From the IMG/VR virus record IMGVR_UViG_3300032214_000801, positions 1 through 64,000 of that record: DNA of 64,000 bases. The stretch is one strand, 5' to 3'. How positions within the stretch are numbered: position 1 is the stretch's first letter; every line of letters begins with the position of its first letter. This document shows positions 1-64,000 of this stretch, in pieces. This DNA is from a virus. Position numbers and translations under genes: made by a program. The notes below the pieces were generated by a model. It was not told where the DNA came from, searched no databases, and saw only the letters and a program-made list of their open reading frames with translations.

Positions 1-1371
1 AAGAGTGAAGTTAATATAGAAATCCATCATCTGAAGATAACGGTTAACTTGCTGATTTATCAGCGGTAGATACTTCTTAATGATTTTGGATTTTACTCCA
101 CCGTCTTTAAGTAAACTATACGTGAAATCGTAATAGTTAATTGAGTCTTTTTTAGTTGAGAGTTCTTCGTATGTAATTTGGAGACTATCTTTAAAACTTT
201 CTAACTTCTCATGTTCAGTATTTCGGTTTTCAAGCTGATTGGTAATAGTTTGAATTTCAAGTTCAAGATCTCTGACTTGTCTCTGACATCCAGCGATCTT
301 AGTATTGTTTTGAGAAATGTCATGCGTTAGTTTTGTAATCTCCTTAGAGAGAGTGAGAAATTGACGCTCTCGCTCTTCTTCCTCTTTAATTGCCTCCTCT
401 AGTTCTTTATAACCAGATTGCAACTCCTTTGCTTTAGATTGAGCGTCATTAATTCTATTTATTCTAAAGACTTCATCAATCTCCTGTGTACAGGTAGGAC
501 AAACCGTATTCTCGCTGAAAAACTTATGTTCTTTGGTAATTGTAGATACCTTTTGAGATATCTTACCCTTTAGATTGCCAAGTTTCTTAAGTTTATCATT
601 TGCGCCAAGATAATCATTCAAGTTATTTTGAAGTTTGGAGATATCTACATCAATAACCGAATTATCGTCCATAAGAAGTCTTTGCTCTTCAGTAAGAGAC
701 AGAATTAATACTTCTTTATTTTTAATATTTTCTTTACCGCGATTTTCAAGTTCCTCAATAAAGTCTTTCTGCATTTGAACTTTATCATTCAAAGACTCTT
801 TCTTAAGTTCAAGAGTTTTGACTTCATCTCGGATTTGACGAATCTTATCTTTAATGATTGCATTCATAGAGGAAAAGATCTTAATATCCAAAAGATCTTC
901 AATCACTTCTCTACGATGTGCTGCAGGAAGTTGCATAAAAGGAACAAAAGTGCTTGAACCCAGAATTACAATCTGAGTGAAAGACTTATAGTTCATCTTA
1001 AGAACATTTTGCTCCAACCACTTTTGCTGATCCAATGCAGCAGAAGATTGATCAAGTACAGAACCGTTTCTATAAATTTCAAAAATTGCAGGTTTAATCC
1101 CCCTTACAACTTTCCATTCAGTTGATCCAATAGTAAATTCAACCTCAACCCTACAGTCTTTTTCGTTTACAGTATTAATGAGTTGAGGTTTGTTGATTTT
1201 ACGAAATGGTTTTCCAAACAAAGAAAATGTAAGAGCATCCAATACTGTACTCTTACCAGCACCATTTGTACCAATAATTAAATTGGTTGAATTCTTGGTA
1301 AAGTCAACTTCGGTAAATTGATTACCTGTAGAGAGGAAGTTCTTCCAACGAATTTTTTCAAATAAAATCAT
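1..1371 (-). CDS. gp46: Recombination endonuclease large subunit gp46 (partial, C-terminus off the left edge)
   Basis: Rad50/SbcC-like ATPase that pairs with gp47 (Mre11-like) to resect DNA ends for recombination-dependent replication. The frame is open from an ATG at 1371 to the window edge, giving 457 residues (T4 gp46 has about 560). A Walker A motif GTNGAGKST lies about 35 residues in. A CPTC zinc hook lies at residues 291-294, between long Glu/Lys/Leu-rich coiled-coil stretches. The start overlaps the end of the DUF3110 gene by 14 nt, so it belongs to the 55-47-DUF3110-46 operon. The C-terminal Walker B half lies outside the window. Family assignment is firm. Confidence 0.95.
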   Translation of the reverse strand, partial: MILFEKIRWKNFLSTGNQFTEVDFTKNSTNLIIGTNGAGKSTVLDALTFSLFGKPFRKINKPQLINTVNEKDCRVEVEFTIGSTEWKVVRGIKPAIFEIYRNGSVLDQSSAALDQQKWLEQNVLKMNYKSFTQIVILGSSTFVPFMQLPAAHRREVIEDLLDIKIFSSMNAIIKDKIRQIRDEVKTLELKKESLNDKVQMQKDFIEELENRGKENIKNKEVLILSLTEEQRLLMDDNSVIDVDISKLQNNLNDYLGANDKLKKLGNLKGKISQKVSTITKEHKFFSENTVCPTCTQEIDEVFRINRINDAQSKAKELQSGYKELEEAIKEEEERERQFLTLSKEITKLTHDISQNNTKIAGCQRQVRDLELEIQTITNQLENRNTEHEKLESFKDSLQITYEELSTKKDSINYYDFTYSLLKDGGVKSKIIKKYLPLINQQVNRYLQMMDFYINFTL

Positions 1372-1630
1372 GATCAGTGTTAGGAGGAATTACGATGTCA
1401 TCTGGTGTGATAATTGTATATTGATATCCATGCATTTCGCAGGTTTTAATCATAACATCATCTTCTATTTCTATTACATGCATTTCGGGATATTCATCTT
1501 CTTCTAACATCATAGCATATCTTGTCGCATCATCTTCTTCCTGAAACAAATAGAGAATTTGTTCTCCATCGTCATCAATTACGGAATATGCTCCTTCAGT
1601 TTCTCTACCATTGATTGTTAGAATAAACAT
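1358..1630 (-). CDS. DUF3110-like small protein between genes 47 and 46
   Basis: 90 residues, ATG start. It resembles DUF3110, a family found mainly in cyanobacteria: an N-terminal FILTINGRETEGAYSV strand pair, the central EEDDATRYAMMLEED segment, and a C-terminal region with a Cys and a GY motif. The function of the family is unknown. It starts one base after the gp47 stop and overlaps the gp46 start, so it is translated with the recombination nuclease genes. The protein is very acidic. The match is from memory of the family pattern. The role, perhaps a host-derived modulator of the 46/47 complex, is inference from position only. Confidence 0.75.
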   Translation of the reverse strand: MFILTINGRETEGAYSVIDDDGEQILYLFQEEDDATRYAMMLEEDEYPEMHVIEIEDDVMIKTCEMHGYQYTIITPDDIVIPPNTDHDFI

Positions 1631-1631
1631 C

Positions 1632-2672
1632 TTATACTAATTCACATGCCTCCTGATAAATTTCCTGCATCATCTTTTGAATTACAGTTTTATCAAGACT
1701 GATTTCTGCCTCCTGAATATATCTATCTAAAATAGAAAGAGTGTCTTCAGATTCGAATGCTTCAAACTCTTCAGTTCCATGAATTTCAAAATTTTCAATT
1801 ACTTTGAGTTCTGCGACATTTGAGGTATAAAGTTTATCAATAAACTTTTCAAATTGTTTAGTATCTGTTTTTTTGCGAACAACAACCTTTACAATTTTAT
1901 TCTCGTACTCGCGGGTATCAAAAGTTTGATGGTTGGTATCCTCATAGTAGATGCTATAATACATCTTATATGGATTATTGATTGGAGTATGTTCTAAGGT
2001 TTCAGTATCAAAGATATGAAATCCGCGAGTATCATTCAAATCATTCCAATATATCTCATAAGGATTGCCCAAGTAGAAGACAGTATTGTTATCAGAACGA
2101 GTGTGGTAATGACCAGAAAATACCTTTGTGAAGTTTTTAAAAAGATTTGCTTCCAGTCCATGTTCCATTACAATTGAACGGTTTACTCTAAATCCCTGAA
2201 GTTCAAGATGTCCCATTGCAACTTTTGCTTGGGTATTTCTAATCATGTTGATAGTTTTTTCTTGATTATCTTGATTAATCCAAGGAATAAGAAATACTTT
2301 AAGATTATTTAATTGAACTTCTGTTGGTTCAGAATAAACTGTTACATTTTCATATTCTCGCAGCAACAGATCAACTGCATTTACTTCATTAGTATTTTTG
2401 TAGTAGGCAGTATGATTCCCGACAATTGTATGAACAGTAACTCCCATAGCTTGGAGTTTATCGTAGTAATTATTTTTAGCCCAAGAAAGAGCAGAAAAAT
2501 CAATACCCTTACGACTATCAAATGTATCGCCCATATCAATAACAGTCGTAATCCCGTACTGTTCCAGCGTCGGGAAAAAAATGTCATTATAGAACTTTAG
2601 GAAATAATCATGAAAGAGTTTAGAGTTCTTTCTTGCTCCAAAGTGTTGATCCGTAATAATTGCTACTTTCAT
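1632..2672 (-). CDS. gp47: Recombination endonuclease small subunit gp47 (Mre11/SbcD-like)
   Basis: 346 residues (T4 gp47 has about 339). A metallophosphoesterase nuclease that acts with gp46 in DNA end processing, phage recombination and host DNA breakdown. The metal-binding motifs are in order: D8-x-H10, GD at 48-49, GNH at 85-87, a GHLELQG segment and GHYH further on. The ATG lies directly next to the gp55 stop, and the stop is one base from the DUF3110 start, so the genes form one operon. Confidence 0.96.
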   Translation of the reverse strand: MKVAIITDQHFGARKNSKLFHDYFLKFYNDIFFPTLEQYGITTVIDMGDTFDSRKGIDFSALSWAKNNYYDKLQAMGVTVHTIVGNHTAYYKNTNEVNAVDLLLREYENVTVYSEPTEVQLNNLKVFLIPWINQDNQEKTINMIRNTQAKVAMGHLELQGFRVNRSIVMEHGLEANLFKNFTKVFSGHYHTRSDNNTVFYLGNPYEIYWNDLNDTRGFHIFDTETLEHTPINNPYKMYYSIYYEDTNHQTFDTREYENKIVKVVVRKKTDTKQFEKFIDKLYTSNVAELKVIENFEIHGTEEFEAFESEDTLSILDRYIQEAEISLDKTVIQKMMQEIYQEACELV

Positions 2673-3170
2673 TCAATAACGAAGTTTGGAGTGTACACCG
2701 TCTTTAATTGAATTATAGTCGGAATAGTTGCCCCCGTCAATAGTGTTGTCGTCAGTAAACACCTCACTGAATCCAGAACGCTCAAGAATTTTGTTTTTGA
2801 TTTCCAACTGACGCTTTTCTCTTTGAATACGACGAAGAAATGCGTAATGAATAATTTGAGTAAAATATGCAAAGGGATTCTGAGACTTCTCTGGATTGAA
2901 ATTGTGAATGTACTGTACACAATTCTCAATGCCATCAGAAATCATATCCTCTTTGAACATGTAGTTGACAAAGTTTGGTTTAAATGATAAGTGATTGGCA
3001 ATCTTAAGAAAACACTCCCCAATGTAGCGTGGAATGGGAGGTTTTGGTTTCCCTTGAATCAATGCAATTTCTTTATCTTCACGATACTTAATTAGAGCAG
3101 CGAGAAACTCTTTGTTGTTTACGTAATGCTCTGACCTTTTTCTTTTGGTCATAACTGCTGTGGTTATCAT
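2673..3170 (-). CDS. gp55: Late-transcription sigma factor gp55
   Basis: 165 residues (T4 gp55 has 185). A sigma70-family subunit that directs host RNA polymerase to TATAAATA late promoters. It matches T4 gp55 along its length: the YVNNKEFL segment near the N-terminus, the EDMISDGIE region, HNF with NPFAYFTQ (region 2-like, -10 recognition), then a basic IQREKRQ stretch. Two in-frame ATGs are possible, 3170 and 3152. Neither has a clear ribosome site. The 3152 start would begin MTKRKR and agrees better with T4. A near-consensus host promoter lies just upstream, so the gene is probably read before the late genes it switches on. Confidence 0.95.
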   Translation of the reverse strand: MITTAVMTKRKRSEHYVNNKEFLAALIKYREDKEIALIQGKPKPPIPRYIGECFLKIANHLSFKPNFVNYMFKEDMISDGIENCVQYIHNFNPEKSQNPFAYFTQIIHYAFLRRIQREKRQLEIKNKILERSGFSEVFTDDNTIDGGNYSDYNSIKDGVHSKLRY

Positions 3171-3195
3171 AAGTTTTTATCATTATTATGTATGA

Positions 3196-3224
3196 ATTAT
3201 AACACGCAATCAAATGCTTGACAA
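3196..3224 (-). promoter_or_regulatory. Host-type sigma70 promoter for the 55-47-46 operon
   Basis: On the minus strand TTGTCA (3219-3224), a spacer of exactly 17 nt, and a perfect TATAAT (3196-3201). The expected transcript start is near 3189, about 20 nt before the gp55 start. The only gap in this part of the gene cluster lies here, which supports a real promoter. Confidence 0.85.
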
Positions 3225-3275
3225 GCATCCCAAAACCATGTACAATAACCTTTGTCGGGGTTGATAAGTTAAGTA

Positions 3276-3671
3276 TTAACTACTCTTAAAGATCTTCTCT
3301 AATATCTCTTTAGCATCATTGACATTAGAGATATACCCCATTCTACGATTTATTTTCGATTCATTATTCTTTTGTCTATAGCTGGAACGAATATAATTTT
3401 GATACATCATAATCATCTCTATATCTGAAGACTCACTCATTGTAAGCACATCCTCAAGATTAAGAATAAACATATCTTCAGTAGTGGTTTTTAGCCAAGG
3501 TTCTATCTTATATCCAACTACACTACCCACTCTTCCTTTTATTTCAGAAATTACAATTGGATTGGACACAATAAGCATTGTCCTATTATCTTCTTCTGAT
3601 GCTGCTACCTTTGCAAACAGTTCTTCACCTGTTTTTAATTTAAGAGTGCAATAAAAATCTTCTTCTATCAT
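3276..3671 (-). CDS. Conserved small protein downstream of uvsW, possibly Sm-like fold
   Basis: 131 residues. The ATG overlaps the uvsW stop (ATGA), so the two are translationally coupled. Not a family I can name. The first 75 residues alternate short beta strands: LKLKTGEELFAKV, then MLIVSNPIVIS, then MFILNLEDVLT. This loosely resembles an Sm/LSm-type barrel (strand-turn LKTGEE followed by hydrophobic strands). The rest is a helical basic tail ending in Lys. The Sm-like idea is a weak structural guess. Its place in the recombination operon suggests nucleic-acid metabolism. Confidence 0.7.
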   Translation of the reverse strand: MIEEDFYCTLKLKTGEELFAKVAASEEDNRTMLIVSNPIVISEIKGRVGSVVGYKIEPWLKTTTEDMFILNLEDVLTMSESSDIEMIMMYQNYIRSSYRQKNNESKINRRMGYISNVNDAKEILEKIFKSS

Positions 3672-5140
3672 TTCTTTAATTGAATAGTTATTATTTCATA
3701 ATTGAAGTTCTCTTCATTGTAAATTTTAATTCTCTCAATGAGATGATTTAAAGTATAATTTTTTCTCGAATTACTTGTGCAGTCATCAGCAATATCATAT
3801 AATACTGCCTTTGTTTTATTTTTACCCTTTCTTAAAACTCTTCCGATTGATTGGAGGTTTCTGACTCTTGATTTACTAGGGGAAGCAAAGATAACGTTAT
3901 GTAGATTTCTAATGTTAATACCAGTAGAAAAAGTACCGTAAGAAGCAACGATGATTGCATTATTTTCTCTCTCAGTAATTTCTCTTACAAGTTCTCTTTC
4001 TTCTGTATCTACACCACCATGTACAAAGAAGACTTTTCTATCTCCTTGCTTGCTATTATTTATTTGATCAAAAAGTATCGCTCCATGTGCCTCTACTCTG
4101 CTGAATAGGACAAGAGTATTTCCTTTTAGATCAAGTGTTAGATTGGTAATAAATTTATTTCTTTGTTCGTGAGAGATTAAGTACTGAATCTCATCCTCAT
4201 AAGTTTCAAACTTTTGTGGAGGATGTTTTAGAACTAGGCAGCGGATATCCAACTGGGAAAGATGTCCCTGTTTCATTAGTTCGTCAGTTCTTGTCACTTT
4301 GTATGATGGACCAAATAGTCCCTCCAAAACCCATTTGTGAGTTTGAGTGCCATCAAGAGTTCCTGTAAAACCAAATCTATGTTTTGCATGATGAAGTTTA
4401 GTCATAATCTCAATAAGAGATTTGCTCTTGAATAAATGAGCCTCATCGCCTATAATTACGCCATAGTCCTCAAAGAATGAACGCTCTAGTTTATATACGG
4501 ATTGCCAAGTTGTAATTGTAACTGGAAACTCATTTGTTTTTTCTCTTCCTGAATAGATACGGTGGCAATATGACTCAGCATCCCAACCATAATCCTGGAA
4601 ATCCTTGTACATCTGCTCTACAAGAGATGTCGTGGGAACAACTAAAAGAATTTTTTGCCCTTTATCCACATAATATCTTACGAGAGAATAAATCATCAAC
4701 GATTTGCCACTGGCAGTGGGGCTTATCAATAGTTTTCTATTATGCCTTAGAGCATCATATACTCCCTCTATTTGATACTGCCTCGGTTCATGAGCACAAA
4801 TAGATTTCATATAATCTTTGACACCCTCATATGAAATGAAGTCGTTAACTTCAAAGGGTTGTCCATAAAATTTATTATCTTCGAACTTATAACTATATCC
4901 GTACTGCTCGCAAAAATTGACAATCTTATCTAAGAGACCCACATAAATCTGCTTGGATCTCATGTCATATAAATGTATTTCTCCATTCCAATTTCTGCCC
5001 CTATACTGGGGCATGAACTTTGCGTTTGGAACCTCAAACTTGAAATGATCTCTAAGTTCGTATTCAATATGAGGTTCTGTTTTTATTTTAAGAAAAACTT
5101 CGTTAGACTTACTTATAATCAGATTTGTTGTATCAACCAT
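3668..5140 (-). CDS. uvsW: UvsW superfamily 2 helicase
   Basis: ATP-dependent helicase that unwinds R-loops and branched DNA and moves T4-like phages from origin-driven to recombination-driven replication. From the ATG at 5140 it has 490 residues. SF2 motifs are in order: Walker A SPTASGKS at 140-147, VVPTTSLVEQM (Ia), DEAH at 232-235, SAT-like FTGTLDG, and motif VI QSIGRVLRKG near the C-terminus. The N-terminal YRGRNWNGEIHL region matches the T4 UvsW substrate-binding domain. An alternative ATG at 5173 would add 11 residues but overlaps uvsY by 41 nt. I prefer 5140, which overlaps the uvsY stop by only 8 nt. Confidence 0.96.
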   Translation of the reverse strand: MVDTTNLIISKSNEVFLKIKTEPHIEYELRDHFKFEVPNAKFMPQYRGRNWNGEIHLYDMRSKQIYVGLLDKIVNFCEQYGYSYKFEDNKFYGQPFEVNDFISYEGVKDYMKSICAHEPRQYQIEGVYDALRHNRKLLISPTASGKSLMIYSLVRYYVDKGQKILLVVPTTSLVEQMYKDFQDYGWDAESYCHRIYSGREKTNEFPVTITTWQSVYKLERSFFEDYGVIIGDEAHLFKSKSLIEIMTKLHHAKHRFGFTGTLDGTQTHKWVLEGLFGPSYKVTRTDELMKQGHLSQLDIRCLVLKHPPQKFETYEDEIQYLISHEQRNKFITNLTLDLKGNTLVLFSRVEAHGAILFDQINNSKQGDRKVFFVHGGVDTEERELVREITERENNAIIVASYGTFSTGINIRNLHNVIFASPSKSRVRNLQSIGRVLRKGKNKTKAVLYDIADDCTSNSRKNYTLNHLIERIKIYNEENFNYEIITIQLKK

Positions 5141-5570
5141 ATCCTGCCTGGAATTTAATAAATTCAATGGCATTCTTAATTTGGTAAGTTCGATTTTGAA
5201 TTACCTTAAGAATACTCTCAATATAATTTAGGAGAGTTTCATAGTACTCAATTTTGAGTGCAACTTGAGATAATTTTTCGTCGGAATCTAAGTAACCTTG
5301 AAGAGTTTCTTTATCTCTTATTTTTTTGGGAAAGGGATTTTCTAAGTATACCTCTGGATCTGCCTTTCCAGTGAAATATTCATATCTTTCATGCCTAATT
5401 CTTTTTTTCTGCTGCTCTGCCCTCTTTTTTAATAAATTGATAGTATTATATAAATCAAAATATTTTGCATGAAGAACTGGGATGTTTAAAGATTCTGTAT
5501 GAAGATTATCTTGATCTATTTTAGAATCTTTCTCCCACATTTCTTGAATCGTGTCAAGATCAATACTCAT
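5133..5570 (-). CDS. uvsY: UvsY recombination mediator
   Basis: 145 residues (T4 UvsY has 137). It loads the UvsX recombinase onto gp32-covered single-stranded DNA. It shares the T4 pattern: an N-terminal helical region, a basic KKRIRHERYEYFTGK segment (T4 has KARLDYYSG), an SDEKL helix, and a C-terminal helix ending FQAGYG (T4 FEAGK). The ATG overlaps the stop of the upstream structural gene (ATGA). uvsX itself is not in the window. Confidence 0.92.
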   Translation of the reverse strand: MSIDLDTIQEMWEKDSKIDQDNLHTESLNIPVLHAKYFDLYNTINLLKKRAEQQKKRIRHERYEYFTGKADPEVYLENPFPKKIRDKETLQGYLDSDEKLSQVALKIEYYETLLNYIESILKVIQNRTYQIKNAIEFIKFQAGYG

Positions 5571-6121
5571 AAAGGATTCCCACTAAGATCTGTTATATTG
5601 TAGATAGTATACTTGAAACTTACGTCTGCTGTAAAGTATTGAATATCTGTTAGGGTTGCATCAAATGGTAAAGTTGATAAGTTGTATGGAAATAGATCAT
5701 TGAATCTAACCTGAAACTTCGGAATCATGGAACTATTTAAAATTTGCAAATCACCATCTGAATAAATTTGAGCGGGACGATTTAAATATCTTTTCTCATC
5801 AATAATAGCTTGTTTTTGAAGATCTCTGAATTGTTCTATTTTTTCTGGGTATCCCAATCCAGTAATCCAATTATGAATTTCCATATAGTTTTCAAGATTT
5901 TCATCTACCATAAATTTAAGATTTAAATCCCCATAAGAAATCTTATCGCCTGGCAGATCAATATCTTTTAAATATGTTGGTTGTACAGCAATTCCTAGAT
6001 TTAAATCTGGAATATTTGCCTCATTGCAGAAGAACGCTACCTTAGGTGCTCTGGTTAGCGTAAATTTAAAACCAGTTGGTGAAAGAAAATTTCTATTTTC
6101 AATCTGAGTCGCTCTTGCCAT
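5567..6121 (-). CDS. Tail-tube-like structural protein (gp19 paralogue)
   Basis: 184 residues. A conserved cyanophage gene always found near gp23 and uvsY. It parallels the gp19 protein of this window: an N-terminal strand leading into FFCNEANIP (gp19 has LCKAAQLP), a KDIDLPGDK loop (gp19 IDVPFRGRIFKVAGDR), a strand then FMVDENLENYMEIHNWI (gp19 INDEDFAIRRAMEGWM). The shared order suggests a tail-tube fold, possibly a tube initiator or terminator. This is my own alignment by eye. It follows the gp23 terminator, with a weak late-type TCTAAATA at 6133-6140 just before it. Confidence 0.75.
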   Translation of the reverse strand: MARATQIENRNFLSPTGFKFTLTRAPKVAFFCNEANIPDLNLGIAVQPTYLKDIDLPGDKISYGDLNLKFMVDENLENYMEIHNWITGLGYPEKIEQFRDLQKQAIIDEKRYLNRPAQIYSDGDLQILNSSMIPKFQVRFNDLFPYNLSTLPFDATLTDIQYFTADVSFKYTIYNITDLSGNPL

Positions 6122-6142
6122 GTTTTTTTAAATATTTAGAAT

Positions 6143-6168
6143 AAAAAAGGGAGTCCCGAAGGACTCCC
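6143..6168 (-). terminator. Intrinsic terminator after major capsid gene 23
   Basis: Minus-strand hairpin GGGAGTCC-TTCG-GGACTCCC, a perfect 8-bp stem with a very stable UUCG tetraloop, followed by six Ts. It starts about 24 nt after the gp23 stop. This is the strongest terminator in the window and ends the most abundant late transcript. Confidence 0.95.
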
Positions 6169-6191
6169 CAGTAAATCTCTGTGAGAAAGAC

Positions 6192-7622
6192 TCACATGAG
6201 GTTCTTAACAGCAACTCTACGATAGTAGCGGTTAGCGTTAAGGTTGAGTCCACCAAGACCCTGATTTGTACCCTCAGCGAATGGGTTTGCAACCATTCCG
6301 TAGCGAGTCTTAAATCCGATTTTTGGCTGGAAGCTGTTCTCACCAACGGCACGAACCATTTGGAGAGGAACATAAGGACAATAGAATAGTCCTGCGTCAT
6401 AAGGTGAAGAACCCTTATAACCAACAACGTAGTACTGGTTTCCAGGAGTTGTGTTTCCTGAAGTCAGGTTAGCTGCATAAGGATCGATATAAACACGATA
6501 CTTACCTTGGAGAACACCTGCGAAGGTGTTGCCAGTGTCATCAACGGTTAGGTTAGCGTTGAGTGCAGGGGTGTAATCAAGTACGCCAGCCATGGTTAGA
6601 GCTGAAGCAACGTCTGCCGAGCAGATGATGGTGTTGCCCTTGCCACGACGAGTTCTCTGAGCGATTGCGTTAGCATCACGCTCAATTTGGAACAGAAGAC
6701 CCTTGAACTTCTCAACACTCCAACGTCCGTTGGAATCAACGTCTAAGTCAAATACACCAGCAGTTGCAGTGTTTTGAACAGCGCCTTGCTCAGCAACCTT
6801 ATAGATGGTTCTGATAACTTCGCGGTTGATTTCAGCAAGAATCTCAGTTGAGAGAATGTTTGCTAATTCCGCTTCAGCGTTCAGACCGTGGATTGCCTTG
6901 AGATCTTGAGCGAGTTCTAGTGAATACTCAGCTTTCAGAGCTCTTGACTTAGCGGTAACAGTGACTTTCTCGATCGAGAATGCCATCTGGTTGAATGCAT
7001 CTGCACCCGTACCATCAAGATTTTCAGCTTGATCAGTACGCATACCCTGACCAACGTTATATGGTGAGGGGTTGGTGGTTGCAGTTCCAACTGGGTTTAG
7101 AACTGAAGGATTAGTACCTGACTGAGCAGTAGTACCGAAACCAACAGAACCATCCGAGAAACCATCGCTATTGTCGCGTCCAGCAGGTTGTCCGGAGAAT
7201 GCAGAATCTACTTCGTTGTAGAATGTTTCCGTACCACTCTGGTTGGTATAGCGTGAACGCATTGCGAAGATGAGTCCAGTAGGACCACTCATTGGTTGAA
7301 CGCCTGCGATGTCATAGGCGATCAGATTAGGCATTGAACGTCTGATCAGTGAGATCAGAACGGGATCGAAACCTGCGGTAGGACCACCTGCAGAAGCGCC
7401 GCCACTGAAACCAGCATAGGTGCCGGATCCGGTGCTCATTGTTGGAGCTTCTGTAAGGAATGAACCTGAGGTTTCAAAAGAAGATTGTTCTCTGAGGAAC
7501 TTTTCTTGGTTCTCTAGCAGGACTGCGGTTACAGCTCTTCTGTGCGAATCTTTGATTGAATCAAGACCCTCATAGTTGAGGAGAGGTGCCCACTTTTCCT
7601 GCAATTGCTCTGAATGGAACAT
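6192..7622 (-). CDS. gp23: Major capsid protein gp23
   Basis: 476 residues (T4 gp23 has 521). Forms the hexamers of the head. The N-terminus is the expected pro-region: it starts MFHSEQLQEKWAPLL and reaches FLTE-A at residues 55-59, where the L-x-E motif predicts gp21 cleavage after E58. The HK97-type core follows, with EKFKGLLFQIERDANAIAQ and a conserved C-terminal KTRYGMVANPFAEG. A ribosome site AAAGG lies about 12 nt before the ATG. No TATAAATA is seen upstream; a TATAAT (7660-7665) lies in the 53-nt gap to gp22. Confidence 0.97.
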   Translation of the reverse strand: MFHSEQLQEKWAPLLNYEGLDSIKDSHRRAVTAVLLENQEKFLREQSSFETSGSFLTEAPTMSTGSGTYAGFSGGASAGGPTAGFDPVLISLIRRSMPNLIAYDIAGVQPMSGPTGLIFAMRSRYTNQSGTETFYNEVDSAFSGQPAGRDNSDGFSDGSVGFGTTAQSGTNPSVLNPVGTATTNPSPYNVGQGMRTDQAENLDGTGADAFNQMAFSIEKVTVTAKSRALKAEYSLELAQDLKAIHGLNAEAELANILSTEILAEINREVIRTIYKVAEQGAVQNTATAGVFDLDVDSNGRWSVEKFKGLLFQIERDANAIAQRTRRGKGNTIICSADVASALTMAGVLDYTPALNANLTVDDTGNTFAGVLQGKYRVYIDPYAANLTSGNTTPGNQYYVVGYKGSSPYDAGLFYCPYVPLQMVRAVGENSFQPKIGFKTRYGMVANPFAEGTNQGLGGLNLNANRYYRRVAVKNLM

Positions 7623-7675
7623 TTGCGTTTACCTTTGTAGTGTGACTGTTTGCGTTTGAATTATATTAAATTCAA

Positions 7676-8836
7676 TTATTTGCTAAATGATGAAAGTGTT
7701 TTCAGATAAGCAGCCATTGAACTTGAGACGGACTCATGAGCAACACTTACTCCCTCTGAAAGAGTTTCAGTCTTAGCAGATGGAGAAACTCCTCTAGATG
7801 GGAAATATGCTTCCCTTAGAGTCTCCAGTTTTTCACGATATGCTTCTTCACTTTCAAACTCAACACTTTCGGCAAGTGAAGCGAGCTTGTCTTTCTGAGT
7901 GTCTGCAAGACCTTCAGAAACTTGATCTAAGATTCCTTCTGCAACCGACTCTGCGAGACGCTTGTTTAGGGAAACGTTCTTCTCAATTTGCTCGTTGAGT
8001 TTTGTCTCCATGTCATCAAGTTTTTCTACCATACTCTCTAGTACATCATATTTCTCTTCAGGGATTGTTACATAATGTTCTTCAAAAAGACTCTTCATTC
8101 CTTGTAGGAATGATTCAGTCATTTCGGTCTTAAGACCTTTTTCAATTACGAGTGAGTTTTCTGTAACCCACTCATCAGAAACATACTCTAGATAGGAATC
8201 AACTCTTTCTTGAAGTACAGATTTGATTTCTTCAACTTCCTCTGCTAAAGCAATGGAATATTGCTCTTCTAGAGATTCCTTAATTTCAGAAACTTTAGTT
8301 CTTAGAGCAGCTTCAAAAATGGTTTTTGCTTTCTCTTGGAACTCTTCTGAAAGTTCTTCACCGGCAAGAAGAGCATTGACATCTTCTTCGATGTCATATG
8401 ATTCTTCCATTTCCTCTTCGTCTTCTTCGTCTTCTTCTTCCTTCTTACCTTTTTTCTTGCCGCCCTCTTCTTCCTCTTCTTCTTCCTTAGCTTCGGCAAC
8501 TACTTCATCTTCATCAATCTCTTCTTCGATGAAATCTTCATCGTCGAGTTCTTCTTCTTCTTTCACGCCTTTCATTGCTTCAGCAGGCTTTGCTCCCTTA
8601 TTGACAACATCTCTTACTTGCTTAAGAGTTGCGCCAGGAGTCTTCAGTTTTGCTGAATCATCAGTTGACTTATAGTTTGAAGGATCGGGTCCTCCAAGAT
8701 CTTCCCACCCTGCTGTTTGACCTGGTGTTGAACCAGATAGACTTGGCATTGCGTCCGCTGCCTTTGCATTTGCATTAACAGCGGTTTTGGATTGCTTAGT
8801 GCCTACTTCCATTTCTTGTAAATCTCCACGAGACAT
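7676..8836 (-). CDS. gp22: Prohead core scaffold protein gp22
   Basis: 386 residues (T4 gp22 has 269). Major internal scaffold of the prohead, degraded by gp21 during maturation. It lies between gp23 and gp21 as in T4. Composition fits: a disordered N-terminus, a very acidic tract at about residues 95-155 with a KKKGKK interruption, then long Glu/Lys/Leu/Ala helices typical of coiled coil. The extra length relative to T4 is mainly the N-terminal and acidic region. A TATAAATA late promoter is 38 nt upstream. The Ser-rich reading on the plus strand is the shadow of the acidic tract. Confidence 0.92.
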   Translation of the reverse strand: MSRGDLQEMEVGTKQSKTAVNANAKAADAMPSLSGSTPGQTAGWEDLGGPDPSNYKSTDDSAKLKTPGATLKQVRDVVNKGAKPAEAMKGVKEEEELDDEDFIEEEIDEDEVVAEAKEEEEEEEGGKKKGKKEEEDEEDEEEMEESYDIEEDVNALLAGEELSEEFQEKAKTIFEAALRTKVSEIKESLEEQYSIALAEEVEEIKSVLQERVDSYLEYVSDEWVTENSLVIEKGLKTEMTESFLQGMKSLFEEHYVTIPEEKYDVLESMVEKLDDMETKLNEQIEKNVSLNKRLAESVAEGILDQVSEGLADTQKDKLASLAESVEFESEEAYREKLETLREAYFPSRGVSPSAKTETLSEGVSVAHESVSSSMAAYLKTLSSFSK

Positions 8837-8873
8837 TTGAACTCTCCGATTAACCTCGAATTTAATCTATATT

Positions 8874-8881
8874 TATTTATA
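8874..8881 (-). promoter_or_regulatory. Late promoter TATAAATA upstream of gp22
   Basis: A perfect match to the T4 gp55-dependent late -10 element on the minus strand, 38 nt before the gp22 start, in the gap between gp21 and gp22. No -35 is needed by this class. Confidence 0.85.
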
Positions 8882-8891
8882 ATTTAATAAA

Positions 8892-9545
8892 TTACAGTGA
8901 ATTTAAAAATTCATTGAATAATTCAATCTTATGCTCTTCTAGACGTTTTTGATCTACAAGAGTATTAATTCTTCTTTGGGCTGCTTGTGCTACCTTTTCT
9001 CTTAGCATTCCGCCATCCCAAACCCATTCCTTTCCTTCCATGATTCCTTGAACAAAAGCATCAGGTGCAGAAGGATCTGCAACAATATCAGCAGCAGTTG
9101 CTAACATAAAGTCTTCACCAACTTCATTATAACCTTCTTTAGTTGGCTTTACCGAACCAATCCCTCTGGAAGAAACTCCCAACGTCACTCCTTCTTTAAG
9201 AAGAGACTCTGCAATTTTTCCCATGGGGGTTGAAAGAATTTGTGCCTTACCAATAAAATTATTACCTTCGCGACGAAGTGAAACAATTTTATGAGAAACG
9301 CGATCAAGATTTACTGTAGGACCATCAGGATGTCCAAGTTCTCCAAGAGCACGACCTTTATTCACATATTGCTCAGTATATCTTTTAACTTCTCTTTCCA
9401 TCACTGGAAGACGATATACTCTATTATTTCTATTTGGTTGTTCTGTTTGGAGAAAGGGACCTTGAATGTATAGAGTTTTTTTCCCGTTTACATTCTCAGT
9501 AATAACTTCTACTGATTCAATTTCTTCGGTAATGAGTTTCATCAT
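8892..9545 (-). CDS. gp21: Prohead maturation protease gp21
   Basis: 217 residues (T4 gp21 has 212). A herpes-assemblin-like serine protease that cleaves scaffold and capsid proteins after (L/I)-x-E. Visible motifs: GPFLQTEQPNRNNRVY near residue 30-45, ALGELGHP with the predicted catalytic His72, and GVSSRGIGS with the catalytic Ser at 125 or 126. The APDAFV segment matches T4 APDAWV. It overlaps the upstream 187-aa gene by ATGA. Placement between the 67-like gene and 22 is as in T4. Confidence 0.96.
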   Translation of the reverse strand: MMKLITEEIESVEVITENVNGKKTLYIQGPFLQTEQPNRNNRVYRLPVMEREVKRYTEQYVNKGRALGELGHPDGPTVNLDRVSHKIVSLRREGNNFIGKAQILSTPMGKIAESLLKEGVTLGVSSRGIGSVKPTKEGYNEVGEDFMLATAADIVADPSAPDAFVQGIMEGKEWVWDGGMLREKVAQAAQRRINTLVDQKRLEEHKIELFNEFLNSL

Positions 9546-10105
9546 GCCTGTCCTGAGATTTGTACTTGTTGAGCATAAACAATTCCACCACCACCTTCAG
9601 TTCTTGCAGCCAATCTGTTTGACATTGCCAGAGATGCTCCAGCAGAAGATCCTGCAGAAGAAAATGCTGTTATAATGCCACTAGAATTATAACCAAGAAC
9701 TATTCTTGATTGGTAGTAACCATTTACGCCAGAAGAAGTATCTACTGAGGTAACTGGAACATGAACAAAATTATAGTTTGAATCATTTGCCCCAGTTAAC
9801 GATACATAATCCCCAACACCAAATGGTGATTGAGTTCCTTCAGCAAAATCGATAATAGTTGTAGTTCCTGTAGTTATTCCAACAACTCTATTCGATGCTT
9901 TTGTCATCGCAAGAGTTACTGAATTTCCTACAGGAATATAATAGTCTGCAGTTGTAGCAGTTGGGTTAGCTCCAATCGCTACAAATGCACCTGCAGATAC
10001 AGCAGTAACTCTCATTACGTTCGATTGAACAATAAAGGAGGTTGTCATTCCCGAGGCGGCACTTATTGAGAGTGAAATGCCAGCACCAACTGGTCTATGC
10101 GCCAT
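9542..10105 (-). CDS. Conserved virion-cluster protein of unknown function in the gp68 position
   Basis: 187 residues, rich in Ala, Ser, Thr and Gly, with alternating short strands and almost no charged residues, so probably a beta-sandwich. No motif I recognise. It lies between a gp67-like gene and gp21, where T4 has gene 68, but does not resemble the small helical gp68. A late-promoter variant AATAAATA lies 25 nt upstream, so it is probably a late virion protein. A capsid decoration or vertex protein would fit composition and position; this is inference. Confidence 0.75.
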   Translation of the reverse strand: MAHRPVGAGISLSISAASGMTTSFIVQSNVMRVTAVSAGAFVAIGANPTATTADYYIPVGNSVTLAMTKASNRVVGITTGTTTIIDFAEGTQSPFGVGDYVSLTGANDSNYNFVHVPVTSVDTSSGVNGYYQSRIVLGYNSSGIITAFSSAGSSAGASLAMSNRLAARTEGGGGIVYAQQVQISGQA

Positions 10106-10129
10106 TATTTTTACAGTTCATTTAGTAAT

Positions 10130-10137
10130 TATTTATT
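10130..10137 (-). promoter_or_regulatory. Late promoter variant AATAAATA
   Basis: Minus strand, 25 nt before the start of the 187-aa gene. It differs from TATAAATA only at the first base. The same variant recurs before gp18, gp8, gp25 and two genes in the right half. Confidence 0.6.
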
Positions 10138-10142
10138 AATTT

Positions 10143-10295
10143 CTATTCTTCCTCAGAATCAAACATCGATTGTGAAACCAAAGGACGCATTGAATCTATT
10201 TTTTCGGCAGATTTTGTGAATAATAATTCTTTAATCTTGTCGCTAATCTGAGATGGAGACTCATCAGTAGCAATCATATCTAAAAGATCATCCAT
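10143..10295 (-). CDS. gp67-like prohead core protein
   Basis: 50 residues, ATG at 10295, stop TAG at 10143. The sequence begins MDDLLDMIATDE, has a helical SDKIKELLFTKSAEKI centre and ends with an acidic EEE tail. T4 gp67 is a small helical protein with an acidic tail that is a prohead core component, encoded directly after gp20 as here. A perfect late promoter lies 28 nt upstream. The identification rests on position, size and charge pattern; sequence similarity to T4 is slight. Confidence 0.75.
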   Translation of the reverse strand: MDDLLDMIATDESPSQISDKIKELLFTKSAEKIDSMRPLVSQSMFDSEEE

Positions 10296-10322
10296 TATTT
10301 TGAATATTTAAGAAACTAAAAA

Positions 10323-10330
10323 TATTTATA
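10323..10330 (-). promoter_or_regulatory. Late promoter TATAAATA upstream of the gp67-like gene
   Basis: Perfect late -10 on the minus strand, overlapping the last codons of gp20 and 28 nt before the 67-like start. It would give the prohead core and capsid genes extra expression over gp20. Confidence 0.8.
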
Positions 10331-12038
10331 TCATGCCCCCCTTGGGCATTTCAGCAGCTTTTCCATCTGCTTCTGTTGCTCCACCACCTTTAACACCATC
10401 AATATTTGGTTCCATTACAGGTTTCCCTAGGTCCATACCAGTAGGTTCTCCATTTTGTCCCATTCCTGGTTCAATTGGTAATCCTGTCATCGGATCAACT
10501 GGGATATTCGGATCTGGGATAGTACCATTTTTAATTTCTTTTGCAATAAGTTTATCTTGATCAACAATTTCTTCATCTGTTTGACGAAGAATTTTTCTGC
10601 GAACATAATCTTGAGAATAATATTTCCCAATGTATGGTTCTGCTTGAGCTACCATATTCAATCTTTCTGCCAATAATTCAGCATCTTTTAATTCCGCAAA
10701 ATGATTGTCATAAAGGAAATCATATTGAATATGCTCATCCATCATTTGCCAATCTTCTGGCGTGATGATATTTTTTAGAATAAGTTGAGTTCTCAGCATA
10801 TCACTAAACATTGCTGAGAATCTTTTTCTCAAACGAGCAACAAACTTACTGAACTTAACTTCATCGCGAAGAATTTCTGAAGAACGTCCAAGATTAAATC
10901 CACCTTCTCCACCAATTCTTGTTGTGGGAACATTTAAAGATCTATAGAGTTTTTCTTGGAAGTAATTAATATCAGTAATTTCTCCTAGATTTTGTCCACC
11001 AGGAAGTGTAGAAATTTCTGTTCCTCTGCCACCTTCGCGTCTAGGAAGCCAGAAATCTTCTAACATACTCATAAATTTCTTATCATCACGAATTTCTCCA
11101 GTTGATGCATCATAAACCATCTTATTACGATAACGCATCATAACATCTCTAAGATATTGTTCTGCCTTAACTTTAGGAAGATTGCCAACGTCAATGTAGA
11201 AAATACGACGTTCTGGAGCACGAGATAGTCTGTAGATAACAAGAGAATCTTCAATCATTCTTAGCTGATTGAGAGATTTGATTGCTTTGTGGAGATATGA
11301 TAGAGTTGATCCCTTATTTCTATCTACTAATCCAGATGTGCAGTATGTAATAGAATCTTTAGTGAATTTGATCCCACCAGTACCACCTAAAGAAGATGGA
11401 TTGGTTGTAGGATATGTCATCTTTGGATTATATACAAAATATTCCTCAATTTCGGGGAATTCATAATCCATTGGATCGTCAACGTTAACCCCAGCGAGTC
11501 TATATTGTTTTTTATCGTTTTCGGATTTTTTTTGTTGACGTACATAACGCATTTTCATTGCGTCAATGTATCTTAATTCTTGGATTCCCTCTTGGGGATT
11601 TTTTAAATCTATTACTTTATGGTAATATAGTCTACCGTCAATATACCAATTTCTATAAATTTCGTGAGATTTTTTATCAAAATCTAATAATTCTAAAATA
11701 TATTTAAATTCTTCTCTAATCTTTTTCTTGACACTATCACTTGCATTAAGATTGGATAGTTCTATAGATACTGGACTATCATTTGTATCACTTACAATCG
11801 CTTCACTTACAATATCTTCAATGGCACTATCACATTCTGGGTGAAGTGCCATTTCGCGATATCTTTTAATTAAATCAAATTCAGTTCTATAAACACCCTC
11901 AATATCAACATAGGATCCAAAAAATCCACTAGTTAAATAAAAATCAGACCCGTCCTCATTATTAGGTGGAACGGGTGATAGTGTTGAGGGGGATAAATTA
12001 TCATCCTCCTCAATAGAAAAACCAAACAACTTTGCCAT
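10326..12038 (-). CDS. gp20: Portal protein gp20
   Basis: 570 residues (T4 gp20 has 524). Twelve-fold portal at the unique head vertex, through which DNA is packaged. Conserved stretches include an N-terminal YREMALHPECDSAIEDIVSE, YYHKVID, then SYLHKAIKSLNQLRMIEDS, YRLSRAPERRIFYIDVGNLP, and VPTTRIGGEGGFNLGRSSEI, all hallmarks of gp20. This is the gene commonly used for cyanomyovirus surveys. The C-terminal tail is Gly/Pro/Met-rich and longer than in T4. A GATAAATA late-promoter variant lies 22 nt upstream. Confidence 0.97.
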   Translation of the reverse strand: MAKLFGFSIEEDDNLSPSTLSPVPPNNEDGSDFYLTSGFFGSYVDIEGVYRTEFDLIKRYREMALHPECDSAIEDIVSEAIVSDTNDSPVSIELSNLNASDSVKKKIREEFKYILELLDFDKKSHEIYRNWYIDGRLYYHKVIDLKNPQEGIQELRYIDAMKMRYVRQQKKSENDKKQYRLAGVNVDDPMDYEFPEIEEYFVYNPKMTYPTTNPSSLGGTGGIKFTKDSITYCTSGLVDRNKGSTLSYLHKAIKSLNQLRMIEDSLVIYRLSRAPERRIFYIDVGNLPKVKAEQYLRDVMMRYRNKMVYDASTGEIRDDKKFMSMLEDFWLPRREGGRGTEISTLPGGQNLGEITDINYFQEKLYRSLNVPTTRIGGEGGFNLGRSSEILRDEVKFSKFVARLRKRFSAMFSDMLRTQLILKNIITPEDWQMMDEHIQYDFLYDNHFAELKDAELLAERLNMVAQAEPYIGKYYSQDYVRRKILRQTDEEIVDQDKLIAKEIKNGTIPDPNIPVDPMTGLPIEPGMGQNGEPTGMDLGKPVMEPNIDGVKGGGATEADGKAAEMPKGGMI

Positions 12039-12059
12039 TATTAATATTGAACTTTTAGC

Positions 12060-12067
12060 TATTTATC
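12060..12067 (-). promoter_or_regulatory. Late promoter variant GATAAATA upstream of gp20
   Basis: Minus strand, 22 nt before the gp20 start, in the short gap after gp19. One mismatch (first base) to the T4 late consensus. Confidence 0.6.
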
Positions 12068-12076
12068 TTACTATTA

Positions 12077-12646
12077 TTAGTTCTGTCCGGAGAATGGAGT
12101 CCAGTATTGGACTTGGAATTCTACAGTAAACTCTTCAATAGTATCAGAACTGTCATAAGAAAGATCAATTGCGGAAATATTGGTTGGGAAAATATCGTAG
12201 AATTTATACTGAGCAGCAACAGATAAATCGCCACCAAATGGAGTATTTCCAGTTGTGCTTGGATTTCTTGTAAGTTGCCTTACAGTAGCTTCCTTCATAT
12301 ATTCATTTGGATCTGTTGAACCACTTGCATCACCATATTGTGCAATTGATTGCATCCAACCTTCCATTGCTCTTCTAATTGCAAAATCTTCATCATTAAT
12401 GACAGTTACTGTCCAAGTATCAAATGTTCTGTCGCCAGCAACTTTAAAAATTCTTCCTCTAAAAGGAACATCAATTGAAGCTACATTAGAAGCTGGTAAT
12501 TGAGCAGCTTTACATAGAATACTAAAGTCCGAAGAACTATAGTTTCCTTGTCCACCTGGAACATCAGTTAGAATTACTTCAAAAAGATTAGGGCGGGCAC
12601 CGCCCCCTCTTAATGTAGATTTAAAATCCTGGATTGTGTTTGCCAT
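12077..12646 (-). CDS. gp19: Tail tube protein gp19
   Basis: 189 residues (T4 gp19 has 163). Stacks as hexamers to form the inner tube through which DNA passes. It begins with the typical disordered start and ARPNLFEV strand, then the AAQLPASNV loop, GDRTFDTWTVTVINDEDF, and a C-terminal TVEFQVQYW strand. It has the best ribosome site seen in the window, AAGGAGG about 10 nt before the ATG, as expected for an abundant virion protein. Confidence 0.95.
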   Translation of the reverse strand: MANTIQDFKSTLRGGGARPNLFEVILTDVPGGQGNYSSSDFSILCKAAQLPASNVASIDVPFRGRIFKVAGDRTFDTWTVTVINDEDFAIRRAMEGWMQSIAQYGDASGSTDPNEYMKEATVRQLTRNPSTTGNTPFGGDLSVAAQYKFYDIFPTNISAIDLSYDSSDTIEEFTVEFQVQYWTPFSGQN

Positions 12647-12677
12647 TTTTTTAATCCTCCTTTGTTTTATCTAGAAA

Positions 12678-14858
12678 TTAAACTCTACCAGTCACTTCTT
12701 CAAACGCTACTCCAGTTCTGGTAGCAACGAATGTTAAAGTTACGTAGTTGATTGCTTTGGCTGGTTTCAGGAAGATGTCAGCTCTAAACTCATTATTATC
12801 AATAACATCGGGAGTGTTATTAGTCGAGTCGCAAACCACGTAGAACCCATATAAACCTCTCTTCGCTTGAATATCGCGAAGATATGGTTCAACAATATTC
12901 TTAAAGTTTGCTCTGGTTAATTCATCATTCAGTTCAAATAATTGCGCTTCTGCTGATCTTGCTAACGCTTGCTCAACTGTCAAGAATAAACGACGAACAT
13001 TTATTCTATCAAATGCAGATGCATATCCTAATGCAGTCTTATCGCCATATAAGAGTGTTCCAATGCCAGGTTTGGTAACGATTGCATTGACTCTTACTGG
13101 ATAGAGTTGATCTCTTTGTGCCTTACTTGGATTATACGCAAGTTTAATTGCATTGTTGATGATTCCTCTTTGCTGTCCAGCAGGAGAGAACCAAGGATAT
13201 GCAATGATATTGGTGCGGCACATTAGTCCAGCAACGTCTGCATTACATGGAATGTAAACAAACCTGTTATTGAATCTGTCATAAGTGTACTTATAACCAC
13301 TATCAAATACTGCATATGATGAAGAGTTTAGTGGGCTGAAGTACTTGACAAGGTTAGTTGTCTGAGTAGTTGAGTTTGTTACTCCAATCAGATCTGATCT
13401 ATGGGGTCCAACTACTGCAATGCAGTCTTTTCTTGACTCAGCGATAGAAATTATGAATTGTGCTTTTACTTGAGAATCTGATTGAGTTGCACATCCAGGT
13501 CCCATAATCAAGTAATCAACTTGAATATCATCACTGTTTGCAAATAAATTATATGAGGTTGTCAGATCTCCAACTGCAGCAGTGAATCCATTAGTTGCTG
13601 AATAGTCAACACCACTAGTTAAAGTGTATGTTTTATTTCCAATTGCACTAAATGTTAGATCTTGGGAAGCTTGTCCCCAAAGTCCCTGAGCAATAGTATA
13701 CTTTGTAAATCCTGCTGAGAATCCAGTTGCAACTGGAGAAGTTCCCCAATAAGTATCATCAGCATTTGATGGATTTCCACCAGCAAAAACTTGAGATGAG
13801 AAATCTGCAAGATACTGCTTGTACCAGATTTTCTGTGGCGAATTTACAGCGGAAACTGTATCTTGAGCCTTAGAAAGTCCTACATGCTTTTCTAAGATTG
13901 TTCCCTTATTACCAGAAATTGTGCCATAATCATCAACAATCGCAATGTGCATACCATCATTTCTACCATTTCTGTCTAAGACATACTTATTGGTAACTGG
14001 TTTTGGTGCAATCGATTTCCAGTAAATTACTGCGTTTGCCAATCCAAGAGTTTGTTGATCATACCAATCATCTACTGCTGCTGGAGTAAACGTGCCAGCG
14101 ATTCCTAAAGAACCATCAACAACTTTTACTGAACTTGAAGTTAAGAATGCGCCATAGGAATTTCCTTGTGCATAATCAATCTTCGTTTCTGTTCCTGCTG
14201 TAGAAACTCTAGATACAATTTTTACAGTAATAGAGTTTGCGTTGGTTGCAGTTGTAACTCCTGTGACGATACCCTTTAGATATCCATCAAAAGTTCCACT
14301 TAGTCCAGGAATAGTAGCTGCTGACAATGCTGCAGTTACACCATAACCAACAACAGCTCCAATAGAAGAAGGAGTAGATGCTCCTAAACCTAAAATTTGA
14401 TCTCCTAAATCGTCAATGAAACAGACTTTTAGGTTATTTGCCCAAGATCCTGGGTTCTTTGCTGCATAAGCAAAGTTTGTTGCTTCTGAATGGTTGGCAC
14501 TGTAATCGTCATAATTGTCGATTCTGCCAGTACCAGTCAAAGTAGATGAAGCTGTGTTAACTCCAGCATTAGCGTTTGCTAATGTTGTGCCAGCAGTTCT
14601 TACTACTTTAAGTACACCACCGTATGAAAGATAAGAAGCTGCGCTCATCCAATATTCATACTGAGCATCAGATGAAATTGGTTTGCCAAACGTTTCAATT
14701 AGTTGTTGCTCATTTTGAATGTCAATTGGGTAATCAACTGGTCCAATTGAGAAAGGTCCTGCAATTGCACCAATGTTATCTAATACATTATCAGCTCTTC
14801 CTACCGTTAAATCAACCTCTCTCGTAAGTACACCGGGAGATAATTGAGGAGTCGCCAT
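12678..14858 (-). CDS. gp18: Contractile tail sheath protein gp18
   Basis: 726 residues (T4 gp18 has 659). Outer sheath that contracts at infection. The start TPQLSPGVLTREVDLT matches the N-terminal linker strand of T4-type sheaths. The C-terminal domain has KAQRDQLYPVRVNAIVTKPGIGTLLYGDKT, DRINVRRLFLTVEQA and a final strand ending TGVAFEEV, all strongly conserved. The middle, about residues 120-480, is a variable outer-surface domain. A ribosome site AGGAGA lies close to the ATG and a late promoter is 34 nt upstream. Confidence 0.97.
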   Translation of the reverse strand: MATPQLSPGVLTREVDLTVGRADNVLDNIGAIAGPFSIGPVDYPIDIQNEQQLIETFGKPISSDAQYEYWMSAASYLSYGGVLKVVRTAGTTLANANAGVNTASSTLTGTGRIDNYDDYSANHSEATNFAYAAKNPGSWANNLKVCFIDDLGDQILGLGASTPSSIGAVVGYGVTAALSAATIPGLSGTFDGYLKGIVTGVTTATNANSITVKIVSRVSTAGTETKIDYAQGNSYGAFLTSSSVKVVDGSLGIAGTFTPAAVDDWYDQQTLGLANAVIYWKSIAPKPVTNKYVLDRNGRNDGMHIAIVDDYGTISGNKGTILEKHVGLSKAQDTVSAVNSPQKIWYKQYLADFSSQVFAGGNPSNADDTYWGTSPVATGFSAGFTKYTIAQGLWGQASQDLTFSAIGNKTYTLTSGVDYSATNGFTAAVGDLTTSYNLFANSDDIQVDYLIMGPGCATQSDSQVKAQFIISIAESRKDCIAVVGPHRSDLIGVTNSTTQTTNLVKYFSPLNSSSYAVFDSGYKYTYDRFNNRFVYIPCNADVAGLMCRTNIIAYPWFSPAGQQRGIINNAIKLAYNPSKAQRDQLYPVRVNAIVTKPGIGTLLYGDKTALGYASAFDRINVRRLFLTVEQALARSAEAQLFELNDELTRANFKNIVEPYLRDIQAKRGLYGFYVVCDSTNNTPDVIDNNEFRADIFLKPAKAINYVTLTFVATRTGVAFEEVTGRV

Positions 14859-14891
14859 GTTTTTCTCCTGAATCTCAGTTTATCTAAAAAA

Positions 14892-14899
14892 TATTTATT
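14892..14899 (-). promoter_or_regulatory. Late promoter variant AATAAATA upstream of gp18
   Basis: Minus strand, 34 nt before the gp18 start, in the gap after gp17. One mismatch to the T4 late -10. Confidence 0.65.
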
Positions 14900-14910
14900 A
14901 AAATCTTAAT

Positions 14911-16557
14911 TTACATATACTCCCACATGTATGATCGATCCCCATATTCGTCTAAAAACCATCTATCTCCATCATTATCAACAAAACTTTCATTATCTAA
15001 TCCATCAGAAATAAATCCAAACGGTGACATGTCTTGCTCTATTTGATTTTTTTGTTCTTCATATAATCTCTTTCTTACGTCCTGATCCGTCAATTCTTTG
15101 AAATAGTCTTGTGCAACTAACCAAGCATATATTACCAAACACATTGCTAAGTCATCATTACACCCTTCTTCAGCTTCAAATGAATTGTGCTTTTGAATGA
15201 ATGTTGTAAGTTCACTCATAATTTCATAATCATTGAATATGAGTTTATCTTCCTCAATCATTGTCTTCAGGTTGAGACACCCAACTTTTTTGACAGTTTT
15301 TGACATCTTAACGCCAAGTTGAGTCTTCTTTCCAGAAAATCCTTGTCCAACAATCTGTCCTGCCCTACCTCTCATAGAGCACATTAATAGATTATTATAT
15401 TCCAAATCATATTGAAGAATGCTTGCTACTTGATCTCCAACATCATTGACTTCACATAAAATATATGCACTATTATAACTCTTTGCTACATCGTAAATAA
15501 TGCTTGGGAAAAGCATTGGCTTAATTTCATTATTTCTATACTTAGCAACTACTTTGTGGGGGAACTCTGTAATATCAGTTACGACAAACGCTGAGTAATC
15601 GCTCCCTACGCCCCTTGCAACGTCCACAGTGATGAGATAGTCGTGTTCTTCTATAACGTCTTGATAAACGTCTAAACCCGCGCTACGTGTCTTAGGATGA
15701 TCGTATACGAGGTTCCTGAGTTTGCTTGGTGCAATGAGGGTATCGACAGATCCTAGGAATTCGCACTCAAACTCAACTTTGAATTGCTGTTCACTAGTGT
15801 TTGCAATAGTTTGCGCTTTCCACTTCTCATCTCTACCAGGAACTTCACTCCAATGAACATCAGTGAAGATATATTCATTTTTTCCCTTCTCAGCATCATG
15901 CCACATACGGTAGAAATGATTCATACCGTGAGGAGTTGAAACTATAATAACCTTAGTGCTTTTACCTGAAGTAATCGTGGGATATACTGATGCAAAGAAT
16001 GAATCTGCAATATGATTCGGAACGAATGCAAATTCGTCCAAGAACAGAATATTGAATGACATACCCCGAACAGCAGATGCTGATGTTGAAGCAGCCAGGA
16101 TCTTAGATCCATTTTCTAGTTCAAGTGAACCCTTGTTCCAAGAAATAATGCCCTGTTGCATCCACTTGGGTAAGTTTTCATATGCAGTTTGAAGTCTATC
16201 AAGAAGTTCTCTTGCAGTTGCTGCTTTGTTTGCAAGAATACCAATATTCACATTATCGTTAAAAACTGCATAGTGTAAAAGAAAAGATACCACAGTTGTT
16301 GACTTTCCAGTCTGTCTGGGCATCTTACAGATATTGAATCTGTGCTTGTGAAAATTATTAACTAGTTTTTCTTGAAATGGATACATCTCAAAAGGCATCA
16401 ATCCGTGATCCAAAGTCACGATCTTGACATAATTTTTTGCAAAATATACCGGATCTTCTTTACATCTCATAAACTCAAGAATTTGTTCTTGAGTGAATTC
16501 AATAGCAGTATTTGCTTTTTTTAAATTCGGATTACCAAGATAAACATCATCTGCCAT
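14911..16557 (-). CDS. gp17: Large terminase subunit gp17
   Basis: 548 residues (T4 gp17 has 610). DNA-packaging motor with an N-terminal ATPase and a C-terminal RNase H-like nuclease that cuts the concatemer. Walker A is PRQTGKST at residues 80-87, Walker B LFLDEF at 171-176 with the catalytic Glu, followed by the coupling region IVSTPHG. The nuclease part starts with YLITVDVARGVGSDYS, whose Asp is a predicted metal ligand. The last 60 residues are acidic. A ribosome site AAGGAG precedes the ATG. Confidence 0.97.
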   Translation of the reverse strand: MADDVYLGNPNLKKANTAIEFTQEQILEFMRCKEDPVYFAKNYVKIVTLDHGLMPFEMYPFQEKLVNNFHKHRFNICKMPRQTGKSTTVVSFLLHYAVFNDNVNIGILANKAATARELLDRLQTAYENLPKWMQQGIISWNKGSLELENGSKILAASTSASAVRGMSFNILFLDEFAFVPNHIADSFFASVYPTITSGKSTKVIIVSTPHGMNHFYRMWHDAEKGKNEYIFTDVHWSEVPGRDEKWKAQTIANTSEQQFKVEFECEFLGSVDTLIAPSKLRNLVYDHPKTRSAGLDVYQDVIEEHDYLITVDVARGVGSDYSAFVVTDITEFPHKVVAKYRNNEIKPMLFPSIIYDVAKSYNSAYILCEVNDVGDQVASILQYDLEYNNLLMCSMRGRAGQIVGQGFSGKKTQLGVKMSKTVKKVGCLNLKTMIEEDKLIFNDYEIMSELTTFIQKHNSFEAEEGCNDDLAMCLVIYAWLVAQDYFKELTDQDVRKRLYEEQKNQIEQDMSPFGFISDGLDNESFVDNDGDRWFLDEYGDRSYMWEYM

Positions 16558-16574
16558 AATAAACTCCTTTTATA

Positions 16575-18599
16575 TTAACAATTCCAAGCTCTAAGTGATT
16601 TATTGATTCTCGAATCTGGATCGTTTGCAGTCTTTGCTGAAGTTAATTTTTTCTTCATGCCTTTCATACGAGCACAGAAAGAATCTCTGCGTGATCCACC
16701 TTCAGGTTGAGGTTTTTTTAAATCACTACCAGGATTTTCTCTTTCGTAGGATTTACGTCCTTTTTCATTTAAACCACCACTTTCAGACTTTCCCTCTTTT
16801 CTCTGCCAAGCAGCTACTTCTTCTATTTTTTCTTCTCCAATTGTTCCATTATTGAGAAGATAATTCTTTGATTTCGAATTTACAACCTGAATTAGTGGCA
16901 TTCCAGGTTGAATACCAGAAACATTATATTGAAGAACTAATGCTCCTGGATACACTTTTTGAATTTCAGAAGTTACATCTTTTCTAGATGGCATTCCTAC
17001 TTGTGGGAAAAACATTCTAATAGAATAAGTTTTACCTCTCCAAGAAAGAATTACTGCAATAATATTTCCAGTTTCTCCTTGAAGTCTTGTTGCCTCTTCA
17101 AGATCATTATTTGCCATAAAAGCACTCTTTGGAGATACTATTGGTTCTGGCTTAATCAAATCAATAACTTCGGCATATAATTTTCCATTTGCATCTTCAA
17201 TAGTTACATCTTCTTTCATTTTCTCTGCTGCTTTGCGCTTGGCAAATTGCATGTATGATTCGCCAGGTTTTAATTTATTACTATAATCTGGAGAAGTAGA
17301 TTGTCTACGATCTTCTCTAGCACGTTGGTTAGCACCAGGTCCACCTAATTTACGATCCTGTTCTGGATCTGGATGCCAGAAATCGGCACGTTCACTAACA
17401 TCTTTCTTTTTATTTCCCCAGTTTGCTGCACCAACTTTACGACATTTTACAATAGCTCCAGATGCATATGCACTTGGCCAAATTTTATATCTTGATTTTA
17501 CCTTTTCCTTACATGCATCTTCATTTACAAATTCTTCAGTTGCAACATTTTTTGCCTTACCACTTCTTTCTGCGTTTGGATCTTCTCTTCTTTTTCTTTT
17601 CGCTGCTCTTTCTTCTTCTTCAGGTGACATTTCAGCCGCCATTTTAGAACTACCACACTTGGGCTTAGTAGTTTGTCCTGGCTGTTTTGCGCAAGATTTA
17701 CCGGCGTATTTACCACCTAATTGAACCCATCCTGGTTTTCCATCACTCGATTTACTTTTTGAAAACCAGTCATGAAGAGAAGAATCTCCCGATTTAGTTT
17801 CTTCCCCTACAGGGACACAATTAGGAACAATCTTTTTTCCTTTCTTTTTCATGCCTTGTTGCTTATATCCAGTCCAACAAGGATCTTCTTTAATTTCTCC
17901 AAGAATTTTATCTACAAGTCTTTCTTCTTTTTTAACTTTTGGAAGTTCGGTAGTTTTTCCTAACTTTCTTTTTGCCACATCTGCCTCATTGGCATTTGAT
18001 GATGTAGTTAATGCTTCAATTTTTCTTCTTTTCTTCGCTTCTTTGTGTGCAGTAGGATTTATTGTAAACGATTCATCCATTTCTTTACTGTCAACATAAT
18101 CTGCGGCAGTATCAATATAATCTGCTGCTTTTGTAATTTTTGACTGAACCCAGGCTTCTAAGTTTCCTTCACCTTTTCCAACTTTCATTTGCAATCTTTT
18201 AATTGCATCTTTCATGGTAGCAAGTTCTGAACGTGCCATTGAATATTCTTCATCTTTAACAGAAACTTTATCCCATGCCTTTTCGCCATAAGAACATTCA
18301 GATCTTGATTCTCTTTTGTCACAAAGTGGACAATATCTTTGCTCTTCGTTAGACTCTTTTACATCTTTAAATTTTTTATGTTCTTTTTTTGCAGATGCTT
18401 CCATTTTCTTTAAACGAGTATAGTAATCTGGGATTTCATCTAAATGTTGAAGAGCAATATCCATTGCAAGAGTATGATCTTTTGTGTGCTCATGCTCAAT
18501 TGGTTCTCCCATATCTAGTTGCTTTTGAATAAAAGAAACATCAAGACGATGTTTCTTTGCAATTTGTTCAACTGTTTTATGAGATTTCAATTTGGGCAT
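16575..18599 (-). CDS. Mosaic virion-cluster protein with DUF5661- and DUF6321-type segments
   Basis: 674 residues, located between gp16 and gp17. It is a string of segments that occur in separate small phage proteins. Residues 1-75 look like DUF5661 (EQIAKKH, HLDEIPDYYTRLKKME). About 90-175 has a possible zinc pair (CPLC) and GEGNLEAWVQSK with AADYIDTAADYVDS. Around 235-260 is DPCWTGYKQQGMKKKG. About 280-330 is DWFSKSKSSDGKPGW, then repeated Cys and a SPEEEERAAKRKRR basic tract. About 365-390 is VKSRYKIWPSAYASG. The C-terminus, FCARMKGMKKK to SLRAWNC, matches DUF6321. The protein is very basic and largely disordered between segments. A late promoter lies 23 nt upstream. Function unknown; DNA binding or packaging inside the head is possible. 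Confidence 0.8.
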   Translation of the reverse strand: MPKLKSHKTVEQIAKKHRLDVSFIQKQLDMGEPIEHEHTKDHTLAMDIALQHLDEIPDYYTRLKKMEASAKKEHKKFKDVKESNEEQRYCPLCDKRESRSECSYGEKAWDKVSVKDEEYSMARSELATMKDAIKRLQMKVGKGEGNLEAWVQSKITKAADYIDTAADYVDSKEMDESFTINPTAHKEAKKRRKIEALTTSSNANEADVAKRKLGKTTELPKVKKEERLVDKILGEIKEDPCWTGYKQQGMKKKGKKIVPNCVPVGEETKSGDSSLHDWFSKSKSSDGKPGWVQLGGKYAGKSCAKQPGQTTKPKCGSSKMAAEMSPEEEERAAKRKRREDPNAERSGKAKNVATEEFVNEDACKEKVKSRYKIWPSAYASGAIVKCRKVGAANWGNKKKDVSERADFWHPDPEQDRKLGGPGANQRAREDRRQSTSPDYSNKLKPGESYMQFAKRKAAEKMKEDVTIEDANGKLYAEVIDLIKPEPIVSPKSAFMANNDLEEATRLQGETGNIIAVILSWRGKTYSIRMFFPQVGMPSRKDVTSEIQKVYPGALVLQYNVSGIQPGMPLIQVVNSKSKNYLLNNGTIGEEKIEEVAAWQRKEGKSESGGLNEKGRKSYERENPGSDLKKPQPEGGSRRDSFCARMKGMKKKLTSAKTANDPDSRINKSLRAWNC

Positions 18600-18621
18600 T
18601 GAACTACACTAAATCTTTTTA

Positions 18622-18629
18622 TATTTATC
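18622..18629 (-). promoter_or_regulatory. Late promoter variant GATAAATA upstream of the 674-aa gene
   Basis: Minus strand, 23 nt before the start, overlapping the end of gp16. One mismatch to TATAAATA. Confidence 0.6.
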
Positions 18630-19062
18630 AACCTTGGCTGTCTTGGGTTTGTTGCTTCAATAATTTTGCAAGTTCTGCTGTAGAACCCACAAAAAGTGCA
18701 TTTGTTACATTAGTGGGACCTTTAATATGCCTTTCTTCTTCAACATCTTTTAACTTTTTTTGAAGATCCATTAACTTATCGGTTGCATCTGCAACATTCT
18801 TGATTAATTGTCCGGCAACTTCGTATGCTCTAGGCATTTCACTTTCCTGAGCTAATTCGAGAATGCCATTTATTGCCTCTTGTCCTTTTTCAATTAATGA
18901 ATACAAGTTTCCTCGTGTATATTCATAATCTTTTTTTATATCGTCTATTGGGGCTTTGATCTCTTCAATTTTTTCAATAATTTTTTCTGAGTCTGTTTGT
19001 ACTATTTCGCTGGAAACATTGAATGCTTCGTTTAATCCGTCGAATTTTTTTGTCATTTTCAT
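18628..19062 (-). CDS. gp16: Small terminase subunit gp16
   Basis: 144 residues (T4 gp16 has 164). Oligomeric regulator that recognises DNA and stimulates gp17. It is almost entirely helical, with a central coiled-coil region (IIEKIEEIKAPIDDIKKDYEYTRGNLYSLIEKGQEAI, split here by position 28-65) and the conserved ESEMPRAYEVAGQLIKNVAD motif. Its start overlaps the gp15 stop (ATGA). In this phage the 674-aa gene separates it from gp17, whereas in T4 the two are adjacent. Confidence 0.93.
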   Translation of the reverse strand: MKMTKKFDGLNEAFNVSSEIVQTDSEKIIEKIEEIKAPIDDIKKDYEYTRGNLYSLIEKGQEAINGILELAQESEMPRAYEVAGQLIKNVADATDKLMDLQKKLKDVEEERHIKGPTNVTNALFVGSTAELAKLLKQQTQDSQG

Positions 19063-20060
19063 GAGATAGATCCACTAAATCCAAAGTCATCGCCTTCTTG
19101 TACCAATTGATTGTCGGCTTCTGTAATTGATTTTATTTCTGCCCCAGCAAGATGTGATGTAATCGTAGTATTATCCTTTCCGCGTTCAACAGTAAGAATA
19201 TTGCCATTCTTTGACTTTACAAATACTTCTTCCCCTTCAATATCCAAATAAGTCTTTGCTAAGATTGATCCCGAATCATTGACTTGAATTATAGTATCTG
19301 ATATTGTAATATCCTTAGAAAGGTTTGTTACAACAATTCCAGTATAATTCTGTATTGCTCTTGGTTCTGAGGAGTAAACAACTTCCCTAGTCGTTGAAGA
19401 TGATGGTTCTCCAGAAGAAATACTGACAGTAGATTTTTTGATAATATCTTTTGTTGCAGTAGAAACTGGACCAAACAAATATGTTTTTGCAGTAAATCTT
19501 AGAGTATAAACTAATGTTCTTCTTGTAGTAAAATCTCCTTCATAATCATCCATCATAGTTATATTTTCTAGGATTATCGGTATATCCCTCTTTTCATCAA
19601 TCTCATTAATCAATTCGATTGACATATTGTATGAAGGTTGAAAATATGGCAAAATTTGTTCAACTACTTGCAAAACATCATCATTCAATTTTGACATTAT
19701 TGACAATTCAAAATTAATATTATATGGAACAGGCATATATGCCTTTTTAGTTTGAGTTCCATCTGATGAAGATTTTGAAAGAAAAGTCTGAGTCGTAGTA
19801 ACTTTTCTTGTCGCATCATATTGTATACCAGTCATTTCAAATGACATTCTTGGAAGAGTCATTTGAACTGGCTTACTTAGATCTGGCGATTGCTCTAAGC
19901 GAGCCAAAAATTTCTGAGTGGGTCCATATGCCAAAGGTACTTTTATTACGCTTACAACTTCACCGGAATTATTTGTATGCTTAATGGATATATTGTTGAA
20001 TAAAGATCCAAATCCAATAATAGTTCTTCTAAAAATTTCGTGATAAAAATACTCAAACAT
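19059..20060 (-). CDS. gp15: Tail sheath stabiliser and completion protein gp15, with a C-terminal add-on module
   Basis: 333 residues (T4 gp15 has 272). Hexameric cap that ends the tail and joins it to the neck. Residues 1-210 match gp15: YHEIFRRTIIGFGSLFNNI, VPLAYGPTQKFLAR, LPRMSFEMTGIQYD. Residues about 248-312 form an extra module: TIIQVNDSG, then YLDIEGEEVFVKS, then LTVERGKDNTT and a conserved His303. The same pattern occurs in the DUF4815 and 4049-aa proteins. The module is not in T4 gp15 and probably projects from the neck region. Confidence 0.94.
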   Translation of the reverse strand: MFEYFYHEIFRRTIIGFGSLFNNISIKHTNNSGEVVSVIKVPLAYGPTQKFLARLEQSPDLSKPVQMTLPRMSFEMTGIQYDATRKVTTTQTFLSKSSSDGTQTKKAYMPVPYNINFELSIMSKLNDDVLQVVEQILPYFQPSYNMSIELINEIDEKRDIPIILENITMMDDYEGDFTTRRTLVYTLRFTAKTYLFGPVSTATKDIIKKSTVSISSGEPSSSTTREVVYSSEPRAIQNYTGIVVTNLSKDITISDTIIQVNDSGSILAKTYLDIEGEEVFVKSKNGNILTVERGKDNTTITSHLAGAEIKSITEADNQLVQEGDDFGFSGSIS

Positions 20061-20084
20061 AGTATTGGTACTTTTTAGTATTAC

Positions 20085-20092
20085 TATTTAAC
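20085..20092 (-). promoter_or_regulatory. Possible late promoter variant GTTAAATA upstream of gp15
   Basis: Minus strand, 24 nt before the gp15 start, in the gap after gp14. Two mismatches to TATAAATA. Spacing agrees with the other late elements, but the match alone is weak. Confidence 0.35.
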
Positions 20093-20103
20093 AGTTTTAC
20101 TAA

Positions 20104-21525
20104 CTAGGGCATTCCAAATGGATTTTTTTCTGAGAAATCTACAATTTTATCTGCCTCTAGTTCTATATCACTATTATCCGCATATCCATCTGCGATTGGA
20201 TCATCATTCACTGAATTTAACATGTAGTATGCGCTAGAAGCTGCTCCTACAATATTTTCTCCAACTAGGAATTCTCCACTGACAGTAGAAACTTCCAATC
20301 TATTATTGATAGCACTCCAGGATTTTACTCTTGCAGTTGTACCACTTATTGATCCAGTTACAACTTCATTAAATTGATAAGTTCCAGTGCCAGTTAGATT
20401 TGGATTTACAATTCTTACGGTTGGTGTTTGCGTATAACCAAGTCCTGCATTTGTAATTCTGATAGCGGTTATTGATCCTGCAGCACTTATTACCGCAGTT
20501 CCCGTTGCAGAGACAATACCAACACCAGTGAAGATTACATTCGGAGAAGTTGAATATCCAGATCCTCCATTTGTAATCGTAACAATACCAATTATTCCAT
20601 TTCCTATTGAAGCTGTAGCAGCGGCACCAGATCCCCCTCCACCAATAAATCTAACTCCTGGTGGAGAAGTGTAACCAAAACCAGGATTTATTAGTGATAC
20701 ACTTTGAACCGATCTTGCATTTGGATTTACATTATCATTACATACAACGATCCCGCCAATCATCGTTGCAGTGCCTATTCCACTTATTCCACCAATTGGA
20801 GCGGATGAAATTCCAACTTTGGGGGTTGAGGTATATCCTCCTCCTCGGTTAGTAACTGTTATGAGTCTAATACCACCATTGATAAGTCCTGTAACTGCTG
20901 TTGCAGTTACTCCGGCGCCAATAAGAGTTAATGTCTGAGTAACTCCAACGGATCCAATTTCACTTCCAGTTCCATCTTCATTTGTTCCATCTATTGCATC
21001 ATCAACATCAGGATATCCTGTATCAATGACTTCATCTTCATATCTGAAAAGTTCACATCTTAGTTCGTAAGTGTAGTTCTTTAATAATTGATAAAAAGGT
21101 TTTTCGTGTTCGACATATTTGATTTCAAATACACGTTTACCAAGGGGAAAATATATTAAATCTCCTTCTTTTGGGCGATTTGAAATTTTAATATAACTTT
21201 TTGCTTGTATTAGTGGTGTGATATATGTTGAAAATCTTTCCTTAGAAATTACTAAGACTAATTCATTTAATGCTTGAATACCAAATTTTGATAAAATCGT
21301 TGGATTGTCTCCATATCCCTCATATGATCCCAAATATGCTTCAATTGGATATGCATCATCAAATAAAGATTCAATAACTTCTTTTATAACTGTTTTTTCT
21401 GTTACATACTTTCTTGGTAAGTAATATACTTCAACACCATACATTTTGATCTGTTCATTGATCAGATCTTGTACTAAATTTTGTTCTCCGCTACTTCCTT
21501 GTAGAAAAAATGGGTTAAGTGACAT
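20104..21525 (-). CDS. gp14: Neck protein gp14 with a large beta-repeat insertion
   Basis: 473 residues (T4 gp14 has 256). Forms the head-tail neck with gp13. The first 170 residues match gp14 (NPFFLQGS, EQIKMYGVEVYYLPRKYV, DDAYPIEAYLGSYEGYGD, LIYFPLGKRVFEIKYVEHEKPFYQL). The end FSEKNPFG is also the normal gp14 terminus. Between them, about residues 190-440, lie four or five repeats built on G-x-GY-(T/S)-x-x-P-x-V, such as GGGYTSTPKV, GFGYTSPPGV, GSGYSTSPNV and GLGYTQTPTV. Similar repeats occur in gp8 and in two giant proteins here. Confidence 0.94.
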   Translation of the reverse strand: MSLNPFFLQGSSGEQNLVQDLINEQIKMYGVEVYYLPRKYVTEKTVIKEVIESLFDDAYPIEAYLGSYEGYGDNPTILSKFGIQALNELVLVISKERFSTYITPLIQAKSYIKISNRPKEGDLIYFPLGKRVFEIKYVEHEKPFYQLLKNYTYELRCELFRYEDEVIDTGYPDVDDAIDGTNEDGTGSEIGSVGVTQTLTLIGAGVTATAVTGLINGGIRLITVTNRGGGYTSTPKVGISSAPIGGISGIGTATMIGGIVVCNDNVNPNARSVQSVSLINPGFGYTSPPGVRFIGGGGSGAAATASIGNGIIGIVTITNGGSGYSTSPNVIFTGVGIVSATGTAVISAAGSITAIRITNAGLGYTQTPTVRIVNPNLTGTGTYQFNEVVTGSISGTTARVKSWSAINNRLEVSTVSGEFLVGENIVGAASSAYYMLNSVNDDPIADGYADNSDIELEADKIVDFSEKNPFGMP

Positions 21526-21529
21526 TGGA

Positions 21530-22372
21530 TTAACCTATCATATCTAAAGGTGGTAATTCATAAGTATTTGACATCTTCTCCATCAAGATATCAATTTCTC
21601 TTTGCGCATCATCAAATAATTGTCTTCCATTTAACTCAACTCCTCCAGGAAGTTTTACACCTTGGAATTTAATTAAATTTTGTCCCCATTGACGTTTAAT
21701 TAGTGATGTTAAATACGGCTTTATAAATGAATCATTCCAAACTCTAGAATAATCATTTGGATTTAAAACTGAATAGCAATCAATAATAAAGAAACTTCCT
21801 TCATTAACAGCAGCCCAATCAATATCCAAATATAATCTATCTTGTCTTTTATTAAATCTAATCTGCTTTTGAGTGGTAAGTAAAAAATCCAAATCTTCTA
21901 AGTATGTCTTTACCATTGCATAACTTAGGATTTCAGTTGCTCCCCAGTAGTAAACATCGTTTAAGAACAACTGATACTTCACACTAAACATATTGTGAGT
22001 GATTGAATTTGCTCCATCGTAATGGAAAATTTTATTAACTCCAATTACTGATGGCGGAACTTGCAAATAATTACTATTTTCATAATAATTGAAAGTTACT
22101 GCAGTTCCAACTATATTGGTATTTACTGAAGTAGTTGAGATGCCAACCCCATTGGCAGGTCTCCCTCTTCCTCTATCAATATCATCTTGAGTTACTTTGT
22201 ATTTGAAAAATGTTGGATATACGCCATCAAAATGCCTTTCTTGGAAAAACTGAACAGCATCATCCACTAGATCATCAATTTGCTCATCTGCAACGTTGAT
22301 TTCTAAAACAGGATACCCTAATTTTCTCTTGCAATAATCTATTAATTCTTGCCTAGTAGATGGTTGAGCCAT
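21530..22372 (-). CDS. gp13: Neck protein gp13
   Basis: 280 residues (T4 gp13 has 309). Sits under the portal and connects head to tail. Conserved features: QELIDYCKRKLGYPVLEINV, VDDAVQFFQERHFDGVYPTF, and near the C-terminus LTSLIKRQWGQNLIKFQGV with LPGGVELNGRQLFDDA. It lies 4 nt upstream of gp14, as expected for an operon pair. A CATAAATA late-promoter variant lies 21 nt upstream. Confidence 0.95.
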   Translation of the reverse strand: MAQPSTRQELIDYCKRKLGYPVLEINVADEQIDDLVDDAVQFFQERHFDGVYPTFFKYKVTQDDIDRGRGRPANGVGISTTSVNTNIVGTAVTFNYYENSNYLQVPPSVIGVNKIFHYDGANSITHNMFSVKYQLFLNDVYYWGATEILSYAMVKTYLEDLDFLLTTQKQIRFNKRQDRLYLDIDWAAVNEGSFFIIDCYSVLNPNDYSRVWNDSFIKPYLTSLIKRQWGQNLIKFQGVKLPGGVELNGRQLFDDAQREIDILMEKMSNTYELPPLDMIG

Positions 22373-22392
22373 TTATACTATCCACTTTAAAA

Positions 22393-22400
22393 TATTTATG
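22393..22400 (-). promoter_or_regulatory. Late promoter variant CATAAATA upstream of gp13
   Basis: Minus strand, 21 nt before the gp13 start and overlapping the stop codon of the 59-aa gene. One mismatch to TATAAATA. Confidence 0.6.
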
Positions 22401-22575
22401 AATTAATCTTTATTAGATCTTTAACAACTTCTTGCTGCTTTAAATACAGCTTCATATATGCCTTTGCAATATTTCTAATAGACTCTATTTCTTCAATAGA
22501 GTCTATTTCAATGCATACTTTTTGGTATTCAAAACTTTTTGATAAATCTTCTAGTACGATGTCATTTGGATCCAT
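22396..22575 (-). CDS. Conserved small helical protein (59 aa)
   Basis: ATG at 22575, stop TAA at 22396. It begins MDPNDIVLEDLSKSFEYQKV and continues with a helix containing IEEIESIRNIAKAYMKLYLKQQE. Similar short proteins occur at this place in other T4-like cyanophages, as far as I recall. No function is known. The start overlaps the upstream 75-aa gene by 14 nt, so the two are coupled. The acidic-helical character would suit a chaperone or a small virion part, but this is a guess. Confidence 0.75.
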   Translation of the reverse strand: MDPNDIVLEDLSKSFEYQKVCIEIDSIEEIESIRNIAKAYMKLYLKQQEVVKDLIKINS

Positions 22576-22789
22576 TAATTAAACTCCGTAGTAAATTTTT
22601 AATTTCATCAATATCACCTTTCATACTAGCAAGATCCTCTTCAAAGTTTTGTATTTTTTGATTCTCTTTATCTTTTGCCTCCTTTCTTTTGAGATACTCA
22701 TTATATTCAGCCATATTAGTATTGATAATTGAGTTATTTTTTGGATCTCTAACTAAATTTGAGTATCCTTCAACTTTAATATATGTCAT
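22562..22789 (-). CDS. Conserved small protein with coiled-coil tail (75 aa)
   Basis: 75 residues. The N-terminal YIKVEGYSNLVRDPKNNSIINTNMAEYNEY segment (residues 3-32) is conserved in cyanophages. The last 40 residues form a Glu/Lys coiled coil ending in KNLLRSLINGSK. The start overlaps the stop of the DUF4815 gene as TAATG, so translation is coupled to that huge tail protein. Probably a small tail assembly partner; function unknown. Confidence 0.8.
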   Translation of the reverse strand: MTYIKVEGYSNLVRDPKNNSIINTNMAEYNEYLKRKEAKDKENQKIQNFEEDLASMKGDIDEIKNLLRSLINGSK

Positions 22790-25700
22790 TATGCAAGAGC
22801 GATGACTTTCAGATCTCTAATTCTTGGAGGATATGCTTGATTCGTTGATGTAAGAACAATCTTAATTCTATAAGAATTAAAACTTGGTAAATTATTAATG
22901 GTAAACTTATATTCCTTAAACTCAAGAGTTGGCGAAGAAAACCCTAGAGAAGATGATGGAGGAATATATGAATCTGGTTTGCCATTATTGTTGGCAGCAC
23001 TAATAATTTGTTTGTTGCTATCCAAGTTATCCCATCCTGGGAAAGGAATGAAAATAGGATCAAAGTTCTGTTTATTGTCAATTGCATAGAATGCACGGAT
23101 GTCCGAATAAACATTCATATGTCCATCAAGAATTACTTGAATAGAAGTTGCTGGATTAATCAAATTAGTTTCTTTAGAAACATATTGGCATGATGTTGGA
23201 TCCAAATCAATAGAATTCACTCTCTTATCAGTTGCATAATTTGTAATAGGACTATCAATTCTATTTGATGTCAGAATTACATTTGTTCTCTCTAGATCAA
23301 TTACTGGACTTACTTTAGAGTCTAAAGATGAGAGGATAAGTCTCATATTAAATGACTTATTATCTGGCAGGTTATTTAACTTATAGTACTCATTTACTTG
23401 GGAACAAATAATGCGGGTACTATCCAAATAATTCGATTCATTCAGAGATACGAATTCGTATCCATTGTCAACATATGCAAGTTCATTTCCATTAATACTT
23501 CTACCAGTAATAGTTCTTATTTCTGCATCAATGTTGGTGCTTCTCACTGTCATATTTTGAATCATTGGAGTGATGATTTCATATGGCATATTCTGAGTTG
23601 CAAAGACATTGGATCCACCAGTTGTCTTAGTTTCGTTGAAATATAATTTGGGGAAACTTAAACCATCAGATCTTCCAACTCCACTTGTAGAAGACATGTC
23701 AATTGGTAATGTATAAGAATCGAATGTGATTGGAGTGTTACCTGTATAATTTCCGAGATAATGAATCTTATTGATTCTTCTCAGAGAAACTCCACTAAGT
23801 TCATATTTGGAAACTGGTGTTCCAGGTGCATGATTCTTAGGAGTAGTTCCATCAATACCTCTTGTAATAATTCCTCCAAGTTGGTTTCCATAAGATGAAG
23901 TATAAGAAATGATTTCATCTCCAACTAAAGCATAACCAACATTGGTAGTTCCAATTCCAATATTTTCAAAAGTATTGAAGAGATTGATACTTTGAACTGA
24001 CAATGGAGCTACAGAGTCACTCTTATATTCAAGAATTAATTGAGTTGATGCAGAGTCTGATTGTACTCCTTCAATTCTTACATAGTTGTCACTAAAATAC
24101 ATTCCATGATTTCTATGATTTACATTGATTGATTTGCCATCAGCTAGGACAGAAATTCTATTAATCGTTACATTACCACCAACAGCGGCATTTAGATCTG
24201 TAACTAAACCAACTCTATTGATAAATCTTACAGTTGCACCAACACCAACATTGAAATCTCCCTGAACATTATCAAGAACTAGTTCATTTGTGCTAGCAAT
24301 AGAAACAACAGATAATCTCAAATCTTTTCCTTCTGGAGAAGAACCTAATTTGGTTACACTCAGAACATCGCCTGCTTGATAACCACTTCCACCATTTGAA
24401 ATAGTCGCTGCTACTGCAACACCATTTGTAACGGTAATATTTGCCGTCGCATTTACACCAGATCCAGTTATTGAGGTTAGTGCAACTCCAGCAAAGGTAT
24501 ATGATCCTCCCATCGTGAATGATGGAGTATATCCTATTCCTGGATTGACAATAGAAAGTGTAGAGAATGCAGAACCTGCACTTCCAACATAATTTCCGCG
24601 AGCATTACTATTTCCTTGCAGTACTGTGGCACCAACTAGTAGATTTGGATCTACAACCGTTGCACCAAGTCCAACTCTAAGTCTTCTTGAATTGGTAGCA
24701 ATACTATCTGGAAGTAAATTTGCAATTTGATTATTGCCTTTCGATAAAGGAGGATTTCTAAGATCAAGCGTTCCATTCAGTAAGAAATCTGCTCTATACA
24801 ATACGAATTTCAAATCTTCCCATTGACTTGGATCCCAAGTAGATGCATTTTGAGATTTAAATAGTGATCCAAGGTAAGGTTGGGTTGAAATATACTCTCT
24901 AGTAGTGATATCATTTTCTCCAACTCTAGAAATAAAGACATTATATGCTGAAGAGTTTGATAATAAAACAATTGCATATTCTTTTTGCCCTTCTAAGTAA
25001 ACTGGAGCCTCAAAAACAAATGTAGTTGCAACAGATCCGTCATCAGATAGATTTACTTGACTTGGACGTAAAACAATTTCTGAAAATGGAAGTATCTTAG
25101 TAGTGGGAGTTCCCAATTCAACAGTTCTAATTTGAAGAGTAACCGGAACGTTGGTAGTATCTTTGGTTTTAAAGAAAATATCACACTTTGATAAGAAGAT
25201 GCCGGCTGGTTCCTCAACAAAGAATGATTCTGCTAGTGGATCGTAGTATCCAACTAAAACTCTACTTGAAGTACTTGAAACTACATTTGAAGATACTAAT
25301 GCACTAGTCGTTTGAGATGCGGCTCTTGATTCTGTTGTACTTTGAACTTCAACACGGGCATTCCTTACTGCAAGAATATTTTCTTGCACAACTTCAATTG
25401 TTCCTTGGGATGTAAATCTTTCTTCAGCAAACGTAGTGGAAGTTGGTTTGCTGTTTGAAGTATTATTGATTAAAGTAAATACCTTTTGTCCGGCAAGGAA
25501 TCTTGGGAAACCAACAACATCCGGTGGAATAAAGAAACTACCTCTAACTTCTGCAGCAATATCTGAAAGCAATCTAACACTAGTGATTCTAGCTTGAGCT
25601 TTACTTGTCTGCCCAACAAGGATCATATCCTGCGCAACCCATCCAGAATATTCTCCTTGTGGTTGATTTGAAAGCGAGAACAAGTCAACATTCAAGATAG

Positions 25701-28700
25701 TGGATGTTGAAGAATATGTGCTTGGTAGAGTTCCTGCAGTGTATGGATTTTGTGGATAAGTTAATATTGGTGAATTATATGGACCTTCTGCATGATTTGA
25801 TGTTGCTACTCTGAAGGTTATGCCTGGTACAGATTGCTGCCAATTGATACCAGTTCCTGTTGCTGGAGATCTTCCAACAACATTTTCGCCAACTTGGAAA
25901 ACTCCGGAAATCATTTGAATTTCTAAGAGTTTCGGTGTGCAGAATCTTGTTACGTTGATTCCGTCAAAGAATGCATATAACTCAGTTGATGGCTTAACTC
26001 TCTTACCTGTCCAAGTTATATTACGTGATCTCATATATGGAATAAGATCACGACTTACTGTTCTATCGCCAAGTGAAGTTCTGTCGATTTGTTCTACAAC
26101 TGATGTTCTAGTATTTGTCCTAGTTGAAGTTCCAGTTAAAGTTGTAGTTCTTGTAGTATCTCTCCTAGTAGTTACTGTTTGAGTTCCCCAAACTGGTAGA
26201 ATCCCTCCACCAGTTGAACCTTGCCACGCACCGCCACTAGTAGTAGTTCTTGTTGATGAAGTATCTACAAAACTAGATCCCGTCCAAATAGTCTGCCAAG
26301 ATCCCCATACTGTTGGTGCAAGTCCTGTTTGAGGATCTACTCCAAATCTTCTTGAGGCATCTGCCATTACTGTTGCATAATTACCTTCGGCATTAATTGT
26401 TCTTGCCTCGATTCTTTGAGTAGAAACCCAAGTATCTGAAGATGGAGTAAGTTCAAGTGTTCCTTGCCAGAAAGTAATAACGAAAGGAGTTACATTTTCG
26501 GTTCTAGTTGCAAATCTTTGAGCCAACCATTCAACTTCTGAATAGTCGAGAGTTACAATATCCTTATTTTTTCTTACATTAATTCCTGTTGGAGCAGTAT
26601 ATTGTAAATCTGGCTTTTGCTCAGAAGAAACAAATTGTCCGATTGAACTTCCAATAGAAGTTACAGAAGCTGCGGTTATATCTAAAGAATTTGTAAAGTG
26701 AGAAGCTCTTAATTCATTAGTCTTTGGATCAATACTATTTTTGAATATAACTCCATTTTCTTGAGAATCTAAAGATGTAAAGTTATCGACAAAGAATCCG
26801 GATTTAAATTTATTTAATCCGTCATTATCAGGAATAAATAGATTTTCTGTTTTTGTTTCTAATAATGAAAGCGCAGTATAATATTCTAAATTTTGAATTC
26901 TAGTTTCTAATTTTCTGATATCAGACATCTGATATCTCTTATATTCTAAGAAATTGAAACTTACATCTGATATATTATACAGGTATGCTGGAATACTTAC
27001 TGATGCAATTTCTATAGCATCGTCAACTAAAATAGGTCTTTCAGGATTTTCTGATGGAGTTCCATATTTTACTTGGAAAACTCCATCTTTTGTGAGGAAA
27101 ATTCTATCTATTCTTGGGAGATAGAATGAATAATCAACAACAATATCTTCATCAGAAGCTAGAATGTTTGAAGAAGAATTTCCGTTCTGAGTAAATACTC
27201 TTCCATAAAATTCTAGGGGAGATCTTATTCCTTCGTTTACACTATAATCTGAAACTCTAGGTCTAATATCGATGATATCACCGTTACTTACCCCATCAAA
27301 GAATTGAATATCTTTTTTATAATCAAAGTTTCTATATGAATTTACTGTTGTAATATCCCCATCATCGGATCCATCATAATATCCATTTGAAAAATATGCT
27401 TTTAGTTTTCTAACAGGTGATAGAGAATCTGATTTTCTCTTAATGTATCCATAATCATAGAAAAACTTATTTTGTCCAATTCCGTAGACATAATTTCCAG
27501 AAATATTTTTACTTGGAGTATCAAGAGTTCTAATTACGCATTGAACTCCACTTTCCAAACAGTTAATAGTTTCACCTTCTCTAAATGAAAGTTCATTCTT
27601 CATTAGGAATGAAATAGTCGAATCATCTATTAACTCCGCTACAATAGCGGAAGCATTACTACTTTGCCCAACTATAGTTTCTCCAATTACCAAATCTGTG
27701 GTTTGTCCACTTGAACCGTTGATTGCAGAAAATACTGCTGTTGGTGCAGATGGAACTGTATCATCATAGGATTCAAAAATTCCATGAAGTTCTATAATAT
27801 CAGCACTGTTTAAGGAGATTATTTCATCCTGAACTCTTGTGCCATAAGGATATGCTCCGTATGCTAGTCCATCATTAGTTGTTGTTGATCCAATTCCAGA
27901 AGATGAATACTTGGATTTATCGATAATAATACTTGAAACTCTATCTTTTCTCTTTATTTTCTCTTTAACGTTAATTTTTTTCAATGTTGCAACTAAAGTT
28001 GCTCCAGTATCATTGGAACCAAGTCCATAGATTTGAAGTTCGCTTCCACCATTTGTGATTTCGAACTTATCTGATGTCAGTACCTCATAATTGCCATCAG
28101 ATCTTACAAGAGTGTATCTTTCCTCATCAAATGGTAAAAATGTCTCATTTGTTTGTGCAACTACGGTTGTTGAAAGACGATTTCCTGCAATATTGACTTT
28201 ATATGTCTTTCTGATTACTAAAGATGCTCCACTTAAATTAACTGAAGCAATATTTCTCTTTGGAAGTCTTGTGTAGAAGCTATTGTCAGATGAAGAATCT
28301 AATTTGCTTTCAATAATTTGGAGATTTGATACTGTAGTCGTTGCTGTTGGTAATGTTGACGAATTAATTCCTGCAACTGATTGAATTGAAGCAATTTCAA
28401 CAGATGTTTTACCAACACTTACAACTTTTGCATAAATTTTATTTGGATAATTTAAGTCAGTATATGAAACTAGATTAGTATTTGCTACTAATGATCCTGG
28501 GAATTGAGCATTTGCCGCAATTACTGTGCTTGTGTTTAGAACATAGCTGATACTTACACCAGCTCCTATAGGCATTGCAGAAACATTTGTAAATGTAACA
28601 GCAGTACCTGAAACTATTGAGGATGTATTTAAGAAAGTTACAGCTGCCCCAACTGATGCTGTGTATGGGGTTGTAAATCCTACTCCAATTGTTACGAATG

Positions 28701-31062
28701 TGTTGCCAATCGATGCTACAGGAACATATGTCAGTGCAATACCAACTCCAGATCCTACACTGATAGAACTTCCAATAGAAATTCCTGCAGTTGATCCAAT
28801 AAAGATATTGGTATCTCCAGCATTTAATGGATATGTTAACGTTGTTCTAAGAACAGCACCTGAAGTAAATGCTGCTCCAACAATTACATAAGTATTTCCA
28901 ACAGAAACAATTGGACGATCTCTAAATTCTGCTTGAGATCCTACAGTAATTGAACTTCCTATTGCAACACCAACATCAGTTAATGATGCTCCAACTCTTG
29001 TTGGGTTAACAAAAATGACAGTGCTTCCGTGAGAAGTTTGGAATCCAATTGTAGAACTTAAAGTTGTTCCTGGAGCAGTAAATGCTGCTCCAATATTGAC
29101 ATATGGAACAAGAGTTCCTGAAGATCCTATGGTTACCCCAATACCAGTAATGGGTACATTAACAACAGAAACTCCAGCTCCGATTGATAAAGAACTTCCG
29201 ATAGATATTCCAGCAGTATCAGTTAAAAATATTGTTTGGAAGCCAACAGGAACAGTATCTTTAATTGATGTATTGATGAAGGTAATATTTCTAAAATACT
29301 TTGATGGAGATACGGTTGCAAGTCCAACGTTAAATTTGTTTGATTGAATAACATCTGCAGTAAATGTTGATCCAATTCCAACAATACCATATACTGATTT
29401 TATATCAGAAATCTGATACGCAGTAACTGCAACTGCAACTCTTGTATTTTCTATTCCATCAAAAATAAATGATTCATTTGGAACGAATCCGCCAGAAACT
29501 TGATATAGAGTAATAAGCTTTCCGTTTGATACAGAATCTTTAAGGAATCCAGTTGCACCGCTATTGTTGCCTTCAACAAAGGTTGGAGCACTCAGTGTGA
29601 TTGGTTCGTTTAAAGTTACTTCACAAGTTGTTTGAATATCAAATAAAGAAAGATCCCACTGATTTAAGTTTGGATTATTAGAATCGTAAGAACCAGATTC
29701 TAAGGCAAAATCATATACTCTAGCTACGCCAATTTCTTTTCCTGGAGCAATTGTAGATGCAACTCCAGGAAGTCTTGTATCCCCTATTCTAGAATCTCTT
29801 AGACTTAAGATATAAGTATTTCCAATACCAATTTGAGGAGATCCGTAAATTCTATTTAATTTTAGAGTTGAACCAGTACTATAAACTACGCTTTGATCCG
29901 ATAAGTTTTGCGTAGTTCTTGTTTTGGGAAACTCCAGTACAGTATCAGTAGGGTTTTCTACTTCATATCCACGAATAATTGCTTTTCCGGGAGAAACTTT
30001 GTAAATTGCAAGATTTTCATTAGGAACATTTCCACTTGCTGTCAATTCTCCAGAACTATAAATTCCTTGATTTCCTACGAAATCATTTAAGGATTCTTTA
30101 GCTTCAATGGAATATGGTTTGATATAATAATCACCCATTTCATTCCAAGTTCTTCTTGCAAGTTCTTCGGTTATTACCGTAGAATCATTTGTTTTCTTGG
30201 AAGTTAGAACTCCGTTTCTAACAGTTGCGAGTTCAATAAAATTGGCATCATTAAAATCATCTATTGCCTTTTTATAAAGAGATACTGATATTGAAAGTCT
30301 ATCTGCTCCTGGAGCAGCATAGTTTGTAAATCCTTGTGCATTATCATTTAAAGCTTCATCAATATCAGCATTTACAATTGTTTCACTAATATAAAGTCCT
30401 ATTCTATAGGTTGGTTTGTTTGTATATTGATCAAGTATTAAAGTTTCGTCACTTACAGATATAAATTGCCCTCTAATGAAGTAAACTCCATTAGAAATTG
30501 AGAATGAAGATCCAAGAGCAGTTGATTCAAATGGAATTGTTGTTGCAAATGGACTACCTGCAGCAATTGTAGTATTTCCCAATAACCCTGAGGTTATCTC
30601 AGAATTTGTTATTAATGTCTCGCCATCTAAAAATGACTTACTTGAATTATCTTGAGTCGATGATGTCAAGTATTGAATATAAACGGTTGCAGATCCTTTT
30701 TCGGATTCAGTTGATAATAAAGAATTAATTACAATTGCGGAAACGCCAGAAGTTTGTCCAACAATTTTTACCCCATTCAATTCCTTAATATAAGAATCTA
30801 CAGGAATACCTAGATATGAATTACTTAACTGGATGCAATCATACGCCCCATTGTATGCAAAATTACCTGGGATAACTTTTGCACCCTCTTTATAAATTGA
30901 CAGTCCAAACTTTTCAATTTGATTTTGAAGAATGGACTGTAATGTAGTTAATTCCCTTGCCTGGACAGGATATCCGGGTTTAAATAATACCTTATAGTAA
31001 TCACTATTCGAATTAAAATCGTCAAAATATGGTGATACGTTAAGGTTTGTTTGTTGGGGCAT
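22789..31062 (-). CDS. Giant DUF4815 virion protein (2757 aa), likely baseplate or fibre
   Basis: The N-terminus carries the DUF4815 signature: SPYFDDFNSNSDYYKVLFKPGYPVQARELTTLQ (residues 11-43), YKEGAKVIPG, and later KIDDFNDANFIELATVRNG-type strands. It stands in the place of T4 genes 9-12, between gp8 and gp13. Inside are long beta-rich stretches, tandem GSSI-VGSGV repeats at about residues 605-810, a RTTTSGGAWQGSTGGG linker near 1590, GIGY and GSGY repeats near 2150, an RG-x-DGTTPKNHAPGTPVS module near 2400, and a C-terminal jelly-roll-like region ending LPSFNSYRIKIVLTSTN. It is probably a structural scaffold of the baseplate or of attached fibres. Which T4 protein it replaces is not clear. 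Confidence 0.88.
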   Translation of the reverse strand: MPQQTNLNVSPYFDDFNSNSDYYKVLFKPGYPVQARELTTLQSILQNQIEKFGLSIYKEGAKVIPGNFAYNGAYDCIQLSNSYLGIPVDSYIKELNGVKIVGQTSGVSAIVINSLLSTESEKGSATVYIQYLTSSTQDNSSKSFLDGETLITNSEITSGLLGNTTIAAGSPFATTIPFESTALGSSFSISNGVYFIRGQFISVSDETLILDQYTNKPTYRIGLYISETIVNADIDEALNDNAQGFTNYAAPGADRLSISVSLYKKAIDDFNDANFIELATVRNGVLTSKKTNDSTVITEELARRTWNEMGDYYIKPYSIEAKESLNDFVGNQGIYSSGELTASGNVPNENLAIYKVSPGKAIIRGYEVENPTDTVLEFPKTRTTQNLSDQSVVYSTGSTLKLNRIYGSPQIGIGNTYILSLRDSRIGDTRLPGVASTIAPGKEIGVARVYDFALESGSYDSNNPNLNQWDLSLFDIQTTCEVTLNEPITLSAPTFVEGNNSGATGFLKDSVSNGKLITLYQVSGGFVPNESFIFDGIENTRVAVAVTAYQISDIKSVYGIVGIGSTFTADVIQSNKFNVGLATVSPSKYFRNITFINTSIKDTVPVGFQTIFLTDTAGISIGSSLSIGAGVSVVNVPITGIGVTIGSSGTLVPYVNIGAAFTAPGTTLSSTIGFQTSHGSTVIFVNPTRVGASLTDVGVAIGSSITVGSQAEFRDRPIVSVGNTYVIVGAAFTSGAVLRTTLTYPLNAGDTNIFIGSTAGISIGSSISVGSGVGIALTYVPVASIGNTFVTIGVGFTTPYTASVGAAVTFLNTSSIVSGTAVTFTNVSAMPIGAGVSISYVLNTSTVIAANAQFPGSLVANTNLVSYTDLNYPNKIYAKVVSVGKTSVEIASIQSVAGINSSTLPTATTTVSNLQIIESKLDSSSDNSFYTRLPKRNIASVNLSGASLVIRKTYKVNIAGNRLSTTVVAQTNETFLPFDEERYTLVRSDGNYEVLTSDKFEITNGGSELQIYGLGSNDTGATLVATLKKINVKEKIKRKDRVSSIIIDKSKYSSSGIGSTTTNDGLAYGAYPYGTRVQDEIISLNSADIIELHGIFESYDDTVPSAPTAVFSAINGSSGQTTDLVIGETIVGQSSNASAIVAELIDDSTISFLMKNELSFREGETINCLESGVQCVIRTLDTPSKNISGNYVYGIGQNKFFYDYGYIKRKSDSLSPVRKLKAYFSNGYYDGSDDGDITTVNSYRNFDYKKDIQFFDGVSNGDIIDIRPRVSDYSVNEGIRSPLEFYGRVFTQNGNSSSNILASDEDIVVDYSFYLPRIDRIFLTKDGVFQVKYGTPSENPERPILVDDAIEIASVSIPAYLYNISDVSFNFLEYKRYQMSDIRKLETRIQNLEYYTALSLLETKTENLFIPDNDGLNKFKSGFFVDNFTSLDSQENGVIFKNSIDPKTNELRASHFTNSLDITAASVTSIGSSIGQFVSSEQKPDLQYTAPTGINVRKNKDIVTLDYSEVEWLAQRFATRTENVTPFVITFWQGTLELTPSSDTWVSTQRIEARTINAEGNYATVMADASRRFGVDPQTGLAPTVWGSWQTIWTGSSFVDTSSTRTTTSGGAWQGSTGGGILPVWGTQTVTTRRDTTRTTTLTGTSTRTNTRTSVVEQIDRTSLGDRTVSRDLIPYMRSRNITWTGKRVKPSTELYAFFDGINVTRFCTPKLLEIQMISGVFQVGENVVGRSPATGTGINWQQSVPGITFRVATSNHAEGPYNSPILTYPQNPYTAGTLPSTYSSTSTILNVDLFSLSNQPQGEYSGWVAQDMILVGQTSKAQARITSVRLLSDIAAEVRGSFFIPPDVVGFPRFLAGQKVFTLINNTSNSKPTSTTFAEERFTSQGTIEVVQENILAVRNARVEVQSTTESRAASQTTSALVSSNVVSSTSSRVLVGYYDPLAESFFVEEPAGIFLSKCDIFFKTKDTTNVPVTLQIRTVELGTPTTKILPFSEIVLRPSQVNLSDDGSVATTFVFEAPVYLEGQKEYAIVLLSNSSAYNVFISRVGENDITTREYISTQPYLGSLFKSQNASTWDPSQWEDLKFVLYRADFLLNGTLDLRNPPLSKGNNQIANLLPDSIATNSRRLRVGLGATVVDPNLLVGATVLQGNSNARGNYVGSAGSAFSTLSIVNPGIGYTPSFTMGGSYTFAGVALTSITGSGVNATANITVTNGVAVAATISNGGSGYQAGDVLSVTKLGSSPEGKDLRLSVVSIASTNELVLDNVQGDFNVGVGATVRFINRVGLVTDLNAAVGGNVTINRISVLADGKSINVNHRNHGMYFSDNYVRIEGVQSDSASTQLILEYKSDSVAPLSVQSINLFNTFENIGIGTTNVGYALVGDEIISYTSSYGNQLGGIITRGIDGTTPKNHAPGTPVSKYELSGVSLRRINKIHYLGNYTGNTPITFDSYTLPIDMSSTSGVGRSDGLSFPKLYFNETKTTGGSNVFATQNMPYEIITPMIQNMTVRSTNIDAEIRTITGRSINGNELAYVDNGYEFVSLNESNYLDSTRIICSQVNEYYKLNNLPDNKSFNMRLILSSLDSKVSPVIDLERTNVILTSNRIDSPITNYATDKRVNSIDLDPTSCQYVSKETNLINPATSIQVILDGHMNVYSDIRAFYAIDNKQNFDPIFIPFPGWDNLDSNKQIISAANNNGKPDSYIPPSSSLGFSSPTLEFKEYKFTINNLPSFNSYRIKIVLTSTNQAYPPRIRDLKVIALA
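28640..29240 (-). repeat. Coding tandem repeats inside the DUF4815 protein
   Basis: About four degenerate units of roughly 50-65 codons. Each has a core like AGISIGSSISVGSGV, then a strand pair V-P-I-x-x-IG-x-T-x-V-x-IG, then a FT(A/S/T)P turn. The DNA repeats are visible as recurring plus-strand words such as ccaatagaaattcctgcagt and ccgatagatattccagcagt. Such repeats usually build an extended beta-helix or shaft. Confidence 0.7.
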
Positions 31063-31068
31063 GACCGT

Positions 31069-32616
31069 TTAGAATTGCAAAATGACTTTAATATCTTCTT
31101 TTTGGTTTGCAGATCTTGTGATCGCAGGTCTGTTATCAATATAAATCATATTTCCAGTATACTTTTGTACTTCTGGATCTGATATACCACTACTAAATGA
31201 TTGTCCGAGGTAGTAGGTTCTATTATTTATTACGGTAGAAATACCACTAAAACTATTATCAATAGATAAAATAGAGGTTCCTCCATTGACAAATAGTGAA
31301 CCATCAACGGAAGGAGATCCTGTAAACTCTACCAAATCATATCCATATGCAGTAACTGATTGCCCAGTTCCGACAGTATTAAATCCTGCAAGGGTTTTAT
31401 CTTGCCAATATTTTAAAACTCCAGTTACTTGATTGTAACTTATTACTTTTCCAGAAGCAGTAACTCCAGTTCCAACAGTTTGTGTGATTAAACTATCTGG
31501 AGTGAATGAAGTTGTACTATATCCAGCACCAACCAATTTCAGAGCATATACTCCACTTGCCTTATCGTAAGTTAAAAGTGATCCTCCAGGAACTTGGGGA
31601 TTTTCAACTATTCCAATTCTGGCAATCTGATTTCCTGTAATAAAATCTGGATTTTCTACATCATTTTCAATTCTGGAATATAGAAGAACATTATATGCAC
31701 CAAGTTCTCTATAGATATCCTTACCATGTCCTCCTTTTGGAGGAATAATAACGTCAAACGTTGGTGTAGTTGTACCCGTAGGAACATTGCCAGAAATTAA
31801 ATCAACATTACCATACGTATATCCAGATCCTTGATTTGATACTGTGATTGATTCTACTTGTTGATCATTATCAACAACAATAGTACATTCTGCTCCGGAT
31901 CCATTTCCTTTAATGGGAACTCTTGTATATGTTCTGTTCGCTGTTCCTACACCAACACCTCTATTAGTAACTGTTACAATTTTAATTCCACCATCAACAG
32001 CATTATCTCTTACGGGAGCAACATCTGCATTTGTTTCCCAATTAGTTGGGACTGGCATGTACTCTGTTGAATCAAATTTAATCAAATCTCCTGGCTTAAT
32101 CGTATAAAGATACTTCCAAACATATCCATCTCCACTACTGCCGGCAGATCTTGGCTCTAAGTCAGTAAAAGTTGGCTCATCTAGAGAAGGCTTTCCATTT
32201 GGAGTTTCGGGAGTTGTTCCATTTTCAAGGCAGATATAAACTCTATAGTCACTATTCAATATGAAGTATGAGGAAGAGTATAAATTGGTTGATCCAGAAA
32301 CTTTGGCAGTATTTGAACGACTGTAATCATGTCTGTACATGTCATAGGTTGTTCCAGAGTTCCATACTCTTTTGGGAACAACTTGCCTTACATCATTGGC
32401 ATTAATTTTTTTGAGAGCTATAATAGAATCCCAACAATCAGCTTCCTCAAGAAAACTATCTCTTGGTGCAGGAGGATTTGTATCCCAATCCGATTGAATT
32501 GTATACGGATTTGGTAACCCAATAAACGTATAATAACTGTTATTAGAAGAAGTAACGCCAGATATAAAATTCTTTGCGTTTAATATTCTAATTTGATCTG
32601 TTATAATTGCTGCCAT
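31069..32616 (-). CDS. gp8: Baseplate wedge protein gp8
   Basis: 515 residues (T4 gp8 has 334). Clear T4 gp8 landmarks: VVPKRVWNSGTTYDMYRHDYS (T4 VIPRRDWGD), SSGDGYVWKYLYTI (T4 GDGYVWEYLFEI), EYMPVPTNWE, and a C-terminus TGNMIYIDNRPAITRS with QKEDIKVILQF (T4 SGEMIYMENRPPI, EEINILFTF). The extra 180 residues in the middle include VTNRGVG and SNQGSGYTYGNVDL repeats related to the gp14 insertion. A late promoter variant lies 18 nt upstream. Confidence 0.94.
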   Translation of the reverse strand: MAAIITDQIRILNAKNFISGVTSSNNSYYTFIGLPNPYTIQSDWDTNPPAPRDSFLEEADCWDSIIALKKINANDVRQVVPKRVWNSGTTYDMYRHDYSRSNTAKVSGSTNLYSSSYFILNSDYRVYICLENGTTPETPNGKPSLDEPTFTDLEPRSAGSSGDGYVWKYLYTIKPGDLIKFDSTEYMPVPTNWETNADVAPVRDNAVDGGIKIVTVTNRGVGVGTANRTYTRVPIKGNGSGAECTIVVDNDQQVESITVSNQGSGYTYGNVDLISGNVPTGTTTPTFDVIIPPKGGHGKDIYRELGAYNVLLYSRIENDVENPDFITGNQIARIGIVENPQVPGGSLLTYDKASGVYALKLVGAGYSTTSFTPDSLITQTVGTGVTASGKVISYNQVTGVLKYWQDKTLAGFNTVGTGQSVTAYGYDLVEFTGSPSVDGSLFVNGGTSILSIDNSFSGISTVINNRTYYLGQSFSSGISDPEVQKYTGNMIYIDNRPAITRSANQKEDIKVILQF

Positions 32617-32633
32617 CTTAGGGATTTTTTATC

Positions 32634-32641
32634 TATTTATT
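32634..32641 (-). promoter_or_regulatory. Late promoter variant AATAAATA upstream of gp8
   Basis: Minus strand, 18 nt before the gp8 start, overlapping the stop of the 449-aa gene. One mismatch to TATAAATA. Confidence 0.6.
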
Positions 32642-33986
32642 GAGTTACTCCAATACCAGCATTTCTGGAGAGTAGAGTTGATTTCCAACGACTACCTCTG
32701 AGTGGAATGCAAGTACTATTATTATTCATAATGTTGAGTGTAAGTGTATTGGTATTTACAGATCCATTTTCCAAAAATACTGATATTTTTGCATAATGTG
32801 TCGCGTTGTTAAGAGTTAATGACAATCCAGTGCTTGTCAGTGCTGATCCAACAGCAGTTATCATTTGTGGAGCTGCTGGAGTATTAGTGGAAACCCCTGT
32901 AACTGGCGTTGTAGTGATAATTGCATTAATTGATGCAGGAGCAGTTGGTGTAGAAAGAGTAAATGTGGTTACGCCAGTAGTTCCTTTTGTGAAATAAAGA
33001 TCAAAATCTATCTCATAGTCACCATTTCCCACAAGAGGAATTAATCCCGGATCAAAGAAGTTTGTTGCCACTCCTGGTTGCCCAGTTGCTGCAAGAATTT
33101 GTCTATTAGATTCTAAACGGAATAAATTTGTAACTGGAATAAATCCTCTTCCTCCAGTTGTAACACCTGTAGCATAGTATGATTGTCCATCATATTCTAC
33201 TGCACCTAAAGTTCCATTACCAGTTAGTAATGTTCCTGTGCTAAATTGAAAAGCTGGAATTGTGTTGGTGCCAGATCCTGCAACATATCCATTTGCAGTT
33301 ATAATACCAGTTACTTCAAAATGTCCATTAGTAATAGTTGTTCCTGATCCAACAGAAGAAACCCCAGTAATATTTGCGTGAGTTCCTCTAATAGTGGATA
33401 ACGTAGAGATTCCTGTATAATTTAAATCCGTTCCTTGAAGTGAAGAAAGTGTTGAAATACCAGAAACACTTAATATTGTACTTTGAAAAGATCTGCATGT
33501 AGCAAATCCAAGAGTGCTAATTCCAGGAACATTTAATCCTGTGGTAACTCCAGCTAGAGAGAGGTTAGTTATTATTGCGTTAGAAAGAGTTGAGACTCCA
33601 GCAACATTTAAATCGGTAAATGTGTTTGGTGCATTTGAAACTGCAGATTCAATAGTTGCAGTTGTTGTAGCATCAAGAGAAGAAATATTTTTTAACTGTC
33701 CACCAGAACTTACTATTTCCGTTGATCCAAGTTTATAAGAAGTTGCACTCAAATCACCCAATACTTGAAATTTTGATGTTGGATTTGTAGATCCAACACC
33801 GACATTAAAAGTAGTTGCAGAAATGCCAATAACAGTGCGTCCAAATCCAACCGACAAAGTTGTATTTGGACCTAAAGCACCATATACTTCAGTAAAATTT
33901 GCATTAATCTTATCAGCACCATCTCTTAAACTATCACCTGCTCCATCATTTGGAGCAGAACCTGTATTAATTATTAATTTTGACAT
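32637..33986 (-). CDS. Repetitive fibre-like virion protein (449 aa)
   Basis: The N-terminus NTGSAPNDGAGDSLRDGADKINANFTEVY is a widespread phage tail and fibre start module (residues 6-34). Residues about 90-230 hold tandem beta repeats built on GVSTL/GISTL: AGVSTLSNAII, PGISTLGFATC, SGISTLSSLQG, TGISTLSTIRG. They look like a trimeric beta-helical shaft. The C-terminal 200 residues form a separate beta-rich globular part, perhaps a tip domain. It is encoded between the gp7-position giant and gp8, so it is probably attached to the baseplate. No T4 counterpart can be assigned. Confidence 0.82.
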   Translation of the reverse strand: MSKLIINTGSAPNDGAGDSLRDGADKINANFTEVYGALGPNTTLSVGFGRTVIGISATTFNVGVGSTNPTSKFQVLGDLSATSYKLGSTEIVSSGGQLKNISSLDATTTATIESAVSNAPNTFTDLNVAGVSTLSNAIITNLSLAGVTTGLNVPGISTLGFATCRSFQSTILSVSGISTLSSLQGTDLNYTGISTLSTIRGTHANITGVSSVGSGTTITNGHFEVTGIITANGYVAGSGTNTIPAFQFSTGTLLTGNGTLGAVEYDGQSYYATGVTTGGRGFIPVTNLFRLESNRQILAATGQPGVATNFFDPGLIPLVGNGDYEIDFDLYFTKGTTGVTTFTLSTPTAPASINAIITTTPVTGVSTNTPAAPQMITAVGSALTSTGLSLTLNNATHYAKISVFLENGSVNTNTLTLNIMNNNSTCIPLRGSRWKSTLLSRNAGIGVTQ

Positions 33987-34017
33987 TCTCTCTCAAAAAT
34001 TTGGGGGGCATTTGTAA

Positions 34018-34025
34018 TATTTATG
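34018..34025 (-). promoter_or_regulatory. Late promoter variant CATAAATA upstream of the 449-aa gene
   Basis: Minus strand, 32 nt before the start, overlapping the stop of the 4049-aa gene. One mismatch to TATAAATA. Confidence 0.6.
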
Positions 34026-37000
34026 TCTTGTAGTTTCTATATTTGAGTGGGTTTGTTCTGGTTACAAGAGCAGAAGTCTTAATTCCAGTAATTCCATTCT
34101 GATTATAGAAATTAAATGGCTCAATTGGTACAAATGATGAAACTGGAATTCTACCCCAACTAAAGTTTCCGATTTCATTAATTATTTCAGCATCAAATGT
34201 CATTCTTGTGGAATCAAATGTTATTGATGACGAATCAAATGTTCTAGATCTGAAATCATAATTATTAAACGTGTTTACACTAACAACAACTTCTTTGGTG
34301 TAAATATTGCCAAATCCAATAATATTCGTTAAAGCAGTTGATGAAGAAACTACTTGATACACATTGTCAATGAAAGTTGTTCCTACTCCAACTACAGAAC
34401 CATCAGATCTTAGTGACTTAATTGAGGTATTAAAACCTAAATTAGAATCCGATAATACGAAATAATCACCTTGAGAGATTTGGCTAATTGTAATTGCAGC
34501 TCCAACAATTGCATCACTTCTTAGTACAGAATCGGGTGGAATATAGAAGTTAAATTTAAGAGCTGTCGATGCAATTCCAACTACAGAAGTACTTGCAATG
34601 CCAACTATCATTCCAAAATCTCCTTGATAAGAGATATTTGAAAGTTTCTTAATATTAATTTCTGGAGATTCTATTAGAACTACAGGTGGATTTGTAAATG
34701 TATATCCAGTTCCTGCATTTGAGATTGTGATAGTTGTAACTATACCAGAACTTATTGAAGAAGTTGCAGTAGCAGTTGTTCCTAATCCAACAATAGTTTC
34801 CGATCCATTTACATATGTTGTAGCAGGATTTGAAACACCAAATCCTAAAGGATTTCCAATTTTAACTACAGGAGAATTAACGTATCCATATCCACCATTT
34901 GAGATAACGATTGCACTAATTGTTCCTGCAGCAGATACAACTGCTGTAGCAGCAGCAGAAACTTTCTCTTCTTGAGAATACATTGTGACATTATTTTGGA
35001 AATTCAATGAAATCTTATTCTCATTATATGGATCGAAGAAAGATTTAACGCTTTCTATGTAAATGGTTGTAGTTCCAGCACTTACTGTTTGAATAACATT
35101 AGTTGCAGGATAAATCAAAGGTTCATATAAATCTCTATCCTTTGCAATTTCCTTTTCATTAACAATCTTATCTTCAGTTTGTCTGCACCAAGTTACTGGT
35201 CTTGTTAGGGTTTCATCTGTAGTATTTCCAGGTCCAAAATAAACGTTTGTGTCAACTGTATTGATAGAGGTGACATCTATAACAGAGCGATAGTCTTCCT
35301 GTAAGAAACTTGATTGTCCCAAATAAGAATCGTATCCAATAGTCAGTTCATCTCCAATCTTAACACTTTCAATAATATCTTTGTCTATAACGTCAATGGA
35401 TCCAGTTCCTTTATAGAATAGGAGCTTCATTGTGTATCCAGATTTAGGAGGTTCTGTAAATGTTATTACACTACCACCATCAAATTCATAAGCTTCACCT
35501 GGAATTTGTAATATGTTGTTGACAAACAATAGTAGAGTTGACTTAATATCAATTTTAGAACCCTTAGATGCTCTGATTGATAATATTTCACCATTTGACT
35601 TAATTTGGAATTTTCTTCTTATTCCATCAAACAAATCAGCAAAATCATCCAATACTTGCAATTCTCCAATAGACCACCCAGAGAATTTGTCTCTATAAGT
35701 TGAATCTATAGTTAATGAGAATTCTTTAAAGTTTGCACTTGAAGTTGTTGGTATTCCTGTCGTTCCACCGACTAAAACAGTTAGAACTTCTCCTTGTCCG
35801 TACCCGTATCCAAGATTATTCAGAGTAAAATCAATTACACTAGATCCTTGTCCAACTACTATATCTACGGTTGCGGATGATCCGTTTCCAGATGATATTG
35901 AAGAATAGACTAGAGGAACGTTTGAATATGATAATGGAGAATCAAAAATTACATGTGGTGGATTTGTTGAGGTATATCCAGTTCCTGGATTTGTAACTGC
36001 AACACTTACTACATGTCCATTGGTTATGTTTGCAGTTCCAACGTAGAATATGTTAGGAGTTTCTAAAGATGAAGTTGTGACACCAACTCTTACTGTTTGA
36101 ATTCCTGCCCTGTACCCAGATCCAGTATTTCCAACACTAATTGATTGAATGGTTCCTGCAATAGAAACAATCGCTGTTCCTCCAGCAGATACTAGAGGCT
36201 GGTATCCAAATCCAGAAGTTGATCCAACAGATATGATGATGCCACCTATGGGAACGGAACCAACATTTGGATCGTATGATACTGAAGATGCAGTTCCTGT
36301 AAATGTAATAGAAGTGATACCACTATTTTCAGATAGTGTATAATCATATGATAATCCAGGACCCTGGAAAATATCATTAACCAGAACGATTGCATTTTCT
36401 GTTGCAATTCCAGTTATATTTGATTTATTTGATCTAATACTGAATAATTTCTTCTCACTATCAAATTCCGAAGAAATATCATCAAAAATATAATTGTTGT
36501 AGTATGCCTCAAGTGATGTACCTGGATAAGCGGATCTTAAGAAGGTTCTTCCATGGAATTTGGATCTTGTTGTAATTCCAACATAATCTCTTTGATCTGG
36601 AGGATTTGTTGGTGCGCCTATAGGAATATTTCCATAAGGTGCCTCAACAAAATTGAGTTTATTGCCAACAATATTGTAAGTTCCAGTAACCTTTGTGATA
36701 GGTGATCCTGTAGAGTGTCCAACAACATCAGATCCCATCCAAGGTCTCTGAACAAGAACTGCATTGGTACTTCCAATACCAACACCTCTAATTCTCATTA
36801 TTTCATCATCAATTTTAATTAGATCACCCCCAAAGAAAGAAGTAATTCCACTAAAATAAAGAAGATCGTCTGAAATAAATGCATTCTTAGAAAGGCTTGA
36901 AGTTATAGCCGTTCCAACAATTGGAGATTGAATAATATTGTCAAGGCATATAATTACTTTTGAATTTTGTTTTTTGGAAGTGAAGAAATGCGTTCCGATT

Positions 37001-40000
37001 CCAGAAACCAGATCAAAGGTATTTGGATCAACGTTTAAAGAATCCTCTGCAGTTGCTGCGAGTTTAAGTTGAGTTTCATTTAATTTTACAACAAAAACCG
37101 AGGATGGTAATTTATTTGTGATTCCGATTCCAGTAATTGTAGTAGTACCAATACCTATAGCTAGAGATGTACCTGCACCAGGATTTGTATAAACCAATTC
37201 TTCTCCGGTAACAAAGAAGTGGTTTGGTAGATTTATAACATTTGCGGCATAGTCAATGTTCGTTTGAGTATCAAAACTCTTTTCAAAAATTGGTATTGAT
37301 CTATATGTGAGATCAAATTCCCTCTTAACGTCTGTTATTGAGGATCTATATAATCCATATCTTGTTTCTATAGAAGCATTTCCTAAGTTAATGAGAGACT
37401 CAAGTGGACTTGTTTCAACAAATTTGAGGGCATTTGCAAATATCCTTACTTCAACATCCGTATTTGGTACTGGAGTAAATGTTAATTGTGCATCAGTTCC
37501 AGAAAGATTTACTCCAAAGGTTCCAAGCCCAGAATTAGTTTGTAAATCGGCATACTCTACATAATATGATTCAGAATCATTAATTATACTTGAAATTTCA
37601 GATGAATACACATCTCCAGTATTTTTATCTGTTACCTGTGTGATATAATATGCCCCACCATATAGATTTGAAAATGTTGCTACAACATTTTCTGTTGGTG
37701 TTGCGGAAGATGCAATAGAAATATAATTTGACTGCAATCTTGCATATTGTAGATCATATGTTCCAATTCCTGATGTATTGGTATTGCCTATTGCAATGTT
37801 CAAACTATTTGAAGTTACTCCAATTCCAGAATATGGAATAAAGTCAATATTAAAATTAGATCCAGAAATATATGGATAGAATGTACCTATTGATCCACTA
37901 GAATAGAAGCTTAAACTATTGTTGTTTAATCCACCATACTCCAAGAACTCAATCTGAGATCCTTTTCTTATAGCATTATATTCCGTAAAATAGTGTTCTC
38001 CATTATCGCCAATAACATTAACAATTCCTTTAACTGAAGTAAATGATGATGCAATACTTACAACATTGCAAGGAGATCCTACAGATGCCGAGTTTGATCC
38101 AGTAACAATTTTAACTACATCACCAAAATCTCTTGATCCTATACCAGATACTGCATCGGTTAAATTGAAAAATAGGCACGTAACGTCAAAATCGTCATAC
38201 TCGTAATTCGTTGGATAGAAATTAATAACACCATCAGTTCCATCAACAACAAAATCAAATGTTCCCATATCATAAGATGATTCCACTCTTGCATATTGGT
38301 TCATATACGAGAAGTACTCATCCTTTAAGAGATCCAACATTATAAGTTGTCTTTGATTTACATATCTCTTATCTCTAATTAAAGCTATAATCTTCTTAGA
38401 AGTAACACCCTGAACACTGAATCTTGCAACCTCACCAAATCTTGTGACTCTAGGATTACTATTAAATTGATCACTAATATCATCAATCAAGAGAACTCTG
38501 TTTCCAACAGATTCAGAATAATCGGTTAGTACTCTGTTTACAAATATAATTTCATCAGAAATAATTTTACCGTCAACATTTAGTACATTTTCTCTAACAA
38601 TGTCATAGTCAGAAACACAATTTATATCAACAACAGAGTCTATATTTACAATAACCTCCACACCTGGAGAATTTGATGGAATCTCAACAACCATAGATTC
38701 TTGATCATAATATGGTAAAGTAGATTCCATTTGCAAATCTGCAAACTTTTTAAATCCTGCTGTGTGATTTAATGTGCTTACAACATCTTCCCATGTATTA
38801 AAGTCTATTTTAGATTTCAATGAATATGAGAAGGTTTGATAATACTCATTATCAGGTATTCTTTGAAGAATATCATTAAGGAATCCAGTCTCATTTTCCC
38901 AACCATTTCTAATCTTCGAATAATAATTTAATCCATATTGCGAATTAAATTCTTCAATAGAATTGATTTGGGCAAGAGATCCAGATATTAATCCTTTAAC
39001 AATTGTTCCAGCATAAACTTTATCAACAGTACTAACCTTAAGAGTTCCTGTTTTATTATCCCAATTTTGAACAACACCTGTCATAGATGTTGAAGCTACT
39101 GAAACTATTGGTTCTCCATTATAAAAATCTGTGGGTTTAACACTGACAGAGAATTGTGGAAGATTTTTCTCCGCAATGATTTTTCCTGATGAGTTTGCTG
39201 GATCAAAAGTTCCAGGAATTTCTCCTTCCTTTAAAAATCCATCTAAACTAAATGTTACGATTCCAATTCCACCTCTATTCTCAGCTACTGACAATATCTT
39301 GAAGAATTCATATCCATAATTTGAGGAATTATATCCTATACCAGTAGATCCAACTCCAACGCTAACATTTTCAATTAAAACTTTATCGTTAGCTGAGAAT
39401 GGGAATGACTGCTCGGTACTAAATCCAACAGAAAGTGTTACTGCTGCAGTTTTGTTTGTAGAGTTATATCTTATTGTGGAAATCCCCACTCCATTTGAAT
39501 TCTGAATTGGAATTATTTTTGGAGTTGTGTTGTTTATTCCATTTGTATTCTTGAGTATGGTAACTTTACCATCGCCAAGATTATAACGAAGATCGACTTC
39601 TGGAACAACTTTATTAGTTTTTCCATCCAAAAGAATTAATTTTGGCGATACCGTATATCCTCTACCAAAGGAGGTTACTCCAATGTTTTCAATAGTTGCA
39701 AACGATTCAATAGTGCAAATTTGAGGTAATTTTGTTGTTGGACTTAAAGTTGAATCTGATGGAAAATCAAATCCAATATTTTCTATTGTTGTTGTTTTGA
39801 GATTACCGATAGACTTACTATAAGCCTTTAATACTGCTCCAGTTCCATTTTCTGTTGTTAAGACAGTTGATATTCCTGGCAATGAATAATAATTATTTCC
39901 ACCACTCTTAATTAATAATCCACTAATTGCTCCAGATGCATATGTTGATTCAGTTTCATACTTAATTGTGGAAGTAGAAGAAATATATGAAGAAGATTCT

Positions 40001-43000
40001 GGAATTACTGATAAGTTATATGTAAACGATGAATTTGATTGAGTTGTAATTACATGCTTTCCATTATACAAACTTGGAATTAAATTGATCTCATTGTTTG
40101 ATGGTACAAAATTGTCAATTAGTATTTCTTTTTTCTCAACAGTAGCTAGAAATTCATTGACTAAATCTAGTTTGTAGTATAGTTTTTCTGGTAGATATTT
40201 GTTAGCAGTAAGTACAACTCTAGCATCGGTTCCTATTCCGACAGTTCCATATCTTTTAATTTCAAACTGTCTATCTGTTTGAGTAGATTCAAATTTCTTG
40301 GTAAAATTAGAATCGGTATAGAAATTAAGTTCAAAGATTGGGAATCTTTGAGATTGATTGGAAACTGACAGTGAACTATCTGAAAGATCAAAAGTAACCG
40401 TAGAATCTCTATATAACTCCAATCTCGGATTTACAGCAGATAGAGTTCCATCAAATCCCGATGTAATCTTAACTGGGGTTGGCAGTAAACTTACTGATTC
40501 CTCATATGAAGTTGCTAACTTAAATTTATCAGTATTGACAAAAATTACATAATAAATTCCGTTATTAGATAATCCATAACTTGTTCCTACACAAGTATGA
40601 ATAATCTTTTGTCCATTATAAAATCCATGATTATCAATTGTAATTTCGGATGTTTGAGTATTAATTCCAGAAGCAACAAAATTCTTTGGATTTACTAATA
40701 ATCTTCTATTATAATCATTATATCTTATAGCAAATGATGTTGTTATCGCTGGATTTACATCAATGAAAACTTCATCGTTGTTCTTTAGTCCATGTGTTTG
40801 TGCTGTAGAAACAGTTACAAGATTTCTTTGGATTGATCCACTTACAACATTTGGATATAGTGTCTTAAAGCTATGATATACACCTGTTCCAATTCCAGTT
40901 AGATATAGGGTTGAATCTGTTCTAGTTGTTAGAGCTATTCCAGAGAAACTTCCATTTGTACCAATACCCAATCTTACTGTAGATATTCCTACTAGATTTT
41001 CGTCAATTTTTGAAATATAAAGAATTGATTTGTCTTCTAGTAATCTAGAATTGACAGTATTGGTGGAAATTCCAATAGAACTACCACCATTTACACTATA
41101 AACAACAGCATCTCCAGTATTTAAGTTGTGATTTGGAATATAGATTGATTTTAATGGAATGTACTGTTGAGTTTTTGCTGCACCTGCATTTGATATGAAA
41201 ACAGTAGTGCCAACACCAACAATACCTAAACCAAGAGATTCTGATGGATTAAAATAAAATTCTCTGTTAAAGGTATAATTAAATGTTGTATTGTATCCTA
41301 CGTTAATAGAAAGTTTTCTTTGAATTTGATATGCTGAACTTGTGTTAGTATGAGCAGAAGAAATGTTATTAAATGCTCTTAGAACTCTAATTCTAGAAGA
41401 TCTCTTATCAATGTTTAAAACTTTTACTTGCTCACTACCAATACCGATAATATCATTTTCGCGAATGGTTGGGTAATTTAGATTTCCAGAAATATTGAAA
41501 TACGTTACTATTCCAGTAACTCCTGCTGTTCCAACACCAGAATTTAAGATGTATCTTTCTCCAGTAGATATTCCTACAGAATAAGATCCTCTTAGAAGAG
41601 AAGATGTTGTACTTAATCCAGAAACTGTAATAATATCCTTATTTGAGTAATTATGTGGAGTTGGGGAAAATACTACAAAATTGCCGTTCCCATCATATGG
41701 ATAAAATTCTACCCCAGAAACTACGCTTGAAGCAACACTTACAGAATTTACATCCTTTCCACCTATTCTAGAAACTCTTACATCAGCACCAGCTCCTCCA
41801 GTATTTGATTCTAAGAATATTAGTTTGTCTCCAATCTTATAATTATTGCCTCCAGTAACAATCCCAACCTTCTCAATAATACCTGGAGAAGCATACTTGA
41901 TGCGGGATTTTTGATTTAAGTTAGTTGGTATGTTAATATAATCATATTCACTTGTGTTACTTGTTAAATTGTAAAAATGAGTATTTCTTATCCAATTTGT
42001 ATTATTCAAATCAATATCATTTTGATTTGAATTTTTTCTAAAGTTAATTGGATTTGGTTTTGCTTGATAATTTTTACCAATTAAATATGGGAATACTGGC
42101 TTTTTATATCCATTAAAATTGCCAATAGATTCTGCACTGGAATTTAAAGTTGAAAAATAAGCGTAAGTCCCATTTGGATATTCTGGTGTTACGCAATATC
42201 TTCCATTGTTTTCATCAAGAGTTGCTTCATCGCCAGTTTTTTCATAAACATAATCTTCGATAAAGAATTCTTCTGGGAAGATGTTTGTGGAAGGTCTTCC
42301 TGCAGACAATTTAATTTTGTAACCAGACTTCATCTGGGTTACTGATCCACCAGTCTTTAGAGAATATCCATATGGACCGTAGATAGGATATCCATCGTAT
42401 GACCATCCAATGATTGGTGAGTGATCAATAGAATTGATTTCAGTATTACCAAATTTCTTAAGATCTGGGTTGCTGTAAAGAACTCTTCCAGATTGATCTG
42501 AAGAATATGTTATTTCTCTAAGTTTTCTTGGAGCATATAGATGAACATATTGCAATCCATAATTTTCATTCAATCCAGCAACAGTAACTCCATCATCTCC
42601 AGAAAGTCTTGATTGATACTTTCTGAATAGGTTTGCAGTCCAAGATTTGATGCTTGACTTAAATTCTGCTCCTAGTCCAGGAACAATGACGTTAATAAAT
42701 GTTGTCCCCCTTCCATACCCGATTCCACCTTCAACAACTTTAATTGATTTGATTTGTCCATTCTCAATGATCGGTGTTAATACTGCTCCTCTACCTTCAC
42801 CAATAATCTGTAAGTTTGGTGGGGCATAATAATAACTACCTGCAACATTAACTAGAACTTCTATTATTTGTCCTTCTGCAGAAATAATCGGTGTTAATTG
42901 TGCATTTGCGCCATTTAAAAGATTAAACTCTGGATCTTTATAGAAATTGAGAACTTCTTCGGATCCATATCTAGAACCGCTATTGGTTAAATGTATTGAA

Positions 43001-46000
43001 GTGATTTCTCCTCTAAAAATTGGTTGAACTTTAGATTTAAAATCATCCTGAGGGAGAGATGAAACTCCAACAGTTCCAATTACTTCTACAGAAATGTCTG
43101 GATAGTTGAATACATGAGTTCCAACTCCAACAGAACTTAGGTTTACAAATTGTCCTGTTTTATAGTAATAATCAAGGTTCCCTGTGCTTAATCCAACTAA
43201 CGACAATCTAAAAGAATCATTGTCAACTTTAGTAACATAATATTCTGTATTTGCAGTAAGTCCAGAAATTGGAGATCCATCGACAGTATACTTTACGATT
43301 TCTCCAGAGTTATATCCATGATTTGAGATCTTAACAATATTGGAAGCAGTATTGATTCCTGCAGTAGCAGATGTTCTCTTTTTATTCTCATATCCATATC
43401 CAGAATCTGTTACAATAATGGAATCAATTACTGTCTTATTATTGAAAGATTCTAGAGAATGATTTCCTACACTGTAACCCAACAGAGAAATGGTATTAAT
43501 TCCCAATATTGCATCATTTTCATTTAAGTGCAGCTTAACAGTATATGCGTCTATAACGTTAACGTTATATCTTGCATCAGTGGTTAATCCTGAAATAGAT
43601 GCTTGTCCATCTGTTCTATAGACTACAATTTCACCATTTCTAAATTTGTGGTATGTGGTAAATCCAATTGTAGAAATATCTGTTCCAACACCAATCAAAT
43701 TTGCATTAGCATTTGAGTTGAATGTTACCTTATGCTCTATTGCTTTTAGTCTTGCTTCTGCTTTTGCCCCAACTCCGTTTCCACCAGTAATTCTAATGAT
43801 AGGAGTATCGACATAATCAAATCCACGATCTATTAATCTAATTTCCTTTAAATTACCAAGAACGGAACAATAGCCAGTAGCTCCAGTTCCCACAGCATCT
43901 GAAATGCTTAGAATTGGTGGAGTTATGATATCGTAATTTTGTCCGCCAGATACTACATTTACCTTTTCAATTGGACCATAATAAAGAGTGTCTGAACCTT
44001 TATAATTTAAAATTTCAACGCCATTAATTAATATTCCAGTTTTACCTGGATCAGTTTCATATACTGTTCCATCACTGAAAGGTGGAGCAATTTCTCTTAA
44101 AAGATTCTGTGTAGTTAAAGTCTTCCCTTTTGTCTTATATGGTTCTATTCTGTTATTTGTAACACTAACAACCGAATCAGTTGTTAGATAAATGCCATTA
44201 AAAATATTTGATCTGCTTCTTGCAAATTTGACATTATTTTCATCTACTCTTTTTACAAAATAAAGTCCTTCTTCAAATTTTGATCCCAGAGAACTAACAA
44301 CAGATGTTACTTCAGATTCTACTCCATTTTCATCTGGAACTATGGAAATTTGTTTTTCTGGGGTATAATAGACTGCATCTCCACTATAGAATCCATGATC
44401 AACACTTGGGGAGATATTAAAGGTGTCTCCATCAAAGGTGCCAGAAAATGTTACTGAATTGTCAGTTACATTGAGAGACTGATTGCTATAATAAGGAATA
44501 GATGACGAAGCTACTAATAGTTTTTCTTCATCTCTGTAAACATTTTGAACATTAGTATTCAGATAGGAAAGATCTGAGAAGAAAGGAGAGTTAACCTTTA
44601 GTGGTTTTCTTGTCGCAGTATAGTTTGTAGTTAACGACAGAGATCCCTGTCCTTTAACTAAGATGACATATTCTCCCAAGATATCAACTACTGAAGATGT
44701 TGATTCTTCTCCGAAACTTGATCTAAATGTAATCTTATCTCCAGTTTTAAAGATATGAGGATCCGAGAAAGTAATCGAGTAGCTATTATCGGAAGTATCA
44801 ACTACTTCGATTGACTTTACATGATAAGTTGGGCAAATATTTAATGACCAATTATTTGAAAATCTATCTCTAAAATTGCCACCTAAGGTTTCAATTAAAA
44901 TATGATCATCTTTATTGAGTCCATAGGTATTACTCGAAATATTAAAGTTATCAATTACTGAAGTAATTCTAACTGTAATTACTTCATTGGGGTTATTGAT
45001 AGAATAACCATACGCATAAGTATTAATTCCAACAGGAGTTTTGTCGGTAATTAATTGTTCAATAGTGCTGCAGCCAAAAAATTGACTCAGAGACTTTGAA
45101 GTATATTTGACAATACCAACAGTACCATCTTCATAAGCAACTGACAATTCTCCACTATTGGGGAACCTTACAGTAGAATCTACGTCAATTGTAGTTGAAC
45201 CAGGATATATGTTACCAATTATTTTGGTGTATGGATGAACTGTAAAGTCTCCATAAATTGATCCACTAACACTAATATCTCTATTGTAGTTTGCATCAAA
45301 GCTTAGTTTGTAATAATTTGCTGTCGATAGTCCAGTTACAATCTTTTCAACTTTTCCTACAGGAGCATAAGCCTTTTGAATATCTCCGTATTGATTCTGG
45401 AAAAGGGTTTCATTGACTAGATCATAGGGATTTCCAGATATAGATTCTACAACTACATCTTTGGTAAGTTGATATCTGGCATCCGATGGACGAATTAGTT
45501 TTTCTTTTGGCTTGATTACATCAACTTCTTCATTATAAAGTCCTTTGAAAAGAATTTTAAAGGAACTATCTGTTCCTCTGCTGCCATAAAAATCTTTTAG
45601 CTGCTTTATAAATGTAGCTTGATTTAGGGAAGAATAAAAATCTCTTCCCTCAAAACCAGGAGCTATTTGCTTTTTAAACTTTTTAAGGAATTCTTTTACG
45701 AAAAGAACGCTTAAATTTTCTACTACTGTTCCTGAAATATGATCTTCTGAGTTTGAATCGGAAAATACAAGCTCCTCTGGTTTGTTTGGACTTGTAAATG
45801 AAGTGATTCCACTAAAGCCTCTGATACAACCAGAAAAAGCAGTAGATGATTTGGAAGTATATGTGATGAGTTCATCGTCAATTCTAAGGAGTCCATATGC
45901 CTCTGGAAACCCATCAGTATTGTCAACTGGTATCTCAGTGTCAGAAAAGGTAATATCAGAGGTTAGAGACGCACTACTTGAATATTGAGTAAGAGTATCT

Positions 46001-46170
46001 AATTTATTATAGTCACTTAGGTTCTCAAGAATATCAATTGATCCACCATAATATTCTTGAGATTTGTAATATTCAGAAAGAAATTCTAATGCTAATGGGG
46101 ATTCTTCCCCAACGTATGCTGGTAGCTGACTCTTTACGACGATATTAAAGGGTACTCTTTTCTCTGACAT
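34021..46170 (-). CDS. Giant baseplate-associated protein (4049 aa) with a YHYH domain, in the gp7 position
   Basis: The largest gene of the window, 12.15 kb, directly after gp6 where T4 has gene 7 (1032 aa). The first 240 residues (PLALEFLSEYYKSQEYYGGS, then DFYGSRGTDSSFKILFKGLY) look like a conserved wedge-type N-terminus. Residues about 1200-1350 form a YHYH domain: KKFGNTEINS, then IIGWSYDGYPIYGPYGYS, then an acidic turn and NGTYAYF. The remainder is an array of short beta modules: DDELITYTSKS with CIRGFSG near 85-110, many GxGY-x-x-PP repeats, and H-G-F/L-x-x-G-D strand motifs about every 90 residues. The C-terminus ends KYRNYKT. It is probably a gp7-like wedge core with a huge decorated extension. 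The role of the YHYH domain is unknown. Confidence 0.88.
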   Translation of the reverse strand: MSEKRVPFNIVVKSQLPAYVGEESPLALEFLSEYYKSQEYYGGSIDILENLSDYNKLDTLTQYSSSASLTSDITFSDTEIPVDNTDGFPEAYGLLRIDDELITYTSKSSTAFSGCIRGFSGITSFTSPNKPEELVFSDSNSEDHISGTVVENLSVLFVKEFLKKFKKQIAPGFEGRDFYSSLNQATFIKQLKDFYGSRGTDSSFKILFKGLYNEEVDVIKPKEKLIRPSDARYQLTKDVVVESISGNPYDLVNETLFQNQYGDIQKAYAPVGKVEKIVTGLSTANYYKLSFDANYNRDISVSGSIYGDFTVHPYTKIIGNIYPGSTTIDVDSTVRFPNSGELSVAYEDGTVGIVKYTSKSLSQFFGCSTIEQLITDKTPVGINTYAYGYSINNPNEVITVRITSVIDNFNISSNTYGLNKDDHILIETLGGNFRDRFSNNWSLNICPTYHVKSIEVVDTSDNSYSITFSDPHIFKTGDKITFRSSFGEESTSSVVDILGEYVILVKGQGSLSLTTNYTATRKPLKVNSPFFSDLSYLNTNVQNVYRDEEKLLVASSSIPYYSNQSLNVTDNSVTFSGTFDGDTFNISPSVDHGFYSGDAVYYTPEKQISIVPDENGVESEVTSVVSSLGSKFEEGLYFVKRVDENNVKFARSRSNIFNGIYLTTDSVVSVTNNRIEPYKTKGKTLTTQNLLREIAPPFSDGTVYETDPGKTGILINGVEILNYKGSDTLYYGPIEKVNVVSGGQNYDIITPPILSISDAVGTGATGYCSVLGNLKEIRLIDRGFDYVDTPIIRITGGNGVGAKAEARLKAIEHKVTFNSNANANLIGVGTDISTIGFTTYHKFRNGEIVVYRTDGQASISGLTTDARYNVNVIDAYTVKLHLNENDAILGINTISLLGYSVGNHSLESFNNKTVIDSIIVTDSGYGYENKKRTSATAGINTASNIVKISNHGYNSGEIVKYTVDGSPISGLTANTEYYVTKVDNDSFRLSLVGLSTGNLDYYYKTGQFVNLSSVGVGTHVFNYPDISVEVIGTVGVSSLPQDDFKSKVQPIFRGEITSIHLTNSGSRYGSEEVLNFYKDPEFNLLNGANAQLTPIISAEGQIIEVLVNVAGSYYYAPPNLQIIGEGRGAVLTPIIENGQIKSIKVVEGGIGYGRGTTFINVIVPGLGAEFKSSIKSWTANLFRKYQSRLSGDDGVTVAGLNENYGLQYVHLYAPRKLREITYSSDQSGRVLYSNPDLKKFGNTEINSIDHSPIIGWSYDGYPIYGPYGYSLKTGGSVTQMKSGYKIKLSAGRPSTNIFPEEFFIEDYVYEKTGDEATLDENNGRYCVTPEYPNGTYAYFSTLNSSAESIGNFNGYKKPVFPYLIGKNYQAKPNPINFRKNSNQNDIDLNNTNWIRNTHFYNLTSNTSEYDYINIPTNLNQKSRIKYASPGIIEKVGIVTGGNNYKIGDKLIFLESNTGGAGADVRVSRIGGKDVNSVSVASSVVSGVEFYPYDGNGNFVVFSPTPHNYSNKDIITVSGLSTTSSLLRGSYSVGISTGERYILNSGVGTAGVTGIVTYFNISGNLNYPTIRENDIIGIGSEQVKVLNIDKRSSRIRVLRAFNNISSAHTNTSSAYQIQRKLSINVGYNTTFNYTFNREFYFNPSESLGLGIVGVGTTVFISNAGAAKTQQYIPLKSIYIPNHNLNTGDAVVYSVNGGSSIGISTNTVNSRLLEDKSILYISKIDENLVGISTVRLGIGTNGSFSGIALTTRTDSTLYLTGIGTGVYHSFKTLYPNVVSGSIQRNLVTVSTAQTHGLKNNDEVFIDVNPAITTSFAIRYNDYNRRLLVNPKNFVASGINTQTSEITIDNHGFYNGQKIIHTCVGTSYGLSNNGIYYVIFVNTDKFKLATSYEESVSLLPTPVKITSGFDGTLSAVNPRLELYRDSTVTFDLSDSSLSVSNQSQRFPIFELNFYTDSNFTKKFESTQTDRQFEIKRYGTVGIGTDARVVLTANKYLPEKLYYKLDLVNEFLATVEKKEILIDNFVPSNNEINLIPSLYNGKHVITTQSNSSFTYNLSVIPESSSYISSTSTIKYETESTYASGAISGLLIKSGGNNYYSLPGISTVLTTENGTGAVLKAYSKSIGNLKTTTIENIGFDFPSDSTLSPTTKLPQICTIESFATIENIGVTSFGRGYTVSPKLILLDGKTNKVVPEVDLRYNLGDGKVTILKNTNGINNTTPKIIPIQNSNGVGISTIRYNSTNKTAAVTLSVGFSTEQSFPFSANDKVLIENVSVGVGSTGIGYNSSNYGYEFFKILSVAENRGGIGIVTFSLDGFLKEGEIPGTFDPANSSGKIIAEKNLPQFSVSVKPTDFYNGEPIVSVASTSMTGVVQNWDNKTGTLKVSTVDKVYAGTIVKGLISGSLAQINSIEEFNSQYGLNYYSKIRNGWENETGFLNDILQRIPDNEYYQTFSYSLKSKIDFNTWEDVVSTLNHTAGFKKFADLQMESTLPYYDQESMVVEIPSNSPGVEVIVNIDSVVDINCVSDYDIVRENVLNVDGKIISDEIIFVNRVLTDYSESVGNRVLLIDDISDQFNSNPRVTRFGEVARFSVQGVTSKKIIALIRDKRYVNQRQLIMLDLLKDEYFSYMNQYARVESSYDMGTFDFVVDGTDGVINFYPTNYEYDDFDVTCLFFNLTDAVSGIGSRDFGDVVKIVTGSNSASVGSPCNVVSIASSFTSVKGIVNVIGDNGEHYFTEYNAIRKGSQIEFLEYGGLNNNSLSFYSSGSIGTFYPYISGSNFNIDFIPYSGIGVTSNSLNIAIGNTNTSGIGTYDLQYARLQSNYISIASSATPTENVVATFSNLYGGAYYITQVTDKNTGDVYSSEISSIINDSESYYVEYADLQTNSGLGTFGVNLSGTDAQLTFTPVPNTDVEVRIFANALKFVETSPLESLINLGNASIETRYGLYRSSITDVKREFDLTYRSIPIFEKSFDTQTNIDYAANVINLPNHFFVTGEELVYTNPGAGTSLAIGIGTTTITGIGITNKLPSSVFVVKLNETQLKLAATAEDSLNVDPNTFDLVSGIGTHFFTSKKQNSKVIICLDNIIQSPIVGTAITSSLSKNAFISDDLLYFSGITSFFGGDLIKIDDEIMRIRGVGIGSTNAVLVQRPWMGSDVVGHSTGSPITKVTGTYNIVGNKLNFVEAPYGNIPIGAPTNPPDQRDYVGITTRSKFHGRTFLRSAYPGTSLEAYYNNYIFDDISSEFDSEKKLFSIRSNKSNITGIATENAIVLVNDIFQGPGLSYDYTLSENSGITSITFTGTASSVSYDPNVGSVPIGGIIISVGSTSGFGYQPLVSAGGTAIVSIAGTIQSISVGNTGSGYRAGIQTVRVGVTTSSLETPNIFYVGTANITNGHVVSVAVTNPGTGYTSTNPPHVIFDSPLSYSNVPLVYSSISSGNGSSATVDIVVGQGSSVIDFTLNNLGYGYGQGEVLTVLVGGTTGIPTTSSANFKEFSLTIDSTYRDKFSGWSIGELQVLDDFADLFDGIRRKFQIKSNGEILSIRASKGSKIDIKSTLLLFVNNILQIPGEAYEFDGGSVITFTEPPKSGYTMKLLFYKGTGSIDVIDKDIIESVKIGDELTIGYDSYLGQSSFLQEDYRSVIDVTSINTVDTNVYFGPGNTTDETLTRPVTWCRQTEDKIVNEKEIAKDRDLYEPLIYPATNVIQTVSAGTTTIYIESVKSFFDPYNENKISLNFQNNVTMYSQEEKVSAAATAVVSAAGTISAIVISNGGYGYVNSPVVKIGNPLGFGVSNPATTYVNGSETIVGLGTTATATSSISSGIVTTITISNAGTGYTFTNPPVVLIESPEINIKKLSNISYQGDFGMIVGIASTSVVGIASTALKFNFYIPPDSVLRSDAIVGAAITISQISQGDYFVLSDSNLGFNTSIKSLRSDGSVVGVGTTFIDNVYQVVSSSTALTNIIGFGNIYTKEVVVSVNTFNNYDFRSRTFDSSSITFDSTRMTFDAEIINEIGNFSWGRIPVSSFVPIEPFNFYNQNGITGIKTSALVTRTNPLKYRNYKT

Positions 46171-46171
46171 T

Positions 46172-48097
46172 TTATGCTCTTACTAAAATCCCATTTTTGT
46201 AGCTTGACGATGTAATATAGGTGGTTCCAGATGGATCAGCTCCAGAAGAAATTCTATCCGCAACCATTTCAAATGTACTCATACTTATATCTAGTTGTAA
46301 ATAAAGATCCTGTAATCCAATAACATCATTTGACTGAGGAACTACAGAGATTTCTATTGTTGGTTGTCCATTTTTTTCTGGAGCAGATATAACATTAACT
46401 GGATTTAACGTGATAATTCCATTAACGTAATCAATTTTTCCCACATTTCTTTGTAAAATTGATACATCAGTTGATAATGGAGAATCTACAGTAAAGAAGA
46501 ATATTGATCCAGTATTCTGATTAGTATCTGGGAAATCACCCAGATAGACAGTGGAATTAAATCCTGCAATGTTAAATCCAGTAGATTTGATATTGTATCC
46601 ATTTGGATTTTTAATGTGGAATTTATTTCCAAATCCAATTTGATATTCTGCAAAACTATTTAAGACAACTCTCAAATCTCTTCTCATCTGAATTTTTGTG
46701 ATGTTTGAAGTGATTGAGTCGTGACTATCATCAATAGTTTTCAAAAACTTACTGTATTTGAATCTTGCACCATACTTATTCAGTTCAGAAGATTCTGCAT
46801 ATTTTGTAATATTACCTTGAACAACTGAAGATACGTATGAAGAACTAGGAGAAAGGTTCGTATTATAGTAAACCTGTGATTCTGCTTCAATATAAAGGTA
46901 TTTTAGATCAAGAATCTCAGGAACAATTCCTGCTACGCTATATTTTTTAAGATCTCTACGAATATTATCTTTTACAATATTGGGTAAGAAATCTCCAGTC
47001 TTGGGTTTAATACTAATAAACACCTTTCCATATTGTGGAGGAACAACTTCTTCTCCACCAAAGACGGAGATTGATTCTGTTTCTGGATAGATTTTTGCAG
47101 GAATCAGTGTTTCATAGTCATTCGTAGTAACTGCTCTATTCTGTGATGCGTAGATACGGGGAGCATATTTTTTAACGGATTCTACTGATTCGATCATCTC
47201 ACCACCTTTAGATGAGATATCGGTGGTAATCAGAGATATACCAGAAGTTACAACATATTCTTCGCCATTTCTTGTATATACAAGTCTTCCACTAAATGAG
47301 AATCTATCAATACCATTAGCACTATCGCCATGATTTATGAGATAAGATACTTCAATATAATTACCATCTTCCAGTTTCTTACCAAAGATGTCATCTCCAA
47401 AAATCAATTCATATCTTTCATCATCAACTTCTTGAATGAAATATACTTTAGATTGTCCGTTAATATCAAACAAACTATCTTGAAGATTATATTTAACTGA
47501 GATATTAGAATTTGCGCTACTTCTTACTAAGACTTTAATCTGATCAGAATCAACCCCAGAGTTATTTAAAACGAATCTCTGATTTGGTTGTCTGGAGGTA
47601 TAGGTAAAGAATTGATCAATAACATTACCTTCATAGACTCTGATGTTTGAAAATAATGCAATATTATCAACAACAGGAACAGTAATATCATCTAAGATTG
47701 AAAAGACATATGATGAGTTTCCAAACTGTGCTGCAGTTGCGGCTACAATTCCTTTTTGTAAAGTGATTGTAGATGGTGTTGGAAAAATATCTGTAGTATC
47801 TACAAAGAATGTTACAGTTGCAGATGCTGCTTTCTTGGAACGAGGTACATAGCCAATATTTCTTGCTAGAGAAACAACATTCTCCCTTAGAGTCGCACTA
47901 TCAATGAAGATTTCATTCGTAACCATGTTGGCATTATACGACGTAATATACGTGTTATATGCCAATAGATCTAAAATCGTCGAAAGATTCGATCCTTCAA
48001 AATCATAATCTGTGAAATTTGAGTTAGATTTTAAATAATCACGGAGCGTTGCCTTGATTTGATCAAAATCTAAACTTGTGAAATTTTGTAATGCCAT
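46172..48097 (-). CDS. gp6: Baseplate wedge protein gp6
   Basis: 641 residues (T4 gp6 has 660). Forms the dimeric ring that holds the wedges around the hub and belongs to the gpJ/gp6 baseplate family. Typical start: FDQIKATLRDYLKSNSNFTDYDFEGSNLSTILDLLAYNTYITSYNANMV (residues 12-60). Also RNIGYVPRSKKAA, and YGKVFISIKPKTGDFLP further on. It is separated by one base from both gp25 and the 4049-aa gene. Confidence 0.96.
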   Translation of the reverse strand: MALQNFTSLDFDQIKATLRDYLKSNSNFTDYDFEGSNLSTILDLLAYNTYITSYNANMVTNEIFIDSATLRENVVSLARNIGYVPRSKKAASATVTFFVDTTDIFPTPSTITLQKGIVAATAAQFGNSSYVFSILDDITVPVVDNIALFSNIRVYEGNVIDQFFTYTSRQPNQRFVLNNSGVDSDQIKVLVRSSANSNISVKYNLQDSLFDINGQSKVYFIQEVDDERYELIFGDDIFGKKLEDGNYIEVSYLINHGDSANGIDRFSFSGRLVYTRNGEEYVVTSGISLITTDISSKGGEMIESVESVKKYAPRIYASQNRAVTTNDYETLIPAKIYPETESISVFGGEEVVPPQYGKVFISIKPKTGDFLPNIVKDNIRRDLKKYSVAGIVPEILDLKYLYIEAESQVYYNTNLSPSSSYVSSVVQGNITKYAESSELNKYGARFKYSKFLKTIDDSHDSITSNITKIQMRRDLRVVLNSFAEYQIGFGNKFHIKNPNGYNIKSTGFNIAGFNSTVYLGDFPDTNQNTGSIFFFTVDSPLSTDVSILQRNVGKIDYVNGIITLNPVNVISAPEKNGQPTIEISVVPQSNDVIGLQDLYLQLDISMSTFEMVADRISSGADPSGTTYITSSSYKNGILVRA

Positions 48098-48499
48098 TTA
48101 TCTTGTGGGAAGAAGAGCAAACTCTAGCTGTTGCGGAGGAATATTCGCTCCAATAATCTCATATTGTACAATTACGTTAAAATTATAATCGTCATACTGT
48201 GGTTCCACAGTTATATCAATTAATTTAACTCTTGGTTCATAATTTTCAATTGAATTTTTGATTTCGTCCCGTATTGCGAGTGCAGAAAAATCATCTATAT
48301 TCTCAAAAAGAGATGCAGAAATATTAGATCCAAAATTTGGATTAAAAAATTTCTCTCCAGGAAGGGTAAATACAATATTTCTTACTGAACGAGCAATTGC
48401 ATTCGCATCTTTAATGCCAATCAAGTCATTATTCAGGGGATTATCCTGAAATGACATGCTCAGATCTCTAAAACCTTGACTTACCCTTTCTAAAGGCAT
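48098..48499 (-). CDS. gp25: Baseplate wedge protein gp25
   Basis: 133 residues (T4 gp25 has 132). Lysozyme-like-fold wedge protein of the gpW/gp25 family that starts sheath polymerisation. Conserved features: RDLSMSFQDNPLNNDL, ARSVRNIVFTLPGEKFFNPNFGS (48-residue region from about 35), IRDEIKNSIENYEPRVKL, and DYNFNVIVQYEI. Its stop is adjacent to the gp6 start. An AATAAATA late element is 31 nt upstream. Confidence 0.97.
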   Translation of the reverse strand: MPLERVSQGFRDLSMSFQDNPLNNDLIGIKDANAIARSVRNIVFTLPGEKFFNPNFGSNISASLFENIDDFSALAIRDEIKNSIENYEPRVKLIDITVEPQYDDYNFNVIVQYEIIGANIPPQQLEFALLPTR

Positions 48500-48529
48500 T
48501 TAAATGATTGAAATATAATAATTATAACT

Positions 48530-48537
48530 TATTTATT
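48530..48537 (-). promoter_or_regulatory. Late promoter variant AATAAATA upstream of gp25
   Basis: Minus strand, 31 nt before gp25, in the gap after the 80-aa gene. It would be the entry promoter for the 25-6-giant baseplate operon. Confidence 0.65.
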
Positions 48538-48539
48538 CA

Positions 48540-48782
48540 CTATCTTTTAGATTCATAAATTGGTTCTGTACCATATTCCCAGTCATCATAGTCTTCATCA
48601 TTGCGAATTCTTTCATGAATTTCATTTTGATGATAGAAATCATGCTTTTTGGGAGTAATATTATCATTTGCAATCTCACGAAGCATTGATCTACTGTCAA
48701 TAGAACCGTAATCGGTTGCTAATTTGTCTGTTCCCCACATTTGGTGCATGTAGTCTGAACTACGATCCGAAGGTTTTCCCAT
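48540..48782 (-). CDS. Conserved small acidic protein (80 aa)
   Basis: Not a named family. It has MHQMWGTDKLATDYGS at residues 12-27, then a helix with LREIANDNITPKKHDFYHQNEIHERIR, and an acidic Asp/Tyr tail with WEYGTEPI. The start lies 23 nt inside the preceding 224-aa gene, so the two are coupled. Always next to gp25 in the cyanophages I recall. A baseplate assembly helper is possible but unproven. Confidence 0.75.
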   Translation of the reverse strand: MGKPSDRSSDYMHQMWGTDKLATDYGSIDSRSMLREIANDNITPKKHDFYHQNEIHERIRNDEDYDDWEYGTEPIYESKR

Positions 48783-49434
48783 TTTGCTCTCCTGATTTAG
48801 TAAAATCAGAACTTTTTACGGGGTTGCTATCCCGTGAATCAATATAAAATCCTCTTCTCAAGTAGTCTTCATCTTTAATAAAGGTAAAATTATCTATCTC
48901 CTTAATCTTTTCTCCTTTCCAAACTGGAATTGCAACAGAATTACCATAGCGAAAGTCTGGATTTCTGCGAAAGTGTACTTCAATGAGTTTATTGCCAATG
49001 AATTCACAGTTAATCCACTCATAGTTTCCTTTCAAATTATTTAAAATCTCTGGAAACTTTATCTTTCTTTGAATTTTAGTCCACTTCTTCCATTTATACA
49101 ATGGATGATTACAATCTCTTTCACCTAGAATTACAAGTTCTGCATTCTTCTGATAAAAGTCTACACTTATATGTTCACCTTTAAAGCGTTGACACCAAAA
49201 TTCTGATGGATGAAAGTGATCAGTACAATTCCAAATCCATTCGATACGAGAAAAACGTCCCATGCCCAATAGATTAATTGATGGACGGACTACATAATGA
49301 TCTGGAAAGGGAACGGGACACCCTACAGCGCCACACAGATACCCCAGACGGCGCGATAGAAACAACTTGTTATATACCCATAAATCCTCATCATGTATCG
49401 AATTCCATTCATCATAAGAATCTAAATGATACAT
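48760..49434 (-). CDS. Conserved cyanophage protein of unknown function (224 aa)
   Basis: Strongly featured but unnamed. It starts YDEWNSIHDEDLWVYNKLFLSRRLGYLCGAVGCPVP and then has YVVRPSINLLGMGRFSR. It is rich in Trp, Tyr and His (NCTDHFHPSEFW, WIN, FRRNPDFRYGNSVAIPVWKG). The arrangement suggests an enzyme or nucleotide-binding fold; the RPSINLLGMGR loop followed by WCQRFKGEHISVDF strands recalls ATP-grasp or RimK-like proteins only vaguely. It is preceded by a TATAAT box and a terminator, so it starts a new transcription unit. Confidence 0.8.
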   Translation of the reverse strand: MYHLDSYDEWNSIHDEDLWVYNKLFLSRRLGYLCGAVGCPVPFPDHYVVRPSINLLGMGRFSRIEWIWNCTDHFHPSEFWCQRFKGEHISVDFYQKNAELVILGERDCNHPLYKWKKWTKIQRKIKFPEILNNLKGNYEWINCEFIGNKLIEVHFRRNPDFRYGNSVAIPVWKGEKIKEIDNFTFIKDEDYLRRGFYIDSRDSNPVKSSDFTKSGEQNGKTFGS

Positions 49435-49452
49435 ACCAATTTCTGTATGTCT

Positions 49453-49495
49453 ATTATATCTAGATACAAAAAAAGGGAACTCTAAGGTTCCCTTT
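49453..49495 (-). terminator. Intrinsic terminator followed by a -10 box before the 224-aa gene
   Basis: Minus-strand hairpin AAAGGGAAC-CTTAGA-GTTCCCTTT (9-bp stem, 49472-49495) followed by a T run to 49467. It closes the glycosyltransferase transcript group about 9 nt after the stop of the 47-aa gene. Right after it comes TATAAT (49453-49458), 19 nt before the 224-aa start. No good -35 is seen at 17 nt, so the promoter part is less sure than the terminator. Confidence 0.88.
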
Positions 49496-49503
49496 ACTCT
49501 TAT

Positions 49504-49647
49504 TTACCGTGTACCTTGTCCCCGATACTTTTTCTTACGTCCATTGCGAGATGTCGCTGAGAGTAAAGTACGAGCAGAACGTCCCTGACGAGTTTTCTTA
49601 GGCGCTCCTGATTGAAACTCAACCTTACTCGATCCACCTTTTGCCAT
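49504..49647 (-). CDS. Small basic conserved protein (47 aa)
   Basis: ATG at 49647, stop TAA at 49504. It begins MAKGGSSKVEFQSGAPKKTR and ends with a Lys/Arg-rich RKKKYRGQG tail; overall charge is strongly positive. Short proteins of this pattern are very common in T4-like cyanophages. A nucleic-acid-binding or ribosomal-like role is possible from composition only. It starts one base before the stop of the next gene upstream. Confidence 0.8.
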   Translation of the reverse strand: MAKGGSSKVEFQSGAPKKTRQGRSARTLLSATSRNGRKKKYRGQGTR

Positions 49648-49648
49648 T

Positions 49649-49801
49649 TTAAAGTTCCTCCACTACAAATTCATTTAGATCAATCTTTTCTCCTTCATAA
49701 AACTTCTCAGAGAAGTCTTGAAGAACCTCAGTACATTCTTCTGCACTGAGGTGTTTATAAATTCTACGTCCCTTATATAAGATATCGTAGTACTTACTCA
49801 T
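49649..49801 (-). CDS. Small conserved protein (50 aa)
   Basis: ATG at 49801, stop TAA at 49649. It begins MSKYYDILYKGRRIYKHLSA followed by an acidic helix with CTEVLQDFSEKFYEG and ends VVEEL. Charge is mixed and no motif is known. It lies one base after the glycosyltransferase-like gene and one base before the 47-aa gene, so it is part of that operon. Confidence 0.78.
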   Translation of the reverse strand: MSKYYDILYKGRRIYKHLSAEECTEVLQDFSEKFYEGEKIDLNEFVVEEL

Positions 49802-49802
49802 A

Positions 49803-50573
49803 TCAGATAATACGAGTCTTTTCGTGTCCTACGCGAATCCGAGGATCACACCAGATCTCAAATCCTTTCTCAATGGCATCAAGACAGAATGAAACGTCTT
49901 CACCACACATATCTTGTACTGCACCAGATTCAAAGACTTGCATCTTTGGAGCGAACCAAGGATATTCGAGATTCTCAAAGACACCCTTCTTAATCAGAAC
50001 CCAACCAAAACCAGTGTAATCAACCGTGAAAGGCTTACGGCGCTTATCCATGGTTTCTAGAGTTTCATGATTCATGACTCCACCATTCTTGCGGAAGTCA
50101 TCTTCCTCTAGCCAATGAGCGACAGAGGTTGTGTGTCCATCTTCCGTGCAATACCAACCAGCAGTGATCTCACGCTCTGTACCATCTTCGGAAAGTGCAA
50201 GATCACACAGTTGCCAGAACTTGGATGTATCAAAGACAATATCGCTGTCAATCCATAGTTGATAATCGTAATTCAGTTTACCATCCCAGGGAATCTGTTT
50301 AGGTCCACGTAGTACGTTTGCCCCCAGACATTTGCATCGGGCAAAGTTTACCATGGAGGAATAGTCTTGAGAAATCTGAATTGCCATTCCGTTCTGAACA
50401 AGATCAAAACAGAGTTGTACGAAATTCTTCAGGAAAATGAAAGAACAACCACGTCCAGGTAGACAGAATACAATTGTCTTACCTTTCATTCTCTCACGAA
50501 TACTATCGTAATTCCAATCTTCAGTTGGCGCTTTTTTAGGCGCCACAGTTTTTACAGTAAATCCTTTTGCCAT
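49803..50573 (-). CDS. Glycosyltransferase-like protein (GT-A type)
   Basis: 256 residues. After a short N-terminal extension comes a beta-strand KTIVFCLPGRGCS, then a helix, an ISQDYSSMVNFARCK segment, and WIDSDIVFD with a DSD at 109-111 as the likely metal-binding DxD of a GT-A fold. A C-terminal GEDVSFCLDAIEKGFEIWCDP segment resembles the acceptor/ED-x-x-F-C motif of family 2-like enzymes. Substrate unknown; modification of DNA, virion protein or host surface sugar are all possible. A good host-type promoter precedes it. Confidence 0.8.
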   Translation of the reverse strand: MAKGFTVKTVAPKKAPTEDWNYDSIRERMKGKTIVFCLPGRGCSFIFLKNFVQLCFDLVQNGMAIQISQDYSSMVNFARCKCLGANVLRGPKQIPWDGKLNYDYQLWIDSDIVFDTSKFWQLCDLALSEDGTEREITAGWYCTEDGHTTSVAHWLEEDDFRKNGGVMNHETLETMDKRRKPFTVDYTGFGWVLIKKGVFENLEYPWFAPKMQVFESGAVQDMCGEDVSFCLDAIEKGFEIWCDPRIRVGHEKTRII

Positions 50574-50597
50574 AAGTTGAATAACTCTTCAATGTCA

Positions 50598-50626
50598 ATT
50601 TTAGCGTTTTATTTAGTGCAAGTCAA
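50598..50626 (-). promoter_or_regulatory. Sigma70-type promoter for the glycosyltransferase-like gene
   Basis: Minus strand TTGACT (50621-50626), 17-nt spacer, TAAAAT (50598-50603). The -35 hexamer is present twice in overlapping form. The predicted transcript start is about 18 nt before the ATG. Confidence 0.8.
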
Positions 50627-50634
50627 GTCAATGG

Positions 50635-50865
50635 TTAGTGTGATGAATCTCTGATTGTTTGCTTAGATGTTACTAATTCCTCAAAGGATAAGTCCTCTAC
50701 TTTATAATCAGTCTTCATTAACCCTACCATATTCTTCAAAGTACTCCAAGTCGCTTGGAATTCCTCCTCTTTAATCGAATGAAATAAACATCGATCCTTT
50801 GCATATATGTGATATATTTTTTCCATGGGGGAATAAAAAACTTCCGGAAATTTTTTCAGTAACAT
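50635..50865 (-). CDS. Small conserved protein (76 aa)
   Basis: It begins MLLKKFPEVFYSPMEKIYHI, then AKDRCLFHSIKEEEFQATW and an acidic helix ending EELVTSK. Proteins with the same YHIY and CLxHSxKEEEF pattern are common in cyanophages; function unknown. A ribosome site AAGGAAG lies about 10 nt before the ATG. The ATG sits in the 3' arm of a 6-bp hairpin (GTAACA with TGTTAC), which might tune initiation. Confidence 0.78.
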   Translation of the reverse strand: MLLKKFPEVFYSPMEKIYHIYAKDRCLFHSIKEEEFQATWSTLKNMVGLMKTDYKVEDLSFEELVTSKQTIRDSSH

Positions 50866-51218
50866 TTCATTTTGTTACTTCCTTATATATCACAACTTAT
50901 TTTTTTCTTTTTTTCAGATACTCCTTTTTTTGTGCCTCCTAGTACCTCCGGAAAAATTTTATGAGATTGATATAGAGATCGCGTTTTGTCACCTCTGTAG
51001 GTTAGGGACTTATCGATTTTTATAAACGCAACGCCCGCTTATAACAATAACGCCCCAATCGCAAACACTGCCTATTTACTATACTTAACGAATACGATTA
51101 CAAGGTATAAAGAATAACTGTCAAATCACTGTGTAATACTAATAAACAACACATTTAGTTTATGAAATACTTAAGGACGGGGAGAAAGAATAACTCACTC
51201 CCCGCACAGTAAGCTACA
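50866..51218 (-). promoter_or_regulatory. 353-nt non-coding control region
   Basis: No open frame of note. Going leftward it holds: a hairpin 15 nt after the 55-aa gene stop (51178-51204, stem CGGGGAG/CTCCCCG, 13-nt loop, no T run); a promoter TTGACA (51119-51124), 16-nt spacer, TGTAAT (51097-51102); TATAA-type boxes near 51020-51045; and at 50900-50960 poly-A/T tracts around two GGAGG words not followed by a start codon. It separates the small-gene cluster from the glycosyltransferase unit. Confidence 0.6.
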
Positions 51219-51386
51219 TCAGAACGCGACTTCTTCCAGAGTAGGCATGTTCATAGCGACTGCATGTTGCACAAAGTCGTTGATGTTTTCCTGCTCAATG
51301 TCACTCACGATTGCATCCAGGAGGGACAGAAGTTCGGTGCCAGTGTTACCTTGAGCAAGCAGAGCGAGAGCAACAGCGTTAGACAT
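51219..51386 (-). CDS. Small conserved protein (55 aa)
   Basis: ATG at 51386, stop TGA at 51219. It begins MSNAVALALLAQGNTGTELL and continues SLLDAIVSDIEQ. The AQGNTGTELLSLLD pattern is shared by many cyanophage small proteins. Helical and acidic, no membrane segment. Its codons use more G and C than its neighbours, which suggests high expression or different ancestry. Function unknown. Confidence 0.78.
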   Translation of the reverse strand: MSNAVALALLAQGNTGTELLSLLDAIVSDIEQENINDFVQHAVAMNMPTLEEVAF

Positions 51387-51454
51387 AATCACGAAGAAAG
51401 AGTAAAGAACTGTGAGGTGTGAGTAGTTTAGAGTCTTACTCAGGACTGTTTGTG

Positions 51455-51772
51455 TCAGTTAAGGCGCATTCCAGAGAAGAAAGGAATCGTGCCGAATTGA
51501 TTAGAACTAAAGAACCACTGTCCTGCTTTCTGAAACACACGCTCACCATCAATTCCGTGAGCGAAAAGAATAGCGTTCAGGCGCGACTTTGTGGTGTTTG
51601 TTTGATGCTTACCGTCGAACAGTTGTACAAAGTCCTCACCGATAGTTGCGATCTGATTACCATGCAGAAACACACGGGAGATCTTACCTTCGGAGACAAC
51701 TTCAGTGTTGCCACTCTTCCAATTGAGAGCTTCGTTGATAGCTTCGTTCATCAGGGATTCGATCTTGCGCAT
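51455..51772 (-). CDS. Conserved small protein with SGNTEV/LHGN motifs (105 aa)
   Basis: It begins with a helical MRKIESLMNEAINEALNW part, then SGNTEVVSEGKISRVFLHGNQIA, a strand, and TTKSRLNAILFAHGIDGERVFQK leading to WFFSSNQ. Recurrent in T4-like cyanophages and also seen in some cyanobacteria, as far as I recall. Likely a small alpha/beta protein; function unknown. It has the best-formed upstream hairpin-promoter module. The long plus-strand frame opposite it is a shadow. Confidence 0.8.
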   Translation of the reverse strand: MRKIESLMNEAINEALNWKSGNTEVVSEGKISRVFLHGNQIATIGEDFVQLFDGKHQTNTTKSRLNAILFAHGIDGERVFQKAGQWFFSSNQFGTIPFFSGMRLN

Positions 51773-51807
51773 GGTTCGGATCGCGGTGGTGTTCCTTTGA
51801 CTCTCTT

Positions 51808-51865
51808 AATATACACGATTCAGATCCCTGTGCTCATTTACTGTGCCACTTATACTTGTGGCACA
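51808..51865 (-). promoter_or_regulatory. Hairpin-promoter module 1
   Basis: Minus strand: a 24-nt inverted repeat TGTGCCAC-N8-GTGGCACA (51842-51865, perfect 8-bp arms), then TGAGCA (-35, 51831-51836), 17-nt spacer, TATATT (-10, 51808-51813), about 36 nt before the 105-aa gene. No T run follows the repeat. Confidence 0.75.
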
Positions 51866-51911
51866 TGGTATCAACAATCAGCGCAACTCACAGCACGTTC
51901 GTTATACTAAC

Positions 51912-52085
51912 TCACCATCTATCAGGTGTACTTAGATCCTCAACATATGCTGTCACCTTCTCTGCAGGTTCTAGCTGAAAGACTTTCTCCCAATCTAAGT
52001 TGTGAGGATCGAAGTCTCCCAAAACATCAAGTTCCAGAGTGATCCTATACTTTTGACGCATTGCCTGATGATACGCAACTGACAT
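51912..52085 (-). CDS. Small conserved protein (57 aa)
   Basis: ATG at 52085, stop TGA at 51912. It begins MSVAYHQAMRQKYRITLELD, then VLGDFDPHNLDWEKVFQLEPAEKV and ends STPDRW. The pattern strand, DF-(D/N)-PH, DW-x-x-(L/V)-F-x-L-x-PAE is common in cyanophage small proteins. It has its own near-consensus promoter upstream and abuts the origin-like gap. Confidence 0.78.
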   Translation of the reverse strand: MSVAYHQAMRQKYRITLELDVLGDFDPHNLDWEKVFQLEPAEKVTAYVEDLSTPDRW

Positions 52086-52112
52086 AAGTTTGCTCCGTTG
52101 TGTTGTGTGGAT

Positions 52113-52141
52113 ACTCTAGGATACTGTGGTGTGAATGTCAA
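52113..52141 (-). promoter_or_regulatory. Sigma70-type promoter for the 57-aa gene
   Basis: Minus strand TTGACA (52136-52141), 17-nt spacer, TAGAGT (52113-52118), ending 28 nt before the start codon. It faces left, back to back with the plus-strand promoter at 52215-52243. Confidence 0.7.
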
Positions 52142-52214
52142 GTTCTTGGTGGGTATTTATGCGGGGTTGGGGTGGTTTTTTGCGGGATCTGTGAGGATTT
52201 TGTGACTCTGGGGG

Positions 52215-52243
52215 TTGACAATTTGCGTTCCTTAGTGTATGCT
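52215..52243 (+). promoter_or_regulatory. Plus-strand sigma70 promoter
   Basis: TTGACA (52215-52220), 17-nt spacer, TATGCT (52238-52243). A perfect -35 and 5 of 6 in the -10. It is the only convincing plus-strand promoter I found, and no plus-strand gene follows it. The transcript would start near 52250, at the first iteron. Confidence 0.75.
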
Positions 52244-52257
52244 CGCTAAGATAACAA

Positions 52258-52372
52258 GACTCTGGTGCATTTAAAAGACTCTGGTGCATTTAAAAGACTC
52301 TGGCACATTTAAAAGACTCTCGAAGGTTTATAAGGTATTAAACACATTTAAAAGACTCTGGTACATTTAAAA
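52258..52372. repeat. 19-bp iteron array
   Basis: Unit GACTCTGGTGCATTTAAAA. Copies start at 52258 and 52277 (identical), 52296 (two changes: GGCACA), and 52354 (one change: GGTACA). A half copy at 52315 (GACTCT) is followed by a divergent stretch. A further GACATTAAACACC at 52373 pairs with an ATTAAACAC inside the divergent unit. Spacing is exactly 19 bp for the first three. Confidence 0.9.
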
Positions 52373-52494
52373 GACATTAAACACCTTATTGAGAATAACA
52401 ATCAATAAGAGAAACAAATCACTAATATATGTTTTTAATTACATTTATTAATCGATTTAATATCATTTTATCGTTATATTGTATTAAAAACAAT

Positions 52495-52519
52495 AAAAAA
52501 GAGAGGTTTTATCCTCTCT
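52495..52519 (-). terminator. Intrinsic terminator after the 57-aa gene at 52531
   Basis: Minus-strand hairpin AGAGAGG-ATAAAA-CCTCTCT (7-bp stem) running into six Ts. It stops leftward transcription from the small genes before the origin-like region. Confidence 0.88.
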
Positions 52520-52530
52520 CTTAGTATTCA

Positions 52531-52704
52531 TCAGAACGTTGGAACTTTCACATCATCTGAATACTTATCAGCATATAATCCTGCTAATTGTACTGATGAC
52601 ATTGGCACTGGTGTTTCATTATACTTGTATAAACGGTGATTGTCATAAGTGAACCATTCATACTCTTTTGATTGTAGATTTGATGCAATGCAGTATGTTG
52701 TCAT
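52531..52704 (-). CDS. Small conserved protein (57 aa)
   Basis: ATG at 52704, stop TGA at 52531. It begins MTTYCIASNLQSKEYEWFTY and continues DNHRLYKYNETPVPMS, ending KVPTF. Rich in Tyr; probably a small beta-rich protein. The start overlaps the stop of the next gene upstream (ATGA). Followed by the terminator at 52495-52519. Function unknown. Confidence 0.75.
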   Translation of the reverse strand: MTTYCIASNLQSKEYEWFTYDNHRLYKYNETPVPMSSVQLAGLYADKYSDDVKVPTF

Positions 52705-52874
52705 TGTTGTTCAGAGTGAAGAATGTCTAGCATATGTTGGTAATACTGATCTGCTTCAACCTCACACTGATGAGATTCATTAGGATCTTCTACCACATAT
52801 TGTTTCATCTCCAGAGAGTTAATTACATCCTTGAGAAGATCAGTCAACTCTTCAATCTTCATTGCATCAGTCAT
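52701..52874 (-). CDS. Small acidic helical protein (57 aa)
   Basis: ATG at 52874, stop TGA at 52701. Sequence pattern MTDAMKIEELTDLLKDVINS, then EMKQYVVEDPNESHQCEVEAD and YYQHMLDILHSEQQ. Likely helical hairpin. It overlaps both neighbours by four bases (ATGA), typical of translational coupling. No known family. Confidence 0.75.
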   Translation of the reverse strand: MTDAMKIEELTDLLKDVINSLEMKQYVVEDPNESHQCEVEADQYYQHMLDILHSEQQ

Positions 52875-52999
52875 GCAAGTTCAGCAGGTGATCCACAAGA
52901 ACGATAGAATTCTACCATTCGTTTTGCTTCATCTAATGTAGAGAATGTTTGTGTTCTCCACTGTTGTTGGTAAGGAGTGAAGTAGCGAATGGTGAACAT
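52871..52999 (-). CDS. Small conserved protein (42 aa)
   Basis: ATG at 52999, stop TGA at 52871. Sequence MFTIRYFTPYQQQWRTQTFS then TLDEAKRMVEFYRSCGSPAE. The pattern (beta-hairpin ending in Trp, then a helix with the MVEFYRSCG motif) recurs in cyanophage small genes. Function unknown. It is the first gene of a coupled trio running left to 52531. Confidence 0.78.
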   Translation of the reverse strand: MFTIRYFTPYQQQWRTQTFSTLDEAKRMVEFYRSCGSPAELA

Positions 53000-53034
53000 T
53001 GTTTTTTGTTTGGTGAGTTTAATGAATTGTGAAA

Positions 53035-53322
53035 TCAGACAGTTTCAATATCACCGTGCTTCAGGGCACGATTAAACTCATATCCCCAAGATGTTGCATT
53101 GCGAGCTTCATCATCATTCAGAAGATCATTCCAGCGCATAGCAGCACCATCATCCTCAAAACTATAACGATAAACCTTCTCGGGATTGTTGTTAAAAATT
53201 ACCAGCAAATCACTGGTGTTCTCATTGTTTGTCACCACAGCAAGTTTAGCAATTGCGCTGGACTTTACACGATAACCAAGAGAAGAAGTGGGAGAAGTGA
53301 AAGGGTGAAGAGTTGCAGTCAT
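53035..53322 (-). CDS. KTSC-like domain protein (95 aa)
   Basis: Residues 18-60 follow the KTSC domain pattern: VKSSAIAKLAV, a strand, LLVIFNNN, then KVYRYSFED. KTSC domains are small beta-rich modules, often next to RNA-related enzymes, of unclear role. The C-terminal part has a helix with MRWNDLLNDDEARNA and SWGYEFNRALKHG. Its own module-2 type promoter does not precede it; it starts after the gap at 53323-53350, where module 2 ends. Function unknown. Confidence 0.72.
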   Translation of the reverse strand: MTATLHPFTSPTSSLGYRVKSSAIAKLAVVTNNENTSDLLVIFNNNPEKVYRYSFEDDGAAMRWNDLLNDDEARNATSWGYEFNRALKHGDIETV

Positions 53323-53350
53323 TTGTTTGGTGTCGTTTCTTGACTCTTTA

Positions 53351-53408
53351 AGAATACAGGTTTTTGAATGCTTTGGAGATTTAGTGTGCCACTTGTACTT
53401 GTGTCACA
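53351..53408 (-). promoter_or_regulatory. Hairpin-promoter module 2
   Basis: Minus strand: 24-nt inverted repeat TGTGACAC-N8-GTGGCACA (53385-53408, one mismatch), lying in the last codons of the 61-aa gene, then a TATTCT -10 (53351-53356). The expected -35 (53374-53379) reads TCTCCA and is poor. It is followed by an AGTCAA leader and the KTSC gene start at 53322. Confidence 0.65.
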
Positions 53409-53566
53409 TATTGTTGTTCACGGCGCTTTAATTCTTTGATAAGAAGATCAAGATACTCATCACCTTCTTTGTTGTTAAGCAATGCTGCATCTGCAATCTC
53501 AAATGAAATATCAGATCCAGAAAGTTTGGTGAGTTCTTGTTCTGAATAGAATCCGTAATCAGTCAT
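53381..53566 (-). CDS. Small protein (61 aa)
   Basis: ATG at 53566 is preferred; a longer TTG-initiated frame to 53596 overlaps the previous gene more. The sequence begins MTDYGFYSEQELTKLSGSDI, then a helix ADAALLNNKEGDEYLDLLIKELKRRE. The last codons (VTQVQVAH) are encoded by the inverted repeat of module 2, so the C-terminus may be shaped by that DNA element. Function unknown. Confidence 0.72.
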   Translation of the reverse strand: MTDYGFYSEQELTKLSGSDISFEIADAALLNNKEGDEYLDLLIKELKRREQQYVTQVQVAH

Positions 53567-53567
53567 T

Positions 53568-53747
53568 TTAGTAAGCAATTTGTTGAAGTTTAGCAAGAAG
53601 TTCGGACGTGAACTTTTCTACAATTGGTTCCTCCATATCATCTCCACGATATAATTCATCCTCATATTGATAAACAAGTTCTTCATCAATTGTCATCAGA
53701 TTCTCAAGCAATTGTTCAATGCTCCGAATCAATTGTGTTTGTTCCAT
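53568..53747 (-). CDS. Small acidic helical protein (59 aa)
   Basis: ATG at 53747, one base after the stop of the upstream gene. It begins MEQTQLIRSIEQLLENLMTI, then an acidic EELVYQYEDELYRGDDME segment and a C-terminal helix ending QQIAY. Longer starts in the same frame use TTG and overlap the neighbour. Function unknown. Confidence 0.7.
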   Translation of the reverse strand: MEQTQLIRSIEQLLENLMTIDEELVYQYEDELYRGDDMEEPIVEKFTSELLAKLQQIAY

Positions 53748-53748
53748 A

Positions 53749-53961
53749 TCAACCACCACCATACACATGATCAACCAAACCAGCAGGATGATTCACACCT
53801 TCGATAACAGTGAACTTTGCATACTTATCAAACTCTTCAGCATAATACTCGCAGAACTGTGCGATAAAGAACTCACGGCACTGTTCTTTAGATTCAGCAG
53901 CAATCACAACCATGCCACTGGTATAATCAGTCAGAACGTTGTTGATGATGTAGAGATTCAC
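53749..53961 (-). CDS. Conserved small protein with GTG start (70 aa)
   Basis: I choose the GTG at 53961, which overlaps the upstream stop as GTGA; a TTG at 53976 would overlap by 19 nt. The protein begins with NLYIINNVLTDYTSGMVVIAA, has a helix ESKEQCREFFIAQFCEYY and ends VNHPAGLVDHVYGGG. The beta-strand, SGMVVIAA and YGGG pattern recurs in cyanophages. Function unknown. Confidence 0.72.
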   Translation of the reverse strand: MNLYIINNVLTDYTSGMVVIAAESKEQCREFFIAQFCEYYAEEFDKYAKFTVIEGVNHPAGLVDHVYGGG

Positions 53962-54146
53962 AGTTCGATGCTCCAATCAGAATCAGAATTGAGATTAACC
54001 CAGAAAAAGTTCTTTCCGTTCAGTGATCGTAGAAAGACACAATCACCTTTGCTCTGTTCAATAATGCACTCAGATTCTGATTCCATTAGGTTACAGAATC
54101 TGTTCTTTGCTTTCTTAGACTTTGGAGAAACAAAAGCAGTGTTCAT
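53958..54146 (-). CDS. Small basic protein (62 aa)
   Basis: ATG at 54146. It begins MNTAFVSPKSKKAKNRFCNL, then ESECIIEQSKGDCVFLRSLNG and a strand FFWVNLNSDSDW. Lys-rich N-terminus and a beta-rich C-terminal half. It overlaps the downstream gene by GTGA and lies three bases after the gene upstream. Function unknown. Confidence 0.7.
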   Translation of the reverse strand: MNTAFVSPKSKKAKNRFCNLMESESECIIEQSKGDCVFLRSLNGKNFFWVNLNSDSDWSIEL

Positions 54147-54149
54147 GAC

Positions 54150-54386
54150 TCAAAAGTGTGCTTCGGAGTAATCAAGTTGATCAGTGTACTTTGCGATAGC
54201 ATCGTAACACTTTGCTTTCATTTGATCATCGTTGGTTTTAATGTAACCAGCGAGAAACTCAAAAGAATACTTAATGCGCTGCTCAGGAGTGATCTTGGCG
54301 AGTTGCTGTTGCTTACGCTCTTGGTAGGAGTTGTAAGCAAACATTTCACGATCTTCCACGCTCATGTTGTGAAATTGGCGTTGCAT
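54150..54386 (-). CDS. Small protein of unknown function (78 aa)
   Basis: The open frame extends upstream to 54479, but that part runs through the promoter of module 3, so I take the ATG at 54386. The protein begins MQRQFHNMSVEDREMFAYNS, continues with YQERKQQQLAKITPEQRI and KYSFEFLAGYIKTNDDQMK, and is wholly helical. Possibly a tetratricopeptide-like or regulator helix bundle; no family recognised. Confidence 0.7.
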   Translation of the reverse strand: MQRQFHNMSVEDREMFAYNSYQERKQQQLAKITPEQRIKYSFEFLAGYIKTNDDQMKAKCYDAIAKYTDQLDYSEAHF

Positions 54387-54412
54387 GTGCTTGGGATCTC
54401 TTGAACTTCTTA

Positions 54413-54470
54413 AGAATACACGATCTGGAGTGCTGTGCTCTTTTAGTGTGCCACTTCTACATCTGTCACA
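54413..54470 (-). promoter_or_regulatory. Hairpin-promoter module 3
   Basis: Minus strand: inverted repeat TGTGACAG-N8-GTGGCACA (54447-54470, 24 nt), 5 nt after the previous stop; AGAGCA -35 (54436-54441), 17-nt spacer, TATTCT -10 (54413-54418), AAGAAGTTCAAG leader. The ATG used is 27 nt downstream. Confidence 0.75.
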
Positions 54471-54475
54471 TCGTA

Positions 54476-54655
54476 TCATTCTTCCAACAACTCTGGATTA
54501 TATTCTTTCACCTCTTCAATCAGTTCCTCATCAGTGTATGGCATAAGATTGTCTTTCAAAGTGTCATAAACGAAACACTCCATTGTCTTCATATCCATCC
54601 CATCTAGGATTTGCTGAGCATAATCAGCGATGAGTTGTTCGCGGTTGAATGTCAT
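54476..54655 (-). CDS. Small conserved acidic protein (59 aa)
   Basis: The ATG at 54655 starts MTFNREQLIADYAQQILDGM, then ECFVYDTLKDNLMPYTDEEL and ends YNPELLEE. An in-frame ATG at 54685 overlaps the upstream stop (ATGA) and would add 10 residues; conservation of the (M)-x-F-x-REQLI start favours 54655. The YDTL, YTDEEL and PELLEE pattern recurs in T4-like cyanophages. Function unknown. Confidence 0.78.
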   Translation of the reverse strand: MTFNREQLIADYAQQILDGMDMKTMECFVYDTLKDNLMPYTDEELIEEVKEYNPELLEE

Positions 54656-54681
54656 TTTGCTTGTGGGATTAGGAAGGGAAA

Positions 54682-54909
54682 TCATTTCTTGAGAAAGTTT
54701 TTGAAGAAATCAAGTATCAGAATCACACCAAAGACTTGCAGATAGGTGACACTCAAACCAATCAGAAAGTGCAGAATTGCATACAGCACGCCTGCAACGA
54801 TTGCAGTTGCAATCAGACTACCAATCAGTTTGCCAAATGCTTCACCAATCAAACCTGCTACTTCCACAATTTGTTTTTGTTTTTCGGGAGAGATTGTCAT
54901 TGATTTCAT
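54682..54909 (-). CDS. Small membrane protein (75 aa)
   Basis: A helical charged N-terminus (SPEKQKQIVEVAGLIGEAFG) is followed by two likely membrane segments, about residues 27-47 (IGSLIATAIVAGVLYAILHF) and 50-68 (GLSVTYLQVFGVILILDFF), and a basic KNFLKK tail. Host inner or thylakoid membrane is expected. It overlaps the next upstream gene by ATGA. A second ATG at 54900 is also possible. Function unknown; the amphipathic first helix and two spans recall holin-like or membrane-altering proteins, with no proof. Confidence 0.72.
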   Translation of the reverse strand: MKSMTISPEKQKQIVEVAGLIGEAFGKLIGSLIATAIVAGVLYAILHFLIGLSVTYLQVFGVILILDFFKNFLKK

Positions 54910-55040
54910 TTGCAGTAGTTGGTGTTAATTTGGCAGAAACTGTCTGCTTGCTGTTCTTGATACTCATTCACGGTTGCATATGCTGCATTACCGATGCGAA
55001 GTCCAAGAGCAAGAGTAACAATCAAGAATGCAATTCGCAT
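54906..55040 (-). CDS. Small secreted or membrane-anchored protein (44 aa)
   Basis: ATG at 55040, stop TGA at 54906. It begins MRIAFLIVTLALGLRIGNAA, a signal-peptide-like segment with an NAAYA cleavage site, then YATVNEYQEQQADSFCQ and a short tail with a second Cys. It would be exported or anchored in the membrane. Overlaps both neighbours by ATGA. Function unknown. Confidence 0.7.
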   Translation of the reverse strand: MRIAFLIVTLALGLRIGNAAYATVNEYQEQQADSFCQINTNYCK

Positions 55041-55186
55041 CAGACTTCATCCCTCATTTCAGTGAGTTTTTCAAGAATTGCATAGAGATCTTCACCAATG
55101 GTTGCTGTCATTGCACAGATGTCACACATCTCAAGAACTGCCATAAGTGCATCGAGTTCTTCAAATGTAAGAGTAGTTTTAGTCAT
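55040..55186 (-). CDS. Small helical protein (48 aa)
   Basis: ATG at 55186, stop TGA at 55040. Sequence begins MTKTTLTFEELDALMAVLEM, then CDICAMTATIGEDLYAILEK and ends MRDEV. Acidic, with a C-D-I-C pair. Overlaps both neighbours (ATGA, TGATG). Function unknown. Confidence 0.7.
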   Translation of the reverse strand: MTKTTLTFEELDALMAVLEMCDICAMTATIGEDLYAILEKLTEMRDEV

Positions 55187-55434
55187 CAAACTGCACCTTG
55201 CATAATGTTGTACTCTTGCACCAGATCAATGTTATCACCCGTGATCAGGTAATCCATTGCGAGACGCTCATCAATTTCACGCTGTGCATCTTTCTTAGAA
55301 AGACATTTGCGGGAGATTGTATCAACACCCTTCCAAGATAGAACCTTGAGAGTGTAATCAGAACAATCCTCAATAGGATAGAAACCTACCAGCATTGTAC
55401 CGTCTTTGGACTGGAGAGTAGGAAACTCGATCAT
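55186..55434 (-). CDS. Small protein (82 aa)
   Basis: ATG at 55434; an upstream extension of the frame to 55518 would run through module 4. It begins MIEFPTLQSKDGTMLVGFYP, then YTLKVLSWKGVDTISRKC, a helix KKDAQREIDERL and a C-terminal segment ending NIMQGAV. Basic and mixed alpha/beta. Function unknown. Confidence 0.72.
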   Translation of the reverse strand: MIEFPTLQSKDGTMLVGFYPIEDCSDYTLKVLSWKGVDTISRKCLSKKDAQREIDERLAMDYLITGDNIDLVQEYNIMQGAV

Positions 55435-55459
55435 TGGGGGAAATCCCTTGAACTTCTTT

Positions 55460-55517
55460 AGAATACACGATTTTGGAGCAGGAAACCAGAGAGTGTGCCA
55501 GAGATCCAACTGGCACA
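55460..55517 (-). promoter_or_regulatory. Hairpin-promoter module 4
   Basis: Minus strand: perfect inverted repeat TGTGCCAG-N8-CTGGCACA (55494-55517), 17 nt after the previous stop; TATTCT -10 (55460-55465) at the usual distance; the -35 position reads TGGTTT, a poor match. AAGAAGTTCAAG leader. ATG 25 nt downstream. Confidence 0.7.
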
Positions 55518-55534
55518 CACCTTCTTAGTTTATA

Positions 55535-55987
55535 TCAAGCAGCATACAAGTATCCACCTGCCCAATCACAATTCTCAAAAACATATTCACGATCTTTGAT
55601 CAATCGCAGATCATAACGTACACCCTTTGCAGGAGACTTCCAGGATGCAGATTTATACATTTCACCAGTCTGCTTGTCAATGAAGCAGTGAACAGAACGC
55701 GAAGAACCACCATCAATCATCACAACTTTGTGATATTTTTTGCCAGTTTCAATCACATAATCAATGTCACACTTGCCAGATTTGAGTTCATCAATCTTCA
55801 TAGCGTGATATGTTGCAGAAGAATCACTATCAGCAAGTGTAAATGAACGCTGATGCCCACGAATAGAATACTGGACAAAATTGTGCTTCAGTGCTTCAAT
55901 CAGCATCTGAGTGTACTTTGCAACATTATCAGCGATTTGCTGTTTTGCTTGTTGCTGAGCAGGAAAATCAACGAAAGCAGTAGTCAT
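55535..55987 (-). CDS. Conserved cyanophage protein (150 aa)
   Basis: After a Gln/Ala-rich N-terminal helix the conserved part runs YHKVVMIDGG, SRSVHCFIDKQTGEMYKSASWKSPAKGVRYDLR (residues 95-128), then ENCDWAGGYLYAA. This strongly patterned C-terminal half is familiar from T4-like cyanophages, with the SVHxFVDKxTGxxYK, SWKSP and DWAGGYLY blocks. Function unknown. It is one of the larger unknowns here and has its own module-5 promoter. Confidence 0.82.
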   Translation of the reverse strand: MTTAFVDFPAQQQAKQQIADNVAKYTQMLIEALKHNFVQYSIRGHQRSFTLADSDSSATYHAMKIDELKSGKCDIDYVIETGKKYHKVVMIDGGSSRSVHCFIDKQTGEMYKSASWKSPAKGVRYDLRLIKDREYVFENCDWAGGYLYAA

Positions 55988-56012
55988 TTGCGTGAATTGC
56001 TTTGACTTTTTA

Positions 56013-56070
56013 AGAATACATCATTTTGAGCACCGTGCTCATTTACTGTGACAGTTCTACAGGTGGCACA
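56013..56070 (-). promoter_or_regulatory. Hairpin-promoter module 5
   Basis: Minus strand: inverted repeat TGTGCCAC-N8-CTGTCACA (56047-56070, one mismatch), 15 nt after the previous stop; TGAGCA -35 (56036-56041), 17-nt spacer, TATTCT -10 (56013-56018), AGTCAAAG leader. ATG about 26 nt downstream. The -35 lies in the perfect palindrome GAGCACGGTGCTC. Confidence 0.8.
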
Positions 56071-56085
56071 TGATGTAAAGCAAAA

Positions 56086-56391
56086 TTAGGATTTACGAGT
56101 TCCAAAGTACCACAGAATACCAATTATGATTGCAGCAGGTATGACATAATACCACCAAGTTACAACTGCAGCAAACAAAATCACAATACCAACTAAAAGT
56201 GCGCTTCCATCTGAACTTTCACTGCTGGATGAGTTGCTGCTTCCACGAACCTCGCGCAAGTTGCTAATTTGCTCTGCACCGTAGATTCTTTTTAGTTGTT
56301 CTTTTGCACCGTTCAGTGTATTTGATTGTACTTCAAGATCTTGATAACCACTTGAAGATCCCAACCAACACTTTGCCCGCCAAGTTGCCAT
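56086..56391 (-). CDS. Membrane protein with soluble N-terminal domain (101 aa)
   Basis: Residues 1-48 (MATWRAKCWLGSSSGYQDLE, then a helix TLNGAKEQLKRIYG and EQISNLREV) form a small conserved domain often seen attached to membrane or secreted phage proteins. A Ser-rich linker, residues 51-62, is followed by two close membrane segments, about 64-79 and 82-96, and the C-terminus GTRKS is basic. The likely topology is a cytoplasmic N-terminal domain on a hairpin anchor. Function unknown. Confidence 0.75.
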   Translation of the reverse strand: MATWRAKCWLGSSSGYQDLEVQSNTLNGAKEQLKRIYGAEQISNLREVRGSSNSSSSESSDGSALLVGIVILFAAVVTWWYYVIPAAIIIGILWYFGTRKS

Positions 56392-56425
56392 GATGTTTAA
56401 TTACAGTTGCATGTGGTAGTGTAGA

Positions 56426-56701
56426 TCACCAAGTTCCACGCTGAACGTGAATCTTACGAATCTCAGTGTAAAGAAACTGTTTCAATTTCTTGTCTTCAGT
56501 GTTATCAAAAGCGTAATGAAGTCGTGCCAGATACTCATCAGGTGTGGCACATTTGATAGTTTCTTTGTTACTCATTCCAATCTCATTAAGTGTAGAACCT
56601 GCAGAAACCTTATTCCTGCCGAAATTACCAGAAACCCTACCTTCTGTGCGAAGTTTAGGTTTAATCTTGGAGAGGTTAGATGCACTGAATTCATACTTCA
56701 T
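56426..56701 (-). CDS. Small basic protein (91 aa)
   Basis: ATG at 56701, overlapping the upstream stop by four bases. Begins MKYEFSASNLSKIKPKLRTE, then GRVSGNFGRNKVSAGSTLNE and a helical half with PDEYLARLHYAFDNTEDKKLK. Basic in the first half. No family recognised. Overlap ATGA with the 53-aa gene. Confidence 0.72.
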   Translation of the reverse strand: MKYEFSASNLSKIKPKLRTEGRVSGNFGRNKVSAGSTLNEIGMSNKETIKCATPDEYLARLHYAFDNTEDKKLKQFLYTEIRKIHVQRGTW

Positions 56702-56859
56702 TTGATATTCAGATAAGGTTGATTGTAAATCATGTGATCAAGAATTATGCCAATCTTCAGGCGATAAGTCTCATCATAGTTCTTGGAACATTCTTCATAT
56801 GCCTCGTAGAGTTTAGTATAAAGAGTGTCCCAGTGTTGTTGACTGATAGTGTTAGTCAT
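56698..56859 (-). CDS. Small helical protein (53 aa)
   Basis: ATG at 56859, stop TGA at 56698. Begins MTNTISQQHWDTLYTKLYEA, then YEECSKNYDETYRLKIGI and ends YLNIK. Helical, Tyr-rich. First gene downstream of module 6; function unknown. Confidence 0.72.
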   Translation of the reverse strand: MTNTISQQHWDTLYTKLYEAYEECSKNYDETYRLKIGIILDHMIYNQPYLNIK

Positions 56860-56882
56860 GCGTGGTTTGACTCAACAAAGAC

Positions 56883-56943
56883 AGTATAAGGGTGCTGTGG
56901 GCGATTCTGGAGCGTCTGGTGGACACCTAGAGAAGTGTCACCA
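56883..56943 (-). promoter_or_regulatory. Hairpin-promoter module 6 (divergent)
   Basis: Minus strand: a hairpin TGGTGACAC-N8-GTGTCCACCA (56917-56943, one bulge) that contains the stop codon of the 78-aa gene, then a TATACT -10 (56883-56888) with no clear -35, and a TTGAGTCAAAC leader. Similar layout but less regular than modules 1, 3, 5 and 7. Confidence 0.5.
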
Positions 56944-57174
56944 CAAGTCAGATTCAATCACTTGAGAGAACACAACTCCAATACTCTTGCAGAATTGTTC
57001 TGCAATCTCTTCAAGTGTAACACTACGATCATCTTCCAATTCATCACCATCCACGCAAAACTCTACCATTTCAAAACCATTGGGAATCCAAGAAGTAGAA
57101 TCAGTGGGGAGAAAGAACTCTACACCAACTTCAACGAAAGTAGGATTAGTGGTGGACTGAATGAAGGAAGTCAT
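56938..57174 (-). CDS. Small acidic protein (78 aa)
   Basis: Begins MTSFIQSTTNPTFVEVGVEF, then LPTDSTSWIPNGFEMVEFCVDGDE and a helix with VTLEEIAEQFCKSIGVVF, ending SDLW. Clearly acidic; mixed strands then helix. The stop is inside the module-6 hairpin. Function unknown. Confidence 0.73.
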   Translation of the reverse strand: MTSFIQSTTNPTFVEVGVEFFLPTDSTSWIPNGFEMVEFCVDGDELEDDRSVTLEEIAEQFCKSIGVVFSQVIESDLW

Positions 57175-57200
57175 TTGGTGTTGTTTGTCTCAACAGAACT

Positions 57201-57258
57201 ACAATACACCAATCAGAGCGCGGTGCTCATACCTTGTGACAGTTAATCAAATGTCACT
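57201..57258 (-). promoter_or_regulatory. Hairpin-promoter module 7
   Basis: Minus strand: inverted repeat AGTGACA-N10-TGTCACA (57235-57258, 24 nt) spanning the stop codon of the 156-aa gene; TGAGCA -35 (57224-57229), 17-nt spacer, TATTGT -10 (57201-57206), GTTGAGACAAAC leader, ATG about 27 nt downstream. Confidence 0.75.
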
Positions 57259-57717
57259 GTTGCTATTATGAGCAAGTTTATTTGCTCTTTTCTGCTGTGC
57301 GCGATAATGTGTTGTCATAGCATCAGATCTTGCTTGTGCAGTATCACGATCTGCAACTGTTTTTGCAGTTTTGCGAATCTTATTTGCTCTTTGTCTATCT
57401 TTAGCACTTTGAGACTGACTTAAACGATCTGCCTTGTTAAGTGATTTTTCTTCGCCAGTTTTTCCTGAATACTTAAAATTACCAGCATCACGGGCAAATG
57501 GAACTTTTGCTTCAGCGATTGACATAAACTCTTCAAAAGTTCTCTGTCTTGGATTGTAGTATGGATTCACATCCGATTTGTATTGTGCGCCACCAACATT
57601 CTTGCCAAGGTGCTTCTCTTGTCTTCTCTTCTTCTCAAGTTCATACTGTTTCTTTGCACTTCCTGGTTTAGGTACAGGTTTGCCAGTGATTCCAATTACA
57701 GTTTGATCTTTTGCCAT
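57247..57717 (-). CDS. Basic late protein with a T4-like capsid-targeting motif (156 aa)
   Basis: Lys/Arg/Gln-rich and probably disordered. At residues 60-70 it has TFEEFMSIAEA. This resembles the T4 internal-protein capsid-targeting sequence (TYQEFIAEA) and contains an I-x-E site for the gp21 protease (cut after E69). The C-terminal half (NKADRLSQSQSAKDRQRANKIRK region, AQQKRANKLAHN) would bind DNA. An AATAAATA late promoter lies 21 nt upstream, although the gene sits among early-type genes. I infer packaging with the DNA inside the head. The targeting motif is internal, unlike in T4. Confidence 0.72.
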   Translation of the reverse strand: MAKDQTVIGITGKPVPKPGSAKKQYELEKKRRQEKHLGKNVGGAQYKSDVNPYYNPRQRTFEEFMSIAEAKVPFARDAGNFKYSGKTGEEKSLNKADRLSQSQSAKDRQRANKIRKTAKTVADRDTAQARSDAMTTHYRAQQKRANKLAHNSNSDI

Positions 57718-57737
57718 TTTACAAACTCTTTTTTGAG

Positions 57738-57766
57738 TATTTATTAAAAAACCCCCTTGCGGGGGT
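57738..57766 (-). terminator. Terminator of the DUF6267-type gene overlapping a late promoter
   Basis: Minus-strand hairpin CCCCC-GCAA-GGGGG (57752-57765, one further A/T pair outside) followed by six Ts (57746-57751). The same T run leads into AATAAATA (57738-57745), a late-promoter variant for the 156-aa gene. So an early transcript would end exactly where a late one begins. Confidence 0.85.
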
Positions 57767-57772
57767 GGAGAA

Positions 57773-58669
57773 TCACCAGGATTTGGTGAGATTGAAATTA
57801 TTGTATGAGAACTCTTCCCTATTCACGATCTTATAACTTCCAAACTCATTGTGCATTACAAATCCTTCATGATCTGCAATTTTTCCATCAATCTGACATG
57901 TAATATCAGTATCGGATTCAATATAGAAGAACATATCCATCTTGATAGACTCTACCAACTTCCACAATCGCATGAGGTTGATGTCAACATCACAATTTTC
58001 TGCAATTTCATGCTCGTCCACCTCCTTACCCTCGCGGATGTAAGAATTGATGACTTTTTTGAGTTCCTTTGCTTGTTTATCATTCACGAAGGTGCAAAGT
58101 GTACTCATTTGACGCGCAAACTTGCAGAAATCTACAATATCATCACGATGAGGACAGATCTCTGCTTCTGGTTGCACAAACTTACAATATTTTGTGCTTT
58201 GCAGTTTCTTCATCAATGGAGCAGCAACCATGTTGCGCAGATCATCATCACCATAGTAAAAAGTATGTGGTGCAATGATGATGTTTTGGCGAATCACCTC
58301 ATCAAACTGGTAAGTGATCGTGTTGGGGCAATAAGTATCATCACCGCCAACACCGATAAAATCACCTTGAATGACACCATTGATGCGAGGTAGATTATCA
58401 AAGCAAGTATGCAGAATGTCTGCAACTTTACCTTCATGGTTTGCATCAATTTCTTCATGAGAATGATTGATCTTAATTTTGATTTTGTTGAAGACAGATT
58501 TAGTGCCTACAAACCATTTTCCATTTGCAGGATTAGTACCCCAAACAATAGCAGGAGCACCATCAATTTTCACACTGACATTAGAATCTGCACAAAACCA
58601 ATCAAGAACTGAAAGATCACCAGTCAGCACTAGATCTTCAGGATGGTTCAAGTGAAGGTTTTTAGTCAT
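57773..58669 (-). CDS. DUF6267-type protein with nucleotidyltransferase (ligase-like) motifs
   Basis: 298 residues from the ATG at 58669 (an upstream TTG in frame is less likely). Residues 32-42 read VKIDGAPAIVW; K-x-DG at 34-37 is motif I of the ATP-dependent ligase and capping family, with Lys34 as the possible adenylated residue. QGDFIG at 101-106 resembles motif III, EGFV at 268-271 motif IV, and YKIV with Lys280 motif V. The pattern FVGTKS-x-FNK in between is shared by cyanophage DUF6267 proteins. The order and spacing suggest a covalent nucleotidyltransferase, but activity is unproven. A terminator follows the gene. Confidence 0.82.
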   Translation of the reverse strand: MTKNLHLNHPEDLVLTGDLSVLDWFCADSNVSVKIDGAPAIVWGTNPANGKWFVGTKSVFNKIKIKINHSHEEIDANHEGKVADILHTCFDNLPRINGVIQGDFIGVGGDDTYCPNTITYQFDEVIRQNIIIAPHTFYYGDDDLRNMVAAPLMKKLQSTKYCKFVQPEAEICPHRDDIVDFCKFARQMSTLCTFVNDKQAKELKKVINSYIREGKEVDEHEIAENCDVDINLMRLWKLVESIKMDMFFYIESDTDITCQIDGKIADHEGFVMHNEFGSYKIVNREEFSYNNFNLTKSW

Positions 58670-58671
58670 TA

Positions 58672-58881
58672 TCAAGGAGTGATTTCGTTTGCTTTGTCGT
58701 ATGCTGCGCGAGAACCTACAAAAACTTGTTTTGTATCGTAGAAGTAACGAACTCGCTCACGACGGGCAGCAATAAGAATATCATATTGCTCCTGTTGACT
58801 GTTAGTGAACTTGAAATCTTGCTTACGCCAAGCATCTTTCAGTTCGTTGAGATGAGGCAGAACGTTTACAGTTTCAGACAT
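58672..58881 (-). CDS. Small conserved protein (69 aa)
   Basis: ATG at 58881; an upstream TTG in the same frame is unlikely. Begins MSETVNVLPHLNELKDAWRK, then a helix with YDILIAARRERVRYFYDTKQ and ends VFVGSRAAYDKANEITP. The RRERVxYFYD and VFVGS pattern is familiar from cyanophages. Lies 2 nt from the DUF6267-type gene. Function unknown. Confidence 0.75.
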   Translation of the reverse strand: MSETVNVLPHLNELKDAWRKQDFKFTNSQQEQYDILIAARRERVRYFYDTKQVFVGSRAAYDKANEITP

Positions 58882-58883
58882 GA

Positions 58884-59021
58884 TCAATAATCGTAGTTAG
58901 AGTTCAAATAGTTGTTGAAAGATTTTGAATCATCTTCCTCATCAAAGAGTCCTTCATTCATCTCTTCGACAAAATCAAAGGAAGAAAACTCTTCAACCTG
59001 AACGTCATCAAAATGATCCAT
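58884..59021 (-). CDS. Small very acidic protein (45 aa)
   Basis: ATG at 59021, stop TGA at 58884. Begins MDHFDDVQVEEFSSFDFVEE, then GLFDEEDDSKSFNNYL. More than a third of the residues are Asp or Glu, and it has regular Phe. It could mimic DNA or act as a protein inhibitor, but nothing in the sequence proves this. First gene after module 8. Confidence 0.7.
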   Translation of the reverse strand: MDHFDDVQVEEFSSFDFVEEMNEGLFDEEDDSKSFNNYLNSNYDY

Positions 59022-59046
59022 GGGTGTTCCTCAACTGAACAAATGT

Positions 59047-59104
59047 AGTGTAGACGATTTTGAAGGGAAATCAAGAATGCTGTGCCACTATTGCAACTGG
59101 CACA
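59047..59104 (-). promoter_or_regulatory. Hairpin-promoter module 8
   Basis: Minus strand: inverted repeat TGTGCCAG-N8-GTGGCACA (59081-59104, one mismatch) spanning the stop codon of the 67-aa gene; TTGATT -35 (59069-59074), 16-nt spacer, TACACT -10 (59047-59052). Confidence 0.65.
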
Positions 59105-59291
59105 ATGCACTCAAACGATTGCGAATTTCAATCATATTTTCTTGATCCAATTCATCAACACAATCAACTGGAGCAAACTCTTCCAGATTTACAGTTCCAT
59201 CAGCAAAAATGGGAGAAAAATACAGTTCATCTCCATGTTCTTGAGATAGAGTATAAACACAACCGTGATTGGGAACAGTCAGAAAAATCAT
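59088..59291 (-). CDS. Small conserved protein (67 aa)
   Basis: ATG at 59291 chosen because the frame upstream is leader DNA of the promoter. Begins MIFLTVPNHGCVYTLSQEHG, then LYFSPIFADGTVNLEEFAPVD and an acidic helix ending LCQLQ. The pattern FLTVPxHGCVYTL and YFSPxxADGTVxLxxFxPVDC is recurrent in T4-like cyanophages. Its last codons and stop form the module-8 inverted repeat. Function unknown. Confidence 0.78.
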   Translation of the reverse strand: MIFLTVPNHGCVYTLSQEHGDELYFSPIFADGTVNLEEFAPVDCVDELDQENMIEIRNRLSALCQLQ

Positions 59292-59313
59292 GAGAAATCT
59301 CAGGAACAAATGT

Positions 59314-59343
59314 AATATACAGGAGATCTGGGTGCTTGTGTCA
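59314..59343 (-). promoter_or_regulatory. Possible promoter before the 67-aa gene
   Basis: Minus strand TATATT (59314-59319) with GACACA-like -35 at 17 nt (59337-59342). The gap 59310-59372 holds a weak hairpin (AGTG...CACT arms) after the preceding stop. Related to the modules above but poorly formed. Confidence 0.45.
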
Positions 59344-59372
59344 GATCAGTGTGCGGTTTGCGAACTGTCCAC

Positions 59373-59771
59373 TCAGCGACTCATAATTGATTTTATCCTA
59401 GCTTTCTTTGCTGCTAATTCTGCACCTGCTTCGTGCTCCATCTCTCCATGCGCCTGACGGATTTGCATACCTTTCCAACGTGCAGATTGTCTTGCAACTT
59501 GCTTGCTATACTCAGTTGGTTGCATTGTTGGATGTTGCTCTTCAATCTTCTTTGCTTTCTTGATTGCTTTACCACCAATTCCACCTTGCTTATCAAGCAT
59601 TTTGGTTATTTTCTTTGCTGACTTGATTGGTGTTTTCTTTGGTTTATCATCTCTCTTGAGAGTATAAGTTTTCACACCATCTTTTTCTTGATAAGTTCCA
59701 GGAACTGCATAGGGAGGATCATTTGATTTCTTCCCTTCACAAATAGTACAAAACTCTCTAAATGTTAACAT
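59373..59771 (-). CDS. Basic late protein with N-terminal capsid-targeting-like motif (132 aa)
   Basis: Starts MLTFREFCTICEG, close in form to the T4 capsid-targeting sequence MKTYQEFIAEA, with an I-C-E site for gp21 cleavage after E12. The rest is strongly basic (DDKPKKTPIKSAKKITKM, KAIKKAKKIEEQ) with a conserved TEYSKQVARQSARWKGM-like region and a helical GEMEHEAGAELAAKKARIK end. A late-promoter variant lies 20 nt upstream. I infer a head-packaged, DNA-associated internal protein. Function unproven. Confidence 0.75.
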   Translation of the reverse strand: MLTFREFCTICEGKKSNDPPYAVPGTYQEKDGVKTYTLKRDDKPKKTPIKSAKKITKMLDKQGGIGGKAIKKAKKIEEQHPTMQPTEYSKQVARQSARWKGMQIRQAHGEMEHEAGAELAAKKARIKSIMSR

Positions 59772-59790
59772 GTTACTTATACTTTTTAGA

Positions 59791-59798
59791 TATTTATT
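59791..59798 (-). promoter_or_regulatory. Late promoter variant AATAAATA
   Basis: Minus strand, 20 nt before the 132-aa basic gene, overlapping the stop of the 48-aa gene. Second late-type promoter inside the early-type cluster. Confidence 0.6.
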
Positions 59799-59940
59799 TT
59801 ACAAATATCTTTATATCTTTTGCACCTTGCTTCTCTATCACACTCTGCCAGAAAGCAGCATCATCAATTGTAAGAAAAGTTGCTGTTTGTTTAGAGTAAC
59901 CCTTCTTTTTGGGATGGAGATACTGTACTAGGTACTTCAT
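59794..59940 (-). CDS. Small conserved protein (48 aa)
   Basis: ATG at 59940 chosen; a longer frame to 59979 exists. Begins MKYLVQYLHPKKKGYSKQTA, then TFLTIDDAAFWQSVIEKQGA and ends IKIFVK. The strand, HPKKKGYSKQTATF, IDDAxFW pattern recurs in cyanophages. It overlaps the 84-aa membrane gene by 50 nt in another frame; both reading frames look real. Function unknown. Confidence 0.75.
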   Translation of the reverse strand: MKYLVQYLHPKKKGYSKQTATFLTIDDAAFWQSVIEKQGAKDIKIFVK

Positions 59941-60145
59941 GGGGATTTTCAATAAAGATTTCAATTTGTGTATTATCATTCCAGTGTCTAATCACACCTG
60001 CAACGATAAAGCAGTTTGTAATCAAATAAGTAGCAAAAATCACGGTGCGAATGACTGCAACCGTGTCGCTTTCTTTATCACATTTGGATGCTTTCTCTCC
60101 GATGGACTTTGCCCACCATCGCCACCAGTTACTATTCTTCTTCAT
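59891..60145 (-). CDS. Membrane protein (84 aa)
   Basis: Begins MKKNSNWWRWWAKSIGEKAS, a basic aromatic N-terminus typical of membrane-surface helices, then KESDTVAVIRTVIFATYLITNCFIVAGVIRHW with one long membrane segment at about residues 31-51, and a polar tail. It recurs in T4-like cyanophages. Starts with ATGA overlap on the 58-aa gene upstream. Function unknown. Confidence 0.76.
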   Translation of the reverse strand: MKKNSNWWRWWAKSIGEKASKCDKESDTVAVIRTVIFATYLITNCFIVAGVIRHWNDNTQIEIFIENPHEVPSTVSPSQKEGLL

Positions 60146-60318
60146 TTTCCATCTGCAAAAACAACTTGATTGAAATCAGATTGATAGACAACTACACGAA
60201 CATCTTGTGAGCGATGAGAACCTTTACTGACAAGAATTGAAATAGATTTTTCAGATGTAAATGCCACTACTCCAGAAACAGTTTTGTAAATCACTTCTGT
60301 GCCTTCAGTAAAGATCAT
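60142..60318 (-). CDS. Small conserved beta-rich protein (58 aa)
   Basis: ATG at 60318, stop TGA at 60142. Begins MIFTEGTEVIYKTVSGVVAF, then SISILVSKGSHRSQDVRVVVY and SDFNQVVFADGK. This looks like a small SH3-like barrel: strand with VIYKT, ISILV, HRSQDVRVVVY. The pattern is common in cyanophage small genes. ATGA overlaps on both sides. Function unknown. Confidence 0.77.
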   Translation of the reverse strand: MIFTEGTEVIYKTVSGVVAFTSEKSISILVSKGSHRSQDVRVVVYQSDFNQVVFADGK

Positions 60319-60614
60319 AAAAAGAATTCCTCCAATCCTTGATATTTAATGGGCATGGAAGTCCAGCAACGAGTATCACTGAGTTTTACTTCTTTGCCAA
60401 CTGTGGTACTATTTACAGGACTAAAGAACTGGCACTTTTTGTAGTTGTAGAATCCCCAGATGGTACGGGTAGGTTTTCCGTTATTGTAATCAAACTGGCG
60501 GTGGCAACGCAACCAAATAGAAAACACATTACGCTTGAACTCTTCAACTTCATAAGAATATCCTTTTGGTGCTTTATGCTTGAATTGAGGAATTAGATCC
60601 ACTGAGAGGTTCAT
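60315..60614 (-). CDS. Conserved small protein (99 aa)
   Basis: ATG at 60614 (or 60617). Begins MNLSVDLIPQFKHKAPKGYS, then YEVEEFKRNVFSIWLRCHRQFDYNNGKPTRTIWGFYN (residues 20-56) and ends SMPIKYQGLEEFFL. Many aromatic and basic residues, mostly strands; possibly a small nucleic-acid-interacting fold. The start overlaps the previous gene by 41 nt. Function unknown. Confidence 0.75.
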   Translation of the reverse strand: MNLSVDLIPQFKHKAPKGYSYEVEEFKRNVFSIWLRCHRQFDYNNGKPTRTIWGFYNYKKCQFFSPVNSTTVGKEVKLSDTRCWTSMPIKYQGLEEFFL

Positions 60615-60822
60615 CATCAATACAAAGTGAAAGGTATTCTGGGTAAATTGTAGCAGCAATGTACTGTGCCAGATCTCGCGTAGATGCTACTACATCAACT
60701 GATACATTAATACTATTTGGCACATCATCTGGAGCATCTTGTAGTGGCAGTTCTAATTCAACACGCCACACTCGCCCAGAACGAAGATGAACATCATAAT
60801 CAATATGCAAATCAGCAGTCAT
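60574..60822 (-). CDS. Small acidic protein (82 aa)
   Basis: ATG at 60822 (a GTG at 60828 is in frame). Begins MTADLHIDYDVHLRSGRVWR, then VELELPLQDAPDDVPNSI, a strand VSVDVVASTRDLAQYIAATI and acidic LSLCIDDEPL. Mixed beta then helix. Overlaps neighbours on both sides. Function unknown. Confidence 0.72.
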   Translation of the reverse strand: MTADLHIDYDVHLRSGRVWRVELELPLQDAPDDVPNSINVSVDVVASTRDLAQYIAATIYPEYLSLCIDDEPLSGSNSSIQA

Positions 60823-60979
60823 AATCACGCTCAGTAGACAGCAGAGTAATCATAGTTTTGAGTTTAGCAATTTCTTGCTCTTGCTCTTCAATTTTATCTT
60901 GAAGACGCTGGATTTGTGTTTGATACTGTTCTTTCAAATCAAAAAGCATTTTGTTTGAGTGTGCAACGTTGTGTGTCAT
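60812..60979 (-). CDS. Small coiled-coil protein (55 aa)
   Basis: ATG at 60979, stop TGA at 60812. After MTHNVAHSNK a single long heptad-like helix runs through LKEQYQTQIQRLQDKIEEQE and EIAKLKTMITLLS, ending DYDC. Likely a parallel coiled coil. Function unknown. Confidence 0.75.
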   Translation of the reverse strand: MTHNVAHSNKMLFDLKEQYQTQIQRLQDKIEEQEQEIAKLKTMITLLSTERDYDC

Positions 60980-60981
60980 AA

Positions 60982-61215
60982 TCAGGTGGTAAAAGAATCA
61001 ACAATTCGGGAAACTTCTTCATCTACCAAAGCAAATCGAAGAGACTTGACTACGTTTGACATAATCAAATTATCGTAATCGCTGTCATAAGAAATACCAC
61101 TATCACGGAGAATATCGTGGCATTCTTGATCATTCTCTGCAATGACACTGATAGTTCCACCATACTCAGAAGAAGGAAAAGGAACCCAGAAATCAACCAA
61201 ATACAAATACTTCAT
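60982..61215 (-). CDS. Conserved small protein (77 aa)
   Basis: Begins MKYLYLVDFWVPFPSSEYGG, then TISVIAENDQECHDILRDSG and ends VSRIVDSFTT. The MKYLYLVDxWVPFPSSEYGG start is a familiar cyanophage signature. Probably alpha/beta with a short strand, turn and helix. Function unknown. Promoter not obvious; 26 nt after the 35-aa membrane gene. Confidence 0.8.
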   Translation of the reverse strand: MKYLYLVDFWVPFPSSEYGGTISVIAENDQECHDILRDSGISYDSDYDNLIMSNVVKSLRFALVDEEVSRIVDSFTT

Positions 61216-61241
61216 CGTCTGTTGTAAATTACCTCTCTAGT

Positions 61242-61349
61242 TTAGTTGTTGTTGTCGTCTTCGTCAAGTGTGTTTTGATCAGCGGCAAGAATAAGTGCCA
61301 CTCCCATAGTTGCAAGAACTCCAAGAGCAAACCCAGCAATGAATACCAT
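61242..61349 (-). CDS. Tiny membrane protein (35 aa)
   Basis: ATG at 61349, stop TAA at 61242. Begins MVFIAGFALGVLATMGVALI, a single membrane segment to about residue 22, then an acidic tail DQNTLDEDDNNN. Overlaps the next gene by one base (TGATG junction). Function unknown; the first of several small membrane proteins in a row. Confidence 0.72.
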   Translation of the reverse strand: MVFIAGFALGVLATMGVALILAADQNTLDEDDNNN

Positions 61350-61486
61350 CAGTAGAACTCGGCAAGGTAGTATTCTACAGTGATTTCCATTTCACTCGCT
61401 GCTGCTTCAATTTCTTTCCAAAATTCCTGTGCAGTTTTCTCTTGTTCTGCTTTTTTGATCAGATTTTTGATGCGTTGGGAAATCAT
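61349..61486 (-). CDS. Small helical protein (45 aa)
   Basis: ATG at 61486, stop TGA at 61349. Begins MISQRIKNLIKKAEQEKTAQ, then EFWKEIEAAASEMEITVEYY. Amphipathic helix, soluble. ATGA overlap with the upstream gene. Function unknown. Confidence 0.72.
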   Translation of the reverse strand: MISQRIKNLIKKAEQEKTAQEFWKEIEAAASEMEITVEYYLAEFY

Positions 61487-61653
61487 CGTTGTTGCTCCTT
61501 TTGTTGAGTGTAAACTTCATCAAACCAACGATTTAGAATGTTTTCGCAGGTTTGATATTCTTTGCCATTCAATGCTGCCTTGTGCATTTGCCAATACCTG
61601 ACAGCATGAAAGATAATTTTCTTCTCTTCAGGTGTCAAATCGTCTTTCATCAT
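61483..61653 (-). CDS. Small protein (56 aa)
   Basis: ATG at 61653 (second ATG directly after it). Begins MMKDDLTPEEKKIIFHAVRY, then WQMHKAALNGKEYQTCENIL and ends TQQKEQQR. Helical. Its start lies 26 nt inside the next gene upstream. Function unknown. Confidence 0.72.
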   Translation of the reverse strand: MMKDDLTPEEKKIIFHAVRYWQMHKAALNGKEYQTCENILNRWFDEVYTQQKEQQR

Positions 61654-61744
61654 TGTGTCTAATCACTTTGAAATAATATGTAAGTAATCCTACCACAAGT
61701 GCAGTGATTAACAAGTAAAGTACAATACCAACAGAAAGTGTCAT
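61628..61744 (-). CDS. Tiny membrane protein (38 aa)
   Basis: ATG at 61744, stop TGA at 61628. Begins MTLSVGIVLYLLITALVVGL, one membrane segment to about residue 24, then a basic tail KVIRHNDERRFDT. Overlaps both neighbours. A longer frame at 61659-61844 covers the same DNA but lacks these features. Function unknown. Confidence 0.72.
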   Translation of the reverse strand: MTLSVGIVLYLLITALVVGLLTYYFKVIRHNDERRFDT

Positions 61745-61875
61745 TTTTGTTGTTGTTTTGCGGTTTCTTGATAATATGCTTTATACATTGCATCATCACG
61801 TTGAATACAAAAGATGTTCCAACCAATGATAGCAACAAAACCAATCAGTCCTGCGGCAAGATACTTACGGTTCAT
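61741..61875 (-). CDS. Tiny membrane protein (44 aa)
   Basis: ATG at 61875, stop TGA at 61741. Begins MNRKYLAAGLIGFVAIIGWN, one membrane segment to about residue 23, then IFCIQRDDAMYKAYYQETAK and a Gln-rich end. ATGA overlap with the next gene (SPFH-like). Function unknown. Confidence 0.74.
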   Translation of the reverse strand: MNRKYLAAGLIGFVAIIGWNIFCIQRDDAMYKAYYQETAKQQQK

Positions 61876-62279
61876 TTGTTCATTTGCAGAGTAGGGACAG
61901 GCATTCCACCTTCAGTGGGAACATAGATGGTAACATTACCTTTGTTGGAACCTTCTTCCAGTCCAGTGATATACAGATACTGAAGATACTCACGGTTATC
62001 TTTCAGCGAATCACCGATGATTTGGTTTGCTTTAGCAACACCTTGAGCACGGATGATTTCAGCATCAGCAAGTTGTTGTGCCGAATCTTTCTTTGCTTGT
62101 GCTTCAAGAACTGCAACCTGTCGGGTATATTCTGCCTTTTGCAGTTCTGCTTTACCCGCAAGAGATTGTTGCCATACATTGTAGAGTGGTCCACCAAAGA
62201 ATAGCAGAGCAACGACAACTACAAACCCACCACCAATAACAATGGCAACAGGGGTATTAGGATCATTGTAACGTGTCAT
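61872..62279 (-). CDS. Short SPFH/prohibitin-like membrane protein (135 aa)
   Basis: A membrane segment at residues 11-29 is followed by a long Ala/Gln/Glu/Lys coiled coil (about 40-90, with QLADAEIIRAQGVAKANQII) and then EYLQYLYITGLEEG and VTIYVPTEGGMPVPTL. The coiled coil and C-terminal LPT-type tail match prohibitin and stomatin C-termini (pattern AEAxIIRAxGxAxA, YLxYxYIxxLEEG, YxPTxGG). The globular SPFH head domain is missing. Such shortened forms occur in cyanophages. Likely oligomerises in a host membrane. Function unknown. Confidence 0.83.
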   Translation of the reverse strand: MTRYNDPNTPVAIVIGGGFVVVVALLFFGGPLYNVWQQSLAGKAELQKAEYTRQVAVLEAQAKKDSAQQLADAEIIRAQGVAKANQIIGDSLKDNREYLQYLYITGLEEGSNKGNVTIYVPTEGGMPVPTLQMNK

Positions 62280-62467
62280 TTAGAAGAACCTCCAGTGTTT
62301 TTGAAAATAGCATTAGCAAGGAAGATGATAGCAAAGTTCTGCCAGAATGACAGACTTACTCCAAACCACGATAGAATCAGTCCAAGCAACCACGCTTCAA
62401 AGAATAATCCAGCAACAGCAAGGACAATAACAAAAAAGGCAACACCAAAAGCAGTAGAAGTTTTCAT
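62276..62467 (-). CDS. Small two-segment membrane protein (63 aa)
   Basis: Begins MKTSTAFGVAFFVIVLAVAG, then LFFEAWLLGLILSWFGVSLSFWQNFAIIFLANAIFKN (residues 21-57), i.e. two or three closely packed hydrophobic segments and a short polar SSK tail. ATGA overlap with the SPFH-like gene. It is a common cyanophage membrane protein of unknown role. Confidence 0.78.
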   Translation of the reverse strand: MKTSTAFGVAFFVIVLAVAGLFFEAWLLGLILSWFGVSLSFWQNFAIIFLANAIFKNTGGSSK

Positions 62468-62470
62468 AGT

Positions 62471-62863
62471 TCAAACAGCAAGGGCACCAGAGGGAATTTC
62501 AACAACTTCAGGGAGTTTAGCATCATCAAACTGATTCATATCATAGCACACCCACTTATTGTAGCGAGTGAACAAGTATGCAAACTCTTCGTTATTTTCA
62601 CCAAGAAGATAATCATCAATCAGAGTATCATCAAGGCGAGGAGGGCAGTTATCACCACGCTGAGAGTAATACTCAGGTGCTTTATTTTCTGCCCAGCAGG
62701 TGCTCATGTCACCACCATCAATCAGTTCAGCGGCAAGTTCTTTGCTATTGTAGTGAGTGTTCAGAATACGACCCAACCATTCGGGATAACCATCCCAGTG
62801 GTGGTAAGCAGAAAGAATAGAACCATCAGAGAGTTCAATACCAATGCGTGAGCGGGTTGCCAT
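62471..62863 (-). CDS. Conserved phage protein (130 aa)
   Basis: Begins MATRSRIGIELSDGSILSAY, then HHWDGYPEWLGRILNTHYNSKELAAELIDGGDMS (residues 21-54), a tail with APEYYSQRG and acidic NEEFAYLFTRYNKWVCYD. The MATRSRIxIE start and HWDGYP motif occur in many phages and prophages. No function is established. Three bases from the 63-aa gene. Confidence 0.82.
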   Translation of the reverse strand: MATRSRIGIELSDGSILSAYHHWDGYPEWLGRILNTHYNSKELAAELIDGGDMSTCWAENKAPEYYSQRGDNCPPRLDDTLIDDYLLGENNEEFAYLFTRYNKWVCYDMNQFDDAKLPEVVEIPSGALAV

Positions 62864-62884
62864 GTGTTTTGATTGATTACCTTG

Positions 62885-63736
62885 TTAGGATAGGGCATCG
62901 AGCAGGGGATTGGCAGAAACAGTGGACGGTTCTTCAACTGTCACATGCTGGGCAATGCGACGATTGCAGACATCAAAATAGGTTTCGTCAATTTCAAAAC
63001 CAACATATTTTCTGTTTGTCTCAATGCAACAAACAGCAGTGGTTCCTGCTCCCATGAAAGGATCAAGAACTAAATCATCTTCATTGCTCCAAGTGAGAAT
63101 GTGATCTTTTGCAAGTGCTTCGGGAAAAATAGCAGGATGTTCAAATGCTGCATCATCTTTGGATGAATAATTCTTTCCAGTGTTATACTTCCAGATATTA
63201 TTGCGAGGACTAAACTCTGGAATGGGTTTGATGTTACGTTCAACCAAAGAACCATCTTTGGTGCGAATTGTACCCTTTCCAAAATGAGTATAACCTGCCC
63301 AACGATTTGGTTTATCGCAAAGGAGATTTGCAGTCTTTGGTTTTGTTTTCTTTGATAAGACAAACATATACTCAAAGACTTGAGAATAGCGATTGCCATC
63401 TCTACGAGCAGGAAATGGACTACCATTCTTCTCATAGATCATGGTATCGTGCAAAACAAATCCAAGATCCATAAAATGTAGACACTGACGAAAACTGCTG
63501 CCAGTTTCGCCACCCTTTACTGTAGCATCTCCAACAACCCATACAACAACTCCACCGATTTTCATAACTCGATAAAGTTGTTCTGCAACTCCTTTGAAAG
63601 TCTCAAAGTTCCAGGAAGAACTATCATTGTAGGATCGAAGATTATCATATGGAGGAGAAGTCACGCACATGTCGATGACTTCATCCTCCAGAGTCTTCAT
63701 TCCTTCAATACAATTTGAAAGAATAATTTGATTCAT
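62885..63736 (-). CDS. DNA methyltransferase, class beta, TSPPY type
   Basis: 283 residues. Transfers a methyl group from S-adenosylmethionine to an amino group of adenine or cytosine. Motif IV TSPPYDNL lies at residues 26-33, motif I DPFMGAGTTAV at 225-235, in the order IV then I of the beta class. The Ser before PPY is typical of N4-cytosine enzymes, with some N6-adenine exceptions. No restriction gene lies beside it, so it is an orphan. It could protect phage DNA or alter gene control. The start overlaps the gene upstream (ATGA). Confidence 0.92.
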   Translation of the reverse strand: MNQIILSNCIEGMKTLEDEVIDMCVTSPPYDNLRSYNDSSSWNFETFKGVAEQLYRVMKIGGVVVWVVGDATVKGGETGSSFRQCLHFMDLGFVLHDTMIYEKNGSPFPARRDGNRYSQVFEYMFVLSKKTKPKTANLLCDKPNRWAGYTHFGKGTIRTKDGSLVERNIKPIPEFSPRNNIWKYNTGKNYSSKDDAAFEHPAIFPEALAKDHILTWSNEDDLVLDPFMGAGTTAVCCIETNRKYVGFEIDETYFDVCNRRIAQHVTVEEPSTVSANPLLDALS

Positions 63737-64000
63737 GCGGCAGGTTCAAACTGAAGGTATTTACCGTTACGATTGGGAATGCGGAAGTTACCCCATGCAA
63801 CTTGTTCTTTCACTTTATCATAATCATCCACAGAAATCAAGAGTGAAGTGCGTGAATTGGATTTAGTTGCACTACCACGACGAATGAAATTGAGATTATC
63901 AAACACACCAATGAAGATTTCATCAATCAAATTGACTTGTGCTGAAGTAACTTGAAAGACATTAGCATTTTCATTGATGCCATATTTGACACCAATAAAA
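63733..64000 (-). CDS. Unknown protein (partial, N-terminus off the right edge)
   Basis: The frame is open to the window edge, so at least 89 residues are visible and the start lies outside. Readable part includes FIGVKYGINENANVFQVTSA, then LIDEIFIGVFDNLNFIRRGS, and ends GKYLQFEPAA. Mixed strands; a basic RRGSATKSNSRTS stretch in the middle. Not a family I recognise. The stop overlaps the methyltransferase start by ATGA, so the two are coupled. Confidence 0.7.
   Translation of the reverse strand, partial: FIGVKYGINENANVFQVTSAQVNLIDEIFIGVFDNLNFIRRGSATKSNSRTSLLISVDDYDKVKEQVAWGNFRIPNRNGKYLQFEPAA

Follow-up and report, generated by a model that had tools for sequence, protein, structure and literature searches.

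Early-gene transcription in T4-like cyanophages is reportedly controlled by a novel element, said by Doron et al. 2016 (ISME J 10:1437) to be conserved in this group (Syn9, P-TIM40). How early and middle transcription proceeds in these phages without the T4 regulators Alt, ModA, MotA, and AsiA has been treated as an unresolved question, and homologues of MotA and AsiA are absent from cyanomyoviruses (PMC2984593). PMC4503421 describes PeSLs (promoter early stem-loops; Arbiol 2010, Comeau 2014) as compact early promoters with a stem-loop at small-gene boundaries in hyperplastic regions of T4-like phages. The density of PeSLs in S-PM2 was judged to be low (PMC4503421).

Here, we analyzed a 64,000-nt stretch of the virus record IMGVR_UViG_3300032214_000801 (referred to here as the window), in which an inverted repeat recurs ahead of at least eight small-gene promoters. 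The precise motif that we describe (a 24-bp dyad with a spacer of 10, 28 to 30 nt from the -10 box) makes the question of cyanophage transcription testable. Its grammar allows promoter prediction across hundreds of genomes, and DNA carrying the repeat could be used as bait for the regulator.

Sequence and promoter geometry of the repeat modules

All seven sites named in an initial annotation of this DNA were confirmed as a 24-bp inverted repeat, TGTGMCA-N10-TGKCACA, one of them with a single mismatch. Under the pattern TGTGNCA-N10-TGNCACA, six are exact and the site at 57235 has one mismatch. At ≤1 mismatch, the window holds 7 matches versus 0.12 ± 0.36 in dinucleotide shuffles, and none of 100 shuffles attained 7. 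The half-sites had been described as resembling TGTGMCA and TGKCACA; the proposed spacing of 8 to 10 nt is in fact always 10 (7/7 named sites). A looser eighth site, placed earlier at 56917, is indeed a degenerate repeat, GGTGACA-CTTCTCTAGG-TGTCCAC, lying at 56942-56919 with a -10 box at 30 nt; its TGTCCAC half-site is also present in phage Syn9. An additional repeat with one mismatch occurs at 64446 of the same record, beyond the window.

At all seven named sites, exactly 28 nt separate the end of the repeat from the -10 hexamer. This constant distance is the key fact about the modules and was missed in the initial annotation, which had proposed a sigma70-like promoter after the repeat; the -10 box is present, at 28 to 30 nt, and the -35 hexamer is weak and variable. 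The dyad is centered near -52 to -55 of the predicted host-sigma70-type promoters. The modules are as follows, with sites established by motif scan and shuffles marked as such.

51842..51865, minus strand: operator-like inverted repeat TGTGCCA-N10-TGGCACA (motif scan and shuffles); folds at -12.9 kcal/mol
51808..51813, minus strand: -10 box TATATT, 28 nt past the repeat; serves ORF 51455-51772
53385..53408, minus strand: inverted repeat TGTGACA-N10-TGGCACA, with an A-G mismatch across the dyad (motif scan and shuffles)
53351..53356, minus strand: -10 box TATTCT, 28 nt past the repeat; serves ORF 53035-53322
54447..54470, minus strand: inverted repeat TGTGACA-N10-TGGCACA, mismatched (motif scan and shuffles); folds only at -2.5 kcal/mol
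54413..54418, minus strand: -10 box TATTCT, 28 nt past the repeat; likely start ATG 54386, ORF end 54150
55494..55517, minus strand: inverted repeat TGTGCCA-N10-TGGCACA (motif scan and shuffles); folds at -12.9 kcal/mol
55460..55465, minus strand: -10 box TATTCT, 28 nt past the repeat; likely start ATG 55434
56047..56070, minus strand: inverted repeat TGTGCCA-N10-TGTCACA, with a C-T mismatch (motif scan and shuffles); folds only at -1.2 kcal/mol
56013..56018, minus strand: -10 box TATTCT, 28 nt past the repeat; serves ORF 55535-55987
56919..56942, minus strand: degenerate repeat GGTGACA-N10-TGTCCAC (looser site), with a Syn9-type proximal half-site
56883..56888, minus strand: -10 box TATACT, 30 nt past the repeat; likely start ATG 56859, ORF of ~53 aa
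57235..57258, minus strand: inverted repeat AGTGACA-N10-TGTCACA, one mismatch (motif scan and shuffles)
57201..57206, minus strand: -10 box TATTGT, 28 nt past the repeat; serves ORF 56938-57174
59081..59104, minus strand: inverted repeat TGTGCCA-N10-TGGCACA (motif scan and shuffles)
59047..59052, minus strand: -10-like box TACACT, 28 nt past the repeat; likely start ATG 59021, ORF of ~45 aa

The later start at ATG 54386 agrees with a phrog_15469 match whose first residue within the over-long ORF (end 54150) is 36.

The repeat had been described as lying on or just after a stop codon. It often does overlap one, because the genes are tightly packed, but stops in the window fall inside the repeat, just after it, just before it, or 15 to 46 nt before it, and overlap is common without being a rule. 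The repeat keeps its position relative to the promoter and start codon that follow it rather than to the stop upstream: in ACG-2014f, a median of 18 nt (IQR 4) separates the predicted start site from the following start codon, whereas the offset of the repeat from the upstream stop spans -171 to +64.

Occurrence in cyanophages and hosts

Many T4-like cyanophages share this module, and in them -10 boxes pile up 28 to 30 nt past the repeat; a check of related cyanophages, suggested in the initial annotation, was positive, with the repeat found at stop-codon/promoter boundaries. At least one match (≤1 mismatch) is present in 13 of 18 cyanophage records, some of which have only one or two. In ~1.15 Mb of loci partly picked by the pattern itself, the spacer is 10 at 325 places versus 11 at 3 places and any other length from 0 to 20 at ≤2. 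Loci selected by gp6, and hence picked without regard to the motif, gave seven sites, all with a spacer of 10 and all with a loose -10 (TANNNT) at 28 to 29 nt. De novo k-mer scanning of ACG-2014f, with TATNNT as the anchor, returned TGTGAC at -54, GGCACA at -36, and TAGGCA at -23 (p as low as 7e-23); P-SSM2 yielded the same motif. Written out in full, the motif is TGTGMCASTT-N4-AASTGKCACA. Searching by offset for palindromes of any kind gave too much noise. The two halves are unequally conserved, with 105 mismatches in the distal half versus 54 in the proximal half, so that the better-conserved half-site is the promoter-proximal one, next to the -35.

Syn9 has few exact sites (two), and the repeat is present in degenerate form at its small-gene promoters. 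Among phages without sites, variants of the motif are weak in S-B05 and more degenerate in S-PM2 and Syn9, and none that was convincing was found in S-SM2 or SynMITS9220M01. By k-mer scan, S-SM2, S-CREM1, and SynMITS9220M01, which are without the repeat, have a clear enrichment of TTGACA-17-TATNNT; repeat-bearing phages carry TTGACA promoters too. Compared with shuffled sequence, promoters that bear the repeat have a somewhat better -35, so they may not strictly require an activator.

No site at ≤1 mismatch occurs in Synechococcus WH7803, and 251 related genomes contain 9 exact sites, approximately the number expected by chance, only 2 of which have a -10 at 28 to 30 nt. Since host genomes are all but devoid of the motif, the putative binding protein is probably phage encoded. 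In comparisons of gene content, an HNH endonuclease was the only family found in all five of the strongest carriers and in none of four low- or no-motif genomes, and a strict have-not comparison added a MazE/AbrB-like small protein. The latter is present in 10 of 13 repeat-bearing versus 1 of 5 repeat-lacking records (E ≤ 1e-6; one-sided p ~0.05, not corrected for kinship). It is a weak candidate regulator, and its case suffers from S-CRM01 and B23, which have 11 to 12 sites but in which it was not detected.

Operator, hairpin, or recombination cassette

We consider it likely that the repeat is the operator of a dimeric (or tetrameric) protein, 28 to 30 bp upstream of a sigma70-type -10 box, and that its likeliest role is activation. 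Such a protein would bind each repeat, the operator being locked 28 to 30 bp upstream of the -10 in a host-sigma70-type promoter with a weak -35, and once bound would help host RNA polymerase to start transcription of the small genes in the hypervariable cluster. From sequence, we infer protein binding of the repeat, activation over repression, early timing, and a phage-encoded protein. It is possible, if doubtful, that a new phage-encoded (perhaps virion-delivered) putative activator recognizes the 24-bp operator and brings host RNA polymerase, itself unmodified, to dozens of promoters. If this is true, the takeover system of T4-like cyanophages would be distinct from the Alt/MotA/AsiA route of T4.

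RNA-level explanations were evaluated by covariation across 236 unique repeats. At variable pairs 5-20, 8-17, and 9-16, pairing is no better than independence (z 0.6, -1.3, and -3.3), and compensatory base changes that keep the stem did not emerge over these sites, only pair 10-15 being mildly above independence (z 2.9). Window copies fold strongly at 51842 and 55494 (-12.9 kcal/mol) and barely at 54447 (-2.5) and 56047 (-1.2). The repeat is not an RNA hairpin. Constant length had been taken as a sign of selection on structure, which is wrong given the lack of conserved pairing, the weak folding of some copies, and the tracking of the downstream promoter and start; the invariant length is in keeping with a DNA-binding protein that acts as a dimer. 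The statement that no ordinary terminator T run follows holds for most copies: the window copies lack intrinsic terminators (a GC-rich stem with a direct T run) except for one poor-tailed match flagged by automatic scan at 55494, and no Rfam family matched in the window. Some relatives have a GC-rich hairpin or intrinsic terminator between the repeat and the -10; such a hairpin occupies this interval at 31 of the 236 sites, 5 with a T run.

Among the functions first suggested (operators, RNA-processing sites, or mRNA 3' ends), the operator is supported, whereas pairing, folding, and position speak against RNA-processing or 3'-end signals. It is highly improbable that the repeats are RNA hairpins that form the 3' end of the mRNA, serve as processing sites, or weakly terminate the upstream gene, even with two strongly folding copies, many copies on or near stop codons, and, in several relatives, a GC-rich hairpin after the repeat that in some cases has a T run; beyond the missing compensation and the copies that barely fold, the position follows the downstream start, the spacer is invariant at exactly 10, and conservation differs between the halves. 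Because transcripts of many copies would form perfect hairpins, the repeats may also have a secondary role as RNA.

The operators of a phage repressor that turns off the small genes at a later stage of infection would be palindromic as well, as is typical of repressors, and many copies over one gene cluster would fit coordinated shut-off, the fixed distance then reflecting repressor-polymerase contact or compactness. This seems unlikely to us, since the repeat lies wholly upstream of the -35, where it would not by itself obstruct the promoter, the distance to the -10 is held within 2 bp, and the better conservation of the polymerase-nearer half-site fits activator contact better. Less probable still is a PeSL-like gene-shuffling cassette, in which short identical promoter boundaries are kept for promoting recombination of small genes. 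Similar boundaries do recur in the hypervariable cluster, and PMC4503421 presents PeSLs as motifs of promoter and stem-loop that bring about shuffling in T4-like phages. However, copies differ considerably in their inner 10 nt and in the sequence downstream, so that recombination would find little identity to act on, the columns that are conserved match a binding site, and shuffling may be a side effect and not what the element is for.

Comparison with known systems

Dyads upstream of sigma70 promoters at a fixed position are shared with class I/II activator sites of the CRP/NtcA type, and TGTG..CACA recalls the CRP arms. Yet the arms here are TGTG-N16-CACA, whereas those of CRP are TGTGA-N6-TCACA, and the NtcA core GTA-N8-TAC is lacking. 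A host-encoded regulator or host regulon site (NtcA, CRP-like, or other) was considered and rejected because the motif is absent from WH7803 and at approximately chance level in the 251 related genomes.

As at T4 middle promoters (MotA box plus AsiA), a phage element would replace or assist the -35 of a host sigma70 promoter; the MotA box, however, lies at about -30, compared with a 24-bp dyad near -53 here. Conceptually, the module resembles the PeSL cassettes of T4 in its promoter architecture at small-gene boundaries, and in some relatives it includes a hairpin, sometimes with a T run. It differs in that the conserved dyad is binding-site-like and upstream of the -35, and in that the window copies are without a T-tailed terminator.

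The window motif is presumably the early-gene regulatory element of phage Syn9 in Doron et al. 2016. The two are alike in their conservation among T4-like cyanophages (here, the 13 of 18 records) and in the degenerate repeats at Syn9 small-gene promoters, and they differ in that Syn9 has only the two exact sites of the present repeat. If the element is that of Syn9, the present analysis contributes the precise grammar, reasons to prefer a protein site to a hairpin, the near-absence of the element from host genomes, and its varied use among phages.

Repeat and promoter spacing in the small-gene cluster

The small minus-strand gene cluster adjoins gp25, which with gp6 is a T4-type baseplate gene of this 70,269-base virus record; by gp6, Bellamy and S-SM2 are among the cultured Synechococcus phages to which the record, of which the window is part, is related. 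All seven inverted repeats that the initial annotation had named in the cluster are present as TGTGMCA-N10-TGKCACA, each 24 bp long (the match is exact in six, and the seventh has one mismatch), giving 7 motif matches in the window where shuffled sequence predicts 0.12. Because relaxing the search to three mismatches added window matches at chance level only, the set is sharply defined. A regularity absent from the initial annotation is that exactly 28 bases separate the last repeat base from the -10 box in all seven copies; the gap is 30 in a looser eighth copy (56942-56919). Given this constant gap and predicted transcript starts ~17 to 29 nt ahead of the next start codon, we link the repeat to the downstream gene's promoter.

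Ordinary intrinsic terminators were located as follows:
57751-57766, minus strand, directly after the DUF6267 gene (57773-58675)
52497-52522, minus strand, after the last small gene preceding a tandem array at 52256-52375

That array comprises ~6 copies of the 19-bp unit AAGACTCTGGNACATTTAA and sits in the gap upstream of a promoter-like TTGACA-17-TAGAGT site. Several repeat promoters (e.g., 56012-56045) carry another short palindrome, TGAGCAC-N-GTGCTCA, overlapping their -35 element (TGAGCA); this palindrome is common elsewhere among copies with the 28-nt gap and may represent a vestigial hairpin or an additional binding element. A leader resembling AAGAGTCAAAGG or GTTCAAGG is conserved after many -10 boxes in the window phage, Syn9, and IMG/VR relatives, and other phages carry CATACCAAA or AAGTGGTCAAG in this place.

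Distribution in related phages

The initial annotation proposed looking for the repeat in relatives, where the full pattern, with the 28-nt gap and TATWCT, does recur, in more than 117 IMG/VR stretches (a lower bound) against a chance expectation, estimated from base composition alone, of well under ten. Half-sites are separated by 10 nt at 325 places, by 11 at 3, and by any other length from 0 to 20 at no more than 2, in a DNA sample partly selected by the full pattern itself; in the same sample, -10 boxes cluster 28, 29, and 30 nt past the repeat. Among 80 loci picked by gp6 with the motif ignored, there were seven sites, all with a 10-nt spacer and a loose TANNNT at 28 to 29 nt.

Among phage genomes scanned in full, sites are numerous in ACG-2014f, P-SSM2, S-CRM01, B23, S-SRM01, and S-SKS1 and sparse in S-PM2 and Syn9; S-SM2, SynMITS9220M01, S-CREM1, and S-B05 have none at ≤1 mismatch. 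An unsupervised k-mer scan anchored solely on TATNNT recovered the half-sites at the correct positions in ACG-2014f and P-SSM2, and instead TTGACA at 17-nt spacing in S-SM2, S-CREM1, and SynMITS9220M01. ACG-2014f also has an exact repeat, with a -10 box 28 nt farther on, roughly 0.2 kb upstream of psbA (KJ019103, 171717-171740); thus, the module is not limited to the small-gene cluster. Several repeat promoters at 127 to 154 kb in S-CRM01 (HQ615693) have a downstream GCTAGCTAAGTGGTCAAGAG leader in common, which seems to lie close to tRNA-like sequence.

A probable DNA operator and its putative binding protein

The selection on structure suggested by the initial annotation was not borne out among 236 unique repeats having a downstream promoter. 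Variable pairs showed no covariation: 5-20 is complementary in 56% (133 observed, 130 expected), 8-17 in 39% (92 and 101), and 9-16 in 53% (124 and 140); pair 10-15 is mildly over expectation (115 and 98). Sites with two mismatches were compensated in 2 cases versus 44 with mismatches at different positions. Two window copies fold only weakly (-1.2 kcal/mol at 56047, -2.5 at 54447). The half-site farther from the promoter holds twice as many mismatches (105) as the proximal one (54), an imbalance that argues against a stem, for which none would be expected. For ACG-2014f, the interquartile range is 4 nt for the spacing between predicted start site and start codon, against 13 nt for the repeat's offset from the upstream stop (full range, -171 to +64).

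If the -10 box occupies roughly -12 to -7, the dyad would extend from about -64 to -41 in copies with the 28-nt gap and -66 to -43 in those with 30, in either case directly upstream of the -35 element, where a putative activator could contact sigma or the alpha C-terminal domain. The rigid distance, better-kept proximal half, and weak -35 are compatible with such an activator, the main rival being a repressor acting at the repeat. Between repeat and -10, several relatives also hold a GC-rich hairpin, in some cases with a T run after it (e.g., GGGGGGTTGGCAAACCCCCTTTTTT in ACG-2014f); a strict rule counts the hairpin at 31 of 236 sites and the T run at 5, so operator, terminator, and promoter can fit within ~80 bp between two genes.

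The host Synechococcus WH7803 has no motif at ≤1 mismatch, and 251 host-family genomes hold nine exact sites, about chance level, of which only two have a correctly placed -10, both of unplaced origin. A phage-encoded binding protein is therefore likelier than a host-encoded one. Gene-content comparison among the phages gave no clear candidate. A MazE/AbrB-like protein of 54 to 90 aa, scoring under the Pfam curated cutoff, matches (E ≤ 1e-6) in 10 of 13 records with the motif versus 1 of 5 without; it was not detected in S-CRM01 or B23, both many-site genomes. The present record encodes a larger protein:
68431-68928 (G000, outside the window), minus strand, 165-aa protein with a C-terminal MazE/AbrB-like domain just under the Pfam cutoff

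Relation to known elements

Cyanomyoviruses lack alt, modA, motA, and asiA, and their control of early and middle transcription is unclear (PMC2984593). Small-gene promoters of Syn9 carry degenerate repeat copies, with proximal half TGTCCAC, and several have a GAGTCAAAGG leader. Doron et al. in 2016 reportedly described a novel early-gene control element in Syn9, conserved across T4-like cyanophages; because of the degenerate Syn9 copies, the present repeat is probably that element. Among general concepts, the repeat module comes closest to the promoter early stem-loop (PeSL) cassettes described for T4-like phages (as cited in PMC4503421).

Follow-up and report, generated by a model that had tools for sequence, protein, structure and literature searches.

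In T4-like cyanophages (Kyanoviridae), a non-coding gap upstream of the baseplate gene 25 is, judged by its conservation, a real cis element. We consider it, with a probability of about 70%, to be a start site of cyanophage genome replication, probably the main early one. Replication origins are built from parts in the order seen here: a promoter, in this case antisense, then phased repeats, next initiator boxes at helical spacing, and finally a zone rich in A/T. An origin had already been proposed here in the initial annotation; that proposal is supported in part, the promoter and the direct-repeat zone being conserved in relatives and the terminator it included turning out to have the opposite orientation.

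Position and layout of the element

The window, that is, the whole stretch of DNA that was analysed, covers 64 kb out of a 70,269-base virus record. Compared with phage records at the DNA level, it matched two Synechococcus phages and one marine virus best. It encodes portal and major head proteins, the baseplate proteins gp6 and gp25, UvsW and an SbcD-like nuclease, with almost all genes on the minus strand. Adjoining gp6, a single minus-strand reading frame of 4,049 aa (34021-46170) probably encodes a baseplate or fibre protein.

The element occupies positions 52,142-52,530 and is flanked by two small minus-strand ORFs. The non-coding gap described initially is real, while its bounds needed correction: the ORF-free span runs from 52086 to 52530 when an overlapping chance ORF (52116-52289) is discounted. 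From left to right, it begins with a promoter on the minus strand, followed by a G-rich block, the plus-strand promoter, iterons, a box module formed by a dyad, and an A/T-rich zone. The box module was missing from the initial list of parts and proved to be the most informative of them. The features are as follows:

52113..52141, minus strand: divergent sigma-70-type promoter TTGACA-N17-TAGAGT, serving the next leftward gene cluster
52142..52214, plus strand: G/T-rich, A/C-poor block separating both promoters (by composition; the G-run ahead of the -35 is kept in the core alignment)
52215..52243, plus strand: element promoter TTGACA-N17-TATGCT, antisense to all flanking genes
52241..52259, plus strand: most conserved block, directly after the -10, GCTCGCTAAGATAACAAGA (core alignment)
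52258..52372, plus strand: iterons GACTCTGGYRCATTTAAAA in 19-bp phase (repeat finding, shuffles)
52385..52409, no strand assigned: box module, dyad CTTATTGAGAATAACAATCAATAAG; other relatives have DnaA boxes at the same position
52396..52505, no strand assigned: A/T-rich zone, candidate DNA unwinding element (composition, duplex stability)
52497..52522, minus strand: terminator facing the right-hand operon (T-run on the minus strand)
3668..5173, minus strand: UvsW helicase, distant from the element (PDB 2oca, E=3.9e-87)

Conservation among T4-like cyanophages

Relatives were collected through three neighbouring proteins (80, 80 and 2 loci), together with isolates and a marine virus record. Profile searches were needed because plain DNA similarity with the window gap, or with the gap of locus L151, yielded chance A/T-rich matches or none in named phages. 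A profile comprising the promoter and the first iteron was built from 45 seeds (a pattern search gave 47, of which two were off target and removed); at E<=1e-4 it matched 95 of the 174 loci. Conservation in relatives had been named initially as a check on the proposed origin, and it was borne out: in Kyanoviridae, the promoter, the direct-repeat zone and the A/T-rich zone are found again at the corresponding position, with a conserved core of approximately GGGG-N-TTGACA...TTATA.TATGCTCGCTAAGATCACAAGACCTNGANACATTTA.

When eleven complete isolate genomes were scanned with this profile, eight matches were obtained at E<=1, one per genome and all at the position of the element. Another model, R1, was run against 25 whole records, 11 of them taken from IMG/VR and picked because a relative locus was already in the set; 20 records matched at E<=1, the best match being a single place in each. 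Syn9 (52,646-52,682) and P-SSM2 (65,924-65,963), both excluded from the building of R1, match it upstream of gene 25 on the minus strand, and an equal layout was judged by eye to be present in S-PM2, S-CREM1, S-RSM4 and P-SSM4. All isolates examined (13/13) thus have the element, nine being identified by profile (E<=0.01) and four by eye; it lies upstream of gene 25 in antisense orientation. Its neighbours are less constant: the adjacent 57-aa gene was found at E<=1e-10 in only 35 of 70 elements, so the element outlives its neighbours. Host genomes were rejected as its source, R1 having no match in 300 host-family genomes, which under the strict filters used is a weak negative.

An antisense promoter with no conserved gene behind it

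Both promoters of the initial annotation are present. The plus-strand promoter (TTGACA at 52215-52220, N17, TATGCT at 52238-52243) agrees with the consensus at 10 of 12 positions, and the back-to-back promoter, TTGACA-N17-TAGAGT, lies on the minus strand at 52141-52113. The G-rich block between them was also confirmed (52143-52214; 43% G, 8% C), and its G-minus-C excess is equalled by 0.02% of 72-bp windows. A divergent promoter 20-170 bp upstream occurs in 48 of 70 elements compared with 41 of 1400 control pieces, and every flanking gene that was scored runs antisense to the element promoter (61/61, 53/53 and 48/48). In the Syn9 element, the block GCTCGCTAAGATAACAAGA is kept although the promoter hexamers are poor.

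No conserved gene was found downstream of the plus promoter in 64 elements. A dominant plus-strand ORF lies behind it in ten of these, seven of which are endonuclease-like by sequence; Pfam confirmed five of the seven, L055 had no Pfam match and L161 was unscanned. The five confirmed genes stand immediately after the promoter and on the same strand as the promoter:

L013:3499-4341, L066:1-918, L029:2071-2877 and L139:2132-3145, all minus strand: GIY-YIG endonuclease genes (Pfam)
L093:2433-2960, minus strand: HNH endonuclease gene (Pfam)

The placement of endonuclease ORFs behind the promoter is behaviour typical of mobile genes at conserved sites.

A structured RNA was considered as the product of the promoter and rejected, the results of Rfam, single-strand folding and shuffling being unremarkable. 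Rfam returned no match to the window, folding of the window transcript gave a z of -1.33, with 19 of 200 shuffles equally good, and with a simpler shuffle z averaged -0.66 across 26 elements, the window itself scoring +1.2. For an R-loop, which the initial comparison with T4 implies, the energetics gave no support: the difference between hybrid and duplex energy had no clear bias favouring the plus transcript.

Iterons, A/T-rich zone and terminator

AAGACTCTGGYRCATTTAA is present four times, against an expectation of 0.10, and none of 100 shuffles reached four; TRF reported a period of 19 with 6.3 copies. The exact 19-bp phase claimed initially holds for the GACTCT starts at 52258, 52277, 52296 and 52315 and breaks at the fifth start (52354), which comes 39 on and is one base out of phase. 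Direct repeats (at least 17 of 20) were detected in 33 of 66 elements compared with 6 of 371 control pieces, and by that test the other 33 elements have no clear direct repeats. A search of viral contigs with the exact iteron pattern gave no match, which marks this sequence as phage-specific.

The A/T-rich zone is real as well, although its description as nearly pure A/T was overstated, A/T amounting to 83% over 52396-52505. The 100 bp from 52400 have the highest A/T content of the 64 kb (85%), and the mean duplex stability of 66 elements is lowest 150-230 bp past the -35, directly behind the boxes. Genome-wide, the best 60 bp by A/T content rank in the top 0.1% only in the isolates S-SZBM1, S-SKS1 and Bellamy; in the remaining seven they fall in the top 0.35-4.4%, which is rich and unexceptional for the genome.

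The hairpin at 52497-52522 had been described initially as a terminator closing the gap. Its T-run is on the minus strand, so it would stop transcripts arriving from the right-hand genes instead of the plus transcript. A hairpin in this operon-facing sense is found in 19 of 66 relatives compared with 7 of 600 control pieces, and in the opposite sense in 0/66; likewise, no T-run terminator for the plus transcript was found in any of the 66 elements. This arrangement suggests that outside transcription is kept off the element while its own promoter reads in.

Two box types that replace each other

For the survey of boxes, near-copies were removed, leaving 70 non-redundant elements, 66 of them full-length. 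In the stretch from the promoter to the A/T zone of these 66, the host-type DnaA box TTWTCCACA alone occurs in 25, the ATTCTCAATAA-type box TTGAGAA/TTCTCAA alone in 24 (the window included), both in one and neither in 16 (Fisher p=1.6e-6, uncorrected for kinship).

TTTTCCACA is given as the cyanobacterial DnaA box in the available parts of two published papers (PMC4674748; PMC3480399). We counted 62 DnaA boxes in 26 of the 66 elements, compared with a mean of 0.8 and a maximum of 3 in shuffles, and their density was 2.85/kb in the elements vs 0.026/kb in the rest of the loci. TTTTCCACA itself occurred 56 times, the best of 400 permuted 9-mers reaching 4, and an unbiased count of 8-mers placed pieces of the DnaA box at the top and pieces of the TTCTCAATAA box second. 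Elements with DnaA boxes carry one to four of them. Of 36 start-to-start spacings, 31 measure 11-14 or 20-23 bp, corresponding to one or two helical turns. Boxes lie ~100-175 bp past the -35, and in 43 of 50 elements the A/T peak comes after them. Elsewhere in the isolates DnaA boxes are few, and clustered ones are found mostly at the element. They are absent from 40 of the 66 elements, among them the window's own. None of 14 phages scanned has a DnaA gene, and DnaA is encoded in 33 of 41 host-family genomes (genome completeness not given). In the S-PM2 record (NC_006820), tRNA-Asn and tRNA-Leu are annotated at 19,177-19,333, overlapping its DnaA-box cluster (19,231-19,264); the tRNA coordinates of this record look displaced, since other tRNAs in it overlap coding genes.

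By sequence comparison, the two box types replace each other between relatives. Trees of two neighbouring genes require at least 10 and 9 changes between the DnaA and TTGAGAA classes, and on one neighbour-gene tree the window (TTGAGAA class) is paired with L089 (DnaA class); these trees are poorly resolved and may differ from the history of the element itself.

In the window, the dyad CTTATTGAGAATAACAATCAATAAG contains TTATTGAGAAT at 52386-52396, which is the reverse complement of ATTCTCAATAA. This consensus core is identical to the 11-base core at the centre of the Anabaena FurA site, AAATAAATTCTCAATAAAT, as reported in the available part of PMC4788461. Across the full 19 bases, the match to the FurA site averages 13.4, only slightly more than the 12.7 of shuffled sequences, and a score of at least 15 is reached by 4 of 24 elements compared with 3.8% of shuffles. 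For the class with neither box, the 19-base E. coli Fur consensus served as the scoring reference, and 7 of 16 elements match it at 14 or more of the 19 bases vs 2.5% of shuffles. A Fur-family protein is encoded in 37 of 41 host-family genomes. The 13-mer TTGATTCTCAATA has 28 matches in 101 host-family genomes, many within ORFs, compared with seven for the reversed pattern; no iron gene was found among ten neighbours of these host matches, and no recognisable regulon emerged. These comparisons point weakly to a Fur-family regulator as a possible reader of the ATTCTCAATAA box, in which only the 11-base core clearly matches. A dyad of the form GGATAGTATCC/GGATACTATCC/GGGTAGTATCC is present in some elements without DnaA boxes (P-SSM2 65,698-66,123; P-SSM4 50,955-51,182; L135; Bellamy).

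A candidate origin and its alternatives

If the element is an origin, host RNA polymerase would start early at its promoter and read in the direction of the A/T-rich zone. There, a host protein bound to the boxes, DnaA in one class, may help to open the zone or halt the polymerase, possibly assisted by a protein on the iterons. The duplex would be left open, with an RNA 3' end available to prime the phage replisome (gp59/41/61 and the polymerase gp43). At late times the sigma-70 promoter would no longer be active; remaining hybrids would be removed by UvsW, and replication would become recombination-dependent. In T4, UvsW unwinds origin R-loops, and the initial statement that the window encodes this helicase is correct. 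Besides UvsW, another helicase assigned to its PHROG (phrog_16), without a PDB sequence match, is encoded at G000 64604-65824 (L266:4604-5824, minus strand), and a helicase gene stands on that side of the element also in Syn9, P-SSM4 and S-CREM1.

No initiator gene was found beside the element, its four small neighbours being without a Pfam match. A 105-aa phrog_554 protein (window 51455-51772, minus strand), which occurs in 388 phage records and has an AlphaFold pLDDT of 93.6, was considered as an initiator and dropped: it has no PDB match at E<=0.001 and lies 4.3 kb from the element in S-SKS1. Raw, detrended and third-codon GC skew gave no consistent switch at the element, the detrended maximum fell within 20 kb of it in only 4 of 10 isolates, and the sign is opposite to that of a simple bidirectional origin; all these measures are confounded by gene strand and gene class.

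A more specific proposal, a modular origin with an exchangeable switch operated by a host regulator, either DnaA or an iron-type regulator of the Fur family, is tentative and in our view rather doubtful. Once bound, the regulator could stop antisense transcription just ahead of the A/T zone and in this way set the primer end.

The boxes might instead be a decoy that titrates host DnaA or the regulator reading ATTCTCAATAA, with the promoter and the A/T zone incidental; host replication would be stopped or host genes derepressed as phage genomes multiply. Both box types do resemble host-protein sites in phages without DnaA, and the box modules swap freely, but an element holds only one to four DnaA boxes, and a decoy would need neither helical spacing nor a promoter, iterons, a shielding terminator or a fixed orientation, which makes it unlikely. 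The same low odds apply to a regulatory island, in which the boxes would be operators of the divergent promoters and the gene clusters would be controlled through them by DnaA or a Fur-like repressor. DnaA and Fur are transcription factors in other systems, and the divergent promoter recurs in 48/70 elements; however, the boxes lie ~100-175 bp past the -35, away from the promoters, behind the plus promoter there is no conserved gene (a dominant ORF in 10/64), and the element persists where its 57-aa neighbour, present in only 35/70, does not.

A conserved promoter with no gene after it would also suit a non-coding RNA, trans-acting or antisense. We regard this as very unlikely: there is no Rfam match, folding is little better than that of shuffles, a T-run terminator is found in 0/66 elements, and the conserved parts are boxes of the DNA-protein type that occur in either orientation. 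Least probable of all is a packaging start, a recombination hot spot or another non-replicative cis site, which would agree with a single conserved non-coding place and with the homing endonucleases that adjoin it in some phages, yet would leave the promoter, the DnaA boxes and the A/T zone unexplained.

Relation to known origins and significance

In the available part of PMC3016281, T4 oriE is described as combining an early-mode, MotA-independent promoter with evenly spaced direct repeats that are kept in relatives, and oriF and oriG as combining a promoter with an A/T-rich unwinding element. The comparison with oriE made in the initial annotation fits, since the element likewise joins iterons to a sigma-70-type consensus promoter, early-mode by its sequence. 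Unlike oriE, it has repeats of 19 nt instead of 12 nt, present in 33/66 elements, and adds a marked A/T zone as well as boxes of either the host DnaA or the ATTCTCAATAA type. With oriF (ori(uvsY)) and oriG it shares an encoded UvsW and a zone that is A/T-rich by sequence. T4 oriF also lies directly upstream of gene 25, whereas the promoter of the element points away from that gene. The MotA box is TGCTTTA, and in contrast to oriF and oriG the element has no MotA-type promoter, its -35 being TTGACA with no TGCTTTA nearby. T4 uses several origins, and we know of no involvement of DnaA in its replication.

Elements of the DnaA-box class resemble cyanobacterial oriC in having helically spaced TTTTCCACA boxes beside an A/T-rich zone; this box cluster, by which a cyanobacterial oriC is recognised, is missing from the window copy and present in 26/66 relatives. 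Unlike oriC, the element is phage-borne, lies behind a promoter and has no dnaN known beside it. Iteron plasmid origins of the R6K gamma and RK2 type consist of phased iterons, DnaA boxes and an A/T-rich zone, all of which recur here, but no Rep gene was identified adjoining the element (four neighbours without a Pfam match). The element would thus be a variant of T4-type promoter/iteron origins, with exchangeable boxes for host proteins as the new part.

According to the available part of a review (PMC2984593), a single theta origin is predicted for Syn9, and the origin is unknown for other cyanophages. We found no paper on the element in the open-access literature on cyanophage origins and DnaA, and the available part of the S-PM2d transcription paper (PMC5931967) contains nothing on it.

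For the abundant T4-like marine cyanophages, the element offers a sharply defined and conserved candidate site of replication start in every genome examined. Our data suggest that phages of the T4 kind may have recruited the host initiator DnaA, and the exchangeable box modules would then represent natural experiments. If the proposal of a host-regulator switch is true, the onset of phage replication would be tied to the replication state of the host or to iron.
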